Origin: Bacillota bacterium | Lineage (GTDB): Bacteria > Bacillota > Clostridia > Peptostreptococcales > Anaerovoracaceae | Direction of reading: 5' to 3' | DNA length: 64,000 nt | Assembly: GCA_017557505.1 (NCBI GenBank) | Contig: JAFYYP010000013.1 | Location: forward strand, 40,121-104,120 | Part shown: in pieces, positions 1 through 64,000 of the stretch | Layout: the number at the start of each line of letters is the position of its first letter | Numbering within the stretch: position 1 is the first letter of the stretch | Position numbers and translations under genes: made by a program | Notes under the pieces: generated by a model | Databases searched by the model: none | Told to the model about the DNA's origin: nothing | What the model saw: only the letters and a program-made list of their open reading frames with translations

Positions 1-1492
1 CGATCGTCTCAGCGGGAACGCCGGTGATCTCTTCAGCCCATTTCGGATCGCGGACGACGCCGTCCTGGAGACCGAACAGATAGCTCTTGTAGCTCTCCCC
101 TACGGGCACGCCTTCCGGCATGTGCGCTTCGTCGAAACCGATGCAGAACTTATTCATGAATTCCTGATCCTGCAGGTTTTTCTGGAAGATCACGAAGGCC
201 ATGGCGTTAGCCAGTGCGCAGTCGGAACCCGGTTTCAAACCGATCCATTCGTCGGCGAACGTCAACGCGGATTCGCTCTGGCGCGGGTCGATGACGATGA
301 TCTTAACGCCCTGCTCCTTCGCTTTTGCAAAATAATAGTTGCGGAACGGGCCGATGATGGTCTCGGCGGTATTGTGACCCCACAGGATGATCAGTTTGGA
401 ATTCAGCACGTCCGCGGGATGCGGTGCTGTGCGTTCCGTGCCGTAGATATACTGTGTGATGTAATTCGCCTGGGCGCTGCTGTAGGAATTGTAATGCTGC
501 AGATAGCCGCCGTCGAGGCAAAGCAGGCGCTTCATCAGATGGTCGGGTCTCGCCACGGCGCATACGCCGGTGGAATAGATCAGATAGCGGCTGCCGGGAC
601 CGTACTTTTCGCCGGTCTCCTTGATCTTTGCAGCGATCTCTTTCGCAGCCTCTTCGTAACTGATCCTCTTAAACTTTCCGGAACCCCTCTCTTCCCTTCT
701 TTTCATGGGATAACGAAGTCTGCGGGACGTTAAGAACGTATGGCGGTAGCCGCGGCCTCTCGGGCAGGTGCGCAGCTGTACGCCGCCGATCGAAGTATCC
801 GCGGAGATATCCAGGACACAACCTTCTGCGACCCAGACTTCGAGTTTGCAGTTGCCGCCGCAGTTGTTGACGCCGGCAGAACGGATCATATGAGGTTCTT
901 CGACTTGTATAGGCGGCATGGGCTTCCAATCCCAGCAGCCGAAGTCTTCCGCGCCGATCTCGGTCACGAGAGCCTTGGGCTCGAGACACGCCAAAGATTC
1001 CAGAGCTTCGCAGACAAAGCTCAGTTCCGCAGTCATGGGAACGGCAGTTTGCGCTCTTAATTGTTTACAGAATTCTTTTACTGTATCTAAAGTGAATCTG
1101 TCGATGAAAGCCTGGATGACGAGGTCGGCATTGGCAGTCCCCTTCAGGCCGCATGCGCTGATGTATTCCAGGAAACGCAGCTGTTCGCCGAGGAAATCCG
1201 CCGGATTGCCGTCCATATGTACCGGCTCGTAACCGTACGCTTTGTAGAAGCAGATGCAATCATACGTCGTACGGTCGATCAGGATATCGCCGTGACCCTT
1301 GCAGGCCGACGCCCACATGGGAATATAAACGTCCGCGTCCGTTCCTTTGAACAGATCGTCGTACTGCTGGTCTTCGATCTCGCTCAGAATGCCATAGCAC
1401 GCGCATTCATCGCGCCAGCGGTCGAGATCTTCGAAAAACGTGCGCAGCAGATGGGTATTATACAGAAAAGTTTTGCTGTTTTTAAACGTCAT
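1..1492 (-). CDS. TorD chaperone-DMSO reductase family molybdoenzyme fusion (3' end outside window)
   Basis: The 497 visible residues start at an ATG with a GGGAGGT ribosome site six bases upstream. Residues 1-190 resemble TorD/DmsD maturation chaperones (YEPVHMDGNPADFLGEQLRF near 88-107). From about residue 203 the protein follows DMSO-reductase A subunits: cluster cysteines C211, C215 and C243 (CPRGRGYR), then HYNSYSSAQ, whose S338 aligns with the Mo-coordinating serine of DmsA. In DmsA the first cluster cysteine lies four residues before NCG; here that position is G207. There is no Tat signal and the chaperone is N-terminal, so the enzyme should be cytosolic. It is the last visible gene after the ferredoxin and FAD protein genes, which probably supply its electrons. 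The substrate is unknown. The C-terminus lies beyond the left edge. Confidence 0.85.
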   Translation of the reverse strand, partial: MTFKNSKTFLYNTHLLRTFFEDLDRWRDECACYGILSEIEDQQYDDLFKGTDADVYIPMWASACKGHGDILIDRTTYDCICFYKAYGYEPVHMDGNPADFLGEQLRFLEYISACGLKGTANADLVIQAFIDRFTLDTVKEFCKQLRAQTAVPMTAELSFVCEALESLACLEPKALVTEIGAEDFGCWDWKPMPPIQVEEPHMIRSAGVNNCGGNCKLEVWVAEGCVLDISADTSIGGVQLRTCPRGRGYRHTFLTSRRLRYPMKRREERGSGKFKRISYEEAAKEIAAKIKETGEKYGPGSRYLIYSTGVCAVARPDHLMKRLLCLDGGYLQHYNSYSSAQANYITQYIYGTERTAPHPADVLNSKLIILWGHNTAETIIGPFRNYYFAKAKEQGVKIIVIDPRQSESALTFADEWIGLKPGSDCALANAMAFVIFQKNLQDQEFMNKFCIGFDEAHMPEGVPVGESYKSYLFGLQDGVVRDPKWAEEITGVPAETI

Positions 1493-1493
1493 A

Positions 1494-2687
1494 TTAGACC
1501 TCCCGGGGCTTGATGCCCAGGATCTCTTCCTTCAGACCCTGCATGTTCGCCAGATTGCCGATGATGATCGCTCCAACGAGTTTATCATCGCAATAGAAGC
1601 GCTTTTCGTAAGAACGGACGAACTTCTTATTGACCGCGAACAGATCCGGCTGGCTGTTATCGCTCACTTCAGTCGTGTAGACCTTGGACGGATCTTTGCC
1701 GACGTCGCCGCAAGAGAACATGGAGATCTCAGGCGAATTGATGATCATGGAGGAATCCGTCGGCTGGATCGTCGCGGAACCGCCCGCAGCGTTAATACCG
1801 GCCACCCTGCCCTGTTCCAGTGCCTGAGACCAAAGCTGCCAGTTGATGCCGTACTCGGCACAGTCGCCGCAGGCATAGATATCCTTGGCGCTCGTTTCGC
1901 ATTTCTCGTTGATCATAACGGAGCGCGTGCACTTGATGCCGGAAGCCTGCGCCAGTCCGATGTCTGCGCGCACGCCTGTCGACATGATGACGAAATTGCA
2001 GGGGAATACTCTGCCGTCCTTGAGTTTTACGTATTCGACGTGCCCGTTTCCGCCGATCTCTTCGATCGTGACTCCCGTATACACCGGGAACGACGTGATG
2101 GCTTCTTCGAGTTTTCTCGCGCAGTCTTCGTCGAGGAAACGCGGCATCAGCATGGGCAGCGCTTCGAGCACGGTCACGTCCAGTCCGTAGCGGGACAGTT
2201 CGAATCCTGCTTCGAGCCCGATGACGCCGCCGCCGATGATAACGGCTTTGCCTGTGTCGACAGACAGTCTCTTCACCTTCATCAGGTCTTCGTATCTGCG
2301 TACGACGACGACTTCAGGCAGATCTGCGCCGGGAATGGGCGGCACGAAACCGTTCGCGCCCGTCGCATAAATCAGACGCTTATAAAAGAACGATTCGCCT
2401 GCAGACGTATGGATGAGTCGCGAAGAATTATCGATCGAGCGGACTTTCGTGCCGAGCTTGAGTTCGATATCGTTCTCCTGATACCACTCCGGTCCGAACA
2501 CGACCGTGCGGCCGAGTTCGTAAGAACGCAATGGCGTTTTCGTCAGCATGGGACGGCTGTAGGCAGGTACCTTTTCGTCGCCGATCATCAGGACGCTTCC
2601 GTGTTTGTCGATCTCGCGGATGCCCTGTGCAGCGCTGACCGCCGCAATACCTGCACCGATGATGATGTATTCGTAGATCTTCTGCAT
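1494..2687 (-). CDS. FAD-dependent NAD(P)H oxidoreductase (NirB/rubredoxin-reductase-like)
   Basis: This 397-residue pyridine-nucleotide-disulfide oxidoreductase has an N-terminal FAD fold (GAGIAAVSAA near residue 12), a central NAD(P)-binding fold (GGGVIGLEAG near 151) and the second FAD motif YACGDCAEY near 272. It lacks the CxxxxC redox disulfide of lipoamide dehydrogenases, so it resembles the FAD part of nitrite reductase and rubredoxin reductases, which pass NAD(P)H electrons to an iron-sulfur partner. GGAGGT lies seven bases before the ATG. The gene sits three bases after the ferredoxin gene and one base before the molybdoenzyme gene, so the three are surely co-transcribed. I infer that it feeds electrons through the ferredoxin to the molybdoenzyme, or takes them in the reverse direction. 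Confidence 0.85.
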   Translation of the reverse strand: MQKIYEYIIIGAGIAAVSAAQGIREIDKHGSVLMIGDEKVPAYSRPMLTKTPLRSYELGRTVVFGPEWYQENDIELKLGTKVRSIDNSSRLIHTSAGESFFYKRLIYATGANGFVPPIPGADLPEVVVVRRYEDLMKVKRLSVDTGKAVIIGGGVIGLEAGFELSRYGLDVTVLEALPMLMPRFLDEDCARKLEEAITSFPVYTGVTIEEIGGNGHVEYVKLKDGRVFPCNFVIMSTGVRADIGLAQASGIKCTRSVMINEKCETSAKDIYACGDCAEYGINWQLWSQALEQGRVAGINAAGGSATIQPTDSSMIINSPEISMFSCGDVGKDPSKVYTTEVSDNSQPDLFAVNKKFVRSYEKRFYCDDKLVGAIIIGNLANMQGLKEEILGIKPREV

Positions 2688-2690
2688 GTC

Positions 2691-3257
2691 CTACACCTCC
2701 TTCAATGCCTTTACGAGATTCGCAGGCAGTTTGACGATGAGGTTCGGGTCCGTGATGTCCGCGATAGGCAGGAAACTGCGTTCTGCCGCAGATACGCCGA
2801 ATTCGTTCTGCAGTTCTTCGATATCGCCGAATTTCAAAGACCTCGTCGGGCAGGCGCCGCAGCAGGCCGGTTCGTATCCGCGCGCTCTCAGATCCGCGCA
2901 GGCGTCGCACTTCTGCGCCACACCTTTTGTCAGAGAGAACGAGACCGCGCCGTTCGGGCAGTTCCACATGCAGCTGCCGCAGCCCATGCAAAGATTGTCG
3001 TCATGGACGACCGTACCGTCTTCTGCTTTATGCATGGCTCCTGTCGGACAGGCTTTGACGCAGTTTGCGTCTTCGCAGTGGTTGCAGGCGCCGGAAAAAT
3101 GCGCGTAGACCTTCTTGTCGCCCGCCTGCACGGAGATCGTCTCCACGCGGCGGAAGAACTCGCCCGGCTGCAGGCCGTGCAGATCCTTACACGCGACCTG
3201 GCAGGCTCCGCAGCCCAGACAGGTATTCATGTTGAAATAAAAACCTAATCTTCCCAT
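2691..3257 (-). CDS. DmsB-like ferredoxin with four [4Fe-4S] motifs
   Basis: The 188-residue electron-transfer subunit carries the four-cluster pattern of the DmsB/NrfC/HycB group: CLGCGACQVAC, CNHCEDANCVKACP, CMGCGSCMWNCP and CDACADLRARGYEPACCGACP, the last with the long insertion typical of this family. I chose the second possible start (ATG at 3257) because AGAGG lies five bases before it, whereas the GTG at 3263 overlaps that site. No membrane anchor (DmsC/NrfD) follows, so the complex looks soluble. The gene begins a few bases after ruvX, an unusual genomic attachment for a respiratory-type module. Confidence 0.88.
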   Translation of the reverse strand: MGRLGFYFNMNTCLGCGACQVACKDLHGLQPGEFFRRVETISVQAGDKKVYAHFSGACNHCEDANCVKACPTGAMHKAEDGTVVHDDNLCMGCGSCMWNCPNGAVSFSLTKGVAQKCDACADLRARGYEPACCGACPTRSLKFGDIEELQNEFGVSAAERSFLPIADITDPNLIVKLPANLVKALKEV

Positions 3258-3265
3258 AGTCACCT

Positions 3266-3700
3266 CTATTCTGTCTTTCTATGTGCATCCAGATAACTTT
3301 GAAGAATGATAACGGCCGCCTGGCGGTCGATGATCGTCTTTCTTTTTTCGCGGCGCATATCGGCTGCGATCAGCACGTCTTCCGCGATCTTCGTCGTAAA
3401 ACGTTCGTCCTGGAAGACGAATTCCAACTTCATTCCCAGGCTTCTCGCCTTGTTCTGCAGTTTTTCGACAAATTCCCGCACCTTCTGCGTCTGCGGGCTG
3501 TCTTCGCCGGAAAGCATCAGCGGCAGGCCTGAAACGACAGTACTGACGCCGTATTCCTTCGCCAGATCCAATACTTTGGACGTATCCTTCTTGATGCCGA
3601 TGCGCTCGATCGTCATGACCCCCTGCGCGCTGATCAGCAGCGGGTCGCTGACGGCTACGCCTATCGTCTTATCTCCGATGTCCAGTCCCAATACTCTCAT
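3266..3700 (-). CDS. ruvX: Putative pre-16S rRNA nuclease / Holliday junction resolvase-like YqgF
   Basis: The 144-residue protein has the RNase H-like fold of YqgF/RuvX: DIGDKTIGVAVSD at the N-terminus, the strand VSTVVSGLPLMLSG, the QDERFTT motif and a conserved late Asp in IIDRQAAVIILQSYL. Family members process the 5' end of 16S rRNA; a Holliday junction role has also been proposed. In Clostridia it usually follows alaS and ireB, as here. A hairpin terminator lies between ireB and this gene, so it may depend on read-through. The redox module begins directly behind it. Confidence 0.93.
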   Translation of the reverse strand: MRVLGLDIGDKTIGVAVSDPLLISAQGVMTIERIGIKKDTSKVLDLAKEYGVSTVVSGLPLMLSGEDSPQTQKVREFVEKLQNKARSLGMKLEFVFQDERFTTKIAEDVLIAADMRREKRKTIIDRQAAVIILQSYLDAHRKTE

Positions 3701-3723
3701 ACATGCCCTTTTACTTCAAAACA

Positions 3724-3744
3724 AGCGGACTGGTCCAGTCCGCT
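3724..3744 (-). terminator. Hairpin between ireB and ruvX
   Basis: A near-perfect palindrome with a stem of 8-10 bp (AGCGGACT with AGTCCGCT) lies between the two genes and is followed on the minus strand by TTGTTTT. It fits a weak intrinsic terminator or attenuator that lowers transcription into ruvX and the redox genes. Confidence 0.6.
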
Positions 3745-3775
3745 TTGCTTTGCTGTGTACAGAGAACCGCGTTCT

Positions 3776-4024
3776 CTATTTCTTCAGGAAGCTCCTCAGA
3801 AGCTCCTCTACCAGATCGTCACGTTCGATGTGGCGGATCAGGTTTCTCGCGTTGTTGTGACCCGTGATATAGGAGGGATCACCGGAAAGAATGTATCCGA
3901 CCATCTGATCGATCGCATTGTAACCCTTTTCCTCCAGCGCGTCGTAAACGGTCTTGAGGATGTCTTCCGTCGTTCTCTGCTCGGGCTTTTCCGGGCTGCT
4001 GAACAGTATCGTTTTTCTCTCCAC
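3776..4024 (-). CDS. ireB: IreB family regulatory phosphoprotein (UPF0297)
   Basis: The 82-residue protein matches the IreB/YrzL family along its whole length, including the features [17 protein letters not shown] and [12 protein letters not shown]. In Enterococcus IreB is a dimer phosphorylated by the PASTA kinase IreK and affects cephalosporin tolerance; elsewhere its job is unclear. The start is GTG, with AGGAGG six bases upstream. alaS, ireB and ruvX in this order is the common Firmicute arrangement. Confidence 0.92.
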
Positions 4025-4060
4025 TTTTTACCTCCTGTTAATCTCTCTTGTCTACCCCTT

Positions 4061-4089
4061 ATTATAACTTTTTCTGCCTTGTTAAACAA
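4061..4089 (-). promoter_or_regulatory. Sigma-A promoter of ireB
   Basis: TTGTTT (4084-4089), a 17-bp spacer and TATAAT (4061-4066) read toward ireB. A small hairpin, GCCTTG/CAAGGC, overlaps the -35 element and may be the remnant of an alaS terminator. Confidence 0.65.
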
Positions 4090-4102
4090 GGCTTATATGC
4101 TT

Positions 4103-6745
4103 TTATTTTGCCAGGTCTTCCATCAGCTTCTCCGCGACCGCGAAGGCGTCGCCGAGTTTGCTGAGATCCTTCGCGCCGGCCTGCGCCATGTCGGCCTTGC
4201 CGCCGCCACCGCCGCCTGCAGCCTTCGCGATCTCTTTGACCATGTTGCCGGCGTGGTAGCCTTTCTCCGTCAGATCGTCCGTAACGGAGACCATCAGGGT
4301 GCCCTTCTCGCCGTTGACCGTCGCGAAGACCATGACGACAGCCTTTTCCGCGGCCTTGATCTGGTCGGACAGGCTGCGAAGTTCGTCGATCGAAGCGTCT
4401 TCAAACGTGTGTTCGATGAGTCTGGCAGCGCCGTACGTCTTTGCGGACTTCAGCAGATCGCCTGCGCCTTCCTGCGCGGCCTTTGCCTTCAGTTCCTCGA
4501 GTTCCTTCTTGACGGCTTTCAGTTCTGCCGCGACGTCTTCGGCTCTCTTTTCGAGGCCAAGCGCATTTGTCTTCAGGGAAGCGGCTGCCGCGTCGATCCT
4601 GGCCTGCTCTTCCGCAAGCAGATTGTTGACTGCAGCGCCGGTGACTGCCGTGATCCTTCTGGTTCCCGCCGCGACGCCCTGTTCTGCCACGATGTGCAGG
4701 CACCCGATCTGTCCGATGTTCGCGACGTGCGTGCCCCCGCAGAATTCCATGGAGAATCCGGGTACGTTCACGACGCGGACCGTATCGCCGTACTTTTCGC
4801 CGAACAGCATCATGGCGCCGAGCTTCTTTGCCTCTTCGATTGGCATGACCTCGGTCTCGACGTCCGTGAACTTCAGGATCTCAGTATTGACGATGTCTTC
4901 GACCTTCGCAAGATCTTCTGCCGCGATCGCTTCGAAGTGCGTAAAGTCGAAGCGAAGTTCCTCTTCATTTACAAGGGAACCCGCCTGTTCGACGTGGTCA
5001 CCGAGCACGGTGCGCAGCGCTTTCTGCAGCAGATGCGTTGCGGTGTGATTCCTCGCGATCGCGTGTCTTCTGAGCGCATCGACGCAGGCCGTGACAACGT
5101 CTCCGACGGAGACTTCGCCAGCTGTAATAACTGCCTTATGGACATAGACAGAACCGACCTTGATGGTATTCGTGACCGCCGCGGTGAAGCCGTCGCTCTC
5201 GATGACGCCGGTATCGCCGACCTGGCCGCCGCCTTCTCCGTAGAACGGCGTGCGGTCGAGGACGATGCGGATTTCTTCGCCTTCGCCGGCGGTCTGGAAC
5301 GTATTCATGCCGCGGACGAGTCCGATGACCTTCGCATCCATGGCGAGGCTGTCATAGCCGGTGAATTCGGTCGCCGGGAAGTCCTTGAACATGGCGCTCT
5401 CGTCGAGCCAGCCTTCGTTGTCTTCCGCTTTTCTCGCAGCTCTGGCCTGCTCTTTCTGTGCTTCCATTTTTGCGCGGAATCCTTCTTCGTCGACGGTGTA
5501 GCCCTGCTCCTCGGCGATCTCCTGGGTCAGCTCGATCGGGAAACCGAACGTGTCGTACAGTTTGAAGACCTGTTCGCCGGTCAGCTGGTTCGTGCCGGCA
5601 GCTTTCGCTTCGGCCATGTAGCCGTCGAGCACGGCCGTGCCGGATTCGATCGTCTGGTCGAACTTCGCCTCCTCGATGCTGATGATCTTGCGGATATACT
5701 CTCTGCGCTCTATCAGCTCAGGATAAGCTTTTCCGTACTGTTCGAAGACTTTTTCTGCCACGTCGTTGATGAACGCGCCTTTGATGCCAAGCAGTCTGCC
5801 GTGGCGGGCCGCTCTTCTCAGCAGTCTTCTGAGGATGTATCCCCTGCCCTCGTTGCTGGGCAGGATGCCGTCCCCGATCATGAACGAAACGGTGCGGACG
5901 TGGTCGGTGATGATGCGCAGCGATACGTCGGTCTTCGCGGCGCCGTCGTGGTAAGGAACGCCGGACAACTTGCAGACCTCCTGCAGGATCTCGTGCATCG
6001 TGTCAATGTTATAGATGGAGTCGACGCCCTGCATAATGCAGGCCATTCTTTCGAGGCCCATGCCGGTATCGATGTTCGGATGCGCCAGGGGCAGATAACT
6101 GCCATCTTCCTGACGGTCGAACTGGGTAAAGACGTAGTTCCAGAATTCCATGTAACGGTCGCAGTCGCAGCCGGGCTTGCAGTCAGGTTTGCCGCAGCCG
6201 TATTCCGGGCCTCTGTCGTAATAGACTTCGCTGCACGGACCGCACGGACCGGTGCCGATCTCCCAGAAATTGTCGTCTTTGCCGAGACGGACGATGCGCT
6301 CCGCGGGCATGCCGACCTGGTTTCTCCAGATGTCGAACGCTTCGTCGTCTTCGAGATAAATGGTCGCCCAAAGCTTATCCTTGGGGATATCGAGCCACTC
6401 CGGGGACGTGATGAATTCCCAGCCCCAGTTGATGGCGCCTTCCTTGAAATAGTCGCCGAACGAGAAGTTGCCGAGCATCTCGAAGAACGTCGCGTGGCGG
6501 GCTGTATGGCCCACGTTGTCGATGTCGTTCGTGCGGATGCACTTCTGCGCTGTGGTCATCCTCTTGCGCGGAGGGGTCTGCGCGCCGCTGAAGTACGGCT
6601 TCAGAGGAGCCATGCCTGCCGCGATCAGAAGCAGAGACTTGTCGTTTTCGGGGATCAGGGAATAACTGTCATGTCTGAGATGGTCTTTTGTTTCCCAGAA
6701 CTGCAGGAACTTCTCGCGCAGTTCGTTCACGCCCATGTATTTCAT
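4103..6745 (-). CDS. alaS: Alanine--tRNA ligase
   Basis: The 880-residue full-length class II synthetase contains the class II core in its N-terminal half (motif 2 region near FFEMLGNFSFGDYF, and GPCGPCSEVYYDRG). The editing domain has HTATHLL near residue 565 and CGGTH about 100 residues later, the zinc-binding pair that removes Ser and Gly from mischarged tRNA. The C-Ala domain is Gly-rich (AAGGGGGGKADMAQAG). It charges tRNA-Ala in the cytosol. It has its own promoter and no T-box leader, because only 84 bases separate it from the gene upstream. Confidence 0.98.
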   Translation of the reverse strand: MKYMGVNELREKFLQFWETKDHLRHDSYSLIPENDKSLLLIAAGMAPLKPYFSGAQTPPRKRMTTAQKCIRTNDIDNVGHTARHATFFEMLGNFSFGDYFKEGAINWGWEFITSPEWLDIPKDKLWATIYLEDDEAFDIWRNQVGMPAERIVRLGKDDNFWEIGTGPCGPCSEVYYDRGPEYGCGKPDCKPGCDCDRYMEFWNYVFTQFDRQEDGSYLPLAHPNIDTGMGLERMACIMQGVDSIYNIDTMHEILQEVCKLSGVPYHDGAAKTDVSLRIITDHVRTVSFMIGDGILPSNEGRGYILRRLLRRAARHGRLLGIKGAFINDVAEKVFEQYGKAYPELIERREYIRKIISIEEAKFDQTIESGTAVLDGYMAEAKAAGTNQLTGEQVFKLYDTFGFPIELTQEIAEEQGYTVDEEGFRAKMEAQKEQARAARKAEDNEGWLDESAMFKDFPATEFTGYDSLAMDAKVIGLVRGMNTFQTAGEGEEIRIVLDRTPFYGEGGGQVGDTGVIESDGFTAAVTNTIKVGSVYVHKAVITAGEVSVGDVVTACVDALRRHAIARNHTATHLLQKALRTVLGDHVEQAGSLVNEEELRFDFTHFEAIAAEDLAKVEDIVNTEILKFTDVETEVMPIEEAKKLGAMMLFGEKYGDTVRVVNVPGFSMEFCGGTHVANIGQIGCLHIVAEQGVAAGTRRITAVTGAAVNNLLAEEQARIDAAAASLKTNALGLEKRAEDVAAELKAVKKELEELKAKAAQEGAGDLLKSAKTYGAARLIEHTFEDASIDELRSLSDQIKAAEKAVVMVFATVNGEKGTLMVSVTDDLTEKGYHAGNMVKEIAKAAGGGGGGKADMAQAGAKDLSKLGDAFAVAEKLMEDLAK

Positions 6746-6778
6746 AAAATGTACCTCCGGAATGATTGTAAATTTATA

Positions 6779-6815
6779 ACACTTAATTTTATTGCTTTTC
6801 TGTATTAAGTGTCAA
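6779..6815 (-). promoter_or_regulatory. alaS promoter within a 9-bp inverted repeat
   Basis: TTGACA (6810-6815), an 18-bp spacer and TAAAAT (6786-6791) read toward alaS. A perfect inverted repeat, ACACTTAAT/ATTAAGTGT, occupies 6779-6787 and 6804-6812, so its arms flank the spacer and touch both promoter elements. It may be an operator, or a transcribed hairpin if the start lies upstream. Confidence 0.7.
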
Positions 6816-6829
6816 GTTTTCTTCGGGTT

Positions 6830-9800
6830 TTATTCGATGGCCTTCATGGATTCTGCCATGTCGATATTGTCGATCTTGCGGCGCAGCACCAGATTGATCA
6901 GGATAGCGAATACAAACGTGATCACGATCGAATAGACGTAGGACAACGGTGCCAGACGGCAGCCGAAATACATCTGTTTGATCGTCACCTGGGCCATGAC
7001 GTACCGTAGCAGCGCGATACCTGCCGGGATGCCGAACACAGCTGCGATACCGGTCAGGATCAGGTTTTCGCGGAACACGTACTGGTCGGTCTCGTTCTGA
7101 TAGAACCCGAGCACTTTCAATGTGGCGATCTCCCTCTTGCGCTCCGTGATCGAGATGTTCGTCAGATTGTACAAAACGATGAACGCGAGCGCGCCGGAAC
7201 AGATCAGCACGATGATAACGATATAATCCATGGAACTCAGCAGCGACCCGATGGTGCTCCGCAGGTCTGCGGCAAGGGTCACGTCGAGGATATCGTCCGA
7301 GGACAGCAGTTCCGCAGCCGAGCGGTGCAGATCAGCTTCTTCGGGGAAGTTGACGTATGCGTTCTTGTAATCCGGAACAAAACCGAATGCTACCGCAAAC
7401 GTTTCCTCTGTGACGAAAACGTAGTCGTACAGGTAATTGTCGAAGATGCCGGTGACCTTGAGATCCATCTTGCGCAGTTCATCGTCCACCACGGTGATGG
7501 TATCTCCAACTGAGATCTTCAGATCCCTCGCCAGGCGGTAATCCACGACGGTCTCCCCTTTTCCGGGCCAGGCAAGCGCTTCGCCGCCTGTATGGATGTC
7601 GACGAAGTTCTGGAGCGGTTCACGGAACACGACGATATTCGCTTCTTCGGATCCGTCGTGATTCACATCCATCTGAGTGATGGACAGGAACGCTGCGTCT
7701 GTGATCACGTTTTTATACTCTTTACGGAAGTCGTCTTCGCCCTGCGCGTCCAGAGGATCCGCAAAGGTTACGGCACCGTCATAAACGCTGATCTCTTCGT
7801 ACTGATAATCGACGATCTTCGAGATCGTGTCGCGGATGCCGAAACCGGTCAGCAACAGCGCTGTGCATCCTCCGATCCCGACTATCATCATGATCATGCG
7901 CTTCTTGTACAGGAAGATGTTTCGGATCGAGACTTTGCGCAGGAAGTTCAGCCGTTTCCAGATCAGAGGGATCCGTTCGAGCAGCACGCGCTTGCCCGCC
8001 TTCGGCGCCTCGGGACGGATGAGCTGGGCAGCGGGTTCTTTGAGTTCCTTATGGATGACGAACCACGTTGCGCCGAGCGAACACAGGATGTACAGCACCG
8101 TGCAGATGCCGAACATCTTCCAATCGAGCACGAACGCTGCCGGTCTGTCGATCGCGTACATGATGCGGTATACTTTCCAGATCGCCATGGGCATGAACTT
8201 CGAACCGACGAAGAAGCCGACGAAACAGCCGATGAGAGACGCGCTGGACGCGTAGATCAGGTAGCGGCTCGCGATCGCTCCGTCGCCGTAGCCCAACGCT
8301 TTCAGCGTGCCGTCTTCCGTGCGCTGTTCGTCCACCATGCGGGTCATCGTCGTGATGCATACGAGAACAGCCACGAGGAAGAAGAACAGCGGAAAGACCT
8401 TGGCGATGCCCTTGACAATCGCCGTGTCGTTTTCGAGCGCGGCATAGCCGTTGTTCATGTCGCGGCCGAGGACGAACACGTTCGGTTCTTTTAATTCCTC
8501 GAGATCCACTTTCGCGTCGTCGACTTTTTGCTGGCCTTCTGTCAGATCTTCCTCAGCCTGAGCGATGTCCGCCTTTGCGTCGCTGATCTTCTTCTCGGCA
8601 TCGGCAGACTTTGAATAATATTCTCTCAGGCCGTCGGCATATTCTTTCTCGCCGTCTTCGAGTTCTTTTTTACCGTCTTCATATTCTTTCAGACCGTCTT
8701 CATACTCTTTCAGACCGTCCTCGTATTCCCTTTTGCCGTCTTCGTATTTCTGAAAGCCCTCCGCGTAATCCGCTTCGCCGTCTTCGTATTCCGCAAGGCC
8801 GTCGGCATATTCCTTCTCGCCGTCTTCGAGCTTGACCAGCGCATCCTGCAGTTCGACTTCCGCATCGTCGAGTTCGATCTTCGCGTCGTCCAGCTGTTTC
8901 TTTGCGTTTTCGAGTTTTTTCCTCGCGCTGCGCAGCTGACGGTTGGCGGAAGCCTCGGCGTCCGCGTAAGCGGCCTTTCCGGCATCGAGCTGCGCCATAC
9001 CGTCCGCGTAGACGCTTTCTCCATAGGCGATCTGTGCCGTCATGGTCTGTACCTGTGCCGCCGCGTTGTCGTAATCTTCTCCGCTCAGATACGGCAAGCT
9101 CTGCTCGATCTGTTCTTTATAGGCGATGGCCTGGTCGAGCTGCTGGCGGGTTCCCGCGAGCTGCGCCTCGGCGTCTGACAGCTGCTGTGACGCCGCGGAA
9201 AGCTGCGCGTTGGCGTCAGCGCGTCCGGATCTATAGGCTTTCATGCCTTTTTCATATTCCGCCAGACCGTCTTCGTATTCTTTCTTGCCGTCTTCGTATT
9301 TCTGAACGCCGTCGTAATATTCAGCCCAACCGTCGTCGAGTTCTTTGCGCGCGTCGGCCAGTTCCTGTTTCGCGTCATCGAGCTCTTTCCGTCCATCAGC
9401 AAGTTCTGCTTCGGCGTCCTCAAGTTCTTTCTTGGCGTCGTCCAGTTCGACCTTCGCGTCTGCGAGTTCGCTCTCTGCGTCGCGCAGTTCCGCCCAGCCG
9501 TCATCGAGTTCTTTGCGCGCGTCAGCCAGCTCTTTCTTCGCGTCGGCAAGCTGCTTTTCCGCGTCAGCGATCTTCTGTCTGCCGTCCGCGATCTGCTCCC
9601 AGCCGTCGTCGATCTCCGCCTGGGCATCCGCGATCTTTTCGTTCGCTTCATCTTTCAAAGACATGTAGCGGATGTCTCCCCTCTCTTCGAGCAGTTCTTC
9701 CAGACGGTCCTGCGCTGCGTCCGCAGCGTCGTGATACGCGTCGGTACCCATGGCGGGCATATCAGTCAGACGAAGCAGGATCTCAGTATAATAATCGGAA

Positions 9801-10402
9801 TCGAAGGCGCCGGACAGCACGTAGGCAAACCCTGCGATCTTGCCGGAACCGAGGCTTGTCGATCCTCTTTCGAAATTCGCGTAATACGGAGAATTGACCG
9901 TGCCGACGATTTTGAACGTCTTCGTTGTGAACAGGTCGAGCGTATCTTCATCGTTGCTCGATGAGACCGTAAGGGTCTTTCCGACCTGGCCGGGTTTTGC
10001 GTACAATGCGTCCAGAACGACTTCGCCGTCGGATTCCGGCAGACGGCCGGATACGATGTCCAGCCGGTCCATGGCCGGGAGCATCGTATGAAATGCGAGC
10101 ACGTTCTCGCCGCTTTTGTCCATTTCCGCAAGCACGTTAACAGAGACCGAACCCTCCGCGAGGAGCACGTTCGGCTCGTTCTGGAACGCAACGACGTCGC
10201 TGTCGGTCAGTCCCAGTGTGGAAACGAGGCGGAAATCATAGAAAAGCAAGTCCGTCAGATAATCGTCCGCGGTCTTGCGCATTGAATCATGCGTTACGCG
10301 CAGGCCGATGAAAAAACCCACGCCAAGCGCGATGATAGCAAAAATGGATATGTAACGTCCCAGTGTGGAACGGATTGTTCTGACGAGAGAACGGCCGAGC
10401 AT
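6830..10402 (-). CDS. FtsX/MacB-like ABC permease with giant coiled-coil insertion
   Basis: The protein has about 1190 residues. An N-terminal membrane segment (ISIFAIIALGVGFFIGL) is followed by an extracytoplasmic domain. Residues about 250-640 are almost entirely short repeats of the type DG-x2-EYEDG and ADA-x2-EL, predicted as a long coiled coil. Two FtsX-type four-helix blocks follow, near residues 655-800 and 1075-1185, each with the LKALGY/LKVLGF cytoplasmic signature. The family moves lipids, peptides or drugs, or transmits mechanical signals across the membrane. ATG at 10402 lies two bases after the ATPase stop; a GTG at 10411 is the alternative start. The substrate is unknown. Confidence 0.9.
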   Translation of the reverse strand: MLGRSLVRTIRSTLGRYISIFAIIALGVGFFIGLRVTHDSMRKTADDYLTDLLFYDFRLVSTLGLTDSDVVAFQNEPNVLLAEGSVSVNVLAEMDKSGENVLAFHTMLPAMDRLDIVSGRLPESDGEVVLDALYAKPGQVGKTLTVSSSNDEDTLDLFTTKTFKIVGTVNSPYYANFERGSTSLGSGKIAGFAYVLSGAFDSDYYTEILLRLTDMPAMGTDAYHDAADAAQDRLEELLEERGDIRYMSLKDEANEKIADAQAEIDDGWEQIADGRQKIADAEKQLADAKKELADARKELDDGWAELRDAESELADAKVELDDAKKELEDAEAELADGRKELDDAKQELADARKELDDGWAEYYDGVQKYEDGKKEYEDGLAEYEKGMKAYRSGRADANAQLSAASQQLSDAEAQLAGTRQQLDQAIAYKEQIEQSLPYLSGEDYDNAAAQVQTMTAQIAYGESVYADGMAQLDAGKAAYADAEASANRQLRSARKKLENAKKQLDDAKIELDDAEVELQDALVKLEDGEKEYADGLAEYEDGEADYAEGFQKYEDGKREYEDGLKEYEDGLKEYEDGKKELEDGEKEYADGLREYYSKSADAEKKISDAKADIAQAEEDLTEGQQKVDDAKVDLEELKEPNVFVLGRDMNNGYAALENDTAIVKGIAKVFPLFFFLVAVLVCITTMTRMVDEQRTEDGTLKALGYGDGAIASRYLIYASSASLIGCFVGFFVGSKFMPMAIWKVYRIMYAIDRPAAFVLDWKMFGICTVLYILCSLGATWFVIHKELKEPAAQLIRPEAPKAGKRVLLERIPLIWKRLNFLRKVSIRNIFLYKKRMIMMIVGIGGCTALLLTGFGIRDTISKIVDYQYEEISVYDGAVTFADPLDAQGEDDFRKEYKNVITDAAFLSITQMDVNHDGSEEANIVVFREPLQNFVDIHTGGEALAWPGKGETVVDYRLARDLKISVGDTITVVDDELRKMDLKVTGIFDNYLYDYVFVTEETFAVAFGFVPDYKNAYVNFPEEADLHRSAAELLSSDDILDVTLAADLRSTIGSLLSSMDYIVIIVLICSGALAFIVLYNLTNISITERKREIATLKVLGFYQNETDQYVFRENLILTGIAAVFGIPAGIALLRYVMAQVTIKQMYFGCRLAPLSYVYSIVITFVFAILINLVLRRKIDNIDMAESMKAIE

Positions 10403-10404
10403 GG

Positions 10405-11109
10405 CTACCACTCGATGTCTTCGACGGGAACGGGAGATTCGTTCAGATGCTGATCGACGATCGTGCCGCTGTTGACCCGGATCACACGATCCGCCATCGC
10501 GGTCAGCGCGGAATTATGCGTGATGATGATGACGGTCATGCCGGTCTGCCGCGCCGTATCCTGCAGGATCTTCAGGATTGATTTGCCGGTGACGTAGTCC
10601 AGCGCGCCTGTCGGTTCGTCGCAGAGCAGAAGTTTGGGATTTTTGGCAAGCGCGCGGGCGATCGCGACGCGCTGCTGCTCGCCGCCGGACAGCTGCGACG
10701 GAAAATTGTTCGCGCGCTGCGCAAGTCCCACGCGCGCCAGAACTTCGTCCGCGTCGATCGGGTCTTTGCAGATCTGAGCGGCCAGCTCGACGTTTTCGCG
10801 GGCGGTCAGATTCTGGATCAGATTATAGAACTGGAAAACGAAACCGATGTCGTAACGGCGGTAAGAAGTCATCCGCTTCTTGTCGTAGGAAGAGATCTCT
10901 TCGCCGTCGAGGAAGACCTTGCCGGACGTTAAAAGATCCATGCCGCCGAGGATATTCAGAAGCGTCGTTTTACCGGCGCCGGACGGGCCGACGATGATGC
11001 AGATCTCGCCCTTTTCGACCGTAAAACTTGCATTATAAAGCGCGGGGATCTCGACTTCCCCCATATGATAGATCTTGCTGACGTTTTGGAATTCAATGAA
11101 ATGATCCAT
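10405..11109 (-). CDS. ABC transporter ATP-binding protein (MacB/LolD type)
   Basis: The 234-residue ATPase has Walker [13 protein letters not shown], the Q-loop in FVFQFYNLI, signature [15 protein letters not shown], Walker [13 protein letters not shown] and a switch histidine in ITHNS. The sequence type is that of ATPases paired with FtsX-like permeases. It begins three bases after the DUF896 gene and ends next to the coiled-coil permease, so the permease is its evident partner. The final residues (VPVEDIEW) extend past the usual fold. Confidence 0.95.
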
Positions 11110-11111
11110 GA

Positions 11112-11330
11112 TCAGTGGTTCTTGTTTTTGCGTTTCTGTTCAGCCAATCTGGGATCGTCCGGGTCAACGACCTCGATGTTGTCGAGCTGCTGACGGAAAC
11201 GGGCGCGGAAATCCTCGAGGAACTTCTCGCGCAGATGCGCCTGCTCGATGCGTTCTTCTTCCGTCAATCCGATCGTTTTCTTTTTATGTGCCAGTTCGTT
11301 GATCCTGGCGATCTCTGCGTCTGTTACCAT
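11112..11330 (-). CDS. DUF896 (YnzC-like) small protein
   Basis: The 72-residue protein matches DUF896: IARINELAHKKKTIGLTEEERIEQ... followed by the conserved pattern LREKFLEDFRARFRQQLDNI. In Bacillus subtilis ynzC sits in the LexA-controlled yneA operon, but its function is not known. I chose ATG at 11330; an upstream in-frame ATG at 11378 would add 16 residues without family support and would translate the repeat fragment described below. It is co-directional with the ABC transporter three bases away. Confidence 0.85.
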   Translation of the reverse strand: MVTDAEIARINELAHKKKTIGLTEEERIEQAHLREKFLEDFRARFRQQLDNIEVVDPDDPRLAEQKRKNKNH

Positions 11331-11343
11331 ATTCCGTACCTGA

Positions 11344-11367
11344 CCTCTTTGGTCGCCACCCCTCGGT
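11344..11367 (-). repeat. 5'-end fragment of the rod-RNA motif
   Basis: Within these bases the minus strand carries a 21-nt stretch that matches the first part of the structured RNAs at 25.4 and 58.2 kb in 20 of 21 positions (starts GAGGGGTGGCG, ends CAAAGAGG). The 3' half needed to close the rod is absent; here GACC-AAAGA-GGTC can fold as a small hairpin. It lies 13 bases before the DUF896 start, in the ribosome-binding region. Confidence 0.7.
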
Positions 11368-11391
11368 TTCTTTAACAATATATTTTAGCAT

Positions 11392-11763
11392 TTATTCAGC
11401 TATGTATAAATACTCTTTTATCTTATTATAGGTCTTCTCTCCTATCCCTTTCACTTCCATGATCTCCTCGACACAGACGAAACCGCCGTACTTTGCCCGA
11501 TAATCCAGAATGGCCTGTGCTTTGACAGGGCCGATGCCTTTGAGCATGCAGAGTTCATCCAATGTCGCGGTATTCAGATCGATACGGTCGTCTTCAGGCG
11601 CGGCCGGCAGAACGGTCTCGATCCTGGCCGGAGGATCTTCGTACAGCACAGGTACCTCTTCTGAAACGGCGCCGCTGCGGTAACTGTTGATGCTTCCTGC
11701 TGCAGCAGCGGCACAGAAAAGGATGAGCGCACTCGTACGTATCTTTGCCCAACTGATATCCAT
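11392..11763 (-). CDS. ComEA-like helix-hairpin-helix DNA-binding protein
   Basis: The 123-residue protein has an N-terminal membrane anchor ([15 protein letters not shown]) and a linker. A C-terminal ComEA helix-hairpin-helix pair begins [20 protein letters not shown] and repeats as [18 protein letters not shown]. ComEA binds incoming DNA on the cell surface during transformation. It is shorter than B. subtilis ComEA (about 205 residues) because the linker domain is reduced. comEB and comEC are not nearby, so a competence role is plausible but unproven. Confidence 0.85.
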
Positions 11764-11811
11764 TGTTGATTCTTTCCGCAGCGCCTATAGATTACCATAT
11801 TTTAACAAAAG

Positions 11812-11835
11812 AAAAAAGACCTTGCGGTCTCTTTT
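11812..11835 (-). terminator. Terminator after the yibE/F gene
   Basis: A short GC stem (GACC/GGTC) with a GCAA loop, extended by A-U pairs, is followed on the minus strand by a six-U run. It lies between the yibE/F stop and the comEA-like gene and ends the obg-yibE/F transcript. Confidence 0.8.
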
Positions 11836-11845
11836 CGAATGATAT

Positions 11846-13294
11846 CTATTCTTTCTTTTCGTCCTTTTCTTCCAGTTGTTTGCCCAGGCCGGTCAGAATG
11901 CTTGTCCGCCTTTCTTTGAGCGCCTCCCCTTCGTAATAATAGCCGTTGAATTCGGAAGCGTCTTTCCTTCCGGGAGTTTTCTGTGAGACGTGCTTTTTCA
12001 GGTTTATGAGGGGGTCTTTCGGGATGATGGACTTGTGTTCGGGTTCGAGGATCGTCACGGGAGCGTTGGGATCGTAGTCGTTGCTCGGATCCTGCAGATT
12101 CTTTTCGAACTTCAGGAAGCTCTTATTCGTATACAGGAAACTGCAGATCAGCGATGTCAGCGGCATGGTCAGCAGGATAGCGGAAGAACCGATGAGCGCC
12201 TGCAGAAGCTCGACGATGATGTTCTCGCGGTTCAGCAGTTCGCGCATAGAACCTGAGTAAGTGATCAGCAGCAGAATTGTGCACAGCGACGAACCGATAT
12301 AGGCCAGTACCAGCGTGTTTGCCATGGTGCCCATGACGTCCCTGCCGATCGTGATGCCGGACTGGTACAGTTCCCTGAACGTCAGATTCGGCGCTCTGTA
12401 GTGCAGTTCGTGAAGCGATGAGGAAATATCCATCGCTACATCCATGACCGCGCCCATCGCGCCGATGACGATCATGCCGAAGATCAGAGACTTCAGGTCG
12501 ATGACGACGCCGCTGTCGAGGTAGCCCAGATAGATCGAGTGTTCGTCGATGATACCGGTCAGGCGGAGCGCATGCTCAAAGATGAGCTCGAGGATCGCCG
12601 CAACAGCAACGCCGAACGTGCAGCCGAGGATCGTCGTCAGCGATTTTTCAGTCGCGCCTGTCGTTATGAGCAGCGTCATGACGATAACGAAGATACAGGT
12701 CAGGCACGTCATGACGTACACGTTATACCCTGCCAGCACGGAAGGTACGAATACCATGAAGACAGCCATGCACGTGAACGCGAGCGAAATGAGGGTATTC
12801 AGGCCCTTGATGTGGCCGAAGAACAGCAGTGCGGCGCAGAACAGCAGCCCGAACCGTATCATGCCGTCAAGACGGTAAAAGCTTGCAAACACCCAATCCG
12901 CCTCGCCTTCCTTCGTGCCGTAATTGTAAAGGATGACTTTATCTCCTACGGACAGAGGCTGGTCCGGATCGAGCGTGTAATTGTCATGGGTCTGCGCGCC
13001 GAGCACTTCCTGTCCCTTAAATTCGCCGGTCAGGATCTTCGCCTTGAAATAGATGCGGTCGTCCTGATATTCCAGGTCATCTGAGATCGAATAGCTGGAC
13101 GATTCTGTATTTTCAATGCTTGTGATGCGCGCTTTCTCCGCGTACATACCGTCCGCATTCAAAATATCCAGGTCCTTCGTGACGATCTTGTTCGCGCAAA
13201 AAATAATAAGAAGCGAGATCACGACCGTGACGACCCATACGACAAAGTTGCGGAATTTTGGAGTTGTTCTGTATCTTTTCTTGAATTCAGCCAT
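11846..13294 (-). CDS. YibE/F-like multipass membrane protein
   Basis: The protein has about 482 residues. One N-terminal helix (VVWVVTVVISLLIIFC) is followed by an extracytoplasmic beta-rich part and six to seven further helices, the layout of the YibE/YibF family (lactococcal members have unknown, possibly export, functions). I start at ATG 13294, which overlaps the upstream stop by eight bases and has AGGA eight bases before it; longer in-frame starts lack a ribosome site. The charged C-terminal tail is cytoplasmic. It is the last gene of the obg operon. Confidence 0.8.
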   Translation of the reverse strand: MAEFKKRYRTTPKFRNFVVWVVTVVISLLIIFCANKIVTKDLDILNADGMYAEKARITSIENTESSSYSISDDLEYQDDRIYFKAKILTGEFKGQEVLGAQTHDNYTLDPDQPLSVGDKVILYNYGTKEGEADWVFASFYRLDGMIRFGLLFCAALLFFGHIKGLNTLISLAFTCMAVFMVFVPSVLAGYNVYVMTCLTCIFVIVMTLLITTGATEKSLTTILGCTFGVAVAAILELIFEHALRLTGIIDEHSIYLGYLDSGVVIDLKSLIFGMIVIGAMGAVMDVAMDISSSLHELHYRAPNLTFRELYQSGITIGRDVMGTMANTLVLAYIGSSLCTILLLITYSGSMRELLNRENIIVELLQALIGSSAILLTMPLTSLICSFLYTNKSFLKFEKNLQDPSNDYDPNAPVTILEPEHKSIIPKDPLINLKKHVSQKTPGRKDASEFNGYYYEGEALKERRTSILTGLGKQLEEKDEKKE

Positions 13295-14006
13295 TCTGAT
13301 GTTCCTGTTCATAATACCGGGACAGCGGCACAAGGGTCTCGCCCCTGCGGGCAAACAGATCCTTGCGGGTCACGCGCAGACTTTCCCTGTCGAACGCGGC
13401 ACCGCTGAACGCGCATAGCGCTTCGAGCAGATTGACCGGGTTGAGCGTCTCGTTCGGCGCGCTGCGCAGCAGCATCGAAACGGTGCTTCCCTCTTCGCTC
13501 TCGCGGATCAGTTCGATGCGGCCGATCCAGTTCTTGACTTCCTTCTCGACCATCTTCTTCGTCTTCTTGTCTTTCTTAAGAATGACGACTCTGTCCTGTA
13601 TTATAAAACCATCAATGTTAAGATTCTGTGAAGCAGGCAAAAAAGCCTCGTAGAGGCTGCTTTCCGTGATGGAGGATGAATTCCTCGACGAGTACGGAAT
13701 CTCGCGGCAAAACGTAAATCTGATGCCTTCCGGGAGGGCCAGATTCATGCGGTCTACCAGGAAATCTGTTTCATAGGGCGTTTCCGTGTCCATTTCGAAA
13801 TAATCCTGTTCCGTTTCGAAACCGAGAGACAGCGGATGAACGATGTTGATCTTTTCGTGCGGGTTGAACCCGTTGGAATACGCAGGCACGATCCCTGCTC
13901 TTTTGATGCAGCGTTTGAACAGCCTCTGCAGGTCGAGATGCGAGATGAACCGCATGTTGCCCTTTTTGTAAAACCCGAACAGGTAGCGGTGGAAACTATT
14001 CTGCAT
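13287..14006 (-). CDS. Radical-SAM-associated DUF2344 protein (TIGR03936)
   Basis: The 239-residue protein matches the DUF2344 family, with FGFYKKGNMRFISHLDLQRLFKR-type N-terminal features (here FYKKGNMRFISHLDLQRLF) and GFNPHEKINIVHPLSLG. The gene always travels with, or is fused to, the B12-binding radical SAM gene that overlaps its start by 11 bases. The pair is suspected to modify an RNA or nucleotide, but the substrate is unknown. Confidence 0.88.
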   Translation of the reverse strand: MQNSFHRYLFGFYKKGNMRFISHLDLQRLFKRCIKRAGIVPAYSNGFNPHEKINIVHPLSLGFETEQDYFEMDTETPYETDFLVDRMNLALPEGIRFTFCREIPYSSRNSSSITESSLYEAFLPASQNLNIDGFIIQDRVVILKKDKKTKKMVEKEVKNWIGRIELIRESEEGSTVSMLLRSAPNETLNPVNLLEALCAFSGAAFDRESLRVTRKDLFARRGETLVPLSRYYEQEHQNG

Positions 14007-15855
14007 AGATCCCTCCCCACCGGCATTCGGTATGCGCGTTGATCCCGCAACCGTTGCAGCCCAGACGGCAATCCGGCGTCGTAACAGCTGCCTGCGCTTT
14101 ATTCCATTCGTCCTTGAAGAATTCCTTCGAGATGCCGCAGTCGATGATCTCCCAGGGCATGGGCATGTCCGGATCGATATCGTTCAAAGCGAAGTACGAT
14201 CCGTCGATGCCGTTTTCAGAAAGGGCCTGTTCCCAGGCATCCTGACGGAATCCCTCCGTCCAGGCATCGAACGCCGCTCCGAGTTCATAAGCGCGCAGCA
14301 GTGCGCCGGAAAGCTCCCTGCCGCCTCTTGCGAACACCGCTTCGAGCATGCTTGCGTAGCTGCCATGATAACGGAAATTGACACCTTTGATCTTTCTCAG
14401 ACGGTCCTTCAGGTAATAGTGTTTTTCTTCGAATTCTTCCGGCGTGTTCTGGCGGACCCACATGAAAGGCGTGTCCGGCTTGGGAACGAAGTTGGATACG
14501 GAAACTGAAACGCTGTAGCGACCTACCTTGCCGCCGTTGTGTTCCTTCGCTTTTTCCATGATGCGGCGCGCGAGGTCGACAATGCCGTCCAGATCCTCGT
14601 ATGTTTCTGTGGGCAGGCCCATCATGAAATACAGTTTCACGGACGTCCATCCCAGCGTGAAAGCCTGCTCGAGCGCTGTAAAGATATGCTCTTCTGTCAC
14701 GTTCTTGTTAATGACGTCGCGCAGTCTCTGCGTGCCGGCTTCGGCGGCGAACGTCAGGCCGGTCTTGCGTACGCCCTGGATCTCGTCCAGAACCTTGAAA
14801 CTGAAGTTGTCCATACGCAGAGACGGCAGGGACAGACTCACCTGATGATCCTTGCAGTAACCCATCAGCTCCGTGACGAGCGGCTCGAATTTCGTATAAT
14901 CCGATGTGGACAGCGACAGGAGCGACAGTTCGCCCTGCCCGCTGTTTTCGAGCTGGGTCTTGGCGATGTCGATCACCTTGTCTTCGCTGCGTTCCCGCAC
15001 GGGCCGGTATACCATACCCGCCTGACAGAAACGGCAGCCTCTCGTGCATCCGCGGAACAGTTCTGCGACGGCTCTGTCGTGCACGACCTCAATGAGAGGA
15101 ACGATGAGTTCTTTCGGAAAATCGACTTTGTCGATGTCATGAACGATCGCTTTCAGAATGCGGTCCGGCGCGCCGTCCCATAGCTTCCGGTAACCGGCAA
15201 AGGCACCGTTTTCATCCGTGACAGGCTCGTAGAACCGAGGAATATAGACACCCTGCAGTTTCGCGATCTCCTTCAGAAAGTCGAGTTTTGTCCGCCCTGT
15301 TTCTTTGCATTCTTTCCGGATGCGGCAGACTTTGGGCAGAAGCTCTTCGCCGTCTCCCGCGAGAATGACGTCCATAAAGTCCGCGATGGGTTCCGCGTTG
15401 AACGCGCAGGGACCGCCGGCGATGACGATGGGATCGTCTTCCGCGCGGTCACAGGAAAGTGCAGGGATACCCGCGAGATCGAGCATGGCCAGAATATTTG
15501 TATAACTGAGTTCATACTGCAGCGTGAAACCGACAAAGTCCATCTCCTTCAGAGGTGTCTTCGTCTCCAGCGTAAACAGAGGAACACCGTTGTCTTTCAT
15601 TGCGGCCATCATATCTCTGGCCGGCGTAAAACAGCGTTCGCAATATGTATGCTCGGTTGTATTCAGAAGATGGTACAGGATGTTCAGCCCGAGATAGGAC
15701 ATGCCGATCTCGTACAGATCGGGAAAGCAGAAAGCAAAGCGCACGGTACCTTCGGCAGGCTCCCGCACAACACTGTGCAGTTCGCCTCCGATATACCGTG
15801 CCGGCTTTTCCACCTTTAGCAGCAGTCTATCCAGTTCGTTCTGAACGCTACTCAT
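13996..15855 (-). CDS. B12-binding-domain radical SAM protein (TIGR03960)
   Basis: The 619-residue protein has an N-terminal cobalamin-binding-like fold (RFAFCFPDLYEIGMSYLGLN) and a radical SAM core with the cluster motif CTRGCRFCQAG near residue 272. A C-terminal part carries several cysteines (CRLGCNGCGINAHTECRWGG), possibly another metal site. It uses S-adenosylmethionine and perhaps cobalamin, so it could be a consumer of the B12 made by the island further on. It overlaps obg by eight bases and the DUF2344 gene by 11. Confidence 0.9.
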   Translation of the reverse strand: MSSVQNELDRLLLKVEKPARYIGGELHSVVREPAEGTVRFAFCFPDLYEIGMSYLGLNILYHLLNTTEHTYCERCFTPARDMMAAMKDNGVPLFTLETKTPLKEMDFVGFTLQYELSYTNILAMLDLAGIPALSCDRAEDDPIVIAGGPCAFNAEPIADFMDVILAGDGEELLPKVCRIRKECKETGRTKLDFLKEIAKLQGVYIPRFYEPVTDENGAFAGYRKLWDGAPDRILKAIVHDIDKVDFPKELIVPLIEVVHDRAVAELFRGCTRGCRFCQAGMVYRPVRERSEDKVIDIAKTQLENSGQGELSLLSLSTSDYTKFEPLVTELMGYCKDHQVSLSLPSLRMDNFSFKVLDEIQGVRKTGLTFAAEAGTQRLRDVINKNVTEEHIFTALEQAFTLGWTSVKLYFMMGLPTETYEDLDGIVDLARRIMEKAKEHNGGKVGRYSVSVSVSNFVPKPDTPFMWVRQNTPEEFEEKHYYLKDRLRKIKGVNFRYHGSYASMLEAVFARGGRELSGALLRAYELGAAFDAWTEGFRQDAWEQALSENGIDGSYFALNDIDPDMPMPWEIIDCGISKEFFKDEWNKAQAAVTTPDCRLGCNGCGINAHTECRWGGIYAE

Positions 15856-17128
15856 CGTAATATTCGAAATCGTAATCGATCACTGTGATCGTGTCGCCTT
15901 CTTCCAGACCCATGCCGAGCATCTGTTCGATCGCGCCGCTGTCTTCGATGTAGCGGTACAGATAACGCAAAGATCCCGCGTCGTTAAAGTTCGTGGAATT
16001 GAAGATCTTCTCAAGCTGTTTGCCCGTCACGAGGAAGCCGCCCTTCGGTTTTCTCTCAACATAGACGTTTCGGTAATCCGGATCGTCTTCCGGCGCCGTA
16101 TCCTTGAAGAATACGGCCTGTTCTTCTTCCTCTTCTTCGACGGTCTGCAGCAGTTTGAATGCTGCGCGCAGCAGCTCGTCCACGCCTTCGTGGATCGGCG
16201 CGCTGCACGGATAGACGGGATAACCTTTGCTCTCCGCATAGGCTTTGAAATCTTCATATACCTCGTCATCCGCCATATCGATCTTGTTGGCGCAGATGAT
16301 CTGAGGTTTCTTCGCTAATTTTTCGCTATAGGAAGCGAGCTCAGCGTTGATCTTGTCGAAGTCTTCCTTCGGATCGCGGCCTTCGCTGCCCGACACGTCC
16401 ACGACATGGATCAGAATGCGTGTGCGTTCGATATGCTTCAGAAAATCGAGACCAAGTCCCTGACCCTGAGAAGCGCCTTCGATCAGTCCGGGTATGTCGG
16501 CCATGACAAAACTGGAGTCGTACATCGAAACGACGCCCAGGTTCGGCGTGATGGTCGTAAAATGATAATTCGCGATCTTAGGGTTCGCGCTTGTGGAGAC
16601 AGACAGCAGCGTGGATTTGCCGACGTTTGGATAACCTACGAGGCCTACGTCCGCAATCAGTTTTAACTCGAGCTCGATCGTGCGTTCTTTTGCAAAACCG
16701 CCCGCTTCGGCGAAATTCGGCGCCTGGCGTACGGAATTCTTGAACATGACGTTTCCCTTTCCGCCTCTGCCGCCTTTTGCCGCAACAAAGGACTGACCGT
16801 CTTCCTTCAGATCGGCCATGACGGCATCGCTATCGACGTCTCGTACAACGGTGCCGACAGGAACTTTGATGACGAGATCCGCGCCGTCCTTGCCGAACTG
16901 CTGGCGCCCTCTTCCGTCCTCTCCGTTCTCCGCTTCATATTTTCTTTTATACCGGAAATCCATCAGCGTGCGCAGATTGCGGTCGGCCAGGATGACGATA
17001 TTGCCGCCCTTGCCGCCGTTTCCGCCGTCCGGACCTCCCTGCGGAATGTAGGGTTCTCTGCGGAAAGAAACAGAACCGTTTCCGCCCTTGCCGGATCTAA
17101 TGGTGATCGTAGCTTTGTCAACAAACAT
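15848..17128 (-). CDS. obg: GTPase Obg
   Basis: The 426-residue protein has all three Obg parts: the glycine-rich N-terminal domain (SGKGGNGSVSFRREPY), the G domain (GYPNVGKSTLL, DIPGLIEGASQGQGLG, NKID) and the C-terminal OCT domain ending in FEYYDE. It assists late 50S ribosome assembly. I start at MFVDKATI (17128), with AAGGTG upstream. The gene begins only 18 bases after the terminator of rplU-rpmA, so it is probably expressed by read-through. Confidence 0.97.
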   Translation of the reverse strand: MFVDKATITIRSGKGGNGSVSFRREPYIPQGGPDGGNGGKGGNIVILADRNLRTLMDFRYKRKYEAENGEDGRGRQQFGKDGADLVIKVPVGTVVRDVDSDAVMADLKEDGQSFVAAKGGRGGKGNVMFKNSVRQAPNFAEAGGFAKERTIELELKLIADVGLVGYPNVGKSTLLSVSTSANPKIANYHFTTITPNLGVVSMYDSSFVMADIPGLIEGASQGQGLGLDFLKHIERTRILIHVVDVSGSEGRDPKEDFDKINAELASYSEKLAKKPQIICANKIDMADDEVYEDFKAYAESKGYPVYPCSAPIHEGVDELLRAAFKLLQTVEEEEEEQAVFFKDTAPEDDPDYRNVYVERKPKGGFLVTGKQLEKIFNSTNFNDAGSLRYLYRYIEDSGAIEQMLGMGLEEGDTITVIDYDFEYYDE

Positions 17129-17146
17129 GATGCACCTTGATAAATA

Positions 17147-17180
17147 AAACAAGGCCCCCGGGATCGCCGGAGGCCCTTTC
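17147..17180 (-). terminator. Attenuating terminator after rpmA
   Basis: A GC-rich hairpin (AAGGGCCTCCGG paired with CCCGGGGGCCTT, one irregularity) is followed by TTGTTTTATTT on the minus strand. It separates the abundant ribosomal protein message from obg. Confidence 0.82.
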
Positions 17181-17185
17181 GAGAA

Positions 17186-17446
17186 CTATGCTTCCTGAGA
17201 ATAAACGCTGACCTGCTTGCGGGTCTTGTCTTTTCTCTCGAACTTGACGATGCCGTCCTGCTTTGCGTACAGGGTGTCGTCTCCGCCGATGCCTACGTTG
17301 TTTCCCGGGTGGATCTTCGTCCCTCTCTGGCGAACAAGAATGGAACCTGCGCTGACGAACTGGCCGTCGGCTCTCTTTACTCCAAGACGCTTCGACTCGG
17401 AATCGCGGCCGTTCTTAGAGCTGCCTACACCTTTTTTACTTGCCAT
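17186..17446 (-). CDS. rpmA: 50S ribosomal protein L27
   Basis: The 86-residue protein is L27 along its full length ([20 protein letters not shown] ... [20 protein letters not shown]). Many Firmicutes make L27 with an N-terminal extension cut off by the Prp protease. Here translation starts directly at MASKKG, with no extension, and no prp gene lies between rplU and rpmA. It is transcribed with rplU. Confidence 0.97.
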
Positions 17447-17469
17447 AAGATTTTACCTCCGTTCCTTGT

Positions 17470-17979
17470 CTACTTGCTGAGAGCTGCCTCGATAGCGGCA
17501 ATCATTTCTTCCTTCTTGAGCTTGGCGTCGACTTCGATGCCCTTCGCTGCTGCAAATTCAGCCAGCTCGCTCTTCTTCATGGCCTTGAAGTCGACAGCCT
17601 CTTCGACTGCTTCCGCAACAACTTCCTCTGCCTTGGGGGCTTCGGGAGCCTTGGCCTTCGCTTCGCCGTTCAGAGAGATGCCATTGATCTTCAGTTCGGT
17701 GTAGGGCTGTCTGTGACCCTGCTTCTTGCGATAGTCCTTCTTAGCCTTGTACTTGAAGATGACGACCTTGTCTGCCTTGCCGTTTTCAACGACTTCAGCT
17801 TCTACGAATGCGCCTGCCACATAGGGTGCGCCGACCATGGTCTCGCCTTCACCGCCGATCACCAGGACCTTGTCCAGGGATACGGTGCTGCCTGCTTCGG
17901 CATTCAGCTTCTCAACACGGATCTTGTCACCGGCGGATACGCGATACTGCTTTCCTCCGGTCATAACTACTGCATACAT
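17470..17979 (-). CDS. rplU: 50S ribosomal protein L21 with C-terminal extension
   Basis: Residues 1-103 are ordinary L21 ([18 protein letters not shown] ... [14 protein letters not shown]). About 65 extra residues follow: an Ala/Glu/Pro linker, then a helical segment ([20 protein letters not shown]) that resembles small SAP/HeH nucleic-acid-binding folds. Bacterial L21 is usually about 103 residues. I start at 17979, with GAGGAGG eight bases upstream; a longer frame upstream is non-coding leader. Confidence 0.95.
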
Positions 17980-18062
17980 GATATTTTTACCTCCTCTATC
18001 CGGTCTCGCCATCGGGGGTGGTCTTAAAGACACTCGAAAATATACCCATTCAGAGCGGCAAC
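17980..18062 (-). ncRNA. 5' leader of rplU, probable L21 leader
   Basis: About 80 bases lie between the predicted transcription start and the L21 start codon. They contain GTGTCTTTAAGACC and GGCGAGACCGGA-type segments that look like the L21 leader found in Firmicutes, where the ribosomal protein is thought to repress its own message. I recognise the pattern from memory only. Confidence 0.55.
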
Positions 18063-18068
18063 GCAAAT

Positions 18069-18097
18069 ATTATACGAGGCAGGTAAAGCCATGTCAA
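18069..18097 (-). promoter_or_regulatory. Consensus sigma-A promoter of rplU-rpmA
   Basis: TTGACA (18092-18097), exactly 17 bp of spacer, and TATAAT (18069-18074). Both hexamers are perfect, as expected for a ribosomal protein operon. Confidence 0.92.
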
Positions 18098-18121
18098 GCA
18101 ATATTTTCAAATATTAATGTA

Positions 18122-18164
18122 CATTGTGCGGGTACTGTCATCTTTAGATGTCACCCGCACAATG
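18122..18164 (-). terminator. Long hairpin after recA
   Basis: A 12-bp stem, CATTGTGCGGGT with ACCCGCACAATG, encloses a second small hairpin (CATCT/AGATG). It sits just past the recA stop. The U-run is weak, so it may stabilise the 3' end as much as terminate. Confidence 0.7.
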
Positions 18165-18172
18165 AGACTCTT

Positions 18173-19246
18173 TTATTCTATTACCACTCCATCAGCATCT
18201 ACTTTGATGGAATCGGAATCGTCGATGAGCGTTTCGTCTTTCTTGGCGATGTACTTTTTACGGATCTGCTCTTCGAGCTTCGCCATCAGTTCAGGATGCT
18301 CATCCAGATAGGTTTTGACGTTCTCTCTGCCCTGTCCGATACGTTCGCCTGCGTAGCTGTACCAGGCGCCGCTCTTCTCGAGCAGGCCTGCGTCGACGGA
18401 ACAGTCGAGCACGTCGCCGGCGCGGGAAATACCCTTACCGTACATGATGTCGAATTCCGTCATCTTGAACGGAGGAGCGACCTTGTTCTTGACTACTTTC
18501 ACTCTCGTGCGGTTGCCGACGATGGCGTCGCCGACCTTAATGGATTCGATGCGGCGCACGTCGAGGCGCATCGAACTGTAAAATTTCAGCGCTCTGCCGC
18601 CCGTCGTCGTCTCGGGATTGCCGAACATGACGCCGACCTTTTCTCTCAGCTGGTTGATGAAAATGCAGGTCGTGTTCGTCTTATTGATGACGCCCGTCAG
18701 CTTTCTGAGGGCCTGGGACATGAGCCTTGCCTGCAGACCGACGTGAGAATCGCCCATATCGCCCTGGATCTCGGCCTTGGGGACCAGCGCCGCCACGGAG
18801 TCGATGACCACCACGGAGATCGCGCCGGAACGTACGAGCATCTCGCAGATCTCAAGCGCGTCTTCGCCGGTATCCGGCTGCGAGACGAGCAGATCGTCAA
18901 TGTCGACGCCGATGCCTTTCGCATAGATCGGATCCAGCGCGTGCTCTGCGTCGATGAACGCCGCTTTGCCGCCCTGCTTCTGCGATTCAGCGATAATGTG
19001 CAGCGCCAGCGTCGTCTTACCGGAAGACTCCGGGCCGAAGATCTCGATGATCCTGCCCTTCGGTACGCCGCCTACGCCGCAGGCGATATCCAGGCTGATG
19101 GATCCCGTCGGGATCGCTTCGATGTTAAGCCTTGCGTTTTCATCTCCGAGAGACATGATGGAGCCTTTGCCGAAGCGCTTGTCGATCTGCGCGATCGCGG
19201 CTTCCAGCGCCTTATCCCGTTCTGACTTGTTGATGTTCTCTGCCAT
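18173..19246 (-). CDS. recA: Recombinase RecA
   Basis: The 357-residue protein has Walker [13 protein letters not shown], the Walker B region [12 protein letters not shown], the L1/L2 DNA-binding loops ([39 protein letters not shown]) and an acidic C-terminal tail. It forms filaments on single-stranded DNA for recombination and triggers LexA self-cleavage. Its promoter and LexA box are visible. cinA, pgsA and rimO lie upstream in the same direction. Confidence 0.99.
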
Positions 19247-19283
19247 CTATTTCATTCCTCCGTTCCGGTTCTTTTGTTGAATA

Positions 19284-19297
19284 CGAACATTTGTTCT
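19284..19297 (-). promoter_or_regulatory. LexA (SOS) box of recA
   Basis: CGAACATTTGTTCT fits the Gram-positive LexA/DinR operator GAAC-N4-GTTC. It lies just downstream of the -10 element, overlapping the expected transcription start, and 37 bases before the start codon. Confidence 0.92.
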
Positions 19298-19302
19298 TTA
19301 TC

Positions 19303-19331
19303 ATTCTACCCTGAAACTGCTCCGCGGTCAA
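19303..19331 (-). promoter_or_regulatory. recA promoter
   Basis: TTGACC (19326-19331), a 17-bp spacer and TAGAAT (19303-19308), directly upstream of the LexA box. Confidence 0.85.
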
Positions 19332-19368
19332 GCATTTTCAGCAAAAGAAATATACCAGATATTACCAT

Positions 19369-20610
19369 TTATGTCAACGATTTATTGAACAGCACTTTGT
19401 ACATCTGCTTGAACATGTTGAAGCACGCATCTCTGCGGATGCGGCCTCTGTTGCCCTGACGGAAATGCTCGCTTACTTTGACTTCGTCCTTGTACCAGAC
19501 GCCGATATAATAACGGCCTACTTCTTTTCCCTCATCGGGGTTCGGTCCTGCGTTGCCGGTCACCGCGACGCACAGATCGCAGCCGGTCTTCTTATGAAGT
19601 CCTTCCGCCATTTCCATCGCGCATTCGGGGCTGATGGCGCCGTATTTATCCAACGTGGATTTATAGACGCCGAGTTCTTCCATTTTCGCACGGTTGCTGT
19701 ACGTCACGCACGAACGGTCGAAGAATGCGGAAACGCCGGGTTTATCCGTGACCCTCGCAGCGAACATGCCGCCGGTCATGGATTCGGCTGCCGCCAGAGA
19801 AATGCAGTCCATGTGCATACGGTCCAGCACGACGTCTTCCAGATCTTCGTCATCGACAGAGAACACAAAGTTGCCTACTCTGCTGAGTACTTCCATCATC
19901 ATGTCGTCTACAGCTTCGATGGCTTCGGCTCGGGTCGCTCTCTTAGACGCGATGCGCAGCGTGCACTCCCCTTCTCCCGCGTACGTCGCGAGCGTCGGGT
20001 CCGTCTGAGCGTCGATCAGATCCATGAGTTCGGTCTCTAGGCGTGATTCTCCGATCTCCGTCGTGCGCAGGTTGCGGTAATAGATGACAGCGTCGGCTCT
20101 GCGGATCAACTCGGGCTTGACGCAGTTCTCGAACATCGGTTTCATTTCGCGCGGCGGTCCCGGCATGGAGACGATCATCTTTCCGTCCTTTTCCAGCATG
20201 AAACCGGGCGCTGTTCCGTTCGGATTCGGCAGGATCTGCGCGTGTTCCGGGAAATAAGCCTGTTTCAGATTATTATCGGTAAAGACGGACCATCTCTTCG
20301 CAAAATGTTCCTTCAGGATCTTAGTTTGCTCCGGGAATTCGACGATAGTCTCACCGAAGTATTCCGCGATCATTTCTTTCGTGAGGTCGTCTTCCGTTGG
20401 ACCCAGACCGCCCGTCGTGATGACAAGATCGCAGTCGTGATAGGCGTAAGCGAGCAGATCCTTCAGACGCGCAGGATTATCGCCCACGGTAAAGTGATAC
20501 ATCACGTCGTGGCCGATCAGGCGCAGCTGTTCGCTTAAATACTGTACGTTCGTGTTGAGGATGGAACCGAACAGGATCTCGGTCCCGACAGTTAAAAGAG
20601 CGCTCTTCAT
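19369..20610 (-). CDS. cinA: CinA: NMN amidohydrolase / ADP-ribose pyrophosphatase-like
   Basis: The 413-residue protein has both CinA parts: the N-terminal molybdopterin-binding-like domain (TVGTEILFGSILNTN, TTGGLGPTEDDLT) and the C-terminal PncC-type nicotinamide-mononucleotide deamidase domain (LAAAESMTGGMFAARVTD, VTGNAGPNPDEGKE). It recycles pyridine nucleotides and is often next to recA and pgsA, as here. It ends before the recA promoter and starts two bases after pgsA. Confidence 0.95.
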   Translation of the reverse strand: MKSALLTVGTEILFGSILNTNVQYLSEQLRLIGHDVMYHFTVGDNPARLKDLLAYAYHDCDLVITTGGLGPTEDDLTKEMIAEYFGETIVEFPEQTKILKEHFAKRWSVFTDNNLKQAYFPEHAQILPNPNGTAPGFMLEKDGKMIVSMPGPPREMKPMFENCVKPELIRRADAVIYYRNLRTTEIGESRLETELMDLIDAQTDPTLATYAGEGECTLRIASKRATRAEAIEAVDDMMMEVLSRVGNFVFSVDDEDLEDVVLDRMHMDCISLAAAESMTGGMFAARVTDKPGVSAFFDRSCVTYSNRAKMEELGVYKSTLDKYGAISPECAMEMAEGLHKKTGCDLCVAVTGNAGPNPDEGKEVGRYYIGVWYKDEVKVSEHFRQGNRGRIRRDACFNMFKQMYKVLFNKSLT

Positions 20611-20612
20611 GG

Positions 20613-21134
20613 TTATTCCTTAAAGACCTGTTTATTCTGGACGATATATTCGATACCGCTGTAGACGGTCATGACCATGCTGGCCCACAGGAAAACAGTT
20701 GCCAGCGTCTGCAGCACGGGATGGTAACTGCGGAGGATCAGAAGCGGTACGGCGATCATCTGCAGCACCGTCTTGATCTTGCCGCTCATGCCGGCAGCGA
20801 TGACGATGCCGTTGGCTGCAGCGACGGTACGCATGCCGGACACGGCGAATTCTCGAAGCAGGATGATGATGAGCATCCAGGCCGGTACCGTATGGTCTTC
20901 GATCATCAGGCAGAAAGCCGAATACACAAGGATCTTGTCCGCCAGCGGATCCATGATCTTGCCGAAATTCGTGACGAGATCGTATTTGCGGGCGATCTTG
21001 CCGTCCAGCATGTCCGTAAACGAAGCCAGAATAAAAACAATGAAAGCAGCCAGGTACAGATGCTTCATGTACAGAATGACGAAGACCGGCACGGCGATGA
21101 TGCGCGCCAGCGTGAGTTTATTTGGCAGATTCAT
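20613..21134 (-). CDS. pgsA: CDP-diacylglycerol--glycerol-3-phosphate 3-phosphatidyltransferase
   Basis: The 173-residue membrane enzyme has the CDP-alcohol phosphatidyltransferase motif in DMLDGKIARKYDLVTNFGKI and MDPLADK (D-x2-DG-x2-AR-x8-9-G-x3-D-x3-D). About four to five hydrophobic helices are seen. It makes phosphatidylglycerol phosphate in the membrane. I start at MNLPNKLT (21134), overlapping the rimO end by 17 bases, because the longer frame adds a non-membrane tail. Confidence 0.94.
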   Translation of the reverse strand: MNLPNKLTLARIIAVPVFVILYMKHLYLAAFIVFILASFTDMLDGKIARKYDLVTNFGKIMDPLADKILVYSAFCLMIEDHTVPAWMLIIILLREFAVSGMRTVAAANGIVIAAGMSGKIKTVLQMIAVPLLILRSYHPVLQTLATVFLWASMVMTVYSGIEYIVQNKQVFKE

Positions 21135-22431
21135 AACATACTCCCGATAGATCGTAATCGAATGCGTCGGTGATGGTGACCGGGACAAACATGCCCGGTT
21201 TCAGTCCCGCCAGACCGGTAAAAAGCACGCCGTCGTCGATCTCCGGCGCGTCGTAAGCGGTACGGCCGCTGTAGGAACCGTCCTCGAAGACTTCTTCGAC
21301 AAGTACTTCGAGCGTTTTCCCTATGTATTTCTGATTGTTATCAAGCGAGATCTTCTGCTGCAGCGCCATGATGCGGTCCGCTCGTCTCTGTTTGACGTCG
21401 CTGCGCACCTGATTAGGCATCTTTGCTGCGGCAGTTCCCTCTTCTTTGGAATACGGAAACACGCCGAGACGGTCGAACTTCATGTCTTCGACAAAAGCAT
21501 ACAGAGCATTGAAGTTTTCCTTCGTTTCGCCCGGGAAACCCGTGATAAGAGTCGTACGAATGACAATATCCGGTATTTGTTTACGTAATTCTCGTATGGT
21601 AGACCTTATGCTGTGCTCCGTCGATTTGCGGTTCATTGCCTTCAGGATGATGTCGGAGCTGTGCTGGATGGGGATATCGATGTATTTGCAGATCTTCGGC
21701 TCGTCCTTCATGACCCGGATCAACTCCGGTGTGATCTCATCTTCGTAGCAATACATCAGGCGGATCCATCGGATACCGTCGATCGCGCACAGATCTTTTA
21801 AGAGCTTCGGAAGCATATCGCTTCTGCCGAAATCGCGTCCGTAACCGGTCACGTCCTGGGCGATCACGACGAGTTCCTTCACACCCTGCTCTGCCAGTTG
21901 TTTTGCCTCGGCGAGGATGGCTTCCGGCTTTCTGCTGCGGTACAGTCCGCGGATATAGGGGATCGCGCAATACGTACACACGTTATTGCATCCTTCAGCG
22001 ATCTTGATGGCAGCGGAAACCCCTCCTGCATACAGTCTGGGCAGTTCTTCGTACTCTTTCGCGGCCTTTTGCGCCGCAATGCGTTCCTTACGCATGCCCT
22101 GCACGATCTCCGGCAGCTTCGCGTAATCATTGACGCCAAGCAGATGATCGACTTCCGGCATTTCCTTTGCGAGTTCCTTCGCGTAGCGCTGGGACAGGCA
22201 GCCTGTAACGATCAGTTTCTGTCCAACTCTCTTTTCGCGGATCAGATCGAAGATCGCCTCGATGGACTGCTGCTTGGCATCGTGAATGAAACCGCAGGTA
22301 TTCACCATCAGGATATCCGCTTTCTTGATATCCTGCGTCTCTTCCACGTCGATACCATTCAGCAAAGCAAGCGCATTTTCCGAATCTACCGTATTCTTTT
22401 CACAGCCAAGTGTTTTCAGATATATTTTCAT
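21118..22431 (-). CDS. rimO: Ribosomal protein S12 methylthiotransferase RimO
   Basis: The 437-residue protein has the N-terminal UPF0004 domain with cysteines in LGCEKNTVDSE, NTCGFI and TGCLSQRY, the radical SAM cluster motif CNNVCTYCAIPYIRG near residue 146 and a C-terminal TRAM domain. It methylthiolates an Asp of S12. FIHDAKQQSIEAI and the overall length fit RimO better than MiaB. It starts right after the ftsK stop. Confidence 0.95.
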   Translation of the reverse strand: MKIYLKTLGCEKNTVDSENALALLNGIDVEETQDIKKADILMVNTCGFIHDAKQQSIEAIFDLIREKRVGQKLIVTGCLSQRYAKELAKEMPEVDHLLGVNDYAKLPEIVQGMRKERIAAQKAAKEYEELPRLYAGGVSAAIKIAEGCNNVCTYCAIPYIRGLYRSRKPEAILAEAKQLAEQGVKELVVIAQDVTGYGRDFGRSDMLPKLLKDLCAIDGIRWIRLMYCYEDEITPELIRVMKDEPKICKYIDIPIQHSSDIILKAMNRKSTEHSIRSTIRELRKQIPDIVIRTTLITGFPGETKENFNALYAFVEDMKFDRLGVFPYSKEEGTAAAKMPNQVRSDVKQRRADRIMALQQKISLDNNQKYIGKTLEVLVEEVFEDGSYSGRTAYDAPEIDDGVLFTGLAGLKPGMFVPVTITDAFDYDLSGVCYESAK

Positions 22432-25227
22432 TTAAAAGATTTCTTCAGGTACGCCGTCATCTTCGGGCGCGGATTCGCTCTCCAGCTGTTCGAACTGTTC
22501 GATCGACAGCAGGACCTTGCGCGGCCGCGATCCGTCTGCCGGGCCGACGATGCCGCGTTCTTCCATCATATCGATCAACCTTGCAGCGCGGTTATAACCG
22601 ATGCGGAACCTTCTCTGCAGCATGGAAACGCTGGCCTGTTCTGCTCTTACGACGCATTCGATGGCGTCCGCAAGCAGCTCGTCTTCGTCGCTGTCAGCAT
22701 CGTCTTTGCCGCTGCCGTTCGAACCGGAACCTGACGTCGTTCTTTCCATGGCGCGCAGAATGTCTTCGCTGTTATAGCGGAAGACGTTGGACTCTTCTTC
22801 GGATCCTTCCTCCGCTGCTTCCTTTGCGGCTTTCAGCGCTTCGTCCTGCTTCTTCAGATAATCGATCACAGCTTTGATCTCCTCGTCGGAGACCCAGCAG
22901 CCCTGTACGCGTTCCGGCTTCGCCATGCCCTGCGGGTAATACAGCATGTCGCCGTGACCCAGCAGTTTCTCTGCTCCTGTCATGTCGAGGATGACGCGCG
23001 AATCGATGCCGTTGGAGACGGACAGTGCAATGCGGCTCGGCACGTTGGCTTTGATGACGCCCGTCAGGATATCCGTAGACGGTCTCTGCGTCGCGATGAC
23101 CATGTGGATACCGGCGGCTCTCGCCTTCTGAGCCAGGCGGCAGATCGAATCTTCGACGGAATTCTGCGCGGTCATGATGAGGTCGGCCAGCTCGTCGATG
23201 ATGATGACGATCTGCGGCATGGCCTTGTATTCTTCTCCGTTTGCGCGTACGGTCTCGTTATAGCTTTCGAGATCGCGCACGTTCTCTTCCATGAACTTGT
23301 TGTAGCGCTCTTCCATTTCGCCGACTGCCCATCCGAGCGCGGCGGAAGCTTTATCCGGCTTGGTAACTACCGGGATGAGCAGATGCGGGATGCCCTTGTA
23401 TCCGCTGAGTTCGACGGATTTCGGATCGATGAGGATCAGTTTGACCTCGTCCGGCGTCGCTTTGTAGAGCATGGAGAGGATCATCGCGTTCTGGCACACG
23501 GATTTACCGGAGCCTGTCGTACCGGCGATCAGCAGGTGCGGCATCTTCTTCAGGTCCGCGATGACGCATTCGCCGCCGACGTTCTTGCCCAGGCCGACGG
23601 AGATCTTGGACTTCGCGTTCTGGAATTCCTTGGACTCCAGAACTTCGCGGAGCGTTACGGAACTGGATTTGTCGTTCGAGATCTCAATGCCAACGGCTGC
23701 CTTGCCGGGGATCGGCGCTTCGATACGCAGCGATTTTGCTCTCAGGTTGAGCGCAAGATCGTCCTGCAGCGAAACGATGCGGGAGATCTTGACACCGGGA
23801 GCAGGTTTTACCTCAAAGCGTGTGACCGTGGGTCCCTTGATCATGTTTTCTACAGTTGCGGATACGCCAAACGACGCGAGCGTTTCTTCGAGCACTCTCG
23901 CCTGTTCGTGTACAGCGTTCATATCCGCCTCTTCTCTTTTCCCTGTAGGACTGTGGAGCAGACTGAGCGGCGGCAGCTGATAGACCGGCGCGGATCTCTT
24001 GGTCGTCTTCGCCGTTTTGACTGCCGCTTCCGCACCGGACGAAACGGCGCTTACGATCTCCTCTTTTTTCTCTGCTTTCGGAGTTCTCGGTTTTCTGATC
24101 GGAGTTTCTTCGTGGGTCACTTCCGCGGGAATGAACGAACCGTTGTATTCCGGTGCGTCTGTCCGCGGCGAACCTTCTCCGTTCAGCCCATAGCCCTCTT
24201 TGATCGGACCGTCCTGGCCGAACAGCGAATCGTCGTTCATGTAGCCGAGGATCTGCTTCTGATTGTTTGTAACAGGCGCATCCGGACTGTCGGCAGACTT
24301 GCGTCCGATGCTTTCAGGTGTAAAGTTCGGGTTGAACACCGGCAGTTCCGGCTCGGGTTCTTCGACCGGTTCCGGTTCATCGACCGGAGCGGGCGTCTGC
24401 TGCAGAATCTCGCCGGACGTGGGATGGGTCTCGCCTTTTGTATAATCTGCGGCGTTGGATTTCTTGGCTTCTGCTGCTTTCTGCTTCTCCATTTCCTCCA
24501 TGGCCAGCTGGTGTTCTTCTTCTCTTCTTTCACGCTCGCGCTCGAGGATCATCTCGTTTGCAGCTTTCTGTGCCTCTCTGGTGTTCTTAACCGCTCTGCG
24601 CTTGATCTTCATGTTGTCGAAGAACACGGAGATCGGCGTATCGATGATGAACATCAGCGTAATGACGATGCCGCAGATCGCGATGATGCGCATGCCGACG
24701 AGGCCGGCCAGCTTATTGAGCAGCGTACCGGCAATGGCGCCGAAAACACCGATATTCATAGTCTCGGCAGCATAAGCTTCTTTGATCAGTCCAAGACTTA
24801 GATCCGTTCCAAGGCCTTCGTACAGCGATGCGTTCAGCATGCAGACGCAGATGAACAGCGCCAGCAGACACAAAAGCGAACGTAAAGTCAGATAACTGGT
24901 CTTGTTCAGGAAGATCAATATGCCGTATACGATCAGGAAATACGCGAGGATATACGCGACGCGGCCAAAGACGCCGAACATGACGCTCTTCGTGACTCCG
25001 CCGATCGCGCCGATCAGGTTGGTATGCAGGCTGAGCACGACCAGCACGCCGAGCGCGATGATGACGATCGCCCAGATCTCGTCGTGCAGCCTCTTGCTGC
25101 GATGAAGCTTTTCGGCTTCCGCCATTTCTTTCTCTTTGATGCGCTGTTTCTCCTCAGCGGATTTGCTCTTCGCCTTTGCGGCTGTCATTTTAGTTTTGCC
25201 GGATTCCGGCCGTTTACCATCTGCCAT
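22432..25227 (-). CDS. ftsK: DNA translocase FtsK/SpoIIIE
   Basis: The 931-residue protein has a charged N-terminus, about four membrane helices (residues 50-200), a Pro/Glu-rich linker, the motor domain with Walker A GTTGSGKSV and Walker B IIIIDELADLI, and a C-terminal winged-helix gamma domain (QASVSMLQRRFRIGYNRAAR) that reads chromosome polarity sequences. It moves chromosome ends across the closing septum. Its promoter is divergent from that of mtnA. Confidence 0.97.
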   Translation of the reverse strand: MADGKRPESGKTKMTAAKAKSKSAEEKQRIKEKEMAEAEKLHRSKRLHDEIWAIVIIALGVLVVLSLHTNLIGAIGGVTKSVMFGVFGRVAYILAYFLIVYGILIFLNKTSYLTLRSLLCLLALFICVCMLNASLYEGLGTDLSLGLIKEAYAAETMNIGVFGAIAGTLLNKLAGLVGMRIIAICGIVITLMFIIDTPISVFFDNMKIKRRAVKNTREAQKAANEMILERERERREEEHQLAMEEMEKQKAAEAKKSNAADYTKGETHPTSGEILQQTPAPVDEPEPVEEPEPELPVFNPNFTPESIGRKSADSPDAPVTNNQKQILGYMNDDSLFGQDGPIKEGYGLNGEGSPRTDAPEYNGSFIPAEVTHEETPIRKPRTPKAEKKEEIVSAVSSGAEAAVKTAKTTKRSAPVYQLPPLSLLHSPTGKREEADMNAVHEQARVLEETLASFGVSATVENMIKGPTVTRFEVKPAPGVKISRIVSLQDDLALNLRAKSLRIEAPIPGKAAVGIEISNDKSSSVTLREVLESKEFQNAKSKISVGLGKNVGGECVIADLKKMPHLLIAGTTGSGKSVCQNAMILSMLYKATPDEVKLILIDPKSVELSGYKGIPHLLIPVVTKPDKASAALGWAVGEMEERYNKFMEENVRDLESYNETVRANGEEYKAMPQIVIIIDELADLIMTAQNSVEDSICRLAQKARAAGIHMVIATQRPSTDILTGVIKANVPSRIALSVSNGIDSRVILDMTGAEKLLGHGDMLYYPQGMAKPERVQGCWVSDEEIKAVIDYLKKQDEALKAAKEAAEEGSEEESNVFRYNSEDILRAMERTTSGSGSNGSGKDDADSDEDELLADAIECVVRAEQASVSMLQRRFRIGYNRAARLIDMMEERGIVGPADGSRPRKVLLSIEQFEQLESESAPEDDGVPEEIF

Positions 25228-25290
25228 AGGGCTCTATCCTTTCTTATTGCAGAGCAGCCTCTGCAAAATGAACATAATCATACATAATGA

Positions 25291-25319
25291 ATTATAGCAC
25301 AATCCCTTGTACGGTGGAA
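25291..25319 (-). promoter_or_regulatory. ftsK promoter
   Basis: TTCCAC (25314-25319), a 17-bp spacer and a perfect TATAAT (25291-25296), reading toward ftsK. It lies back to back with the mtnA promoter. Confidence 0.65.
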
Positions 25320-25323
25320 GAAC

Positions 25324-25352
25324 TTAACAAACAAACCCTTGTATTGTATAAT
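25324..25352 (+). promoter_or_regulatory. mtnA-mtnK promoter
   Basis: TTAACA (25324-25329), a 17-bp spacer and TATAAT (25347-25352). The predicted start, about 25359, is only a few bases before the first paired base of the structured leader RNA. Confidence 0.85.
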
Positions 25353-25362
25353 ATTTGTGTGT

Positions 25363-25490
25363 GTCGAAGGGGTGGCGTCTAAAGAGGCTCATCAAGACCG
25401 GAGTGAACGCCGTGACTCCCTAATTGGTTCCCGTCGCGGATGAGCGTAGGTCGAAGATGAGGATGCGTTAGACGACAGGACCCCGAAGAC
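25363..25490 (+). ncRNA. Rod-shaped structured leader RNA, copy 1 (class not identified)
   Basis: The mtnA leader folds as one nested rod. The helices are GTC/GAC (363-365/488-490, last three digits), GGGGT/ACCCC (369-373/480-484), CGTCTAA/TTAGACG (376-382/468-474), CTCATC/GATGAG (388-393/456-461), GACC/GGTC, ACGC/GCGT (407-410/444-447) and CGTGAC/GTCGCG (411-416/433-438) with a GATGA bulge. Compared with the copy at 58152, base pairs change together in the outer two helices while loops such as AGAGG, GATGCG and ACAGG stay constant. It ends about 11 bases before the AAAGGAG ribosome site, so a cis-regulatory role is plausible. It lacks S-box (SAM-I) signatures. Confidence 0.85.
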
Positions 25491-25508
25491 AAAACCAAAG
25501 GAGACAGT

Positions 25509-26561
25509 ATGCAAAACTATAAACGACAAGACGAAGGCCTCGGCTTCATGATGCAGTACGAGAACGTCGCGTGGTACGAAAACGGTGCCGTCCGCATCCT
25601 GGACCGCCGTATCTACCCCATTCGTACCGAATTCGTCACCTGCACCCGTCACGAGCAGGTCGCGCAGGCGATCGCCGATATGGTGACCCAGAGCGGCGGC
25701 CCTTATACAGCCGCATCCATGGCTATGGTGCTGGCATGTTATGAATCGGAAGACATGCCGAAAGAAAAGCGCATCGCTTATCTGGAAAAGGCCTCCTATA
25801 CCCTCTCCCACGCACGTCCGACGACTTCGGCCAAAATGCAGACCTATACCGGCCGCGTTCTGGAAGCAGCGAAGAAAGGCATGGACGAAGGCGCTGAAGG
25901 TGCGGAAGTCACGAAAGCCGCACAGGCGCAGGCTCTCGAAGATCTGAACAAACGCTATGCGAAATCCATTCCCATCGGCCGCCTGATCGCGAACGAGATC
26001 CCGGACGGAGGTTCCATCCTCACGCAGTGCTGGGCTGAACTAGACATCGCCATGGTGCTGCGCGCCATCCGCGAACAGAACAAAGACGTCAAAGTATTCT
26101 GCGCAGAGACCCGCCCCTATTTCCAGGGTGCCCGCCTCACAGCAAGCTGCGCGGTCGACATGGGTTTCGACGTTACCGTTATTTCTGACAATATGCCGGC
26201 CTATACGATGAAGACCAAAGGTATCGACCTGTTCACGAGCGCTGCGGACGTCACGACCTGCGACGGTTATATCGTCAACAAGGTCGGCACGTTCCAGATC
26301 GCCCTGGCCTGCAACTATTACGGCGTTCCCTATATCGCCGCAGGCAATCCGAATCCGGCGCATCCGTCCATCGATTCCGTCGTCATCGAAGAGCGCGATC
26401 CGGAGCTGACGCTCCACGCCATGGACATCAAGCTCACGAAGCCCGGCGTCAAGGGCTACTACCCCGCTTTTGACGTGACGCCGCCCGAATTCGTCACAGC
26501 CATCGCCACAGACAAAGGTCTGTTTAAGCCCTCTGACCTGTATAAATACTTTGAACTGTAA
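25509..26561 (+). CDS. mtnA: MtnA-like S-methyl-5-thioribose-1-phosphate isomerase
   Basis: The 350-residue protein belongs to the eIF2B-like isomerase family. The C-terminal two thirds track MtnA: a catalytic Cys in ILTQC, FCAETRPYFQGARLTA, an Asp in SAADV where MtnA has GADR, NKVGTFQIAL, IEERDPEL and PAFDVTPPEFVTAI. The N-terminal substrate loop is different: MtnA has RGAPAIG, and here the sequence is SGGPYTAAS. It should isomerise 5-methylthioribose-1-phosphate or 5-deoxyribose-1-phosphate. AAAGGAG lies five bases before the start. mtnK follows directly. No MTA nucleosidase or aldolase gene is nearby. Confidence 0.82.
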   Translation: MQNYKRQDEGLGFMMQYENVAWYENGAVRILDRRIYPIRTEFVTCTRHEQVAQAIADMVTQSGGPYTAASMAMVLACYESEDMPKEKRIAYLEKASYTLSHARPTTSAKMQTYTGRVLEAAKKGMDEGAEGAEVTKAAQAQALEDLNKRYAKSIPIGRLIANEIPDGGSILTQCWAELDIAMVLRAIREQNKDVKVFCAETRPYFQGARLTASCAVDMGFDVTVISDNMPAYTMKTKGIDLFTSAADVTTCDGYIVNKVGTFQIALACNYYGVPYIAAGNPNPAHPSIDSVVIEERDPELTLHAMDIKLTKPGVKGYYPAFDVTPPEFVTAIATDKGLFKPSDLYKYFEL

Positions 26562-26571
26562 GGAGGATCTC

Positions 26572-27789
26572 ATGTATACCCCACAGACTGTCATCGGATA
26601 CGTTCATGAAAAATTGCCCGATTTCTTCGGAAAAGGCGCCGAACTGGAGGCAACCGAGCTGTCCGACGGAAACATCAACTTCGTGTTCCGCGTGGAAGAA
26701 CCGGCGACCGGCAAATCTCTGATCATCAAACACGCGGAGGATACGCTGAGGGTCAACCCGGCCCGCCACATCGGCTTTGCGAGAAGCCGCATCGAATGCG
26801 AAGTGCTGAAGCTGCAGCGCGAATACTGCCCGGATCTGATCCCGGAAGTCTATCTGTACGACGCTGCCGAGCATAACATCGTCATGGAGGATATGAAGGG
26901 TTACGAGAACCTGCGCTACGAGCTTTGCAAGCACAAGATTTTCCCGAATCTGGCCGAAGACATGGCGGATTTCTGCGGTAAAGCTCTGATCGGGTCCACC
27001 GACATGATCGTCGGCGCGGAAAAGAAAAAAGAGATCGTCGACCGCTATACGAATCCGAAACTTTGCGAGATCACCGAGCGGCACGTGCTGACGGAACCCT
27101 ACTACGAAGATCTGGACGATAACGGCGTCACACCGGAGAACGACGAATTCATGCGTACCTGGATCTACGGATCGGAAGAACTGCATGCGAAAGTCGGCAT
27201 GCTGAAAGCCCTGTTCGAAACGAAAGCGCAGGCGCTCATTCACGGCGACCTGCACACGGGTTCCATCTTCGTGACCCCCGACAAGACCTGCATCCTGGAC
27301 CCCGAATTCGCGTTTTACGGTCCGATCGGATACGACACGGGCAACTTTATCGCCAACATGATCTTTGCCTACGCAAACGGCTTATATACCATGTCTGAGG
27401 GCGAAGAGAAAGAAACTTACCTAGCGTGGGTGCTCGGCACGATCGAGGAATTCTGCGACAAATTCTCGGCAAAAGCCAAAGACCTGATGCGGGAGAAATC
27501 TTCAGACCGTCAGATGAAGTCCGAAACGTTCTTCGACCTCTATCTTGCCGACATCTTTAAGGATCAGGCAGGATTCGCCGGAACGGAACTCATCCGCCGC
27601 GTCGTCGGCACGTCCGGCGTGCGCGACATCAAGGGTATCGAAGACGAAGCAGTCAAAGCAAAGGCCGAACGCCTGTGCATGACCGCCGGCATGAAGTTCG
27701 TCATGGAACCGGAAGAGATGGCGAGCGGCAAGGATTACGTCGATTACCTGAAGACGTTCCGCGAAACGTACAGTCTGCCTGAGGAATAG
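26572..27789 (+). CDS. mtnK: Methylthioribose kinase-like protein
   Basis: The 405-residue kinase of the APH/choline kinase fold resembles MtnK: LSDGNINFVFRV, IIKHAEDTLRVN, the catalytic loop LIHGDLHTGSIFV and the metal-binding LDPEFAFYGPIGYDTGNF. It phosphorylates methylthioribose, or possibly 5-deoxyribose, to feed the isomerase encoded just upstream. AAGGAGG lies five bases before the ATG at 26572. A strong terminator follows. Confidence 0.88.
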   Translation: MYTPQTVIGYVHEKLPDFFGKGAELEATELSDGNINFVFRVEEPATGKSLIIKHAEDTLRVNPARHIGFARSRIECEVLKLQREYCPDLIPEVYLYDAAEHNIVMEDMKGYENLRYELCKHKIFPNLAEDMADFCGKALIGSTDMIVGAEKKKEIVDRYTNPKLCEITERHVLTEPYYEDLDDNGVTPENDEFMRTWIYGSEELHAKVGMLKALFETKAQALIHGDLHTGSIFVTPDKTCILDPEFAFYGPIGYDTGNFIANMIFAYANGLYTMSEGEEKETYLAWVLGTIEEFCDKFSAKAKDLMREKSSDRQMKSETFFDLYLADIFKDQAGFAGTELIRRVVGTSGVRDIKGIEDEAVKAKAERLCMTAGMKFVMEPEEMASGKDYVDYLKTFRETYSLPEE

Positions 27790-27803
27790 TTTTAAGGCAC
27801 AAT

Positions 27804-27837
27804 AAGACCCCGGACCGCTCGGCCGGGGTCTTTTCTT
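27804..27837. terminator. Bidirectional terminator between mtnK and the hydrogenase gene
   Basis: A 10-bp stem, AAGACCCCGG with CCGGGGTCTT, is followed on the plus strand by TTTTCTT. It lies between the convergent mtnK and hydrogenase genes and can serve both. Confidence 0.9.
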
Positions 27838-27843
27838 ATGATC

Positions 27844-29244
27844 TTACAGAATCTTCTGTTTGGCTGCAGACGCAGCGTACGCATTGATGAACTTGTCGGT
27901 ATTCGGTTTATTGATGAGCGTACCGTTGCCTTTGATACAGCCGCCCGGGCAACACATGCCTTCGATGATGTTACCGTCCAGTTTACCCACCTTCACTTTC
28001 ATCAGGGCAGCCTTGCATTCGTCGATGCCGTTGCAGACGACGGCTTTCACTTCAAAGTCTTCCCTGCCCATCTCCTTGATGGCTTCGACAACGGAAGCAG
28101 CCACACCGCCGCTGCGGCAGTATGCGCGTCCGAAGCTGCTGCCGTCCTGCAGATCTGTTGGCTCCAGTTCGGAAAGCACGATATCCTTCGAATCGAACAG
28201 CGCCTGGAGTTCGAAGAATGTCAGCACGTGGTCGATATATTCCTTCGCGCAGTCCTTCTTTCTTTCATACTTTTTTGCCATGCACGGACCGATGAACACG
28301 ACGACCGCATCCGGGTCCTTCTCCTTGATCGCCTTGCCCGTGTAAGCCATCGGCGACAACGTATGGCTGACGTACTGGTCCAGTTCAGGGAATTTGATAT
28401 GGATGTACTCGACAAAGGCCGGACAGCAGGACGTGGTCAGGAAGCCCTTTTCCAGCAGTTCAGCTGCTTCCGTGCGGGCTGTCTCGTCCGCGCCCATGGC
28501 TACTTCGACAACTTCGTCGAAACCCAGTTTCTTGATACCTGTATAGACCTGTTCCGTCGTACCGTCCGGGAACTGTGCGGCAACCGACGGCGCCACGACA
28601 GCGTAAACTTTGCGTCCGTCGTTCGCCTTTATCCTTTTGATCACCCTAACGACGCCGGAAATATCGTTCGGCGCGCCGAACGGGCATTCGTAGACGCAGA
28701 GGCCGCAGACGATGCACTTCTCCTGGTCGACGACGGCTTCGCCGCCTTCTCCCATGTGGATGGCTCCGGTCGGGCAAACTTTTTCACACGGCCGCTGCAT
28801 GTTGATGATCGCGCCGTATTTGCAGGCGTTGGCGCACCGTCCGCATTCGACGCAGCGCGTCTTGTCGATGTGGCTGTGCCCTCTTTCGTCGATCGCGATC
28901 GCATCTCTGGGGCAGGCTTCCCGGCAGCTGTGCGCGAGGCAGCCTCTGCACAGGTCGGTCGTCATGTAGCCGGCTTTCGGACATTCGTCGCAGGCGATGT
29001 CCACGACCTGGATCGTGTCCTTCGAACCGTGATACACACCGAATCCCAGGCGCAAGCGTTCCGCCACGATGGCTCTGTCTTTATAGACGCAGCAGCTCAT
29101 GGGCGGTTCGCCCTTCTTTACTACTTTGCTCGCAATGTCGTTGAATACGGTAAACGGATCCTGATCCTCCCATATTGCTCTGGCAAGCTCACGTAAAACT
29201 CTGTATTTAACTACTTCAACTTTATTTTCAAACTTTTTCTGCAT
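27844..29244 (-). CDS. Monomeric [FeFe] hydrogenase, group B-like
   Basis: The 466-residue protein has ferredoxin-type clusters (CVECGRCANACKYGA, CEKVCPTGA, CIVCGLCVYECPFGA and further N-terminal cysteines). The H-cluster domain carries the three signatures TSCCPAFVEY (L1), GPCMAKKYE (L2) and EGMCCPGGCIKG (L3). The L2 form with G rather than M, and L1 with PA rather than PGW, fit group B enzymes of Clostridia. It should interconvert protons plus ferredoxin electrons with H2; the physiological direction is not shown for this group. It is 13 bases after coaE and shares an operon with polA. Confidence 0.88.
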   Translation of the reverse strand: MQKKFENKVEVVKYRVLRELARAIWEDQDPFTVFNDIASKVVKKGEPPMSCCVYKDRAIVAERLRLGFGVYHGSKDTIQVVDIACDECPKAGYMTTDLCRGCLAHSCREACPRDAIAIDERGHSHIDKTRCVECGRCANACKYGAIINMQRPCEKVCPTGAIHMGEGGEAVVDQEKCIVCGLCVYECPFGAPNDISGVVRVIKRIKANDGRKVYAVVAPSVAAQFPDGTTEQVYTGIKKLGFDEVVEVAMGADETARTEAAELLEKGFLTTSCCPAFVEYIHIKFPELDQYVSHTLSPMAYTGKAIKEKDPDAVVVFIGPCMAKKYERKKDCAKEYIDHVLTFFELQALFDSKDIVLSELEPTDLQDGSSFGRAYCRSGGVAASVVEAIKEMGREDFEVKAVVCNGIDECKAALMKVKVGKLDGNIIEGMCCPGGCIKGNGTLINKPNTDKFINAYAASAAKQKIL

Positions 29245-29257
29245 ATATTCCTCAAAA

Positions 29258-29848
29258 CTATAAATTCTCGGCGATCGCTTTCTCGACCTGCGCCATCAGC
29301 TTCGCCATGCCGCCGTCATTCTCGATGATGACGTCAGCCCTTTCCATCTTTTCCTCTTCGCTCATCTGCAGTTTGATGCGTGCACGGATCTCTTCCACAC
29401 TCAAACCGTCGCGGACTTCGACGCGCTCGATGCGCACGTCTTCCGGCGCGGTCACGAGCCAGACCTGTTGGATATATTTGTCCCAGCCGGCTTCGAACAG
29501 CAGCGGGACTTCAAAGAACATGGGTTTCTCCTGTCCGGACAGGCTGAGCTTGTGGAATTTTTCCACCGAACGGCACAGGATCGCTGTCTGCACCAGTTCG
29601 TTCAGTCGGTTCGTCTTCGCCCGGTCGCCGAACGCAAGATTGGCAAGCATCCTGCGGTCCAGCGTACCGTCTTCCTGAATGATCTCGATGCCGAACTCCT
29701 TGACGAGCAGGCGCAGCAAAGGTTCGTCCTTTGCGGTCACTTCCCTGCCGATATCGTCGGCATTCAGAACGATGTAACCCTTATTTTTCAAGATTTCAGA
29801 AACCGTGCTCTTACCGGAGCCGATCCCGCCAGTCAATCCGATGATCAT
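29258..29848 (-). CDS. coaE: Dephospho-CoA kinase
   Basis: The 196-residue P-loop kinase starts MIIGLTGGIGSGKSTVSEIL and carries the family DADDI-like motif (NADDIGREV) and FFEVPLLFEAGWDKY. It phosphorylates dephospho-CoA, the last step of coenzyme A synthesis. polA lies 15 bases upstream, a common bacterial pairing. Confidence 0.96.
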   Translation of the reverse strand: MIIGLTGGIGSGKSTVSEILKNKGYIVLNADDIGREVTAKDEPLLRLLVKEFGIEIIQEDGTLDRRMLANLAFGDRAKTNRLNELVQTAILCRSVEKFHKLSLSGQEKPMFFEVPLLFEAGWDKYIQQVWLVTAPEDVRIERVEVRDGLSVEEIRARIKLQMSEEEKMERADVIIENDGGMAKLMAQVEKAIAENL

Positions 29849-29863
29849 GATAGTTCCCTTTCT

Positions 29864-32542
29864 TTATTTTAACTCGTACCAGTTATGGCCCGTATTACAT
29901 TCTACTTCCAGTTTTACGTCCAGACAAGCGGCGTTTTCCATGCATTCGCGCAGGATCTCCTTTGCTTGATCCGCCTTGTCTGCGGGGACCCGCAGGATAA
30001 GCTCGTCGTGGATCTGCAGGATGAGTTCGGCCTCCGGACACTGTTCTTTCAGCGCTTTTTCTGTGCGTATCATAGCCAGTTTGATGATGTCAGCCGCCGT
30101 GCCCTGGATAGGCGTATTCATGGCGAGCCGTTCTCCTAATTGACGAACCATAAACTGAGACGCGCGGATCTCCGGCACGCTGCGCCGTCTGCCGTACAGC
30201 GTGCGGATCTCTCCGGTGGCTTTGCACTCCGCAACGCAGCCGTCCATGAATGCTTTTACACCCGGGAAACGGTGGAAATAGTCTTTGATGTACTGTTCCG
30301 CCTGTTTACGGGTGATGGACAGATTTTCGGACAGGCCGAAGCCGCTCATGCCGTAGATGACCCCGAAATTGACCGCTTTCGCGTTGGATCGCATCAACGG
30401 AGTCACTTCCTCCTGCGGTACGCCGAAAACCTTGGAAGCGGTCTCTCTGTGGATATCCAGACCCTGATTGAAAGCGTCGATGAGCGTAGGATCCTTGGAC
30501 ATATGCGCCAGAACGCGAAGTTCGATCTGCGAGTAGTCCGCGCCGATCAGGACCAGGTCATCCTGCCCAGACGTAAAGACTTTGCGCAGCTGCCTGCCGA
30601 GTTCCTGACGGACAGGGATGTTCTGCAGATTTGGCTCCGTGCAGCTGATGCGGCCCGTTGCGGTCACGGTCTGCTGGAAATGCGCGCGGATGCGTCCGTC
30701 GCTACCGATCAGGGGCAGCAGACCTTCGACGTACGTGCTGTTCAGCTTGGAAAGCGTGCGGTATACGAGCACCTTTTCGACGACCGGATAGTCCGGCGCA
30801 AGTTTTTCGAGGATCTCAGCATTCGTGGAATAACCCTTTTTCGTTTTCTTACCTGCGGGAAGACCCATCTTTTCAAACAGGACATTGCCCAGCTGCATCG
30901 GAGAATTGATATTGAATTCTTCTCCTGCCAGGTCGTAGATCTCTTTGACGAGAGCGTCGATGCCGCCTTTCAGATCTTTGCCGAAGTCCTTGAGCGCCTG
31001 CGCATCCACGTCGATACCGTTCCACTCCATTTCTGCAAGGACTTTGCACAGCGGAAGTTCTATATCATAATATACTTTCTGTAAACCAGCACTTTCGATC
31101 CGCTGTTCCAGGAGATTACGTAACGTCATCAAAGCCCGGAATCTCAAGCCTGCAGCTTCTTGCGCTTCCTTGAACGGATCCGGTGATGCAGAGAACAGAT
31201 CGAGCTGCGTGTTCACAGCTGCTCCCGCTGAAGCTTCGATATCGGTCTTCAGCTCCGAATAGGCAAGTTCGCGCAGCGGCTGCACTTTTGCCGCGGGATC
31301 CAGCACGTACTGAGCCAAAGATAAGTCCCCTGCCGTCTCCATTTTGGACGTATCGACGCCATGGCTGATCAGAACGTACCAGACGTCTTCCAATCCTGAG
31401 CCGAATAGTTTTAATGCTTTGCCGGACAACAGAGATAGATCCGCCAGGCCTGTATGGACCTTCTTCCCGTCGCAGATCTGGATCATATCTACACCCGGAA
31501 GTTCCTTATGATCACCGTTCGTCGCGATGTCGATATAGATCTCCTGACCGTCTTGCAAGGCTTTCAGAACGTCATCTGTCAGTTCCAGACTTTCGGGCTG
31601 CTCGATGCCGGCAGACAAATCAGCAGCCATAACTGCCCCTTCGTTAAGTTCGGAAGCCTTGGAAACGCCAGAACTTTCCTCCAGCAGCTTCTTCAGATAG
31701 GTTTTGAATTCCAGCTTGTTGTACAGCTCGATCAGGCGGTCGCGGTCTTCCTTACCGATACGGCAATCCTCGATGGTATAGTCTACAGGAACGTTCGTGA
31801 TGATCGTTGCCAGGCGCTTGCTCATCATGGCGGACTGTGCGCCGTCTTCGATCTTCTCGCGGAGTTTCGCGTTTTCTATCTCATCGACATGCGCGATCAT
31901 ATTTTCGATACTGCCGAACTGCAGGATCAGTTTCGTAGCGGTCTTCTCGCCGATGCCGGGAATGCCGGGAATATTGTCCGACGTATCGCCGCGCAGACCT
32001 TTATAATCGATGAACTGCTGATGATCGAAGCCGTATTCTTCGATCATGGCAGCGTCGTCATACAGTTTGAACTCCGTAATACCCTTCTTCGTGATCACGA
32101 CAGAAGTCTTGTCTGTCGCAAGCTGAAGCGCATCGCGGTCGCCCGTGATGATCACAGCCTCCACGCCTGCTTCTTCCGCCATTTTTGCCGTCGTTCCGAT
32201 GATATCATCCGCCTCGTAGCCGTCGATCTCGTACTGTTTGATCGCCATGGCGTCCAGTACGTCTTTCAGGACAGGCAGTTCCATGGCCAGCTCCAGCGGC
32301 ATCTTGCGTCTGCCGGCTTTATAATCGCCGAATTCGATGTGCCGGAACGTCGGTGCCTTGCGGTCATACGCGACGAGCATGTGCGTCGGCTGATAGTCTT
32401 TGCGGATCTTCTGCAGCATAGAAAGAAAGCCGTACACGCCCTGCGTGTACAGCCCATCTTTCGTCATCATCGGCCTCTGAATGGCATAGTAAGCCCTGTT
32501 GACCAGACTGTTGCCGTCAATTATAACGATTCTTTCTCCCAT
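29864..32542 (-). CDS. polA: DNA polymerase I
   Basis: The 892-residue protein has the 5'-3' exonuclease domain (residues 1-290; IDGNSLVNRAYYAIQ, GDRDALQL, GIPGIGEKTA), a central domain and the polymerase domain (motif A ADYSQIELRVLAH, motif B RSNAKAVNFGVIYGMS, motif C QIHDELI). The central 3'-5' exonuclease domain lacks the DxE metal ligands (YIDIATNG), so proofreading is probably lost, as in several Firmicutes. Its start overlaps the upstream gene by 22 bases. Confidence 0.97.
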   Translation of the reverse strand: MGERIVIIDGNSLVNRAYYAIQRPMMTKDGLYTQGVYGFLSMLQKIRKDYQPTHMLVAYDRKAPTFRHIEFGDYKAGRRKMPLELAMELPVLKDVLDAMAIKQYEIDGYEADDIIGTTAKMAEEAGVEAVIITGDRDALQLATDKTSVVITKKGITEFKLYDDAAMIEEYGFDHQQFIDYKGLRGDTSDNIPGIPGIGEKTATKLILQFGSIENMIAHVDEIENAKLREKIEDGAQSAMMSKRLATIITNVPVDYTIEDCRIGKEDRDRLIELYNKLEFKTYLKKLLEESSGVSKASELNEGAVMAADLSAGIEQPESLELTDDVLKALQDGQEIYIDIATNGDHKELPGVDMIQICDGKKVHTGLADLSLLSGKALKLFGSGLEDVWYVLISHGVDTSKMETAGDLSLAQYVLDPAAKVQPLRELAYSELKTDIEASAGAAVNTQLDLFSASPDPFKEAQEAAGLRFRALMTLRNLLEQRIESAGLQKVYYDIELPLCKVLAEMEWNGIDVDAQALKDFGKDLKGGIDALVKEIYDLAGEEFNINSPMQLGNVLFEKMGLPAGKKTKKGYSTNAEILEKLAPDYPVVEKVLVYRTLSKLNSTYVEGLLPLIGSDGRIRAHFQQTVTATGRISCTEPNLQNIPVRQELGRQLRKVFTSGQDDLVLIGADYSQIELRVLAHMSKDPTLIDAFNQGLDIHRETASKVFGVPQEEVTPLMRSNAKAVNFGVIYGMSGFGLSENLSITRKQAEQYIKDYFHRFPGVKAFMDGCVAECKATGEIRTLYGRRRSVPEIRASQFMVRQLGERLAMNTPIQGTAADIIKLAMIRTEKALKEQCPEAELILQIHDELILRVPADKADQAKEILRECMENAACLDVKLEVECNTGHNWYELK

Positions 32543-33498
32543 AGGATGCTCCTGATGTCTTCCTCGTTTACGGTACCGGAGAGCTGTTCTTCCTCGCTCT
32601 CATAAAAGTATACCATAAATTCGGTTCCTTCAGGAACCTCCTGTACATCCTGGATGCTGTGTCCGAATCCCTTATCCACTTCATCGAACTTCACCTTGAA
32701 CGACTCGTCCTGCAGCGCTTCCTGCAGCATGTTCTCATAAATGTCGTCCTCGGTCGCTTCCGGGGCCTGAGTCTCATCCGGGTTCTCTTCGCCCGGTTCT
32801 TCCGGCAGATCCGTCGGTTCTTCGTCAGCAGGTTCTTCGCCTGTCTGCTCGTCCGGGTCGATCTCCATGCCGCCGGCATACTCGGAGCCCTGGTCTACTT
32901 CTCCGGGCTCTTCTTCGACAGGTTCATCCTCGACAACGGTTTCTTCTCCCTGCGTGTCAGGAACTGGTGCCGGCGTAGGATTCGACGGCTGCGGCTTGGG
33001 TTTCGGGTTGTTCTGCGCAGACTGGGTCGGCTGCTGCGGCGTGACCGCAGGAGCAGGCTCGACGGAAGGATCTTCTTCGACCGGAGGCTGTTCCGGTACG
33101 TCAGGTACGACGGGCTCGTCCGGTTCCACAGGAACCGTTACTTCTTCCGGCGGTCCCAGAGGTATCGTCGGATCGTCGATCTCCGCCACCTGAGACGGAT
33201 CGTTTCCGGGTACGGGGCCGGGCATCTGCCCGCTCTTCCAGAACCCGTAAACGCCTAAAAGCACAGCAAAAGCAGCCGCAGCGGCGGCAAACCTTGTCCA
33301 GTTACGGCTTCCGAAAGACTCCCGCAGGCGGTCGAAGAACGAAACAGGTGCCGGATCTCTCTCCGCTTCCGCTTCTTCCTCCATCCGCGCCATGCGCATG
33401 ATCTTTGCAGCATCAAAGTGAAGGTCTTTAGGGACCTCCACAGGATCCATGGTCGAAAGGGTCTCCTCTATTAATTTTTCAAGTCTCAATTCGTCCAT
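32521..33498 (-). CDS. Membrane-anchored anti-sigma-like protein
   Basis: The 325-residue protein has a cytoplasmic N-terminus of about 90 residues (DELRLEKLIEETLSTM...), one membrane helix (FAAAAAAFAVLLGVYGFW, near 91-108), a long Pro/Glu/Asp-rich outer linker and a small C-terminal domain (YENMLQEALQDESFK...YFYESEEEQLSG). It directly follows an ECF sigma gene, the usual place of its anti-sigma factor, but no zinc-binding HxxxCxxC motif is present. I recognise no family for the outer domain. Confidence 0.6.
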   Translation of the reverse strand: MDELRLEKLIEETLSTMDPVEVPKDLHFDAAKIMRMARMEEEAEAERDPAPVSFFDRLRESFGSRNWTRFAAAAAAFAVLLGVYGFWKSGQMPGPVPGNDPSQVAEIDDPTIPLGPPEEVTVPVEPDEPVVPDVPEQPPVEEDPSVEPAPAVTPQQPTQSAQNNPKPKPQPSNPTPAPVPDTQGEETVVEDEPVEEEPGEVDQGSEYAGGMEIDPDEQTGEEPADEEPTDLPEEPGEENPDETQAPEATEDDIYENMLQEALQDESFKVKFDEVDKGFGHSIQDVQEVPEGTEFMVYFYESEEEQLSGTVNEEDIRSILWEKESL

Positions 33499-33505
33499 TT
33501 ACCTG

Positions 33506-34075
33506 TTAGACGTCCCAAATCGGATTTTGTTCCAAAGTTTCTGATAAAATTTCTTTTAATTTTTGTTTCGCCCGGTTCAGCCTTGATTTCACCGTTCCCG
33601 GCTCCAGGTCCAGCACGTCGGCAAGCTCCTCGTAACTGAGCCCCTGGAACTCCCTTAAGATGATGATGTTCCTCGCTTCCTCGGGCAATTGCCGGATGGC
33701 GTCGGTCACTGCTTTTTGCCGCTCTTTCCTGAGGACCTGCTCTTCCGTGCCGTCTGTGTGATCCGCAAGATCGTAGTGATCGTCGATATCCTCCCAGCCG
33801 GCGCTGTTTTTTCGTTTTCGCAATTCGTCGAGACAACAGTTGATCAATATTCGTGTGAACCAGGTCTCGAAACTGCTGTCCCCTTTGAAGGACCCCAGAT
33901 TGCGGTACATCTTGATGAACGCTTCCTGCATGACGTCCCGCGTGTCGGCATCGTTTTCCATGTAACGGAAGGCGATGGAATAGGCTGAATTCTGAACACG
34001 ACAAATAAGGGAAGAGAATGCATCCTCGTCCCCTTTCTTTGCCAGTTCTATTGTTCGTTTCAGGTCAAAATCCAT
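33506..34075 (-). CDS. ECF-type RNA polymerase sigma factor
   Basis: The 189-residue sigma-70 family protein contains region 2 (DTRDVMQEAFIKMYRNLGSF) and region 4 (LSYEELADVLDLEPGTVKSR), joined by an acidic linker. It directs RNA polymerase to a small stress regulon that cannot be deduced here. The membrane protein encoded seven bases downstream is its likely regulator. Confidence 0.93.
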   Translation of the reverse strand: MDFDLKRTIELAKKGDEDAFSSLICRVQNSAYSIAFRYMENDADTRDVMQEAFIKMYRNLGSFKGDSSFETWFTRILINCCLDELRKRKNSAGWEDIDDHYDLADHTDGTEEQVLRKERQKAVTDAIRQLPEEARNIIILREFQGLSYEELADVLDLEPGTVKSRLNRAKQKLKEILSETLEQNPIWDV

Positions 34076-34109
34076 ACGCTGCCGACGAAAAATGCCCGGA
34101 GTGCCGTCA

Positions 34110-34249
34110 GACTTTAATTCACGCCCTATCTAAGATAGGTGGGTCTCCTGCGGTCCGTTTTCTGCCTTCCACTGCAAACGGAGGCCTGACATACACGCGG
34201 ACGCGACATCCGGAATCCCAATGTGAAACTGTAGGTTGAATTACAAGTC
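34110..34249 (-). ncRNA. ssrS: Probable 6S RNA
   Basis: Between yebC and the sigma gene the minus strand has a closing helix, GACTTgTAATTCA paired with TGAATTAAAGTC, about 140 bases apart. Just inside are AACCTACAGTTTC and GACCCACCTATCTTAGATAGG, the kind of sequence I know from Firmicute 6S RNAs on the two sides of the open-promoter-like bubble. TCCGTTT/AAACGGA forms an inner stem. It is somewhat short for the family (usually 160-200). 6S RNA binds housekeeping RNA polymerase in stationary phase. Confidence 0.62.
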
Positions 34250-34276
34250 TTAACGCACACCCCAGGACAAAAGGTG

Positions 34277-35005
34277 CTATTCTTCGTATAGATCAAGCGT
34301 GCAGTTCGTATAGACTTTCTGCACGTCGTCATCGTCTTCGAGGATCTCGATCATCTTCTTCAGGCTCTTGATCGCCGATGCGTCTGTCGGGGTGCTTTCC
34401 ACGGAGGGGACCATTTCGACGTCCGCTTCCATGGGATTGATGCCCGCTTCTTTCAGGGCATCCGATACGGCTGTGAATGCGTCGGGCTCACAGACGACTT
34501 CGAAGCTGTCTTCGTATTCGATGATGTCGTCCGCGCCTGCTTCCAGAGCTACTTCCATCAACTGGTCTTCCGTCACGCCTTCTTCCTTGTCGAAGACGAA
34601 GACGCCCTTGCGGGAGAACATGTAGGAAACGCAGCCCGGTACGCCGAAGTTGCCGTTATATTTATCGAAGGCATGCTTGACGCTTGCCGTCGTTCTGTTC
34701 CTGTTATCAGTCAGGGTCTCTACGATGACGGCCACGCCGCCCGCACCGTACCCTTCGAAGGTAACTGTTTCGTAAGATTCGCCGCCGAGTTCTCCTGTGC
34801 CTTTCTTGATGGCTCTGGCGATGTTGTCGTTGGGCATGCCGATGCCCTTGGCCTTATCGATGGCCTGACGCAGCGAGGGGTTGTAATCGGGGTCTCCGCC
34901 CGCCTTCGCCGCAACTGTGATCAGTCTTGCATATTTCGTGAATACCGCAGCCCTTTTCGAGTCCTGAGCCGCTTTTCTCCCTGCTATGGTACCGTGTCTA
35001 CCCAT
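34277..35005 (-). CDS. yebC: YebC/TACO1 family protein
   Basis: The 242-residue protein is of the YebC family: GRHGTIAGRKAAQDSKRAAVF with PNDNIARAIKKGTG, YEGYGxGG-type FEGYGAGGVAVIVE and an acidic C-terminal domain. Family members were annotated as transcription regulators and some act on translation of difficult peptides. I start at MGRHGT (35005), with AAGGAAGGAG upstream. The gene is divergent from the MATE gene. Confidence 0.94.
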   Translation of the reverse strand: MGRHGTIAGRKAAQDSKRAAVFTKYARLITVAAKAGGDPDYNPSLRQAIDKAKGIGMPNDNIARAIKKGTGELGGESYETVTFEGYGAGGVAVIVETLTDNRNRTTASVKHAFDKYNGNFGVPGCVSYMFSRKGVFVFDKEEGVTEDQLMEVALEAGADDIIEYEDSFEVVCEPDAFTAVSDALKEAGINPMEADVEMVPSVESTPTDASAIKSLKKMIEILEDDDDVQKVYTNCTLDLYEE

Positions 35006-35036
35006 GGGTATCACTCCTTCCTTTAAATGTTAATTA

Positions 35037-35066
35037 ATATTACCACAATGCCTGCAAAATGTGCAA
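35037..35066 (-). promoter_or_regulatory. yebC promoter
   Basis: TTGCAC (35061-35066), an 18-bp spacer and TAATAT (35037-35042), reading toward yebC. Its -35 overlaps the -35 region of the divergent MATE gene, so the two promoters may compete. Confidence 0.6.
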
Positions 35067-35082
35067 CTTGCTTTAAAATTCA

Positions 35083-35088
35083 TATAAT
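35083..35088 (+). promoter_or_regulatory. -10 element of the MATE gene
   Basis: A perfect TATAAT with only a poor -35 (TGTGCA at 35060-35065). The expected start near 35095 leaves about ten bases before the chosen ATG. Confidence 0.5.
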
Positions 35089-35104
35089 GATAGAATTGCA
35101 TGCC

Positions 35105-36478
35105 ATGGAAACTAAAGAAGTTCACAACAAGAATACGCTGCGCATGGGTACGAAAGCCATGCTGCCGCTCATTATAGAGATGTCTCTGCCTTCGATGTTT
35201 TCGATGCTGATCCAGGCGTTGTACAACATCGTGGACAGCATTTTCGTGTCCAGACTTGGCGAATATGCTCTTTCGGCAGTGTCGCTCGTCTACCCCATCC
35301 AGCTCATCAACATCTCCGTCGGCGTCGGCGCCAGCATCGGTCTGTCGTCGCTGATCTCGAGAAGACTGGGCGCCAGGGATATCGAAGCGGCGCAGAATGC
35401 CGCGGAGCACGGCCTGTTCCTTGGGCTGTGCCACTGGATCATTTTTGTTCTGTTCGGCCTGTTCGGCAGCCGTCCGTTCGCTATGGCGTTCTCCGATAAT
35501 CCGACGCTCATCGAACCGGCTGTTTCCTACTGCAGCATCGTCTGCATCGGTTCGCTGTTCGCGCTGTGCTCGTCTTCGATGGAGAAGATCATGCAGGCCG
35601 GCGGCAACATGATCGCGCCGATGTGGTGCATGCTGACCGGAGCCATCACGAACATCATTTTGGACCCCATCATGATCTTCGGCCTGTTCGGCTTCCCGGC
35701 GCTCGGCGTCGCAGGCGCAGCCATCGCAACAGTCATAGGCCAATGTATGTGCTTTATCGTAGCGAATGTCTTCATGCACAAGCTGGACCTGCCCGTGAAA
35801 GTCAAATACGGACGCTTTGCGTTCAGCGGGCGTACCATCAAGGATATCTACCAGGTCGGTCTGCCCTCCATGGTGATGCAATCCATCGGTTCCGTCATGA
35901 CGATCTGCCTGAACGCGATCCTCATCGGATTCAGCGAAGCGGCTGTGGCGGTCCTGGGCGTATACTTCAAACTGCAAAGTTTTGTCTTTATGCCTGTTTT
36001 CGGCATGAACCAGGGCCTGATGCCCATCATGGGCTACAATTACGGTGCGCGCAACCGCAAGCGCCTGATGCAGGCTTACAAGATCGGCATCGTTCTGGCG
36101 CTGGGCATCATGATCGTCGGACTGCTGATCTTCCAGCTGATGCCGGACAAACTGATGGCTTTATTCAAGGCGGAGGGAGACCTGCTGAACGTCGGCATGA
36201 AGGCTCTTCGCACGATCTCGCTATGCTTCCCGTTCGCGGCGATTGGCATTATCACGGGGACCCTGTTCCAGGCCACGGGCCGCGGTATATACTCTCTGTT
36301 TACATCGCTGCTGCGCCAGTTGGTAATTATTGTGCCGGCAGCCTTCATCCTGAGCAAGGTGATCGGCGTCATGGGCGTATGGTATGCGTTCCCGCTGGCG
36401 GAGGGTTTCTCTCTCCTCTTCCAGATGCTGATGTTCAGGCGGCTGTGGTGGACTGATCTGTCGTTGATTCCAGAATAA
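35105..36478 (+). CDS. MATE family multidrug efflux transporter
   Basis: The protein has about 458 residues and 12 hydrophobic helices in two related halves, typical of MATE exporters: PSMFSMLIQALYNIVDSIFV in helix 1, GASIGLSSLISRRLGA, and MPVFGMNQGLMPIMGYNYGA in the second half. It should export cationic compounds against Na+ or H+. I start at METKEVHN; no Shine-Dalgarno is visible before this or the other in-frame ATGs. It is one of three plus-strand genes. Confidence 0.9.
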   Translation: METKEVHNKNTLRMGTKAMLPLIIEMSLPSMFSMLIQALYNIVDSIFVSRLGEYALSAVSLVYPIQLINISVGVGASIGLSSLISRRLGARDIEAAQNAAEHGLFLGLCHWIIFVLFGLFGSRPFAMAFSDNPTLIEPAVSYCSIVCIGSLFALCSSSMEKIMQAGGNMIAPMWCMLTGAITNIILDPIMIFGLFGFPALGVAGAAIATVIGQCMCFIVANVFMHKLDLPVKVKYGRFAFSGRTIKDIYQVGLPSMVMQSIGSVMTICLNAILIGFSEAAVAVLGVYFKLQSFVFMPVFGMNQGLMPIMGYNYGARNRKRLMQAYKIGIVLALGIMIVGLLIFQLMPDKLMALFKAEGDLLNVGMKALRTISLCFPFAAIGIITGTLFQATGRGIYSLFTSLLRQLVIIVPAAFILSKVIGVMGVWYAFPLAEGFSLLFQMLMFRRLWWTDLSLIPE

Positions 36479-36487
36479 AGGCAACAC

Positions 36488-36519
36488 AAAAGCGGACAAT
36501 TTTTGTCCGCTTTCTTTTT
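36488..36519. terminator. Bidirectional terminator between the MATE gene and cbiET
   Basis: An 11-bp stem, AAAGCGGACAA with TTGTCCGCTTT, is followed on the plus strand by CTTTTTA. It separates the convergent MATE gene from the cobalamin operon. Confidence 0.9.
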
Positions 36520-38488
36520 AATTCTGCATGGTGAAGATGTAGACCGGATTCTGCGCCGTCATTAGGTCGTAGCGGCCTAGCTTGCGTCCTCTGCTGACGT
36601 TGACGCAGCAGACGTCGGTCGCTGAGAAGTCTTTCGACGCTTCACTCAGTTCTGCAACGGTCTCTAAAGTGACTGCATTGGCAACGATGCGAGCGTTTGG
36701 ATTCTTCTCCAGAATGACCGCAAGGATCTCCTTCAGATTGCCTGTGCTGCCACCGACAAAGACGTGTGTCGGAGCCGGCAGGTCTTTAAGCGCTTCCGGC
36801 GCTGCTCCTTCCACGACCGTCATATTGACGACGTTGAACTTCTCCTGATTCTTTCGCGTCAGTTCTACGGCATCCTTTTCTTTTTCGATCGCGTAGACGT
36901 GTCCTTCGCTTGCCTGCAGCGCACATTCCACGGATACGCTGCCGCTGCCGGATCCGACGTCCCAGACGACTGCACCTTTCGTCAGCTGAAGTTTCGACAG
37001 CGTAACACTGCGGATCTCCTGCTTCGTCATAGGTACGTCCGCCCTGGTAAATGCTTCGTCTGCGATGCCGTGTGATACCGGGAAGTCTTTCCAGAAAGGA
37101 TTTTCGACGAGAAGAACGCTCAACGGATCGTAAGTGCCCTGTACAAGTCTGTCGACAGTACCGGACACGATGCATTCGTCTTCGTAACCGAGCTTTTGTC
37201 CGATAAAAGCGTTCAGGTTGCCCAGACCTGCTTCCTGCAGGCGGATCAGCGCGTCGGATGCTCCGGATTGTCCTCCCAATAAAGCAAATACTGCCGGATT
37301 TTCTTTTACGCAGCGTACAAGATCGGTCTGCCTGCCGTGGAGGCTGATCGCCTTGACGTCCTGCCAGGTGCGGCCGAGTTTCGCGCAGAAATACGACAAA
37401 CTTCCGATGCCGGGCAGGATCGTAACGTCAGCTTGTATGCCTTGTCTTTCGAGTTCTTCTTTCAGACTCTTTGCGCCGCTGTAGAATCCGGTGTCGCCCG
37501 AGAACAGAACGGCAAAAAACGCCGCATTTTCTCGTTTTATCACTTCAGCGATATCCTTTGCAGCGATAGCGGCAAACATGCGGCTATGGGCCGTTTTGCG
37601 CCCTTCAAGCATGCGTTGCGCACCGATGAGGACTTCTGCCGATTCGATCGTCTTCTTCGCATCCGCCGTCAGCGTGCCTTCCGTACCCATGCCGATGCCG
37701 ACCATGGTCACGGTCTTGCGTTTCGGTGCAAGACCGAGCTTGTTTTCCAGGAGCGTGACCGTCTCTTCCAAAGACGATCCCACTTCCTTTTCTACCGGTC
37801 TGCCGATAATAACACTTTTTACACCACAGGCATTCGCTGCAGCGATCTTTTCTTCGTAGCCGCCGGCGCTGCCTGTGTCTTTCGTCACCATCCAGGCAGC
37901 CTTTACCTGTTTCAGCATCGCCGCGTTCATCTCTTCGCTGAACGGTCCCTGGATCGCCAGGATGTGATCCGCGGGAAGACCGCACTCGGTGCAGATGCGC
38001 AGAGAATCCGCCAGAGGCAGCAGGCGCACGTAGATCCTTTCCTTCAGCACAGGATCCGCACAGTAATCAGGCAGCGTTTTGCTTCCCGTCGTCAGCAGAA
38101 TGTTTCCTTCTGTCTTTTTCAGGAATTCGACGCATTCAGCCGTATCCGCCACGAATATGCCGTCTTCTTCTGAAGCCGTGCTATCGCGCAGCAGACGGAT
38201 ATATTCCGTAGCGGTCGCTTCCGCTGCGGTGCGTATGCTCTCCGTGATGTGTTCGGCATACGGATGTGTAGCGTCTACGACAGCCGCAAACGGTTCGGTA
38301 CGGAGCAGCGCTTCGATCGCATCGCGCGGCATGCGTCCTGCCAGCACGTCGCAGTCCGGGAGCTGACCCATCGTCACTTCCCCGTATTCCGTCGCGACGC
38401 AGACAGTCAGCTTTGCTCCGCGTCCTGCGAGCGCTTCCGCCAGTTTTCTTCCTTCGCTTGTTCCCGCAAAAATGCAGAGTCTATTCAT
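36518..38488 (-). CDS. Fused CbiJ (CobK)-CbiE-CbiT
   Basis: The 656-residue protein joins three enzymes. Residues 1-250 are cobalt-precorrin-6A reductase (FAGTSEGRKLAEAL, VDATHPYAEHI). Residues 255-460 are the C5-methyltransferase CbiE, a tetrapyrrole methylase (VGIGMGTEGTLTADAK, FSGDTGFYSGAK, LPGIGSLSYF). Residues 470-656 are the C15-methylating decarboxylase CbiT (GAVVWDVGSGSGSVSVECAL). CbiE-CbiT fusions are common (CobL); adding CbiJ in front places three consecutive reactions on one chain. It is the last gene of the operon, overlapping cbiH by eight bases. Confidence 0.93.
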   Translation of the reverse strand: MNRLCIFAGTSEGRKLAEALAGRGAKLTVCVATEYGEVTMGQLPDCDVLAGRMPRDAIEALLRTEPFAAVVDATHPYAEHITESIRTAAEATATEYIRLLRDSTASEEDGIFVADTAECVEFLKKTEGNILLTTGSKTLPDYCADPVLKERIYVRLLPLADSLRICTECGLPADHILAIQGPFSEEMNAAMLKQVKAAWMVTKDTGSAGGYEEKIAAANACGVKSVIIGRPVEKEVGSSLEETVTLLENKLGLAPKRKTVTMVGIGMGTEGTLTADAKKTIESAEVLIGAQRMLEGRKTAHSRMFAAIAAKDIAEVIKRENAAFFAVLFSGDTGFYSGAKSLKEELERQGIQADVTILPGIGSLSYFCAKLGRTWQDVKAISLHGRQTDLVRCVKENPAVFALLGGQSGASDALIRLQEAGLGNLNAFIGQKLGYEDECIVSGTVDRLVQGTYDPLSVLLVENPFWKDFPVSHGIADEAFTRADVPMTKQEIRSVTLSKLQLTKGAVVWDVGSGSGSVSVECALQASEGHVYAIEKEKDAVELTRKNQEKFNVVNMTVVEGAAPEALKDLPAPTHVFVGGSTGNLKEILAVILEKNPNARIVANAVTLETVAELSEASKDFSATDVCCVNVSRGRKLGRYDLMTAQNPVYIFTMQN

Positions 38489-39209
38489 GCTTGTATCCTC
38501 TCGGGGTCACCATGCGTCCGTCCAGTTTCTTCGTCTGGCTGTTGCCGATGAAGACCGTCGTGAACATATCGACTTTCGTATCGCGCAGTTCCTGCAATGT
38601 CATGATCTCACACGACTGTCCTTCGCGTCCGATATTGCGCACTGTGCCGCAAATGGTTTCAGGGTCCTTGTACCGCAGCATAATGTCGCTAGCTTTCTGC
38701 AGATAATCCGCACGCTTGTGGCTGGACGGATTATACAGCGCGATACAGAAATCCGCCGCTGCTGCCGCATCCAGTCTTTTTTCGATCTTTTCCCATGGCG
38801 TGAGCAGGTCCGACAGCGAAATGACCGCAAAATCGTGTGTCAACGGCGCGCCAAGCACGGCTCCGCCGCTCAAAGCTGCCGTAACGCCGGCAACCACTTC
38901 GACTTCCACGTCTTTTCCTTCCGCTTCTTCCAGAACAGGTCCTGCCATGCCGTATACGCCTGCGTCGCCGCTGGAGATCATGGCGACTGTCTTGCCTGCA
39001 CAAGCTGCTTCCACTGCCATGCGGCAGCGTTCGACTTCCTGTTTCATGGGCGTCGACAGATATTCTTTATCCGGGAAGATGGGTTTTACCAGATCCGTAT
39101 AGACAGGATATCCGATAATAACATCCGACTCCTTCAAAGCCTGCATCGCCTGCAGGGTCATGAATTCCTGCCCGCCCGGGCCTATGCCGATCACATAAAG
39201 CTTACTCAA
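38481..39209 (-). CDS. cbiH: Cobalt-precorrin-3B C17-methyltransferase
   Basis: The 242-residue tetrapyrrole methylase begins LYVIGIGPGGQEFMTLQAMQ and has the CbiH/CobJ features ISSGDAGVYGMAGPVLE and the NPSSHKRADYL segment. It methylates C17 and drives ring contraction. It overlaps both neighbours by eight bases, indicating translational coupling. Confidence 0.95.
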   Translation of the reverse strand: MSKLYVIGIGPGGQEFMTLQAMQALKESDVIIGYPVYTDLVKPIFPDKEYLSTPMKQEVERCRMAVEAACAGKTVAMISSGDAGVYGMAGPVLEEAEGKDVEVEVVAGVTAALSGGAVLGAPLTHDFAVISLSDLLTPWEKIEKRLDAAAAADFCIALYNPSSHKRADYLQKASDIMLRYKDPETICGTVRNIGREGQSCEIMTLQELRDTKVDMFTTVFIGNSQTKKLDGRMVTPRGYKHE

Positions 39210-40203
39210 AGGTCAACCTCCTGTTCTCCAGCGCGACAGCCACGGTGACCCCGTCAGCTGCCGTTTTGCGTATGATGAGCTGCGCGTCTTTTCCTGCGGA
39301 CATGACCGCGGAACGCTCGCACACGTTATCCACACCGACCTGCGTCTGTACGAAGGCAGATGCTGAAAAATCGCCCTGCAGACGCTGCAGATCTTCCGCA
39401 GAATAGAATACAGTTGGAACACCGAGTTCTCTTGCGAATGCAAGCAGTCCTTCCTCGTCTGCCTTGACGTCTATGGACGCGATCTGCTTTACAGCCCGTA
39501 CGTCTATACCGTGATCTGCCAGCGTCTTTTTGACAAGACTTTGGATCTGCTCTGCAGGCGTTCCGCGCCTGCACCCTATACCCAAGTGCAGACATTTCGG
39601 GATCAGATGCAGCGTATTCCGGAACGGATCTTTCGTCTTGCAAGAAACGGAAGCGCCCAAATCTCCCGATTGACCTAAAACAATACCTTTCGGCAATTTT
39701 CCTTCAATAGTCAGCTCTGAACACAGCGGCAGATCGCGCTTCAGGATCTCTGCAGAGAACGCTTTTGCCAGATCCATGGAATCGATCATCAATCCCTGTT
39801 TCGCCGCCCAGGCGTCGACGGAAAAACGTTCGTTGACGTCTGTCGCCGTTGTTATAACCGGGTCTGCGCCGATCGCAGCCGCTATGTATTTCGTCAGTTC
39901 GTTCGCGCCTCCGATATGACCAGACAGCAGCGAGATGGCGTGCTGTCCCCTTTCATCAATGACAATGACAGCCGGATCACACGTCTTAGAGACAACGTAA
40001 GGCGCAATGGCGCGTACGGCGATTCCGCAGGCACCGACGAATATGAGCGCGTCACAGGAACCGAACAGCATCCCGGCCTTTTCCGACAGGTCGCCTCTCG
40101 GCTGTACACAGCTGACCTCCCATTCACCGGCCATCGATTCCGCGATCTGCTGCGCCAGTCTTCCTCCTCTTTCCGAGAACGATAATACCGCGCACTGCTT
40201 CAT
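39202..40203 (-). CDS. cbiG: Cobalt-precorrin-5A hydrolase
   Basis: The 333-residue protein has the CbiG N-terminal part (FVGACGIAVRAIAPYV, VIDERGQHAISLLSGHIGGA) and the conserved C-terminal CobE-like part (HLGIGCRRGTPAEQI, FYSAEDLQRLQG). It opens the lactone formed after ring contraction and releases acetaldehyde in the anaerobic pathway. The end overlaps cbiH and the start overlaps the cbiF stop. Confidence 0.95.
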   Translation of the reverse strand: MKQCAVLSFSERGGRLAQQIAESMAGEWEVSCVQPRGDLSEKAGMLFGSCDALIFVGACGIAVRAIAPYVVSKTCDPAVIVIDERGQHAISLLSGHIGGANELTKYIAAAIGADPVITTATDVNERFSVDAWAAKQGLMIDSMDLAKAFSAEILKRDLPLCSELTIEGKLPKGIVLGQSGDLGASVSCKTKDPFRNTLHLIPKCLHLGIGCRRGTPAEQIQSLVKKTLADHGIDVRAVKQIASIDVKADEEGLLAFARELGVPTVFYSAEDLQRLQGDFSASAFVQTQVGVDNVCERSAVMSAGKDAQLIIRKTAADGVTVAVALENRRLTFE

Positions 40204-40955
40204 TTCGTGGCCTCCCGGAATTCGGTCGTAAACCCGGGATCGTACAGTTTCGAACGTTCGTAACGGTCTCCGAGAAAATAGCCGACGACGATCAAGGCAG
40301 TTTTCGTAATATTGTTTTCTGTCGCCTTATCAGCAAGTTCACATAATCTGCAGCGCACGATCTTCTCTTCCGGCCAGCTGGCCTTGTAAACGATGGCTGC
40401 AGGAGTATCCGGAGAGAATCCGCCCGCCATCAGTTCGCTCTGCAGGCCTTCGAGCAGTCCCGTGCTCAGGAACAGGCACATCGTGGTCTGATGCTGAGCC
40501 AGACTGCGCAGTTTTTCCTTCTCCGGCACGGGAGTACGTCCTTCCATGCGCGTGATCATCACAGTCTGCGACACGTCCGGCAGCGTATATTCCGCTTTCA
40601 GACTGGCAGCTGCACCGGAAAAAGCGCTCACACCCGGACAGACGTCGTACGATATGCCCAGCGGATCCAGCGCGTCGAACTGCTCGCGTATCGCGCCGTA
40701 GATGGACGGGTCACCCGTGTGCAGACGGACTGTTGTTTTTCCTTCCGACTCCGCCTTCTGCATGACTTCGATCACCTGTTCCAGCGTCATATAGGCGCTG
40801 TCGTGGATCTCGCAGCCTTCCTTGCAATATTTCAGCAACTCCGGGTTCACCAGGGATCCCGCATAGATGACGACGTCCGCTTCGGACAGCAGTCTGGCTC
40901 CTCTGACTGTAATGAGATCGGGTGCGCCGCATCCGGCTCCGACAAAATGGATCAT
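40200..40955 (-). CDS. cbiF: Cobalt-precorrin-4 C11-methyltransferase
   Basis: The 251-residue tetrapyrrole methylase has the CbiF/CobM signatures HFVGAGCGAPDLITVRGARL, VIYAGSLVNPELL and HTGDPSIYGAIREQ. It methylates C11. The ATG overlaps nothing but lies 11 bases past cbiC; its stop overlaps the cbiG start. Confidence 0.96.
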   Translation of the reverse strand: MIHFVGAGCGAPDLITVRGARLLSEADVVIYAGSLVNPELLKYCKEGCEIHDSAYMTLEQVIEVMQKAESEGKTTVRLHTGDPSIYGAIREQFDALDPLGISYDVCPGVSAFSGAAASLKAEYTLPDVSQTVMITRMEGRTPVPEKEKLRSLAQHQTTMCLFLSTGLLEGLQSELMAGGFSPDTPAAIVYKASWPEEKIVRCRLCELADKATENNITKTALIVVGYFLGDRYERSKLYDPGFTTEFREATK

Positions 40956-40966
40956 GGGTTCTCCTT

Positions 40967-41602
40967 TCAGATACCTTCTCTTGTGACCAGCTGATACAGC
41001 ACGGCATTCACGATAGACGCCGCGACGTTGCTGCCGCCCTTGCGGCCGCGTGCCACAATATAGTTGGGGACGGTCTGCATCAGTTCTTCTTTCGCCTCGA
41101 CGACGTTGACGAACCCGACGGGCACACCGATGACCATCTCAGGCATCAGTCTTCCTTCACGGTACAGGCTGCAGATGGACTGCAGCGCCGTCGGCGCGTT
41201 GCCGACCGCAAAGATCAGCGGTCTTTCGAGACGCGCAGCTTTTTCCATGGAAACGAGAGATCTCGTAACGCCTCTCTCCTTCGCTTCCGCTGCCACGTCC
41301 GCATCTGCGATAAAGCAGTGCACCTGCCCGCCGAACTGCGCCAGCGTTTTCTTATTGATCCCTGAGAGCGCCATGGTCGTATCGGTGACGATATCGCATC
41401 CGTTCGCGATAGCCGCCTTCATCTTCTCCACAGCATGTTCCGAGAAGGCAAGCGTTTCGAAATACTCGAAATCTGCTGTCGTATGGATGACGCGGCGAAT
41501 CAGAAGATCGTATTCCGGATCCGCTTTCTGATCCGGATATCGCTGCGCAAGCTCTTCCGCGATGATCTCAAAACTTCTCTTTTCGATCTCCATCGGCTTC
41601 AT
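40967..41602 (-). CDS. cbiC: Cobalt-precorrin-8 methylmutase
   Basis: The 211-residue CbiC/CobH protein has RRVIHTTADFEYFETLAF, GCDIVTDTTMALSGINK and FAVGNAPTALQSI, including the histidine (VIHTTAD) that moves the methyl group from C11 to C12 and so makes cobyrinate. It starts within an ATGA overlap with the cbiA stop. Confidence 0.96.
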   Translation of the reverse strand: MKPMEIEKRSFEIIAEELAQRYPDQKADPEYDLLIRRVIHTTADFEYFETLAFSEHAVEKMKAAIANGCDIVTDTTMALSGINKKTLAQFGGQVHCFIADADVAAEAKERGVTRSLVSMEKAARLERPLIFAVGNAPTALQSICSLYREGRLMPEMVIGVPVGFVNVVEAKEELMQTVPNYIVARGRKGGSNVAASIVNAVLYQLVTREGI

Positions 41603-42963
41603 CGGGCCGTTCTCCTCTCTTTAAACCGGATGCAGGCATCCGCAAAGCGCTGTGTTGCCTGCGGACAGCTGGGCAGATACAGATGCGGATAGCCCGCATA
41701 CAGGGTCTCCGAAGTATAGCCGCAGCGCCAGGTCTTGCCGTTCGGTTTCTCTGCGTTCAGCGCGCTGCCGGGTTCGTCCGCATCCCAGTAATGGAATTCA
41801 TGGCCCTTGATCTTCGTACCGGGCTCGAACAGCAGACTTTCTTCTTCAGCGCTGATCTCCGCGTAACCGAAACGCGTCAATTTGCCTGTGCTGTGGACGG
41901 ACGTATCGAACACGCCGCACATCGCCTTGCCTGCAATATCTCTGCATAAATACATGAATCCGCCGCATTCCGCCATGGTCGGAAGGCCGTCTTCGACCGC
42001 TTCCCGGATCTGTTCGCGCATGCCTTCGTTTGCTTCCAACGCGTCGGCATAAAGCTCGGGATAGCCGCCGCCGAGCATCAGACCGTCGCATTGCGGCAGT
42101 TCCCGATCGTTCACAGGACTGAACGCGACGATGTCTGCGCCAAGTGCTTCCATCAGTTCGAGATTGGCTCTGTAGTAGAAGCAGAACGCCTTGTCCTTTG
42201 CGACTGCCAGCCGGAACGGACCGCGCTTTTCAATGTCAGGCGCATATGCCGGGAGATCAGGAGCTTCCTGCATCATTTCTAATATAATATCGATCGCAAG
42301 TGTTTTTTCAGCCTGTGCAGCCAGTTTCTGCATCTTGGTTTGCAGACATTCGATCTCAGATGCTGTTATAAGGCCCAAATAGCGGCTTTCCAGCGAGATA
42401 TCGGGGTCATTGGGTAAATATCCCAACACAGGGATACGGCACTCGTTTTCGACCGTTTTTTTGAGCCGTTCATAACTGGCTTCGCTCGCCCTGTTGAAAA
42501 TGACGCCCGCGATATGCGCGTCCGGGCGGAACGTCTGATAGCCTTTGATCAGCGCTGCTGCCGACAGCGCCATGCCGCGCACGTTCATGACGAGGATCAC
42601 TTTCGTCTGCAGCACTTTCGATACGTGATATGCCGACGCCTCGTCCGAGTCCATGGCCATACCGTCATAAAAGCCCATGACGCCTTCGATCACGTTGAAT
42701 TGCCGGGCGTGACACGCGAACAGCCTTCTCGCGTCTTCCTCGCCGCTGAAGAACAGGTCGACGTTCATGCTGTCCGTACCGATGATGTTCGAATGAAACA
42801 TCGGATCGATGTAATCCGGCCCGCATTTGAACGACGCGACGTCGAGTCCGCGGTTCACGAGAGCCTGCAGCAGCGCGCAGACGGCTGTCGTTTTGCCGCA
42901 GCCGCTGTTCGTACCTGCGATCATGATGCGGGGCGCTTTTTTCATGGTCACGTTGGAGATCAT
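41599..42963 (-). CDS. cbiA: Cobyrinate a,c-diamide synthase
   Basis: The 454-residue glutamine amidotransferase has an N-terminal ATPase domain (IAGTNSGCGKTTAVCALLQA) and a C-terminal class I-like amidase domain with the nucleophile Cys in MAECGGFMYL and LMLGGGYPELYA. It amidates the a and c side chains. I start at the ATG of the ATGA overlap with the cobyric acid synthase stop (42963), with AAGGTGG five bases upstream; an in-frame GTG lies at 42972. Confidence 0.96.
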   Translation of the reverse strand: MISNVTMKKAPRIMIAGTNSGCGKTTAVCALLQALVNRGLDVASFKCGPDYIDPMFHSNIIGTDSMNVDLFFSGEEDARRLFACHARQFNVIEGVMGFYDGMAMDSDEASAYHVSKVLQTKVILVMNVRGMALSAAALIKGYQTFRPDAHIAGVIFNRASEASYERLKKTVENECRIPVLGYLPNDPDISLESRYLGLITASEIECLQTKMQKLAAQAEKTLAIDIILEMMQEAPDLPAYAPDIEKRGPFRLAVAKDKAFCFYYRANLELMEALGADIVAFSPVNDRELPQCDGLMLGGGYPELYADALEANEGMREQIREAVEDGLPTMAECGGFMYLCRDIAGKAMCGVFDTSVHSTGKLTRFGYAEISAEEESLLFEPGTKIKGHEFHYWDADEPGSALNAEKPNGKTWRCGYTSETLYAGYPHLYLPSCPQATQRFADACIRFKERRTAR

Positions 42964-44492
42964 TCTTTCCACCTTCCCAGAGGCGCGTCTCCACCCTTGA
43001 TGATCGTATAGACTGCCTCCATATCCAGATTGGACCGGACGATATCTGCAGCCTTGTTCAGTTCTCTTTCTCGGAACTGCTCCATAGTCAGAACTTCTTC
43101 GTCGGAAACCGCGATGCCTTTTTCTTTCTTCACTTTGTTGACGAGCGCTCTGCCGAACGCGCCGGTGTCAAACAAGCCGTGCAGATAAGTGCCGAGCACG
43201 TTGCCTTCTTTGTTCGAGACGCCGTCCGGGTGTTCGCGGCCGTTCAGATACAGGAAAGGCACGCAGTCCGGACCGTACTCGTTGACACCCATGTGGATCT
43301 CGTAGCCGTCGACCAGCACGCCGTTCAGTTCGGACAGCCAGCCAGCTGTGCTGTTCACAAGGCCTTTGGATTGTACCGTACACTTTTCATTTTCAAACGT
43401 GCAGGTCAGATCCAGGAGGCCCAGACCGGCGATCTCAGGAATGCGCGACTCGGTATAATATGGGTCGAACAGGCGCTCGCCCAGCATCTGATAACCGCCG
43501 CAGATACCGACGACCATGCCGCCTTTGCGCGCGAACCGGATGATCTCGTCCGCGATGCCGCGCTGTTTCATCCAGTTCAGATCTTCGATCGTGTTCTTCG
43601 TGCCGGGGATCATGACGATATCCGCGTCCTTGATCTCGGCTGCGGTCTTGACGTACTTGACCGACACGTCCGCTTCGCTCTCGAGAATATTGAAATCCGT
43701 AAAGTTCGAGATATGCGGGATATGGATAACTGCGACGCGCACCGCCTCGCCGCCGTACTGACGGTTGAAGCGTTCGGTCACGGAGTCTTCGTCTTCGATG
43801 TCTACGTCCATGTAGGGAATGACCCCGACAACAGGAATGCCCAGCAGTTCTTCGAGCATGTCGAGACCCGGTTCCAGGATCTTGACGTCGCCGCGGAACT
43901 TGTTGATGACGATGCCCTTGATCATCTTCTGTTCGTCTTCAGGAAGCAGCTTTACAGTACCGTAGACCGATGCGAATACGCCGCCGGGGTTGATATCCCC
44001 GATCAGCAGGACAGGTGCGTCCGCAGCCTTGGCCATCGCCATGTTCACGAGGTCGCCTTCGTGCAGATTGATCTCCGCCGGACTTCCTGCACCTTCGATC
44101 ACGACGCAGTCCACTTCGTTTTCGAGTTCATCGTAGGTCTTCTTGACGAACTCGCGCAGCTGAGGTTTGTACTGTTCGTATTCCATGGCCGTCATGGTGC
44201 CGATGGGTTTGCCTCCTACGACGACCTGGCTTCTGCGGTCGGACGTTGGTTTGAGCAGGATCGGATTCATCTTGACGGACGGCTCGATACACGCGGCTTC
44301 CGCCTGGGTCACCTGGGCACGGCCCATCTCGAGCCCTTCGCTCGTAGCATAAGAGTTCAGCGCCATGTTCTGCGCCTTGAACGGCGTAACTTTCCATCCG
44401 TCCTGATGCAGGATGCGCAGCACAGCCGTACAGAGCATGGATTTGCCGACAGAAGAGCCGGTCCCCTGGAACATCAGTGATTTTCCGCGCAT
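42960..44492 (-). CDS. cbiP: Cobyric acid synthase
   Basis: The 510-residue enzyme has the N-terminal dethiobiotin-synthetase-like domain (FQGTGSSVGKSMLCTAV, DVVIEGAGSPAEINL-like VIEGAGSPAEINL) and the amidotransferase domain with VGICGGYQMLG. It amidates side chains b, d, e and g of the adenosylated corrin. It overlaps the thr-P decarboxylase gene by 19 bases and cbiA by four. Confidence 0.96.
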   Translation of the reverse strand: MRGKSLMFQGTGSSVGKSMLCTAVLRILHQDGWKVTPFKAQNMALNSYATSEGLEMGRAQVTQAEAACIEPSVKMNPILLKPTSDRRSQVVVGGKPIGTMTAMEYEQYKPQLREFVKKTYDELENEVDCVVIEGAGSPAEINLHEGDLVNMAMAKAADAPVLLIGDINPGGVFASVYGTVKLLPEDEQKMIKGIVINKFRGDVKILEPGLDMLEELLGIPVVGVIPYMDVDIEDEDSVTERFNRQYGGEAVRVAVIHIPHISNFTDFNILESEADVSVKYVKTAAEIKDADIVMIPGTKNTIEDLNWMKQRGIADEIIRFARKGGMVVGICGGYQMLGERLFDPYYTESRIPEIAGLGLLDLTCTFENEKCTVQSKGLVNSTAGWLSELNGVLVDGYEIHMGVNEYGPDCVPFLYLNGREHPDGVSNKEGNVLGTYLHGLFDTGAFGRALVNKVKKEKGIAVSDEEVLTMEQFRERELNKAADIVRSNLDMEAVYTIIKGGDAPLGRWKE

Positions 44493-45532
44493 GTGAGTAT
44501 CTCCTTCAACGTATCGATAAACTTCCGGTTCGACTTTTCATCCTTGACAGCCAGGCGTACGTGACATCCGTCGGCAATCCCCTCGAAGTCCATGCACCGG
44601 CGAACGAGGATCTTTTTCGCTTTCAGAGCTTCGATCACTGGGTCTGCCTCCCTGCCCAGATCGACAAGCACAAAGTTGGACTGGGACGGGTAGACGTACA
44701 GACCCAGCGCCCGCAGCGCTTCCGTAAAGTCCTGTGTACGCTTTGTGTAATCTTTTGCTTCCGCGAGGATCTCTGCCTTGTGGAACGGCAGTTCTTCTGC
44801 GATCTCCTCGGCAAAGCAGTTCAGTTCCCAGGGAAGACAGTTTGTTCCAAGCTGAAGCGCATCCTGCGCGCAAAGATAACCGAGCCTGACTCCCGGGATG
44901 CCGAGGATCTTTGTCAACGATCCCACAACGATCAATTCCGGCCAATCCTTAACCAGTTCCCGCCTGCTTGCGCCGGGACAGAAATCGATGAACGCTTCAT
45001 CCAGCGCCACACGGCAATTCTTTCTACGAGCCAAAGCCAGAAGATCCAAAATCTCCTGACGGCTGAACGCGTGTCCGGTGGGATTCATGGGGCTGCATAG
45101 CCAGACGAGCATTTCGCTCCCCAGTTCGTCTTCCAGCGCCTCGGCAGGAGAAACGATCCTGCGGGCCCCATCGAGAAGGCATACGCTCTCCACGGGAAGG
45201 CCGTTCTTTTCTGCAGACGCCCTGTATTCACCGAAGCAAGGAGAACAGAGCATCACTCTTTTCTTGCCGCAGCGGGTCGCCAGTTCGATGGCTGAAGCGC
45301 CGCCTGATGCCGGCTGTACGAATTCTTCCGGCAGTTCCAGGTATTCCGCCAGTCCTTTTCTCGCCCGGTGCATGTCCGGTGCAGGATAATATACGACGTT
45401 TCTTTTTGCGCGCTGCAATGCGTCGATCACCCATCCTGCCGGCTTTCCGGGCCGTATGTTCGCGGAATAGTCCAGCCATTTTTTCGGATCACTCCCCTGC
45501 CACACATTTCCGCCATGTATTATTTCAGTCAT
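44474..45532 (-). CDS. cobD: L-threonine-O-3-phosphate decarboxylase
   Basis: The 352-residue fold-type I PLP enzyme has the substrate region WLDYSANIRPGKPAGWV, SPMNPTGHAFSRQEI, DEAFIDFCPG and the PLP lysine in VGSLTKILGIPGVRLGYL. It makes (R)-1-amino-2-propanol phosphate for CbiB. It is closely related to histidinol-phosphate aminotransferases, but the island context and the DYSANI start support CobD. It overlaps cbiD by eight bases. Confidence 0.93.
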   Translation of the reverse strand: MTEIIHGGNVWQGSDPKKWLDYSANIRPGKPAGWVIDALQRAKRNVVYYPAPDMHRARKGLAEYLELPEEFVQPASGGASAIELATRCGKKRVMLCSPCFGEYRASAEKNGLPVESVCLLDGARRIVSPAEALEDELGSEMLVWLCSPMNPTGHAFSRQEILDLLALARRKNCRVALDEAFIDFCPGASRRELVKDWPELIVVGSLTKILGIPGVRLGYLCAQDALQLGTNCLPWELNCFAEEIAEELPFHKAEILAEAKDYTKRTQDFTEALRALGLYVYPSQSNFVLVDLGREADPVIEALKAKKILVRRCMDFEGIADGCHVRLAVKDEKSNRKFIDTLKEILTCAENH

Positions 45533-46592
45533 TTTCTTTCCCTTCCGGTTTCATCAGGCATTTTCCCATCACATTGCCCGCGTAATCGGTTACGAGCACG
45601 TCGATCGCGATCTCATCGCGTACGCGGAACCGCATATAGTCTCTGGCTGCGGAAGCGATACGGTCCCAGACAGCATCGTAACCCGCTGCATGGATGAATT
45701 CCGCCGCTGAATCCGTCGTGACGCAGCCGTAGACCTGTCCGCACAGTTCCTGCGGCGCTCCCATCAGCGCTAACTGTGTGATGATGCTTTCCCTGCGTCC
45801 GTCTGCCGTCGCGCTGTGCGTCTGCATGATGCCTGCCGCGATCTTCGTCATTTTGCCGGGGTGACCGCTCACAAGCAGATATTCGACACCCAGCTCCTTC
45901 GCTGAATCCAGCATATATCCGATCTCATTGGAAACCTGGATCACAGGCAGGTCGCAGCCTACCGTCTGCAGCGCGTTCTCACCCTGGTTTCCAAACGTAA
46001 AGGCAAGTCGTTTATATCCCTGGCTCACACGCATCTGCAGTTCGACGAACATGGAATCCCGCAGCGCTTCGAGACTCATGGGGCGCAGAACACCTGTCGT
46101 ACCGAGCACGGACAGACCGCCTTCGATGCCCAGTCTCGGATTGAACGTCTTCTGCGCGACTTCCCTGCCGCCCGGGATCGATACGGTGACCCGCGCAGCT
46201 CTGCTGCCGAAAACGCTTCGTACAGCTGCTTCGATCATTTCTCGCGGAACGGGATTGATCGCTGCCTCGCCGACGGGGATCTTCAGCCCAGGCTGCGTAA
46301 TGATGCCGACGCCTTCTCCTGCGAAGAATTCCACAGGTCCGTCACCTTCAAGCAATTCCACCTTGCTGACGACCTCCATACCGTTCGTGATATCGGGGTC
46401 GTCGCCGCTGTCTTTGAAGATGCCGCAGCTGCCATCCTCGTGAGGCACGATGTCCGGCCGGTAGATCTTGCCGCCGGGAACTTCCAATTCTACTGCATCC
46501 GGGCAGAATCCGTCCTGCTGCCAAAGACAGGCCGCTAAGGCCGCTGCAGCCGCGCAGCTTCCGGTTGTAAATCCGTCTCTGAGTTCTTTCAT
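45525..46592 (-). CDS. cbiD: Cobalt-precorrin-5B C1-methyltransferase
   Basis: The 355-residue CbiD begins LRDGFTTGSCAAAAALAACL and carries the conserved TVSIPGGREVAQKTFNPRLG and LLVSGHPGKMTKIAAGIMQT. It methylates C1 in the anaerobic route and is unrelated to the other methylases. It is a marker for oxygen-independent B12 synthesis. Confidence 0.97.
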   Translation of the reverse strand: MKELRDGFTTGSCAAAAALAACLWQQDGFCPDAVELEVPGGKIYRPDIVPHEDGSCGIFKDSGDDPDITNGMEVVSKVELLEGDGPVEFFAGEGVGIITQPGLKIPVGEAAINPVPREMIEAAVRSVFGSRAARVTVSIPGGREVAQKTFNPRLGIEGGLSVLGTTGVLRPMSLEALRDSMFVELQMRVSQGYKRLAFTFGNQGENALQTVGCDLPVIQVSNEIGYMLDSAKELGVEYLLVSGHPGKMTKIAAGIMQTHSATADGRRESIITQLALMGAPQELCGQVYGCVTTDSAAEFIHAAGYDAVWDRIASAARDYMRFRVRDEIAIDVLVTDYAGNVMGKCLMKPEGKEND

Positions 46593-46596
46593 GGTG

Positions 46597-47562
46597 TTAC
46601 AGGATCATCCCAATAGCGAACAGGATCGCTGCCGCCAACACTGAAGTAAGGTACATTAGGCGATTCGTCTGCAGAATATCGCTCCGTTTTACAGGGCGGT
46701 CCGCATCGCCTATCGTCGGTTTTTCTATGACTTTACCGAAATATTCGTGTGACCCGCCCAACCGGATATGCAGCGCGCCTGCCGCCGCGCTCTCCGTCCA
46801 GGCGCAGTTCGGGCTCAGGTGGTTGGCGTGATCGCGTTTCATAACGCGGAAGGCGTTTCTGCCGTCCAGGCTCTTCAGCAAAGCCGCGGACACACACATC
46901 AGCAAACCGCTGATCCTTGCGGGAATAAAATTCAGCACGTCGTCGAGCTTTGCGCCGCACCAGCCGATATCGCGGTATTTCTCATCGAGATAACCTTCCA
47001 TGGAATCCAGCGTGCTTGCTGCCTTGAAACCCATGGCAAGGATGGGTCCGCCGATCAGCAGATAGATCAGAGGCGATACGATGCCGTCCGTCGTGTTCTC
47101 CGCAACGGTCTCGACTGTGGCGGCAGCGATCTCTTCTTCGGAAAGCGAAGCCGTATCCCTTCCGACGATGCGGTGTACCTGCGTGCGTCCGTCTTCCAGA
47201 GAATGTTTCATCGCTTTAGCAACACCGGCCGCTTCTTTTGCAAGGCATTTTGCGGAAATGCAGGTCCATGAGACGACGCTCATGACCGCAAGCAGTACCC
47301 ACTTCCCGCCGAACATGGCCAGCCTCATCACAGCGGCTGTTACTGCCATGGCGATCAGCACCGTGGATACCGTCATCCAGACAGATCCTCTTCGCAACTT
47401 AACGCTGTCGCCCTGCGCTCTTTCCCGGATCTTCCGGTCTGCGAGGCTGATGTATTTGCCGATCCATATCACAGGATGCGGCCACCCTTCCGGGTCGCCG
47501 ATCAGCAGATCCAGAAGGAAGCCTGCCAGCATGGCGATCGCGTTGTAACGGAAGAAGATCAT
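46597..47562 (-). CDS. cbiB: Adenosylcobinamide-phosphate synthase
   Basis: The 321-residue membrane protein starts MIFFRYNAIAMLAGFLLDLL and has GDPEGWPHPVIWIGKYI, ENTTDGIVSPLIYLLIGGP, FKAASTLDSMEGYLDEKY and SPNCAWTESAAAGALHIRLG, all CbiB hallmarks, with about five helices. It attaches the aminopropanol (phosphate) arm to cobyric acid. It begins inside an ATGA overlap with the ABC ATPase gene. Confidence 0.96.
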   Translation of the reverse strand: MIFFRYNAIAMLAGFLLDLLIGDPEGWPHPVIWIGKYISLADRKIRERAQGDSVKLRRGSVWMTVSTVLIAMAVTAAVMRLAMFGGKWVLLAVMSVVSWTCISAKCLAKEAAGVAKAMKHSLEDGRTQVHRIVGRDTASLSEEEIAAATVETVAENTTDGIVSPLIYLLIGGPILAMGFKAASTLDSMEGYLDEKYRDIGWCGAKLDDVLNFIPARISGLLMCVSAALLKSLDGRNAFRVMKRDHANHLSPNCAWTESAAAGALHIRLGGSHEYFGKVIEKPTIGDADRPVKRSDILQTNRLMYLTSVLAAAILFAIGMIL

Positions 47563-48668
47563 TGCTCTGCCGCCTTCTTGAGTTTGCCGAAGCGCTCCGC
47601 TTCCTGCAGCACTGTTTTGAGCACTTGGTTCGTTTCTCCTATAGTCAAGCCGGCGTCGATCACCGTTTCGCAGCTTTGCACCAGCTGCAGCGCTCTGTCG
47701 GCCGCTTCCCGGGAAATCGTCTCGAAGGCAGGCGTTTTCACGACTTCTGCCGCGAGCTTTTCCGCTACGCTGCAGTCGATATCGTTTTCCGCCAGAATAC
47801 CTGCCGCGAACGGAATGGCGTCTTTCTGCAGGCTCCTGTATACAGGAATGCCGCTTCCGCCGTTGGAAAGAACGAACACTTTCGGTTCACCCTCTGGCTT
47901 TTCGAGTTCGATGCTGCCGAACAATGGGTCATAAGAACCCGTTTCGATCTCGTAGAGGTCTCGGATCACATCTTCTCGGAACACTTCCGCGGGCGTACCG
48001 TAACGCGCCAGCGTCTCGCCCTTGATGCAGATCACCTTGTCGGAGATCTTCTGCGCCAGGTCGATCTCGTGCAGCGACATGATGACCGCGATGCCGCGCT
48101 GACGGGTCAGGTCGCGCAGCAGACTCAGCAGTTCTAGTTTGTGGCGGATATCCAGGAACGACGTAGGCTCGTCCAGGATGAGGACGCTCGGTTTCTGACA
48201 GATCGCTCTCGCGAGCAGCACCCTCTGCCTCTGTCCGTCTGAGATCGCGTTGAAGTCTCGGTTCTGCAGATCGAGCACATGCACGCTCTCCATTGACTCG
48301 TCCACGATCTGTTCGTCTTCTTCAGATAGCAGACCGAGGTTGCCCGTATACGGATGGCGGCCGGTCGCGACGATGTCGCGGCACGTCATGAGCTCGGGCT
48401 TCATGCGCTCCGTCAGCACGACGGACATCTGCTTCGCCAGTTCCTTCAAGCTGATCTGCATCAGATCCTTTTCACCGATGTATACCGCTCCGCCGAGGAT
48501 CTTCAGCTGGCGGGTCACCGACTTGAGGATCGTGGATTTGCCGGATCCGTTCGGGCCGATCAAAGTCAGGATCTCTCCTGCCTTCACTTCGATCTCGATG
48601 TCCCGGATGAGCGGCTTGCCGTTATATCCGACCGTAAGGCCTTTTGTTCTGAAGATCAGGTCGCTCAT
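47559..48668 (-). CDS. Corrinoid/metal ABC ATP-binding protein with extra C-terminal domain
   Basis: Residues 1-255 form a BtuD/FecE-type ATPase (GPNGSGKSTILKSV, ISDGQRQRVLLARA, LILDEPTSFLD). About 110 further residues (KVFVLSNGGSGIPVYRSL ... ETNQVLKTVLQEAERFGKL) form an extra domain that I cannot assign. The ATPase is encoded between a FecCD-type permease and cbiB, so it belongs to a corrinoid or cobalt-complex importer. Confidence 0.9.
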   Translation of the reverse strand: MSDLIFRTKGLTVGYNGKPLIRDIEIEVKAGEILTLIGPNGSGKSTILKSVTRQLKILGGAVYIGEKDLMQISLKELAKQMSVVLTERMKPELMTCRDIVATGRHPYTGNLGLLSEEDEQIVDESMESVHVLDLQNRDFNAISDGQRQRVLLARAICQKPSVLILDEPTSFLDIRHKLELLSLLRDLTRQRGIAVIMSLHEIDLAQKISDKVICIKGETLARYGTPAEVFREDVIRDLYEIETGSYDPLFGSIELEKPEGEPKVFVLSNGGSGIPVYRSLQKDAIPFAAGILAENDIDCSVAEKLAAEVVKTPAFETISREAADRALQLVQSCETVIDAGLTIGETNQVLKTVLQEAERFGKLKKAAEQ

Positions 48669-48669
48669 C

Positions 48670-49719
48670 TTACTGTTTCTCCTTCTGCCGCTTGATCATC
48701 ATGGCGATGACCACGGGCGCGCCGAGGATGGATGTTACGGTCGAGATATTCAGCTCCGAAGGCGCGAACATCGTTCGCGCGACGAGGTCGCAGAACATGC
48801 AGAATACCGCACCTCCCAGGAAGCACGCAGGAATGACAACGATCGGCTTCGACGTGTTCAGGCAGCGCTTGACAAGATGCGGCACCGCGATACCGACGAA
48901 CGAGATGGGACCTGCGAAAGCGGTGACTGTCGCGGAAAGCACACTCGAGAGCAGGATGAGCGCCGTCCGGAACAGCTTGATGTTCACGCCCATGCTGCGG
49001 GCGTAATTCTCGCCGAGCTGATAGGCACCGATCGGCTTCGAAAGCAGGAACGTCAAAACGCCCGCGATCCCCACGAGAATACAGGCCATTTTCACGTTTC
49101 CCCAATCCATACCGGAAAAGCTGCCCAGCGACCAGTTGTGCAGGTTTACAATGTCGGATTCCTGAGCGAACGTCACGACAAAATCCGTGATTGCCGAACA
49201 GATGTAGCCGATCATGATGCCCGCGACGAGCAGCGCAGACATGTTCCTGAGTTTGGAAGATACGGCAAGGATGAATCCTGTCGAGATCATGGAACCCGCG
49301 AACGCTGCGACGACCAATGTCAGCGAGGAGACCTGTCCGACGTACTGCAGGAAATAGATCATCGTGAGCGCGACGATCAGCTTCGCGCCTGACGAGATGC
49401 CCAGCACGAACGGACCCGCGATCGGATTGCTGAAGAACGTCTGCAGCAGAAAACCGGACAAAGACAGTCCTCCGCCGAGCACCGCAGCCGTGATGATGCG
49501 CGGCAGACGGATGTTCCAGACGATCTTCATCTGCGTCGGGTCACCCTCGCGGAGAAAGATGATGCGGGCGATCTCTTTGACGGAGATCGGCACGCTCCCG
49601 ATGTTGATGTTCAGGACCGTGATGACGCACACCGCGATGATGAGCAGAGCAAAAACGCCTTCATAGCGAAGCCTGCGTTTTCTTAGATCGATCCTTTCCG
49701 TTGTCTGTTTGTTATCCAT
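48670..49719 (-). CDS. BtuC/FecCD-type ABC permease
   Basis: The 349-residue permease has about ten helices, with the family features VWNIRLPRIITAAVLGGGLS, the GFLLQTFFSNPIAGPFVLGI loop that contacts the ATPase, and FAGPISFVGIAVPHLVKRCL. It imports corrinoids, heme or ferric chelates. It lies one base from the ATPase gene and 13 from its binding-protein gene. Confidence 0.94.
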   Translation of the reverse strand: MDNKQTTERIDLRKRRLRYEGVFALLIIAVCVITVLNINIGSVPISVKEIARIIFLREGDPTQMKIVWNIRLPRIITAAVLGGGLSLSGFLLQTFFSNPIAGPFVLGISSGAKLIVALTMIYFLQYVGQVSSLTLVVAAFAGSMISTGFILAVSSKLRNMSALLVAGIMIGYICSAITDFVVTFAQESDIVNLHNWSLGSFSGMDWGNVKMACILVGIAGVLTFLLSKPIGAYQLGENYARSMGVNIKLFRTALILLSSVLSATVTAFAGPISFVGIAVPHLVKRCLNTSKPIVVIPACFLGGAVFCMFCDLVARTMFAPSELNISTVTSILGAPVVIAMMIKRQKEKQ

Positions 49720-49732
49720 TCTCTCTTTTGCG

Positions 49733-50869
49733 CTACTGCAGTTTATACAGGAACGCCATATCTTCTGTCTGATCCGTCAGGACTTTGTGGATATCTCCGA
49801 TGAGCGTACCGATGATATCTGTCGCCTGATACATGTATTTGCCCGTGCACCAGACATTGCCGTTCTGTACAGACTTGAAATCGGCCAGCAGCGAACTCTT
49901 CGCAAGCAGCTGGTCTATCGTATCTATGGGTTCGTCGATCGAAGCGTTGTAGATCAGATAATCCGCGTCGACCGCTTTCGCGTAGAAATCCTCCATTGTG
50001 ATATTGACCGACGAACGCATGCTGTCTGCTTCCGTGATGTCATCGAAGAGATATTCGCCGCCGGCAAGGCGCACCATTTCGGCGATATAGCTCGCGCCGC
50101 TGTATACGACGACGCGGCCGGACATGCTAATGTAGAAGAAACCTATGGACTTACCTGTGCTGCCTTTTTGTTCAAGGTCTCGAACCAGTTCAGCCTGCGT
50201 TGCAAAGAACGCGTCAGCCTCGGCTTCCTTGTCGAGCAGCGCCCCATAAAAGCGTACCCATTCCGTACGGCCCAGAGGATGGTTTTCATAGCTGGAATAT
50301 TCGATGAGCACCGGGATACCAAGTTGTTCGAGCATGTCTTTGACCTTAGGCGAGTGCAGAAGCATCGTATTTTCCAATGCAAGCCGGCATTCGCCTTCCG
50401 TCAAAGCCTCGTAATCCGGCTCGCTGTATTTACCCGCGAAGAGGATCTTGCCGGCGTGCATGGCTTCCGCCGCATGTTCCACATACCATCCTTCCTCTTT
50501 CGTTGCAGAAAAGCGGATGGTATCGAGCGCGTCCAAGGCATCGAACAATGCCATAGACCCGGACGCAGCCATATAGATACTCTCCAGCGGCGCCTGCAGT
50601 ACCCGGATGTCTTCCGGAATGCCTTCAGGTACATCTTTCCCTTCCGGTACCAGCAGGAACGTGTCGCCCTGTATGACGGTCAGCAGTTTGTAACCGCCTT
50701 CGTAATACTTCACGGAAAACTGATCCGCATACTGCAGTATCATTTCGTCGGTCAAAGGAATGTCGGTGCCCGGCAGAACGTTTATGTCATGCTGAACAGT
50801 CTGAGTCGACGTGCAGCCGCTCAGAAACGCAAGGCAAAAGATCAAAAATGCGATTAAAAACCGTTTCAT
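49733..50869 (-). CDS. Corrinoid/iron-complex substrate-binding lipoprotein
   Basis: The 378-residue protein has an export signal with lipobox (FCLAFLSGC). Its two-lobed BtuF/FepB-type fold is shown by the segments FGKS-like STGKSIGFFYISMSGRVVV, YSGASYIAEMVRLAGGEYL and DADYLIYNASIDEPI. It captures the ligand outside the membrane for the permease encoded next. I start at MKRFLIAF (50869). A hairpin with a short U-run separates it from the lipoprotein gene upstream. Confidence 0.9.
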   Translation of the reverse strand: MKRFLIAFLIFCLAFLSGCTSTQTVQHDINVLPGTDIPLTDEMILQYADQFSVKYYEGGYKLLTVIQGDTFLLVPEGKDVPEGIPEDIRVLQAPLESIYMAASGSMALFDALDALDTIRFSATKEEGWYVEHAAEAMHAGKILFAGKYSEPDYEALTEGECRLALENTMLLHSPKVKDMLEQLGIPVLIEYSSYENHPLGRTEWVRFYGALLDKEAEADAFFATQAELVRDLEQKGSTGKSIGFFYISMSGRVVVYSGASYIAEMVRLAGGEYLFDDITEADSMRSSVNITMEDFYAKAVDADYLIYNASIDEPIDTIDQLLAKSSLLADFKSVQNGNVWCTGKYMYQATDIIGTLIGDIHKVLTDQTEDMAFLYKLQ

Positions 50870-50881
50870 TGTGATAAATGA

Positions 50882-50912
50882 CAAAACCGGGACAGGGTTA
50901 ACCCCTGCCCCG
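50882..50912 (-). terminator. Terminator/attenuator before the second binding protein gene
   Basis: A stem of about ten pairs, CGGGGCAGGG with CCCTGTCCCG (one G-U), is followed by GTTTTGTC on the minus strand. It should reduce read-through from the riboswitch-controlled cbiK-type genes into the long cbi operon. Confidence 0.7.
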
Positions 50913-50927
50913 ACTTGATGATTTAAC

Positions 50928-51857
50928 TTACTGGATCGTAGAGGAATCGAATTTAAGCGTATAGTCGATCAGATGCGGCGTGCTCATGGCGATCGTGTCC
51001 GCCTGAACAGGCAGCGCGAAATCGAATGCGCTGACCGGGATCAGGAACGTGGAACCGGGATCGAGGGATACCGGCGTATACGTTGCGCCGTTCACGACCA
51101 TATAATCGTACTTGTCGCTGCTCCAGATAATCTCCGCCGTCGCCTGTCCGCCGCGCACCGTAAGGGTCGCGGGAGACTGGACCGTCGCTTTGCCGCTGCC
51201 GCCAGCCAGGGTGACCTCGCAGGTATACGTACCGTTCGCGAGACCCAGGGACTGGGCCGTGGCAAACGTGCCGGCAACGTAGTCGTTCATATTAAGAGAC
51301 GAAGAACGGAATACCAGGATGCGGTCGTACCATTTCTCCTTGTTGTCGGAGAAAGCGGCACAATCGATGCCGGCGTCCAGCGCTTCGACCGGTACGATAT
51401 AGTGGTGAGCGCCTTCGGCGTCCGCCTGTGGCAGCAGATAATCATCCTGACTTGCAGCGACCGCTTCCTCAGGCGTGCCCATGTAGATGTACCGGTAACC
51501 CGTGCCGCCCATGGTCATGTCGGCGGTCATGCCGTCGTCGGTGACCGTCAGCAGGCAGTGCACGATGTTGAACATGGACGAAGAACTGTCAACGGTGATC
51601 TCATACGTTCCGTTCTTGATGCTTTCCGCATAGATGGGAACGTAGGACGGATCAACGACGTCTTCCGCCGTTGTCTTTTCAGAAGCGTCCGCGATCAGGT
51701 CGGATCCGCTGCTTTCCTGCGGCTGTTCAGTCTGTTCGGTCTGCTCAGGCTGTTGTGCAGGTTCGTTCGAAGCCTGCTGCGAGCACCCGACCAGACTGCT
51801 TGTGATCAGCAGGAGAGCCAGGAGCAGACTGATGCTTTTAAACAAAATGTTTTTCAT
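50928..51857 (-). CDS. Lipoprotein with two related beta-rich modules
   Basis: The 309-residue protein has a signal peptide with lipobox (TSSLVGC), a Gln/Glu/Pro linker and two modules (about residues 80-185 and 200-309). Each begins NGTY-x-[IC]-x-V, then LTV-x2-G, then a Tyr pair (GYRYIYMG; KYDYMVVNG) and IPV/IVPV. The pattern recalls surface iron/heme-binding domains such as NEAT, but I cannot place it in a family. It follows the double CbiK lipoprotein gene by 29 bases under the same riboswitch, so a role in handling a tetrapyrrole or cobalt outside the cell is likely. Confidence 0.8.
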   Translation of the reverse strand: MKNILFKSISLLLALLLITSSLVGCSQQASNEPAQQPEQTEQTEQPQESSGSDLIADASEKTTAEDVVDPSYVPIYAESIKNGTYEITVDSSSSMFNIVHCLLTVTDDGMTADMTMGGTGYRYIYMGTPEEAVAASQDDYLLPQADAEGAHHYIVPVEALDAGIDCAAFSDNKEKWYDRILVFRSSSLNMNDYVAGTFATAQSLGLANGTYTCEVTLAGGSGKATVQSPATLTVRGGQATAEIIWSSDKYDYMVVNGATYTPVSLDPGSTFLIPVSAFDFALPVQADTIAMSTPHLIDYTLKFDSSTIQ

Positions 51858-51886
51858 GATAATCCTCTAAGATCGATCTTGTCTGA

Positions 51887-53686
51887 TTAGAAACCGTTTT
51901 CAGCCATGACTTCCTGAGCGTGCTTGACGATCAGCTGCTGGATGCCTTCGAATTCGCCGAGGCCCTTCAGGATGCACTCGACTTCGAAGCCTTCCGCTTC
52001 GAACGTGGACTTCCAGGAATCTTCTTCATCACCGGCCATGTCGTTGTTGGCGTGGTCGCCGCAGACGATCATGAGAGCTTCGAGGACGACCTTCTTGTAA
52101 CCGCCGGCCTTGACCGCTTCCAGAACGTCTTCCAGGGAAGGTTCTGCTTCGACAGTGCCCATGAAGTAGTTGTCATAGCCCAGGGCCTTGAAAGTATCCT
52201 GCATGTTGGCGTAGACGCCGTTGGAAGAGTGCTCGGTGCCGTGACCCATGAAGACGATCGCGGTCTCGCCGTCGTCGTAGGATGCGGTGGAATCGTGGAC
52301 AAGCTTTGCGACTTCTTCCATGTCGGACTTGGATGCCAGCAGGTTCTTGCCGATGACGACCTTTTCGAACGCGTCGGCATAGTTCGCTGCGGACGCTACA
52401 ACGTCGTCATATTCATAACCGGCCATCAGGTGGGTCGGCTGGATGAAGATGTTCTTGACGCCGTTCGCGACAGCGCGGTCCATCGCCTCTTCGAAGTTGT
52501 CGATGATCTCGCCGTCTCTGTCAGCTACGTGGTCGATGATGATCTGGGCGGTGAAGCCTCTGCGGGTGCTCCATTCGGGGAACGCTTCTGCCAGAGCCTT
52601 TTCGATGGCGCCGATGGTGGCGACTCTGGAGTCGTTGAAGCTGGTGCCGAAGGATACGACGAGCAGCTCGTTCTCGCCGATGTTGTCCTGATTGAGCGGG
52701 TCATCCAGAGATGCGTCGCCGGTGCCGAAATCTTCTTCGGTCTCGTCGATGGTCTCCTGGCAGTGCTTTACGATCAGGTCGCGGATGCCCTGCAGTTCGC
52801 CTAAACCCTTCATGTTGCAGATCACCTCAAATCCTTCTTTTTCGAAAGCGCTCTTCCAGGAATCTTCGTCGTCGCCCGCCATGTCGTTATTGGCGTGGTC
52901 GCCGCAGACGATCATCAGGGGCTCGAGAACGACTCTCTTGTAGCCGCCGTCCTTGGCTGCCTGGATCACGTCTTCGAGGCTGGGTTCCGCTTCGACAGTA
53001 CCCATGTAGTAGTTTGCGTAATTGTTCATCTTGAAGACTTCCTGCATGTCGGCATAGACGTGGTTGGAATCTGCTTCGGTGCCATGACCCATGAAGATGA
53101 TAGCAGTCTCGCCGTCGTCATAGGACGCAGTCTCTTCGTGGATGATCTTGGCGACGTCATCCATGTCTTCCATCGTGCTGAGCAGCGGCTTGCCGACGGT
53201 AATGATGTTGAAAGCGTCCGCATACTGCGCTGCGCTTTCAACGATGTCGTTGTACTCGAAGCCGTCCATCAGGTGCGTCGGCTGGATGATGATGTTGCGC
53301 ACGCCGTTTGCGACAGCGCGGTCCATCGCCTGTTCGAAGTTATCGATGACTTCACCGTCTCTGTTGTAAACGTGATCAATGATGATCTGCGCAGTAAAAC
53401 CTCTGCGGACGTCGAATTCGGGGAACGCCGCAGCCAGATCTTTTTCGATCGCGCCGATGGTGAGTCTTCTGGAATCGTTAAAGCTGGTTCCGAAGGATAC
53501 GACGAGCAGTTCGCTGACGCCGATGCCGTCCTGGTTCAGGGGATCGTCCAGGGAAGCGTCGCCAGTCTCGTAGTTCTCTTCGTCTTCCGGCTCCTCAGCA
53601 GGCTGCTGAGACTGGGTGCATGCTGCCAGGGAACCGATGATCAGGACCATCGCCAGCAGCAGTGCGACAATTTTCTTGAGATTCAT
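51887..53686 (-). CDS. Exported lipoprotein with two CbiK cobaltochelatase domains
   Basis: The 599-residue protein has a signal peptide with lipobox (IIGSLAAC), a short acidic linker and two CbiK domains (about residues 50-325 and 335-599), highly alike. Each begins ELLVVSFGTSFNDSR and keeps the metal-site residues: His in FMGHGTE, Glu in TVEAEPS and His in VCGDHANND. CbiK inserts cobalt into sirohydrochlorin and is normally cytosolic and about 260 residues; Desulfovibrio has a periplasmic form. I start at MNLKKI (53686), with GAGGAGG upstream. A cobalamin riboswitch precedes it. Confidence 0.93.
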   Translation of the reverse strand: MNLKKIVALLLAMVLIIGSLAACTQSQQPAEEPEDEENYETGDASLDDPLNQDGIGVSELLVVSFGTSFNDSRRLTIGAIEKDLAAAFPEFDVRRGFTAQIIIDHVYNRDGEVIDNFEQAMDRAVANGVRNIIIQPTHLMDGFEYNDIVESAAQYADAFNIITVGKPLLSTMEDMDDVAKIIHEETASYDDGETAIIFMGHGTEADSNHVYADMQEVFKMNNYANYYMGTVEAEPSLEDVIQAAKDGGYKRVVLEPLMIVCGDHANNDMAGDDEDSWKSAFEKEGFEVICNMKGLGELQGIRDLIVKHCQETIDETEEDFGTGDASLDDPLNQDNIGENELLVVSFGTSFNDSRVATIGAIEKALAEAFPEWSTRRGFTAQIIIDHVADRDGEIIDNFEEAMDRAVANGVKNIFIQPTHLMAGYEYDDVVASAANYADAFEKVVIGKNLLASKSDMEEVAKLVHDSTASYDDGETAIVFMGHGTEHSSNGVYANMQDTFKALGYDNYFMGTVEAEPSLEDVLEAVKAGGYKKVVLEALMIVCGDHANNDMAGDEEDSWKSTFEAEGFEVECILKGLGEFEGIQQLIVKHAQEVMAENGF

Positions 53687-53780
53687 GTTTTCCTCCTCTT
53701 TCTGCCGTGTCACATGAAAACAACAAACACGGCGGTACAACCAATTCCTCGTGGCGTTAGGCCGATAAAAGCCTGCGTAC

Positions 53781-53961
53781 CATAACCGGCAGGTTTCCTG
53801 ACTGAAGGGTCAACGTATACAGCAGCCTTCCCAACGGAGTGATCAGTGACTGCGCTTTGCGCTTTGCCGTATACTCGCCTGATACAGTGACGAGATCGTG
53901 CGGGATTCTCACCCGCTTCCCTATTACCCTCCGGCCTTTCGGCAGCGGAGGCACCGGTTAT
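53781..53961 (-). promoter_or_regulatory. Cobalamin riboswitch upstream of the double CbiK gene
   Basis: The minus strand reads TAACCGG ... AGGGAAGCGGGTGAGAATCC ... GTCACTGTATCAGG ... GTCACTGATCACTCC ... GGGAAGG ... CAGGAAACCTGCCGGTTA: the closing stem and the B12-box elements of the class. Downstream, GCCGTGT/ACACGGC forms a hairpin close to the GAGGAGG ribosome site without a U-run, which suggests control at translation. Coenzyme B12 should switch the genes off. Confidence 0.92.
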
Positions 53962-54020
53962 CTGATTCAGTTGTGTTCAGGTATGTTCCGCGCGGAATTG
54001 CCCGGAACGCGCCTTAAATA

Positions 54021-54049
54021 ATTTTATAACAATTGACCTGAAAGTGCAA
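54021..54049 (-). promoter_or_regulatory. Promoter of the riboswitch-double CbiK unit
   Basis: TTGCAC (54044-54049), a 17-bp spacer and TAAAAT (54021-54026), just past the end of the upstream ATPase gene. The remaining bases of this 385-base gap are riboswitch and leader. Confidence 0.75.
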
Positions 54050-54071
54050 GGTGGTCTTTCTGCCAGCGTTA

Positions 54072-54848
54072 TTATTTCAATGCCTCAGCAGGAATGAACA
54101 CGATGTTCGGACGGCCGGTATACGGGTTGATATTCACCTGCGTTTCTACGCCGAACAGTTCCCGGATCTTGTCCGGCACGAACATCTCTTCCGGTGTGCC
54201 GAAATCCACGATCTTGCCTGCTTTCATGAGAACGATGCGGTCGCAGTAGCACGAGGCGATGTTCAGGTCGTGTATGGAAGAAAACACAGTCAGGTCCTGA
54301 TTCTTTAGGATGTTCATGATCTGATACTGATATCCGATATCCAGATGGTTCGTCGGTTCGTCCAAGATGATGAGATCCGCCTGCTGCACAAGGGCGCGGG
54401 CGACCAGAGTCCTCTGCTTTTCGCCGCCGGACAGGGACAGAAAGCTGCGCTCTTCATAACCGGACATGCCTACTTCCGCCAATGCGTCCTTAACGATGTT
54501 CCCCTCTTTCAGCATATCCGTGCTGAACATTTTCTGATGGGAATAACGGCCCAGCATGACCATGTCGAAGACCGTCATATCGAATTCCACATTGTTCTCC
54601 TGCTGCATGACGGACATTTCATGCGCCGTTTCCTTGTTCGACATCCTTGAGATATCTTTTCCATCGATATACACAGCCCCGCTGTCCGGTTTATAGACTT
54701 TGTAGATATTTTTCAGCAGAGTGGATTTCCCGCAGCCGTTCGGTCCGACAAGTCCGACGAAAGCCCCTTCTTCCACATCGAGGGAAACGCCGTCCACGAT
54801 CAGTTTCGAATTGATGGAATACGAAATATTTTCAACGTTCAGTTTCAT
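54072..54848 (-). CDS. btuD: BtuD/FecE-type ABC ATP-binding protein
   Basis: The 258-residue ATPase has Walker A GPNGCGKSTLLKN, signature LSGGEKQRTLVARAL, Walker B LIILDEPTNHLD and a switch His in SIHDLNIAS. It powers the permease encoded three bases upstream. I start at MKLNVENI (54848); longer frames run into the permease gene. The end is followed by the next unit's promoter. Confidence 0.92.
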   Translation of the reverse strand: MKLNVENISYSINSKLIVDGVSLDVEEGAFVGLVGPNGCGKSTLLKNIYKVYKPDSGAVYIDGKDISRMSNKETAHEMSVMQQENNVEFDMTVFDMVMLGRYSHQKMFSTDMLKEGNIVKDALAEVGMSGYEERSFLSLSGGEKQRTLVARALVQQADLIILDEPTNHLDIGYQYQIMNILKNQDLTVFSSIHDLNIASCYCDRIVLMKAGKIVDFGTPEEMFVPDKIRELFGVETQVNINPYTGRPNIVFIPAEALK

Positions 54849-54850
54849 GA

Positions 54851-55927
54851 TCAGCCACCTGCCTTTTTGTTGCCCTTGCGGATCAGGTACAGGAAGAACG
54901 GCGCGCCGAAGAATGCCGATACGACGCCGATTGGCAGTTCTTCCGGGGCTACGATGACCCGTGACAGGATATCGGCAACGACGAGGAACGCTCCGCCTAC
55001 CAGGACAGATGCCGGGACGAGCCGCATATGTTTCGTTCCGACGATGCTTCTCGTGATATGGGGGAAAGTCAGGCCGACGAATCCGATAGGTCCGCTGACG
55101 GAAACGATGACGCCCGTCAGCATGGTCGCAAGCAGGATGATCATCAGTTTCAGTTTGTCCGTGTTCACGCCGACAGTGGATGCCACGTCGTCTCCCAGCA
55201 TCAATACGTCCAGCTGCCGCGTCAGAAGCATGATGAATCCGAAACAGACCAGAAACGCAATAGTGACATATTTGAGCTTTTCCCAGGACGATCCGGTAAG
55301 AGATCCCATCATCCAATAGGACGCAGTCTTTACCTTGTCAGAACCTGTCTTCGTGTGATAGATCATCAGGTTCGTTATCGCGCTGAACATGGCAGATACC
55401 GCGATACCGGCCAGAACGAGCTGCGTAGCCGTGATCTTCTTGCGCACGGACGCGATCTTCATGGACAGAACGATGGAAATGACTGCACCGAGAAAAGCGC
55501 CTGTCATGACGCCATATCCGCCCAGGAATGACAGATATCCGTACATGATGACAGAAACCGCACCGGCAGAGGCGCCGTGGGAAATACCGAGCACATAAGG
55601 ATCTGCCAGCGAATTTTTTGTCAGGACCTGCATCAAAATGCCGCAGAGCGTAAGGCCGGCCCCTACGATAAAAGCTGTGAAAACACGCGGCGCACGGATA
55701 TTCCAGATGATGGATTCCATGCTTTCTTCCCACGTCACAGGATAGTATTCCTTGCCTGTCAGATTATTGATCAATACGCCTTTAATGATGTCCGGTTCGA
55801 TCTGCACACTGCCGAGGCGTATGGCGAAGATCATGGCGACAAACAGCACGACCGCCATAATGATGCAGAATGTGATGTAATGTGACTCTTTATGCAGCGG
55901 AAAAAGAGATAACTTCTGTTTTTCCAT
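54851..55927 (-). CDS. btuC: BtuC/FecCD-type ABC permease
   Basis: The 358-residue permease has about ten helices, with IIWNIRAPRVFTAFIVGAGL, LTKNSLADPYVLGISHGASA and VSVSGPIGFVGLTFPHITRS. It belongs to the B12/heme/siderophore importer family; the riboswitch upstream of the operon favours corrinoids. I start at MEKQKLS (55927), with AAGGA nine bases upstream. Confidence 0.93.
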   Translation of the reverse strand: MEKQKLSLFPLHKESHYITFCIIMAVVLFVAMIFAIRLGSVQIEPDIIKGVLINNLTGKEYYPVTWEESMESIIWNIRAPRVFTAFIVGAGLTLCGILMQVLTKNSLADPYVLGISHGASAGAVSVIMYGYLSFLGGYGVMTGAFLGAVISIVLSMKIASVRKKITATQLVLAGIAVSAMFSAITNLMIYHTKTGSDKVKTASYWMMGSLTGSSWEKLKYVTIAFLVCFGFIMLLTRQLDVLMLGDDVASTVGVNTDKLKLMIILLATMLTGVIVSVSGPIGFVGLTFPHITRSIVGTKHMRLVPASVLVGGAFLVVADILSRVIVAPEELPIGVVSAFFGAPFFLYLIRKGNKKAGG

Positions 55928-55960
55928 TACGATGATTCCTTTCCGAAGGTAAAACACAGA

Positions 55961-56000
55961 AAGCCGTGCGGTTCAGAATAAGTAAGAAACCGCACGGCTT
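55961..56000 (-). other. 13-bp intercistronic hairpin
   Basis: AAGCCGTGCGGTT pairs with AACCGCACGGCTT over a 14-base loop between the binding-protein and permease genes. Such hairpins often protect the binding-protein message or partly terminate, giving an excess of the binding protein. Confidence 0.75.
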
Positions 56001-56013
56001 AACGGAAAAAGGA

Positions 56014-57075
56014 TTATTCGAATTTTTCAGGGTAGAACTGTCTTGCCATGATCTCTACCGTTCCGGCAGATCCGGCAGAGCCCTGCATATCAGAGCAGCA
56101 AGCGGAATAGATCCGGCCTTCCTGAACGGCTCTCAGATTCTTGGTGAAATCGTTTGTCTTCAGGAATTCGATCTTAGCTTCTGTGTCGTAGTCGTAGTCA
56201 AGAACGAGGATGACGTCCGGGTCACGAGCGACGACTTCTTCCCAGGAGGGTTTTGCCCAGCCTTTTTCGATATCGTCGAAGATGGAGATGCCGCCGGCAA
56301 GTTTGATCATGTCGCCCGGCATACCCTGGCAGGCCGTGAACGGAGTCTCCTCGCCGGAGTCATAAACGAAGACTTTAACGGGGTTCTTATAGACGTCTTC
56401 ACCCAGCGTTTCCTTAACAAAGGCAAGCTGATCCTTCATAGCCTGGATCTTTTCTGCGGCCACATCCTGAACGCCGAAGACGTTGCCAAGCACTTCATAA
56501 TCCTTGTAAATGTCTTCGAACGTCGCGGAGTCGGAGCAGCAGTACGGGAAATACGGAATGATGCCGTGTTCCAGACAGAAGCTGACGGAGAAGTTATTGT
56601 CCGAGAAAAGAGAATCCCAGCCCATCATGAAATCGCAGCCGGATGCGATGATGTCTTCCTTGGAGACCTTCGCAAGGCCCGTTCCGTCCGGTGCCAGCTT
56701 CTTGACCTTATCTCTGGCAGGATATTCGCTGACCGTAGACCAGCACGAACCGCGGGTATAGCCGGCCATATGGTCTTCCAGACCCAGATCGAAGAAAAAG
56801 TCCGCCATCTGATCGCCGGAAGCGATCGCCTTGACCGGAGCAGACGTAAAGGTCTCTTCCATGTTCTGACCGATGCCGGAACGCTCCAGGTTCAGGGTAA
56901 TGGTATAAGGCTCGTATTCACCGCCTTCCGTCCCGACCTGAACGGCTTCGTCCGATACGGTATACTGGTCTCCGTGCAGGCCGCTTACCGTATTCTCTTC
57001 CTCCTGTTTGCTGCAGGCGCTCACCAGCAGGAGCAGCACGCACAGCAATGCAATCATGATTCTTTTCGTCTTCAC
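56014..57075 (-). CDS. btuF: BtuF-like substrate-binding lipoprotein
   Basis: The 353-residue protein has a signal peptide with lipobox (LLLVSAC) and the helical-backbone two-lobe fold (VKAIASGDQMADFFFDLGLE, ASGCDFMMGWDSLF, ARDPDVILVLDYDYD). The start is GTG, with AGGAGG six bases upstream. It is the first gene behind the second cobalamin riboswitch and its terminator, so its ligand is most likely a corrinoid. Confidence 0.9.
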   Translation of the reverse strand: MKTKRIMIALLCVLLLLVSACSKQEEENTVSGLHGDQYTVSDEAVQVGTEGGEYEPYTITLNLERSGIGQNMEETFTSAPVKAIASGDQMADFFFDLGLEDHMAGYTRGSCWSTVSEYPARDKVKKLAPDGTGLAKVSKEDIIASGCDFMMGWDSLFSDNNFSVSFCLEHGIIPYFPYCCSDSATFEDIYKDYEVLGNVFGVQDVAAEKIQAMKDQLAFVKETLGEDVYKNPVKVFVYDSGEETPFTACQGMPGDMIKLAGGISIFDDIEKGWAKPSWEEVVARDPDVILVLDYDYDTEAKIEFLKTNDFTKNLRAVQEGRIYSACCSDMQGSAGSAGTVEIMARQFYPEKFE

Positions 57076-57101
57076 AGTTGTCCTCCTTCGTTACAACATG
57101 C

Positions 57102-57135
57102 AAATAAAAACCGTGTTTCCGCCATGGAAACACGG
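57102..57135 (-). terminator. Riboswitch-linked intrinsic terminator before btuF
   Basis: A 10-bp stem, CCGTGTTTCC with GGAAACACGG, is followed by TTTTTATTT on the minus strand, 27 bases before the GTG start. As the only strong terminator between riboswitch and gene it is the probable expression platform, giving transcriptional control. Confidence 0.88.
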
Positions 57136-57235
57136 GAATACGCAATCGGCACCAGGAATAATGCATGCTGAAAAAAAACGGATGACCTGAAGTTCCTATG
57201 CGCTGCCCGGCCGTCCATCGCGGCAATGCGGCAAC

Positions 57236-57410
57236 GTACAGAAAGCAGGTCTCCTAACTGATGAGTATCCGCGTTCATCGCCTTCCCAGACCGAAGCCCA
57301 GTGACATTTTCCAGAACGCGACTCAAACATAGTTGCGGGACAGTACAGGAATCTCACCTGTTTCCCTTTTCAGGCAGGCTTTTCAGAGCCTGCGCACTTT
57401 CTGCCGTTTA
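57236..57410 (-). promoter_or_regulatory. Cobalamin riboswitch upstream of btuFCD
   Basis: The minus strand has GGGAAACAGGTGAGATTCCT, CTGTCCCGCAACT, the B12-box AATGTCACTGGG, GGGAAGGCGATG and AGGAGACCTGC in the canonical order, closed by GCAGAAAG/CTTTCTGT. It should bind a cobalamin and shut off the importer through the terminator at 57102-57135. No gene lies in the 375 bases between btuF and cobI. Confidence 0.94.
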
Positions 57411-57425
57411 AGTTCTGATGATTGT

Positions 57426-57454
57426 ATGTTAGCAAACGCTAGTTACTTTGTCAA
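57426..57454 (-). promoter_or_regulatory. Promoter of the riboswitch-btuFCD unit
   Basis: TTGACA (57449-57454), a 17-bp spacer and TAACAT (57426-57431). The -35 lies in the last codons of cobI, so btuFCD is a transcription unit separate from cobI. Confidence 0.8.
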
Positions 57455-58143
57455 TTCTCCTTGGCTATGACCAGCGCAAAGTATCCTGCATCGTCCGGGA
57501 TCTCGTCCAGATCACGGCAGATCCGTTCATTCTCCATGCCGCAGTTCAGGACCGCCTGTACGCTGCGTCCGCTTATGCGCAGATCGTCTTTGACGTCCTT
57601 CATGCGGCTGGCAGATTTCATCAGCACATAGGTGCCCCTGCTGTCAAGCATGATGTCTTCTGTGAGCGCACCGGGAATGATGTGCACCGGCTCGTCCCAT
57701 TCAGCCAGTGGAATGCCAAGCTTTGCAGCACAAGCCATGATCGAAGAGATGCCGGGCACCAGTTCCACTTTATACCCATCCGCCTCCAGATGATGCTGCA
57801 GATAGCTGAACGTGCAATAGACCGTGGGGTCGCCCAGAGTCAAGAAGACAACTGTCTTCCCCTGGTTGAGCTGCTCTTCCAGCATGTCCGCGCCTTTTCT
57901 GTGCGCTTCTGCAAGTACTTTCCTGTCCTTCGTCATGGGCATTGGGATCGCAAGCAGTTCCTTTTGCGCGATCTCCGGTACCGCTCCTGCAGCAATTTTA
58001 TAGGCTACGGACTGTTTTGCTTCTTTCCCGGGGACAACAATCACGTCAGCTTCCCGGATCAATTTTATCGCTTTTAACGTCATCAGTTCCGGATCTCCGG
58101 GACCGACGCCGATGCCATATATAATTCCATTAGTCATAATCAT
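57451..58143 (-). CDS. cbiL: Cobalt-precorrin-2 / precorrin-2 C20-methyltransferase
   Basis: The 230-residue tetrapyrrole methylase begins IIYGIGVGPGDPELMTLKAI and has VFLTLGDPTVYCTFSYLQ and VPGISSIMACAAKLGIPLAE, features of CbiL/CobI. It makes the first methylation specific to the corrin route. It stands apart from the other cbi genes, is read separately from btuFCD, and has no clear Shine-Dalgarno. The bases just before its start are the opposite strand of the structured RNA copy 2. Confidence 0.94.
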   Translation of the reverse strand: MIMTNGIIYGIGVGPGDPELMTLKAIKLIREADVIVVPGKEAKQSVAYKIAAGAVPEIAQKELLAIPMPMTKDRKVLAEAHRKGADMLEEQLNQGKTVVFLTLGDPTVYCTFSYLQHHLEADGYKVELVPGISSIMACAAKLGIPLAEWDEPVHIIPGALTEDIMLDSRGTYVLMKSASRMKDVKDDLRISGRSVQAVLNCGMENERICRDLDEIPDDAGYFALVIAKEN

Positions 58144-58151
58144 AAATCAAA

Positions 58152-58277
58152 GCCGAGGGGTGGCGTCCAAAGAGGCTCATGGCTGAGTGCAGCGAACGCC
58201 GTGACTCCCAAGAGTTGCGGTCGCGGATGAGCGTAACGAAGACCATGAGGATGCGTTGGACGACAGGACCCCGAGGC
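58152..58277 (+). ncRNA. Rod-shaped structured RNA, copy 2 (no sense gene downstream)
   Basis: The same fold as the mtnA leader: GCC/GGC (152-154/275-277, last three digits), GGGGT/ACCCC (157-161/268-272), CGTCCAA/TTGGACG (164-170/256-262), CTCATGG/CCATGAG (176-182/243-249), ACGC/GCGT (196-199/231-234) and CGTGAC/GTCGCG (200-205/220-225) with a GATGA bulge. It lies between cobI and xth, both on the other strand, and no plus-strand gene follows. Possible -10 elements at 58120 and 58135 have poor -35s. It could be a small RNA acting in trans, or antisense to the 5' end of cobI. Confidence 0.82.
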
Positions 58278-58283
58278 ATACCT

Positions 58284-59036
58284 TTAGATATCGATCTCCA
58301 GGATCACCGGGCAATGATCCGAACCGAACACGTCGCTGCGGATAACGACATCCTTCACCTTCGGCATCAGCCTGTCAGATACGACGAAATAGTCTATCCT
58401 CCATCCGACGTTCCGTTCTCTGGCTCTCATGCGGTAGCTCCACCAGGAATACTCGACTTTGTCGGGATATAACGAGCGGAACGCATCTGAGAATCCGCAT
58501 GCCAGCAACTGAGTAAAAGCATCGCGTTCCTCGTCTGAAAACCCAGCATTATGGTGATTCGTATCCGGATTCTTCAGATCGATCTCGTTGTGCGCAACGT
58601 TCAGATCGCCGCATAAGATCAACGGCTTTTTCGCGTCGAGTTTCTTCAGATATTCGCGGTTTGCGGCCTCCCACTGCAGGCGGTAATCCAGGCGTGCCAG
58701 TTCGTTCTGGGAATTCGGCGTATAGTTCGTGACCATATAAAATTCCGGGTATTCCAGCGTGATCGCGCGTCCCTCCTTATCGTGTCCTTCGGCGTCGATA
58801 TGAAAGTTTACAGAAAGCGGTTTCTGTTTCGCAAAGATCGCGGTACCTGAATACCCTTTCTTTTCCGCAGAATTCCAGTATTCCTCGTACTGCGGCAAAT
58901 CGATGACGGCCTGTCCGGGCTGGCATTTCGTCTCCTGGATGCACACGATATCCGCGTCTTCCGCTTCCAGGAATTCGATCAATCCTTTGCCCATCGCAGC
59001 CCGTATGCCGTTCACGTTCCAGCTGATGATCTTCAT
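58284..59036 (-). CDS. xth: Exodeoxyribonuclease III
   Basis: The 250-residue AP endonuclease/exonuclease has ISWNVNGIRAAMGKG, the metal ligand Glu in QETKC, GDLNVAHNEIDLKNP, WRIDYFVVSDRL and the catalytic pair in GSDHCPVILEI. It cuts DNA at abasic sites during base-excision repair. I start at MKIISWN (59036), with AGGAGG six bases upstream; the longer frame would translate the GC-rich repeats of the gap. Confidence 0.96.
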   Translation of the reverse strand: MKIISWNVNGIRAAMGKGLIEFLEAEDADIVCIQETKCQPGQAVIDLPQYEEYWNSAEKKGYSGTAIFAKQKPLSVNFHIDAEGHDKEGRAITLEYPEFYMVTNYTPNSQNELARLDYRLQWEAANREYLKKLDAKKPLILCGDLNVAHNEIDLKNPDTNHHNAGFSDEERDAFTQLLACGFSDAFRSLYPDKVEYSWWSYRMRARERNVGWRIDYFVVSDRLMPKVKDVVIRSDVFGSDHCPVILEIDI

Positions 59037-59059
59037 GGTTTGCCTCCTGATATAAGATG

Positions 59060-59083
59060 AGGGCGGGTCTTGCGGCCCGCCCT
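59060..59083. terminator. GC-rich hairpin upstream of xth
   Basis: AGGGCGGG pairs with CCCGCCCT over an eight-base loop. On the plus strand it is followed by TTGTTT, on the minus strand by no U-run, so it fits a plus-strand terminator or a structure in the xth leader. Confidence 0.5.
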
Positions 59084-59111
59084 TTGTTTCCCCGTTATCC
59101 GCCTGCGCGTT

Positions 59112-59195
59112 CTCCGGGCATCTCGTCTCCGGTGATTCGGTTTCCCGATGACCCGGACCCTTATCCCCGGTGCTTCGATTTTCACGATATCCCGG
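59112..59195. repeat. Tandem CCGG-bounded hairpin units in the porB-xth gap
   Basis: Units at 59129-59156 and 59167-59195 share CCGGTG-TTCG-TTT-CGAT-CCCGG with a few changes. Each folds on itself: the first gives TCGG-GAAA-CCGA on the minus strand. A third, weaker CCGG...CCGG unit lies at 59112-59132. The rest of the 206-base gap shows no gene. Confidence 0.55.
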
Positions 59196-59243
59196 GCGAC
59201 TCATCCTGCGGGTTGCCCCGCGGCTTCTAACAAGTAGTATAGA

Positions 59244-60182
59244 CTACAGTTCGCACTTTTTCAAGAGTGCTTCCCAACGTCTGTCGACTTCTGCCTGCAG
59301 CATGGCGACCTGTTCTTCCTTGCCGGGCTTGAGCAGGTGCTTGAATCTGCCCTGCAGCTTCAGGAAGTCTTCGATGGGCAGCTTGTTCTTGGGCTTGTAG
59401 TTCAGCGTCCACTTTTCACCGTATTCGACCTCGTACATCGGCCAGAAGCAGGTGTCGGCAGCAGCTTTGCAGATGTCCATGACGTTCTCCGCGTCGTATC
59501 TCCAGCCTCTGGGGCACGGTGCGAGGATGGTCAGGAAGCATGCGCCTTTCGTGTAGATGGCCTTCTGCGCCTTCTTGTGAAGGTCGGAGAAGTTGCCCAT
59601 AAAGGTGGTCTGCGCCACGTAAGGAACGTGGTGCGCCGCGATGACTTCGGTGATGTCCTTTCTGTTCTGGGGCTTGCCATCGGAGACCTTGCCTGCCGGC
59701 GTGGTCGTGGTGTCCGCGAACATCGGGGTCGCAGAGGATCTCTGGATACCGGTGTTCATGTACGCTTCGTTGTCGTAGCAGACGTAGACCATGTCGTGGT
59801 TTCTCTCCATGGCGCCGGACAGGGACTGGAAGCCGATGTCGTAGGTGCCGCCGTCGCCGCCGACTGCGATGAACTTGAAGGTGTCATCCAGCTTGCCCTT
59901 CTTCTTCAGGGCGTTGTAGGCAGCTTCGACGCCGCCGGCCGTAGCCGCAGCGTTCTCGAACGCATTGTGGATATAGCTGTCCGTCCAGGACGAATACGGA
60001 TACGTGAACGTGGAAACTTCCATGCAGGAAGTCGCGTTGCAGATGACCGCGTGATCTTCGGGCTCCAAGGCCTTCAGAACGTTTCTGAGGGCGATGGTGG
60101 CGCCGCAGCCGGCGCACATTCTGTGACCCGGCGTGAGTCTGTCGGGACGGCTCATAAATTCTTTGAAATTATAGTCAGTCAT
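59244..60182 (-). CDS. porB: 2-oxoacid (pyruvate):ferredoxin oxidoreductase, beta subunit
   Basis: The 312-residue subunit binds thiamine diphosphate (GGDGGTYDIGFQSLSGAMER, YDNEAYMNTGIQRS) and carries the cysteines of a [4Fe-4S] cluster (MCAGCGAT, CNATSCME). With the other three subunits it splits 2-oxoacids to acyl-CoA and CO2, reducing ferredoxin. It is the last gene of porCDAB. Confidence 0.95.
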   Translation of the reverse strand: MTDYNFKEFMSRPDRLTPGHRMCAGCGATIALRNVLKALEPEDHAVICNATSCMEVSTFTYPYSSWTDSYIHNAFENAAATAGGVEAAYNALKKKGKLDDTFKFIAVGGDGGTYDIGFQSLSGAMERNHDMVYVCYDNEAYMNTGIQRSSATPMFADTTTTPAGKVSDGKPQNRKDITEVIAAHHVPYVAQTTFMGNFSDLHKKAQKAIYTKGACFLTILAPCPRGWRYDAENVMDICKAAADTCFWPMYEVEYGEKWTLNYKPKNKLPIEDFLKLQGRFKHLLKPGKEEQVAMLQAEVDRRWEALLKKCEL

Positions 60183-60192
60183 GATGTCCCTC

Positions 60193-61365
60193 CTACTCTC
60201 TTACGTTCACATAACGGTACGGCAGTTCCTTGCATTCGAAGTTGCCGGCCATCAGATCTTCGAAGATCTTTTCCATATCCTCGACAGTGATGTCTCTGCC
60301 GCCCAGGCCGTAGACCATGGACAGGACGTCCGGGGTCTGCTTGGCGGAGAACAGCGCAGCGCGCAGTTCGCAGGACATCGGGCCGCTGTTGCCGGAGAAG
60401 CTCTCCGCTCTGTCCATGGCAGCGATAGCCTTGACGTTCTTCAGCGCCGCAGCGATCTCTTCTGCCGGGAACGGACGGTAAACTCTCAGCTTCAGCACGC
60501 CGACTTTCTTGCCTTCGGCTCTGAGCTTGTCGCAGGCATCCTTGGCAGCGCCTGCAGCGGAACCCATGATGACGATGACGTATTCCGCGTCTTCCATGCT
60601 ATACTCTTCGAAGTAGCCGTACTTTCTGCCGAACTTCTCACCGTATTCATTCGAAACGGCGATGATGGTCGACTTGGAGTCTCTCATGGCCTGAGCGACG
60701 CCTCTTCTGGCTTCCATGTAGTACTGGGTGACGGAATACGGACCGGCAGCCATGGGATCCTTCGCGTTGAGCAGGTAATCTTCAGGTTCGTAGGTGCCTA
60801 CGAAATCCTTGACTTCCTGATCTTCGTTCAGGGTGATGTTCTGGACCGCGTGGGAAGTGATGAAGCCGTCCTGGCATACCATGACGGGCAGCTTGACCTT
60901 CTCGGAAATGCGGAATGCCATGCACATGTTGTCATAGGCTTCCTGGTTGTCCTCGGAATACAGCTGGATCCAGCCGCAGTCCTTGGCGCCCATGCCGTCG
61001 GAGTGGTCCGCGTTGATGTTGATCGGGCCGGACAGCGCTCTGTTGACCAGAGCCAGCACGACGGGCAGTCTGTCGGAAGAAGCGATGTGCAGCTCTTCCC
61101 ACATCAGGGCCAGACCGGCGGAAGAAGTTGCGGTCATGGCTCTGGCACCCGCAGCGGATGCGCCGATGGTGGCGGACATCGCGGAGTGCTCGGATTCAAC
61201 GGGAACGAATTCCGTTGTGATCAGTCCGTTTGCCACATAAGAGCTGACGAACTGGGGGATCTCCGTAGACGGAGTGATGGGGAACGCAGCCATGACGTCG
61301 GGGTTGATCTGACGGATCGCAGTTGCGACAGCTTCGTTGCCGGATAATCTTTCACGGATCGCCAT
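60193..61365 (-). CDS. porA: 2-oxoacid (pyruvate):ferredoxin oxidoreductase, alpha subunit
   Basis: The 390-residue subunit has the PYR-domain signature AAFPITPSTEIPQFVSSYVA, SEHSAMSATIGASAAGARAM and the C-terminal transketolase-like domain (VGVLKLRVYRPFPAEEI). It forms the active site with PorB. The gene starts two bases after porD and ends ten bases before porB. Confidence 0.95.
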   Translation of the reverse strand: MAIRERLSGNEAVATAIRQINPDVMAAFPITPSTEIPQFVSSYVANGLITTEFVPVESEHSAMSATIGASAAGARAMTATSSAGLALMWEELHIASSDRLPVVLALVNRALSGPININADHSDGMGAKDCGWIQLYSEDNQEAYDNMCMAFRISEKVKLPVMVCQDGFITSHAVQNITLNEDQEVKDFVGTYEPEDYLLNAKDPMAAGPYSVTQYYMEARRGVAQAMRDSKSTIIAVSNEYGEKFGRKYGYFEEYSMEDAEYVIVIMGSAAGAAKDACDKLRAEGKKVGVLKLRVYRPFPAEEIAAALKNVKAIAAMDRAESFSGNSGPMSCELRAALFSAKQTPDVLSMVYGLGGRDITVEDMEKIFEDLMAGNFECKELPYRYVNVRE

Positions 61366-61366
61366 A

Positions 61367-61672
61367 CTACTTCTCCCCCCTTCTCATTTCGATCGCGCCG
61401 AACGGGCAGACCTTCGCGCAGATACCGCAGCCTTTGCAGTGGTCAAAGTCGAAGTCGCCTCTCTTGCCTTCCTTGACGGGAATGCAGCTGTCCGGGCATA
61501 CGGGAGCGCAAAGCAGGCACTGCTTGCACTTTTCTTCGATGAACTTCGGAGTATCGACTCTCCATTCGCCGGTCATGAACTGTACGGCTCCGCCTGCACA
61601 AACGATGCTGGCGCCGTCGGTCATGTCCTTCCACTTGACGTCGAGACCCTGTTTCGTGATGTCTGTTCTCAT
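61367..61672 (-). CDS. porD: 2-oxoacid (pyruvate):ferredoxin oxidoreductase, delta (ferredoxin) subunit
   Basis: The 101-residue subunit has two [4Fe-4S] motifs, CKQCLLCAPVCPDSC and CKGCGICAKVCP, and an N-terminal part that docks on the other subunits. It passes electrons to external ferredoxin. It overlaps the porC stop by one base. Confidence 0.95.
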   Translation of the reverse strand: MRTDITKQGLDVKWKDMTDGASIVCAGGAVQFMTGEWRVDTPKFIEEKCKQCLLCAPVCPDSCIPVKEGKRGDFDFDHCKGCGICAKVCPFGAIEMRRGEK

Positions 61673-62247
61673 TATCCGCGCACCTCCTCTAAAGCCATCT
61701 TCAGAGCGTCCATGTTGCCCTTGATGACCTCGGGCTTCGTGGCGAACTTATGAGCGTAAGAAGTCTCCATTTCCTTCAGGAACGCGTCGATGTCCATCAG
61801 GCCTGTGACCTTCAGGGTAGCCGCGAGCATCGGGGAGTTCGGGAAATACTTGCCGAGCGTCGCGATGGACACCTTGCGGGCGTCGATCGTGCAGACTCTT
61901 CCCTTGTAGCCTCTCAGCAGAGGACGGACTTCTTCGGGGCTCTTCGCCGTGTTGATGATGATGGCACCGCCTTCTTTCAGGCCTGCAGTCACGTCGATGT
62001 CTTCGATCAGGGTCTCATCTACGACCACGACATAGTCGGGGTCGTAGATGTTGGAATGCACACGGATCGGCTTATCACTGATTCTGTTGTAAGCAGTGAT
62101 AGGCGCACCCATTCTTTCAGGACCGTATTCGGGGAAACCCTGTACCTCGGCACCGGTGGAAAAGCAGACGTCAGCCAGAAGCAGAGCAGCCGTTTTGGCG
62201 CCCTGGCCTCCGCGGCCATGCCATCTGATTTCAGTTAAACCTTTCAT
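61672..62247 (-). CDS. porC: 2-oxoacid (pyruvate):ferredoxin oxidoreductase, gamma subunit
   Basis: The 191-residue subunit has the signature EIRWHGRGGQGAKTAALLLA and GFPEYGPERMGAPITAYNRI. It is the first gene of the por set and starts 33 bases after megL, with no terminator between them. The GGAGG ribosome site lies in the loop of a small hairpin (AAAACC/GGTTTT), which may limit initiation. Confidence 0.95.
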   Translation of the reverse strand: MKGLTEIRWHGRGGQGAKTAALLLADVCFSTGAEVQGFPEYGPERMGAPITAYNRISDKPIRVHSNIYDPDYVVVVDETLIEDIDVTAGLKEGGAIIINTAKSPEEVRPLLRGYKGRVCTIDARKVSIATLGKYFPNSPMLAATLKVTGLMDIDAFLKEMETSYAHKFATKPEVIKGNMDALKMALEEVRG

Positions 62248-62280
62248 GTAAAACCTCCGGTTTTTGAGATATAAGTTATC

Positions 62281-63477
62281 TTATTTCTTCATTGCAGCCT
62301 TCAGCGCCTGTTCGAGGTCGGCGATGATATCGTCCGCGTCTTCCAGACCGACAGAGAGTCTGACGAGTTTCTTGGTGAAGCCGGCTTCCTTCATCTCTTC
62401 TTCGGTGTAGGTGCTGTGGGTCATGCTGCCCGGATGCTCGATGAGGGTCTCGCAGTCGCCCAGGGATACGGCCAGAACGCACATCTTGACGTTGTTCATC
62501 ATCTTCTCTGCGATCTTGGCGGTCTTGGGTTCGAATGCGATCATGCCGCTGGTCATCATCAGTTCTTTCTTAGCGACTTTGTACTGCGGGTGGGACTTCA
62601 GTCCGACATAGTAAACAGCTTCAATGCCGTCCATCGCTTCCAGAGCCTTTGCGACCTTCATGGCGTTCTCGGTATGCTTTGCCATACGGAGAGGCAGGGT
62701 CTTGAGGCCTCTGTTCAGCAGGAAGGAATCGAGGGGTCCTAATACGGAGCCGGTGATGTCCTTCAGACCGACAGTTCTGACCTTCAACATCAGTTCGTTG
62801 CTGCCGCAGACGAATCCCGCGATGACGTCGCCGTGACCGTTCAGATACTTGGTCGCGGAATGTACGACGATATCAGCGCCCAGATCGTGGGGCTTGCAGC
62901 ACAGACCGGTGGCGAAGGTGTTGTCGACTACGACGAGGCAGTCGGGGTTCTTTTCGTGAGCCAGCGCAGCTACTTTCTCGATGTCGACGACCTTCATGGT
63001 CGGGTTGGAGATGGTTTCGAAGTAGACCATGTCGGTCTTCTTGCGCAGGGCCTTTCTGGCGGCCTTCATGTCGGTGAAGTCGATGAATTCGACGTCGATG
63101 CCCAGTTCGGTGAACTTGTGGCTGAAGAGAGCGAACGTGCAGCCATACAGGGCCTTATCGGCGACCAGTCTGCTGCCCTTCTTCAGGAAAGTAGTCGTAG
63201 CGGAGGAGATGGCACCCATACCGGAACCGAAGGCGACTGCTGCTTCGGTATTTTCCAGGATTGCCAGCTTCTCTTCGATGACTGCTCTACTCGGGTTGCC
63301 GAGTCTGGAATAAATGTAGCCTTCTTCCTGGCCTGCGAATCTCGCGGCACCCTGTGCGGTGCTCTCGAATTCGAAGGTGGATGTCTGGAAGATAGGCATC
63401 TGCAGCGCGCCGTAGGGCTTCATGCCGTGGGCGTCGCCATGGATCAGTCTGGTAGACATTGCTTGATCTTTGCTCAT
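62281..63477 (-). CDS. megL: Methionine gamma-lyase
   Basis: The 398-residue Cys/Met-metabolism PLP enzyme has YSRLGNPSRAVIEEKLA, the PLP lysine in VVHSATKYLNGHGD and the family-typical SLGDCETLIEHPGSMTH. The Cys in YGCTFAL occupies the place of Cys116 of Pseudomonas methionine gamma-lyase, which favours MGL over cystathionine lyases. It splits methionine into methanethiol, ammonia and 2-oxobutyrate. It has its own promoter and precedes porCDAB, whose product can oxidise 2-oxobutyrate. Confidence 0.87.
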   Translation of the reverse strand: MSKDQAMSTRLIHGDAHGMKPYGALQMPIFQTSTFEFESTAQGAARFAGQEEGYIYSRLGNPSRAVIEEKLAILENTEAAVAFGSGMGAISSATTTFLKKGSRLVADKALYGCTFALFSHKFTELGIDVEFIDFTDMKAARKALRKKTDMVYFETISNPTMKVVDIEKVAALAHEKNPDCLVVVDNTFATGLCCKPHDLGADIVVHSATKYLNGHGDVIAGFVCGSNELMLKVRTVGLKDITGSVLGPLDSFLLNRGLKTLPLRMAKHTENAMKVAKALEAMDGIEAVYYVGLKSHPQYKVAKKELMMTSGMIAFEPKTAKIAEKMMNNVKMCVLAVSLGDCETLIEHPGSMTHSTYTEEEMKEAGFTKKLVRLSVGLEDADDIIADLEQALKAAMKK

Positions 63478-63540
63478 TTTAAAAACTCCTTCCTTATTTG
63501 GTCCTATCTTGAGCCAAAATGTTATGCAACTTCACTTTTG

Positions 63541-63569
63541 ATTATAGAACTACAAATCAACCAATTCAA
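63541..63569 (-). promoter_or_regulatory. megL promoter
   Basis: TTGAAT (63564-63569), a 17-bp spacer and TATAAT (63541-63546), leading toward AAGGAG and the start codon. Confidence 0.82.
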
Positions 63570-63600
63570 CAGGAAATGATGTGAAAAATGTGTGATTTTT

Positions 63601-63626
63601 ATGCACAAATGACTGCTTTTGTGCAT
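63601..63626. promoter_or_regulatory. Inverted repeat upstream of the megL promoter
   Basis: ATGCACAAA (63601-63609) and TTTGTGCAT (63618-63626) are perfect 9-bp arms around eight bases. They sit about 32 bases upstream of the -35, a place fit for an activator or repressor. No U-run follows, so it is not an obvious terminator. Confidence 0.5.
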
Positions 63627-63633
63627 AATGCAT

Positions 63634-63659
63634 AAAAAAAGAGCCCTTGCGGACTCTTT
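63634..63659 (-). terminator. rnpB terminator
   Basis: AAAGAGTCC pairs with GGGCTCTTT over a GCAA loop and is followed by seven U on the minus strand, right after the 3' end of the RNase P RNA. Confidence 0.93.
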
Positions 63660-63662
63660 GAA

Positions 63663-64000
63663 AATACATGAGCAGCCTGTAAGCCGGGTTCTGTATTAAG
63701 CGGTCATCTTTCTAGGACCTCTGTCGCCAGAGGACTCGAGCGACCTACCTCCCGGGAAGGGACGGGCCGTCCCCTTTCAGGCGGTTCGCCTTGCGGCGCC
63801 TGCCTCCCTGTCTGGTCTTGCTCCGGATGGGGTTTACACGGACGGATCCTGTTGCCAGGATCCCGGTGAGCTCTTACCTCGCCTTTTCACCCTTGCCCTT
63901 GCGGGCGGTTGTTTTCTGTTGCACTTTCCCTGGGGTCACCCCCGGCAGCCGTTAGCTGTCATCCTTGCCCTGCGGAGCCCGGACTTTCCTCACGCCCTGC
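63663..64000 (-). ncRNA. rnpB: RNase P RNA, type A (5' end outside window)
   Basis: The minus strand reads GAGGAAAGTCCGGGCTCC at the right edge, then ACAGCTAACGGCTGCC, GGGTGACCCCAGGGAAAGTG, CAGAAAACAACCGCC, AAGGGTGAAAAGGCGAGGTA, AGAGCTCACCGGG, TAAACCCCATCCGGAGCAAG and, near the 3' end, TACAGAACCCGGCTTACAGG. These are the conserved regions of the ribozyme that matures tRNA 5' ends. About 70 bases of the 5' end should lie beyond 64000. Confidence 0.97.

Follow-up and report, generated by a model that had tools for sequence, protein, structure and literature searches.

Two segments of the window, as we call the whole 64,000-nucleotide stretch of DNA analysed here, raise the question of whether a pair of closely similar rod-shaped sequences is a metabolite-sensing leader of one gene or a dispersed element that merely occurs in front of it. 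The sequence-only reading had described them as a two-copy, covarying structured RNA and proposed either a riboswitch-like element for a methylthio/deoxyribose metabolite at mtnA or a dispersed small RNA. Both segments were found where it had placed them, with the core AGGGG...CCCCGA at positions 25368-25486 and 58156-58274 of the + strand, and their alignment gave a mean column identity of 86%. The full elements span 25360..25494 (+ strand, cmsearch 153 bits) and 58148..58282 (+ strand, 138.3 bits), scores that belong to copies from the training set of the covariance model. Each segment is predicted to fold into a single rod, as had been supposed, with -52.6 kcal/mol (z -3.1) for the mtnA copy and -58.5 kcal/mol (z -4.4) for the second one, whose reverse strand folds more weakly (-46.8 kcal/mol, z -2.9). 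From its base the + strand rod of the mtnA copy contains stem P1 (TGTC/GACA, 25362-25365 with 25488-25491), stem GGGGU/ACCCC (25369-25373 with 25480-25484), P2 (25376-25382 with 25468-25474) and P3 (CUCAUC/GAUGAG, 25388-25393 with 25455-25460); the second copy is closed by a P1 of 3 bp (GCC/GGC, 58152-58154 with 58275-58277, + strand). The first element lies in the leader of mtnA (S-methyl-5-thioribose-1-phosphate isomerase, 25509..26561, + strand; NCBIfam NF004326, 305 bits with a cut-off of 271 bits), the start codon of which is 14 nt past its 3′ end. The second is antisense relative to both flanking genes and indeed has no sense gene: the start codon of a tetrapyrrole (corrin/porphyrin) methylase gene (TP_methylase, 57451..58143, − strand; Pfam PF00590, 170.6 bits) lies, according to our own gene call, 10 nt from its 5′ end, and the end of an exonuclease/endonuclease/phosphatase-family gene (Exo_endo_phos, 58284..59204, − strand; Pfam PF03372, 113.4 bits) adjoins its 3′ end.

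A known Rfam family was rejected for both copies. With E <= 10 as the limit, cmscan of positions 25300-25550, which contain the mtnA copy, found no family, in agreement with the earlier impression of an unrecognised structured family, and a scan of the whole window at gathering scores matched neither copy. Its only matches were RNase P RNA, truncated where the window stops (63664-64000, − strand), two cobalamin riboswitches (53771-53973 and 57227-57416, both − strand) and 6S RNA (34089-34271, − strand). For eight loci carrying elements of the classes A and B or of a second hairpin family, all described below, no match at E <= 0.5 fell inside an element; two sub-threshold matches, both in L060, lay outside it.

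The number of copies turned out to be far from two. With the mtnA copy as a blastn query, 13 places that match it over most of its extent, with an interruption in one case, and one additional shortened place, split in two, were registered in the genome of the window (G000; 2.2 Mb in 56 contigs, 87% complete), and seven other copies there were 90–94% identical to the query. A covariance model, R1, trained on 12 copies from this genome and 8 related ones, recognised in 20 fetched regions of the same genome 14 copies of class A and 4 of class B, besides one weak fragment, i.e. many dispersed similar copies with no internal gene, as is characteristic of a repeat element. Class B has in common with class A only the ends AGGGGTGGC and GACAGGACCCC, while its interior differs. 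The window itself contains, beside the two full elements, a truncated third copy, of which only the 5′ end AGGGGTGGCGACCAAAGAGG is present (11344..11363, − strand; sequence and left-end pattern match G000:C50:51474-51483). It directly precedes a short ORF, which we take to be DUF896-like. In the fetched regions of six genomes R1 found 63 matches (65 rows, two of which repeat the window copies), including 4 of class B and one weak fragment with E 0.14; by our own gene caller only two of them, the fragment L108 and L113, overlap genes by more than 40 bases. Some copies are reduced: L110, L128, L129 and L136 have the apical part deleted and the base retained, while L320, L340, L341 and the deoB site in G002 have shrunk to little beyond the ends and retain P1. 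Others are compound. In G006 there are tandem arrays of three (L154) and two (L152) elements with a spacing of 127–128 bases, and in L105, L143 and L149 a nested repeat TAGGTAACTCCCCTG...AGGGGAGATGCCGAAGGCAGAGGGG...CGAAGCA stands in place of ~7 bases of the right arm; it is present in L143 and absent from the orthologous L147.

The fold is conserved across this population. In 61 distinct rows drawn from 65 R1 matches, among them class B and deleted copies, standard pairs make up 93.8% of 1892 cells, both sides change in 19 of 33 pairs and the covariation score is 0.329 versus 0.117 for shuffled data; none of 500 shuffles reached any of these values, though this alignment is model-fitted, which favours structure, and its rows are related. 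When the partners were slid, pairing fell to 35–42%. A separate alignment of 12 copies from the genome of the window gave 97.5% of paired cells and both-side changes in 10 of 33 pairs (0 of 500 shuffles), with 33–47% of pairing after sliding by 1–3 columns; the count of further pair types was not above shuffles in this set (204 of 500 reached it). The compensating changes noticed in the outer stem and P2 are therefore genuine, as judged by pairing in the 12 copies against shuffles. Based on both alignments, conserved structure with covariation, which is one of the signs of a riboswitch, is present. The two outcomes named beforehand as fatal for the proposed structure, a match to a described Rfam family and relatives whose changes break the proposed pairs, did not occur, since the Rfam search with the mtnA copy at E <= 10 was empty and the 61 rows preserve the pairs. 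The general order of the rod from its base is variable P1, a junction, mostly G-A/G-A or G-N-A/G-N-A, the stem GGGGU/ACCCC, the loop GG/ACAGG, variable P2, the loop AGAGG/GGAUGCG, P3 and an apex, variable beyond P3. A large number of loop positions vary little or not at all. Examined as terminal inverted repeats, the GGGGU/ACCCC ends pair, but asymmetrically, and the outermost arms vary by copy.

A riboswitch should also be found in orthologous leaders of a coherent gene set, and it is here that the parallel fails. The genes that follow the copies are unrelated to one another: mtnA, trmD, mnmG, hsp33 and cobS (NCBIfam above cut-off), HIT-family, racemase-like and exporter-like genes (NCBIfam below cut-off), bipA-type and mutS-type genes (Pfam). 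Upstream regions of 16 genes compared in up to 8 species were filled in 30 of 88 cases, empty in 54 and contained relics in 4, with orthology of sites taken from protein matches, synteny not confirmed at each site, and L165 and L191 left out as too short. The 58 newly fetched regions among them gave no full element and three partial matches; the fourth relic, at deoB in G002, was recognised by eye. The element occupies the upstream region of mtnA in 2 of 6 species, of trmD in 2 of 7 and of hsp33 in 1 of 7. A riboswitch specific for mtnA was rejected because of the diversity of genes and the empty upstream regions, and some copies are antisense to the neighbouring gene. Of the earlier proposal, the structured and dispersed nature of the element stands, while the metabolite switch at mtnA does not.

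There is a less specific version of the same idea, namely that we deal with a family of cis-regulatory leader RNAs or riboswitches with a broad regulon, governed by a translation- or growth-linked signal and spread by duplication in the genus. The location of the elements agrees with it in part. With L108 and L113 dropped, 61 copies remained, 47 when orthologous sites were counted once; 36 of these, three class B copies included, lie outside G006, and with genes called by our own script, free of annotation, 26 of the 36 are found between co-directional genes, 9 between divergent and 1 between convergent ones. The elements between co-directional genes are oriented in sense in 20 cases and in antisense in 6 (p = 0.009), 29 of the 36 lie upstream of a sense gene, and the 3′ end precedes its start codon by a median of 25 nt (range −30 to 263, 29 cases). 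The single convergent case is no significant lack (p = 0.19), because convergent DNA makes up only 8.3% of intergenic bases. In G006 the orientation is reversed (3 sense, 8 antisense), which speaks against the repeat reading. The sequence TATAAT was seen by eye within ~20 bases upstream of the element in L097, L110, L136 and L139, in favour of the leader RNA, as are the strong covariation and the RNA-strand wobble bias described below. However, at L099, L100, L104, L119 and L134 TATAAT lies in the interval that separates element and neighbouring gene, or overlaps the element end, so that the transcript of the neighbour need not contain the element, and at hsp33 the element separates a Shine-Dalgarno-like sequence from the ATG. 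Together with the diverse genes, antisense copies and mostly unoccupied leaders this makes a broad regulon very unlikely.

Filled and empty sites lead to another view. Throughout, the names ppdK, oadA, deoB, hom, ilvC, rimO, dmpA-like and GNAT are presumptive, as they come from our recognition of the sequences. The close relatives G004 and G007 differ in occupancy at ilvC, cobS and rimO and also at L297 and L299, two sites of class B. G004 seems to be empty at L305 as well, but the alignment is poor, and L303 is a collapse and not an empty site. At mtnA the insertion separates the start codon from a −10-like box, at trmD and the dmpA-like gene it immediately follows a stop codon, and at rimO it is found between stop and start codons that abut at the empty site of G004. 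No target-site duplication was recognised by eye in these filled/empty comparisons, where blurred boundaries could let a short one escape. Based on the pattern of occupancy one can assume that the element is insertional and probably mobile, like BOX or RUP repeats. Sites shared between species complicate this picture: several orthologous sites hold the element in more than one species, that of mnmG in four, which is not predicted by independent random insertion without inheritance or hot spots. Even at shared sites the cores cluster by genome (17 label changes versus 35.9 in shuffled data, 0 of 200 shuffles as low), with the exception of the mtnA pair of G000 and G003 and the pairs of G004 and G007, and this clustering may reflect reinsertion at hot spots or conversion of old copies. 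In two cases different species carry different classes at one site, L106 (A) and L299 (B) at the 3′ end of carB, L124 (A) and L308/L310 (B) in an AMP-ligase-like leader, and it looks as if interiors had been swapped between conserved ends.

The outer stem behaves in its own way. After ten copies with misfitting end patterns were dropped, 52 were scored, four of class B among them, 40 of which are non-redundant and 30 remain without G006; in these 30 the P1 run averages 4.7 bp versus 2.5 bp with reshuffled arms, the maximum of 1000 shuffles being 3.1. P1 has at least 4 bp in only 34 of the 52 scored copies, 2–3 bp in L106, L107, L113, L114, L132, L135, L139 and L145, and also 2–3 bp, never reaching 4, in all ten scored copies of G006. 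The cores of L097, L098, L099, L100, L101, L102 and L104 reach 90% identity or more with the mtnA copy, and their left arms are TGTC, TCGTTTC, ACCCC, GCCCC, CGCGC, TGCC and ATATCCC, respectively. Thus, despite close cores, P1 mostly differs between sites of one genome; it is in common for L098 and L103 and for L137 and L138, which are probably recent duplicates. At the same site of different species it can differ by one compensated pair, from GCCCC/GGGGC to GCTCC/GGAGC at the racemase-like gene and from ACGTTT/AAACGT to ACGCTT/AAGCGT at ppdK. A palindrome of the target that existed before insertion was considered as a source of P1 and was not seen at the empty sites of ilvC, cobS and rimO; at ilvC and cobS, filled in G007 and empty in G004, neither arm was found in the empty site. 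At the GNAT gene of G000 the right arm overlaps a native −10-like box, and some native bases are possibly used in P1. P1 is part of the inserted DNA, it pairs far beyond chance and its sequence is locus-specific. A second, unrelated dispersed hairpin family with the core CAACGCTCGTCAAC...TTCCTCGCTT was observed in G004 and G007 (L326, L329, L330, L331, L332, L333, L141). Its flanks are likewise copy-specific and paired, as in L331: TTGAGCGGA-CCGATATT...AATATCGG-C-TCCGCTCAA.

Where one strand has a G-U pair, its complement has an A-C mismatch, and the ratio of the two reveals the constrained strand. Estimated as the fewest changes on a tree of 100 columns of the same cores, which is poorly resolved, and without the class B copies, the fragment and four rows that carry long inserts or branches, the stems other than P1 underwent 26 changes to G-U versus 4 to A-C (p = 6e-5). 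For P1, the register of which in the model alignment is inexact in some copies, the numbers were 2 and 7, with no G-U excess (Fisher p = 0.0006 for the contrast between inner stems and P1). Counted by cells, they were 68 versus 12 and 4 versus 8. Strand-biased deamination could mimic part of this bias, but should then affect P1 too. Because the inner stems favour G-U over A-C while P1 does not, we infer that the constraint on the inner rod acts through the sense strand, be it RNA or single-stranded DNA; the outer arms, we infer further, are rewritten at the DNA level. Such a difference within one repeat offers a natural test of how far RNA-like covariation of bacterial repeats stems from selection on RNA and how far from rewriting of hairpin arms in DNA.

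It may be objected that the repeats are pure DNA palindromes, the covariation of which originates from template switching between the arms during replication, with no selection at the level of RNA. Template switching does generate multi-base compensatory changes, according to published work (PMC8794818), and both the absence of G-U excess in P1 and the copy-specific paired arms of the second family in G004 and G007 are in line with this mechanism. It does not account for the wobble bias of the inner stems, which P1 lacks, and homogenisation of arms leaves unexplained the near-invariant loops and the G-A/G-A junction next to P1. For the element as a whole we find this explanation quite improbable.

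Mobilisation as single-stranded DNA, the structure of which is read by a transposase or integrase in an IS200/IS605- or attC-like manner, would give the same strand asymmetry. G-T pairs are tolerated in single-stranded DNA, the element is a hairpin in which unpaired bases are conserved and stems vary, and strand-specific insertion could produce the sense bias. As regards an integron attC site with its cassette array, what follows the copies resembles ordinary chromosomal genes. Of 8 genomes in the genus, 3 have the Y1 transposase domain (Y1_Tnp, PF01797) above cut-off, and it was absent from the element carriers G000, G003, G006 and G007, though absence from draft genomes is uncertain. Mobilisation by RAYT/IS200 was rejected, as the presence of the Y1 transposase does not track the element, and the single-stranded route in general seems unlikely. 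A longer, ORF-bearing element with the same ends was not recognised by eye among exact 10-base ends in six genomes. In one same-strand pairing of ends at ~2 kb (G006 C168, 5135 and 3103) both ends adjoin a short copy or fall within one. The absence of such partners counts against the repeat reading, as do the unrecognised target-site duplication and the short P1 of many copies.

The element is narrowly distributed. Of the 8 genus genomes, 6 gave blastn matches, and R1 at E <= 0.001 found it in 7 of 349 genomes of the family, six from the genus and G243, where the match is weak (4.6e-6) and class B-like in sequence; at most 9 candidates were scored per genome and the copy counts are lower bounds. 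The pattern of ends with a gap of 50–80 bases likewise matched 7 of 349 family genomes, with 0 for the reversed control. The exact class A pattern, searched over contigs of 84,980 species, from which records near the genome of the window are possibly missing, gave 65 exactly matching stretches, of which 35 belong to five MAGs from this genus. Among 25 of the 30 non-genus stretches (five from Pelagibacteraceae, L244, L251, L252, L260 and L268, being left out) and 5 viral matches, R1 scored best L245 (24.5 bits, nominal E 0.0003), the sequence of which lacks both element ends. The element appears to belong to a single genus of Clostridia, whose members come at least in part from the stomachs of ruminants (abomasum, rumen).

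Taken together, these data make it probable that the segments in the window are copies of a small, non-coding, dispersed hairpin repeat of ~95–135 bp, resembling MITE or BOX elements. We hold it to be selfish, with a rod constrained as RNA and outer arms rewritten in DNA. Such a repeat would enter the DNA between genes, frequently in the stretch that separates a start codon from the preceding promoter or stop codon. With one species excepted its orientation is mostly sense, so that it is expected to be transcribed as a rod-shaped leader or intercistronic RNA. The conserved ends AGGGGUGGC...GACAGGACCCCGA would frame interchangeable interiors of class A and class B and may be recognised by a putative enzyme acting in trans. 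P1 may be rewritten at the DNA level, for instance by template switching at the hairpin base, and any effect on the host transcript would be incidental rather than a ligand-dependent switch. In a bolder form this becomes a mobile leader RNA that is selected as a folded RNA of the sense strand, in which the ends are the only fixed recognition part, interiors are swapped and the outer stem is rewritten as new paired sequence around the insertion. We consider this rather doubtful. If true, each copy builds its own closing helix, and the second hairpin family with its copy-specific arms would indicate a general process, such as hairpin-templated synthesis or an RNA or single-stranded DNA intermediate, and not one odd repeat. 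On the practical side, covariation between two copies in raw sequence is easily mistaken for a riboswitch signature; here it marks a dispersed repeat, and hence the first checks should concern copy number and empty sites.

In a search of the literature with short sequence strings of the repeat, no title among the papers listed concerned bacterial repeats, though a text search cannot prove that it is undescribed. Among known systems, REP sequences of the GTAG and CGTC superfamilies, treated together with RAYTs, are also extragenic palindromes, partly transcribed, and GTAG REPs have been proposed to be miniature transposons (PMC3733652). They are 20–40 bp long with an unpaired GTAG or CGTC tag and lie mainly downstream of genes, whereas the element described here measures 95–135 bp, has no recognised tag, lies mostly upstream of a sense gene and has four carriers in which no Y1 transposase was found. 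By description, it can be likened to ERIC/IRU, Correia/NEMIS, RUP and related sequences, which are small, mobile but non-autonomous and may take part in mRNA regulation through their RNA structure (PMC2229807). Most instructive is the comparison with BOX, RUP and SPRITE of Streptococcus pneumoniae, for which we rely on a portion of PMC3049150. All three are overrepresented between convergent genes (p = 0.0017, 3.4e-7 and 1.7e-9, respectively), where our element was met once in DNA of a scarce type; the ends of BOX and RUP resemble those of an IS, whereas no partner was found here; and the copy-specific paired outer stem, typical of our element, is not mentioned for them in that portion. Nevertheless, these pneumococcal repeats, which are viewed as parasitic and likely to influence co-transcribed genes, are like the element of the window small, dispersed and nearly confined to a species and its kin, they fold tightly when transcribed and have neighbours of no informative functional class, and BOX shares with it the modular interior (PMC3049150).
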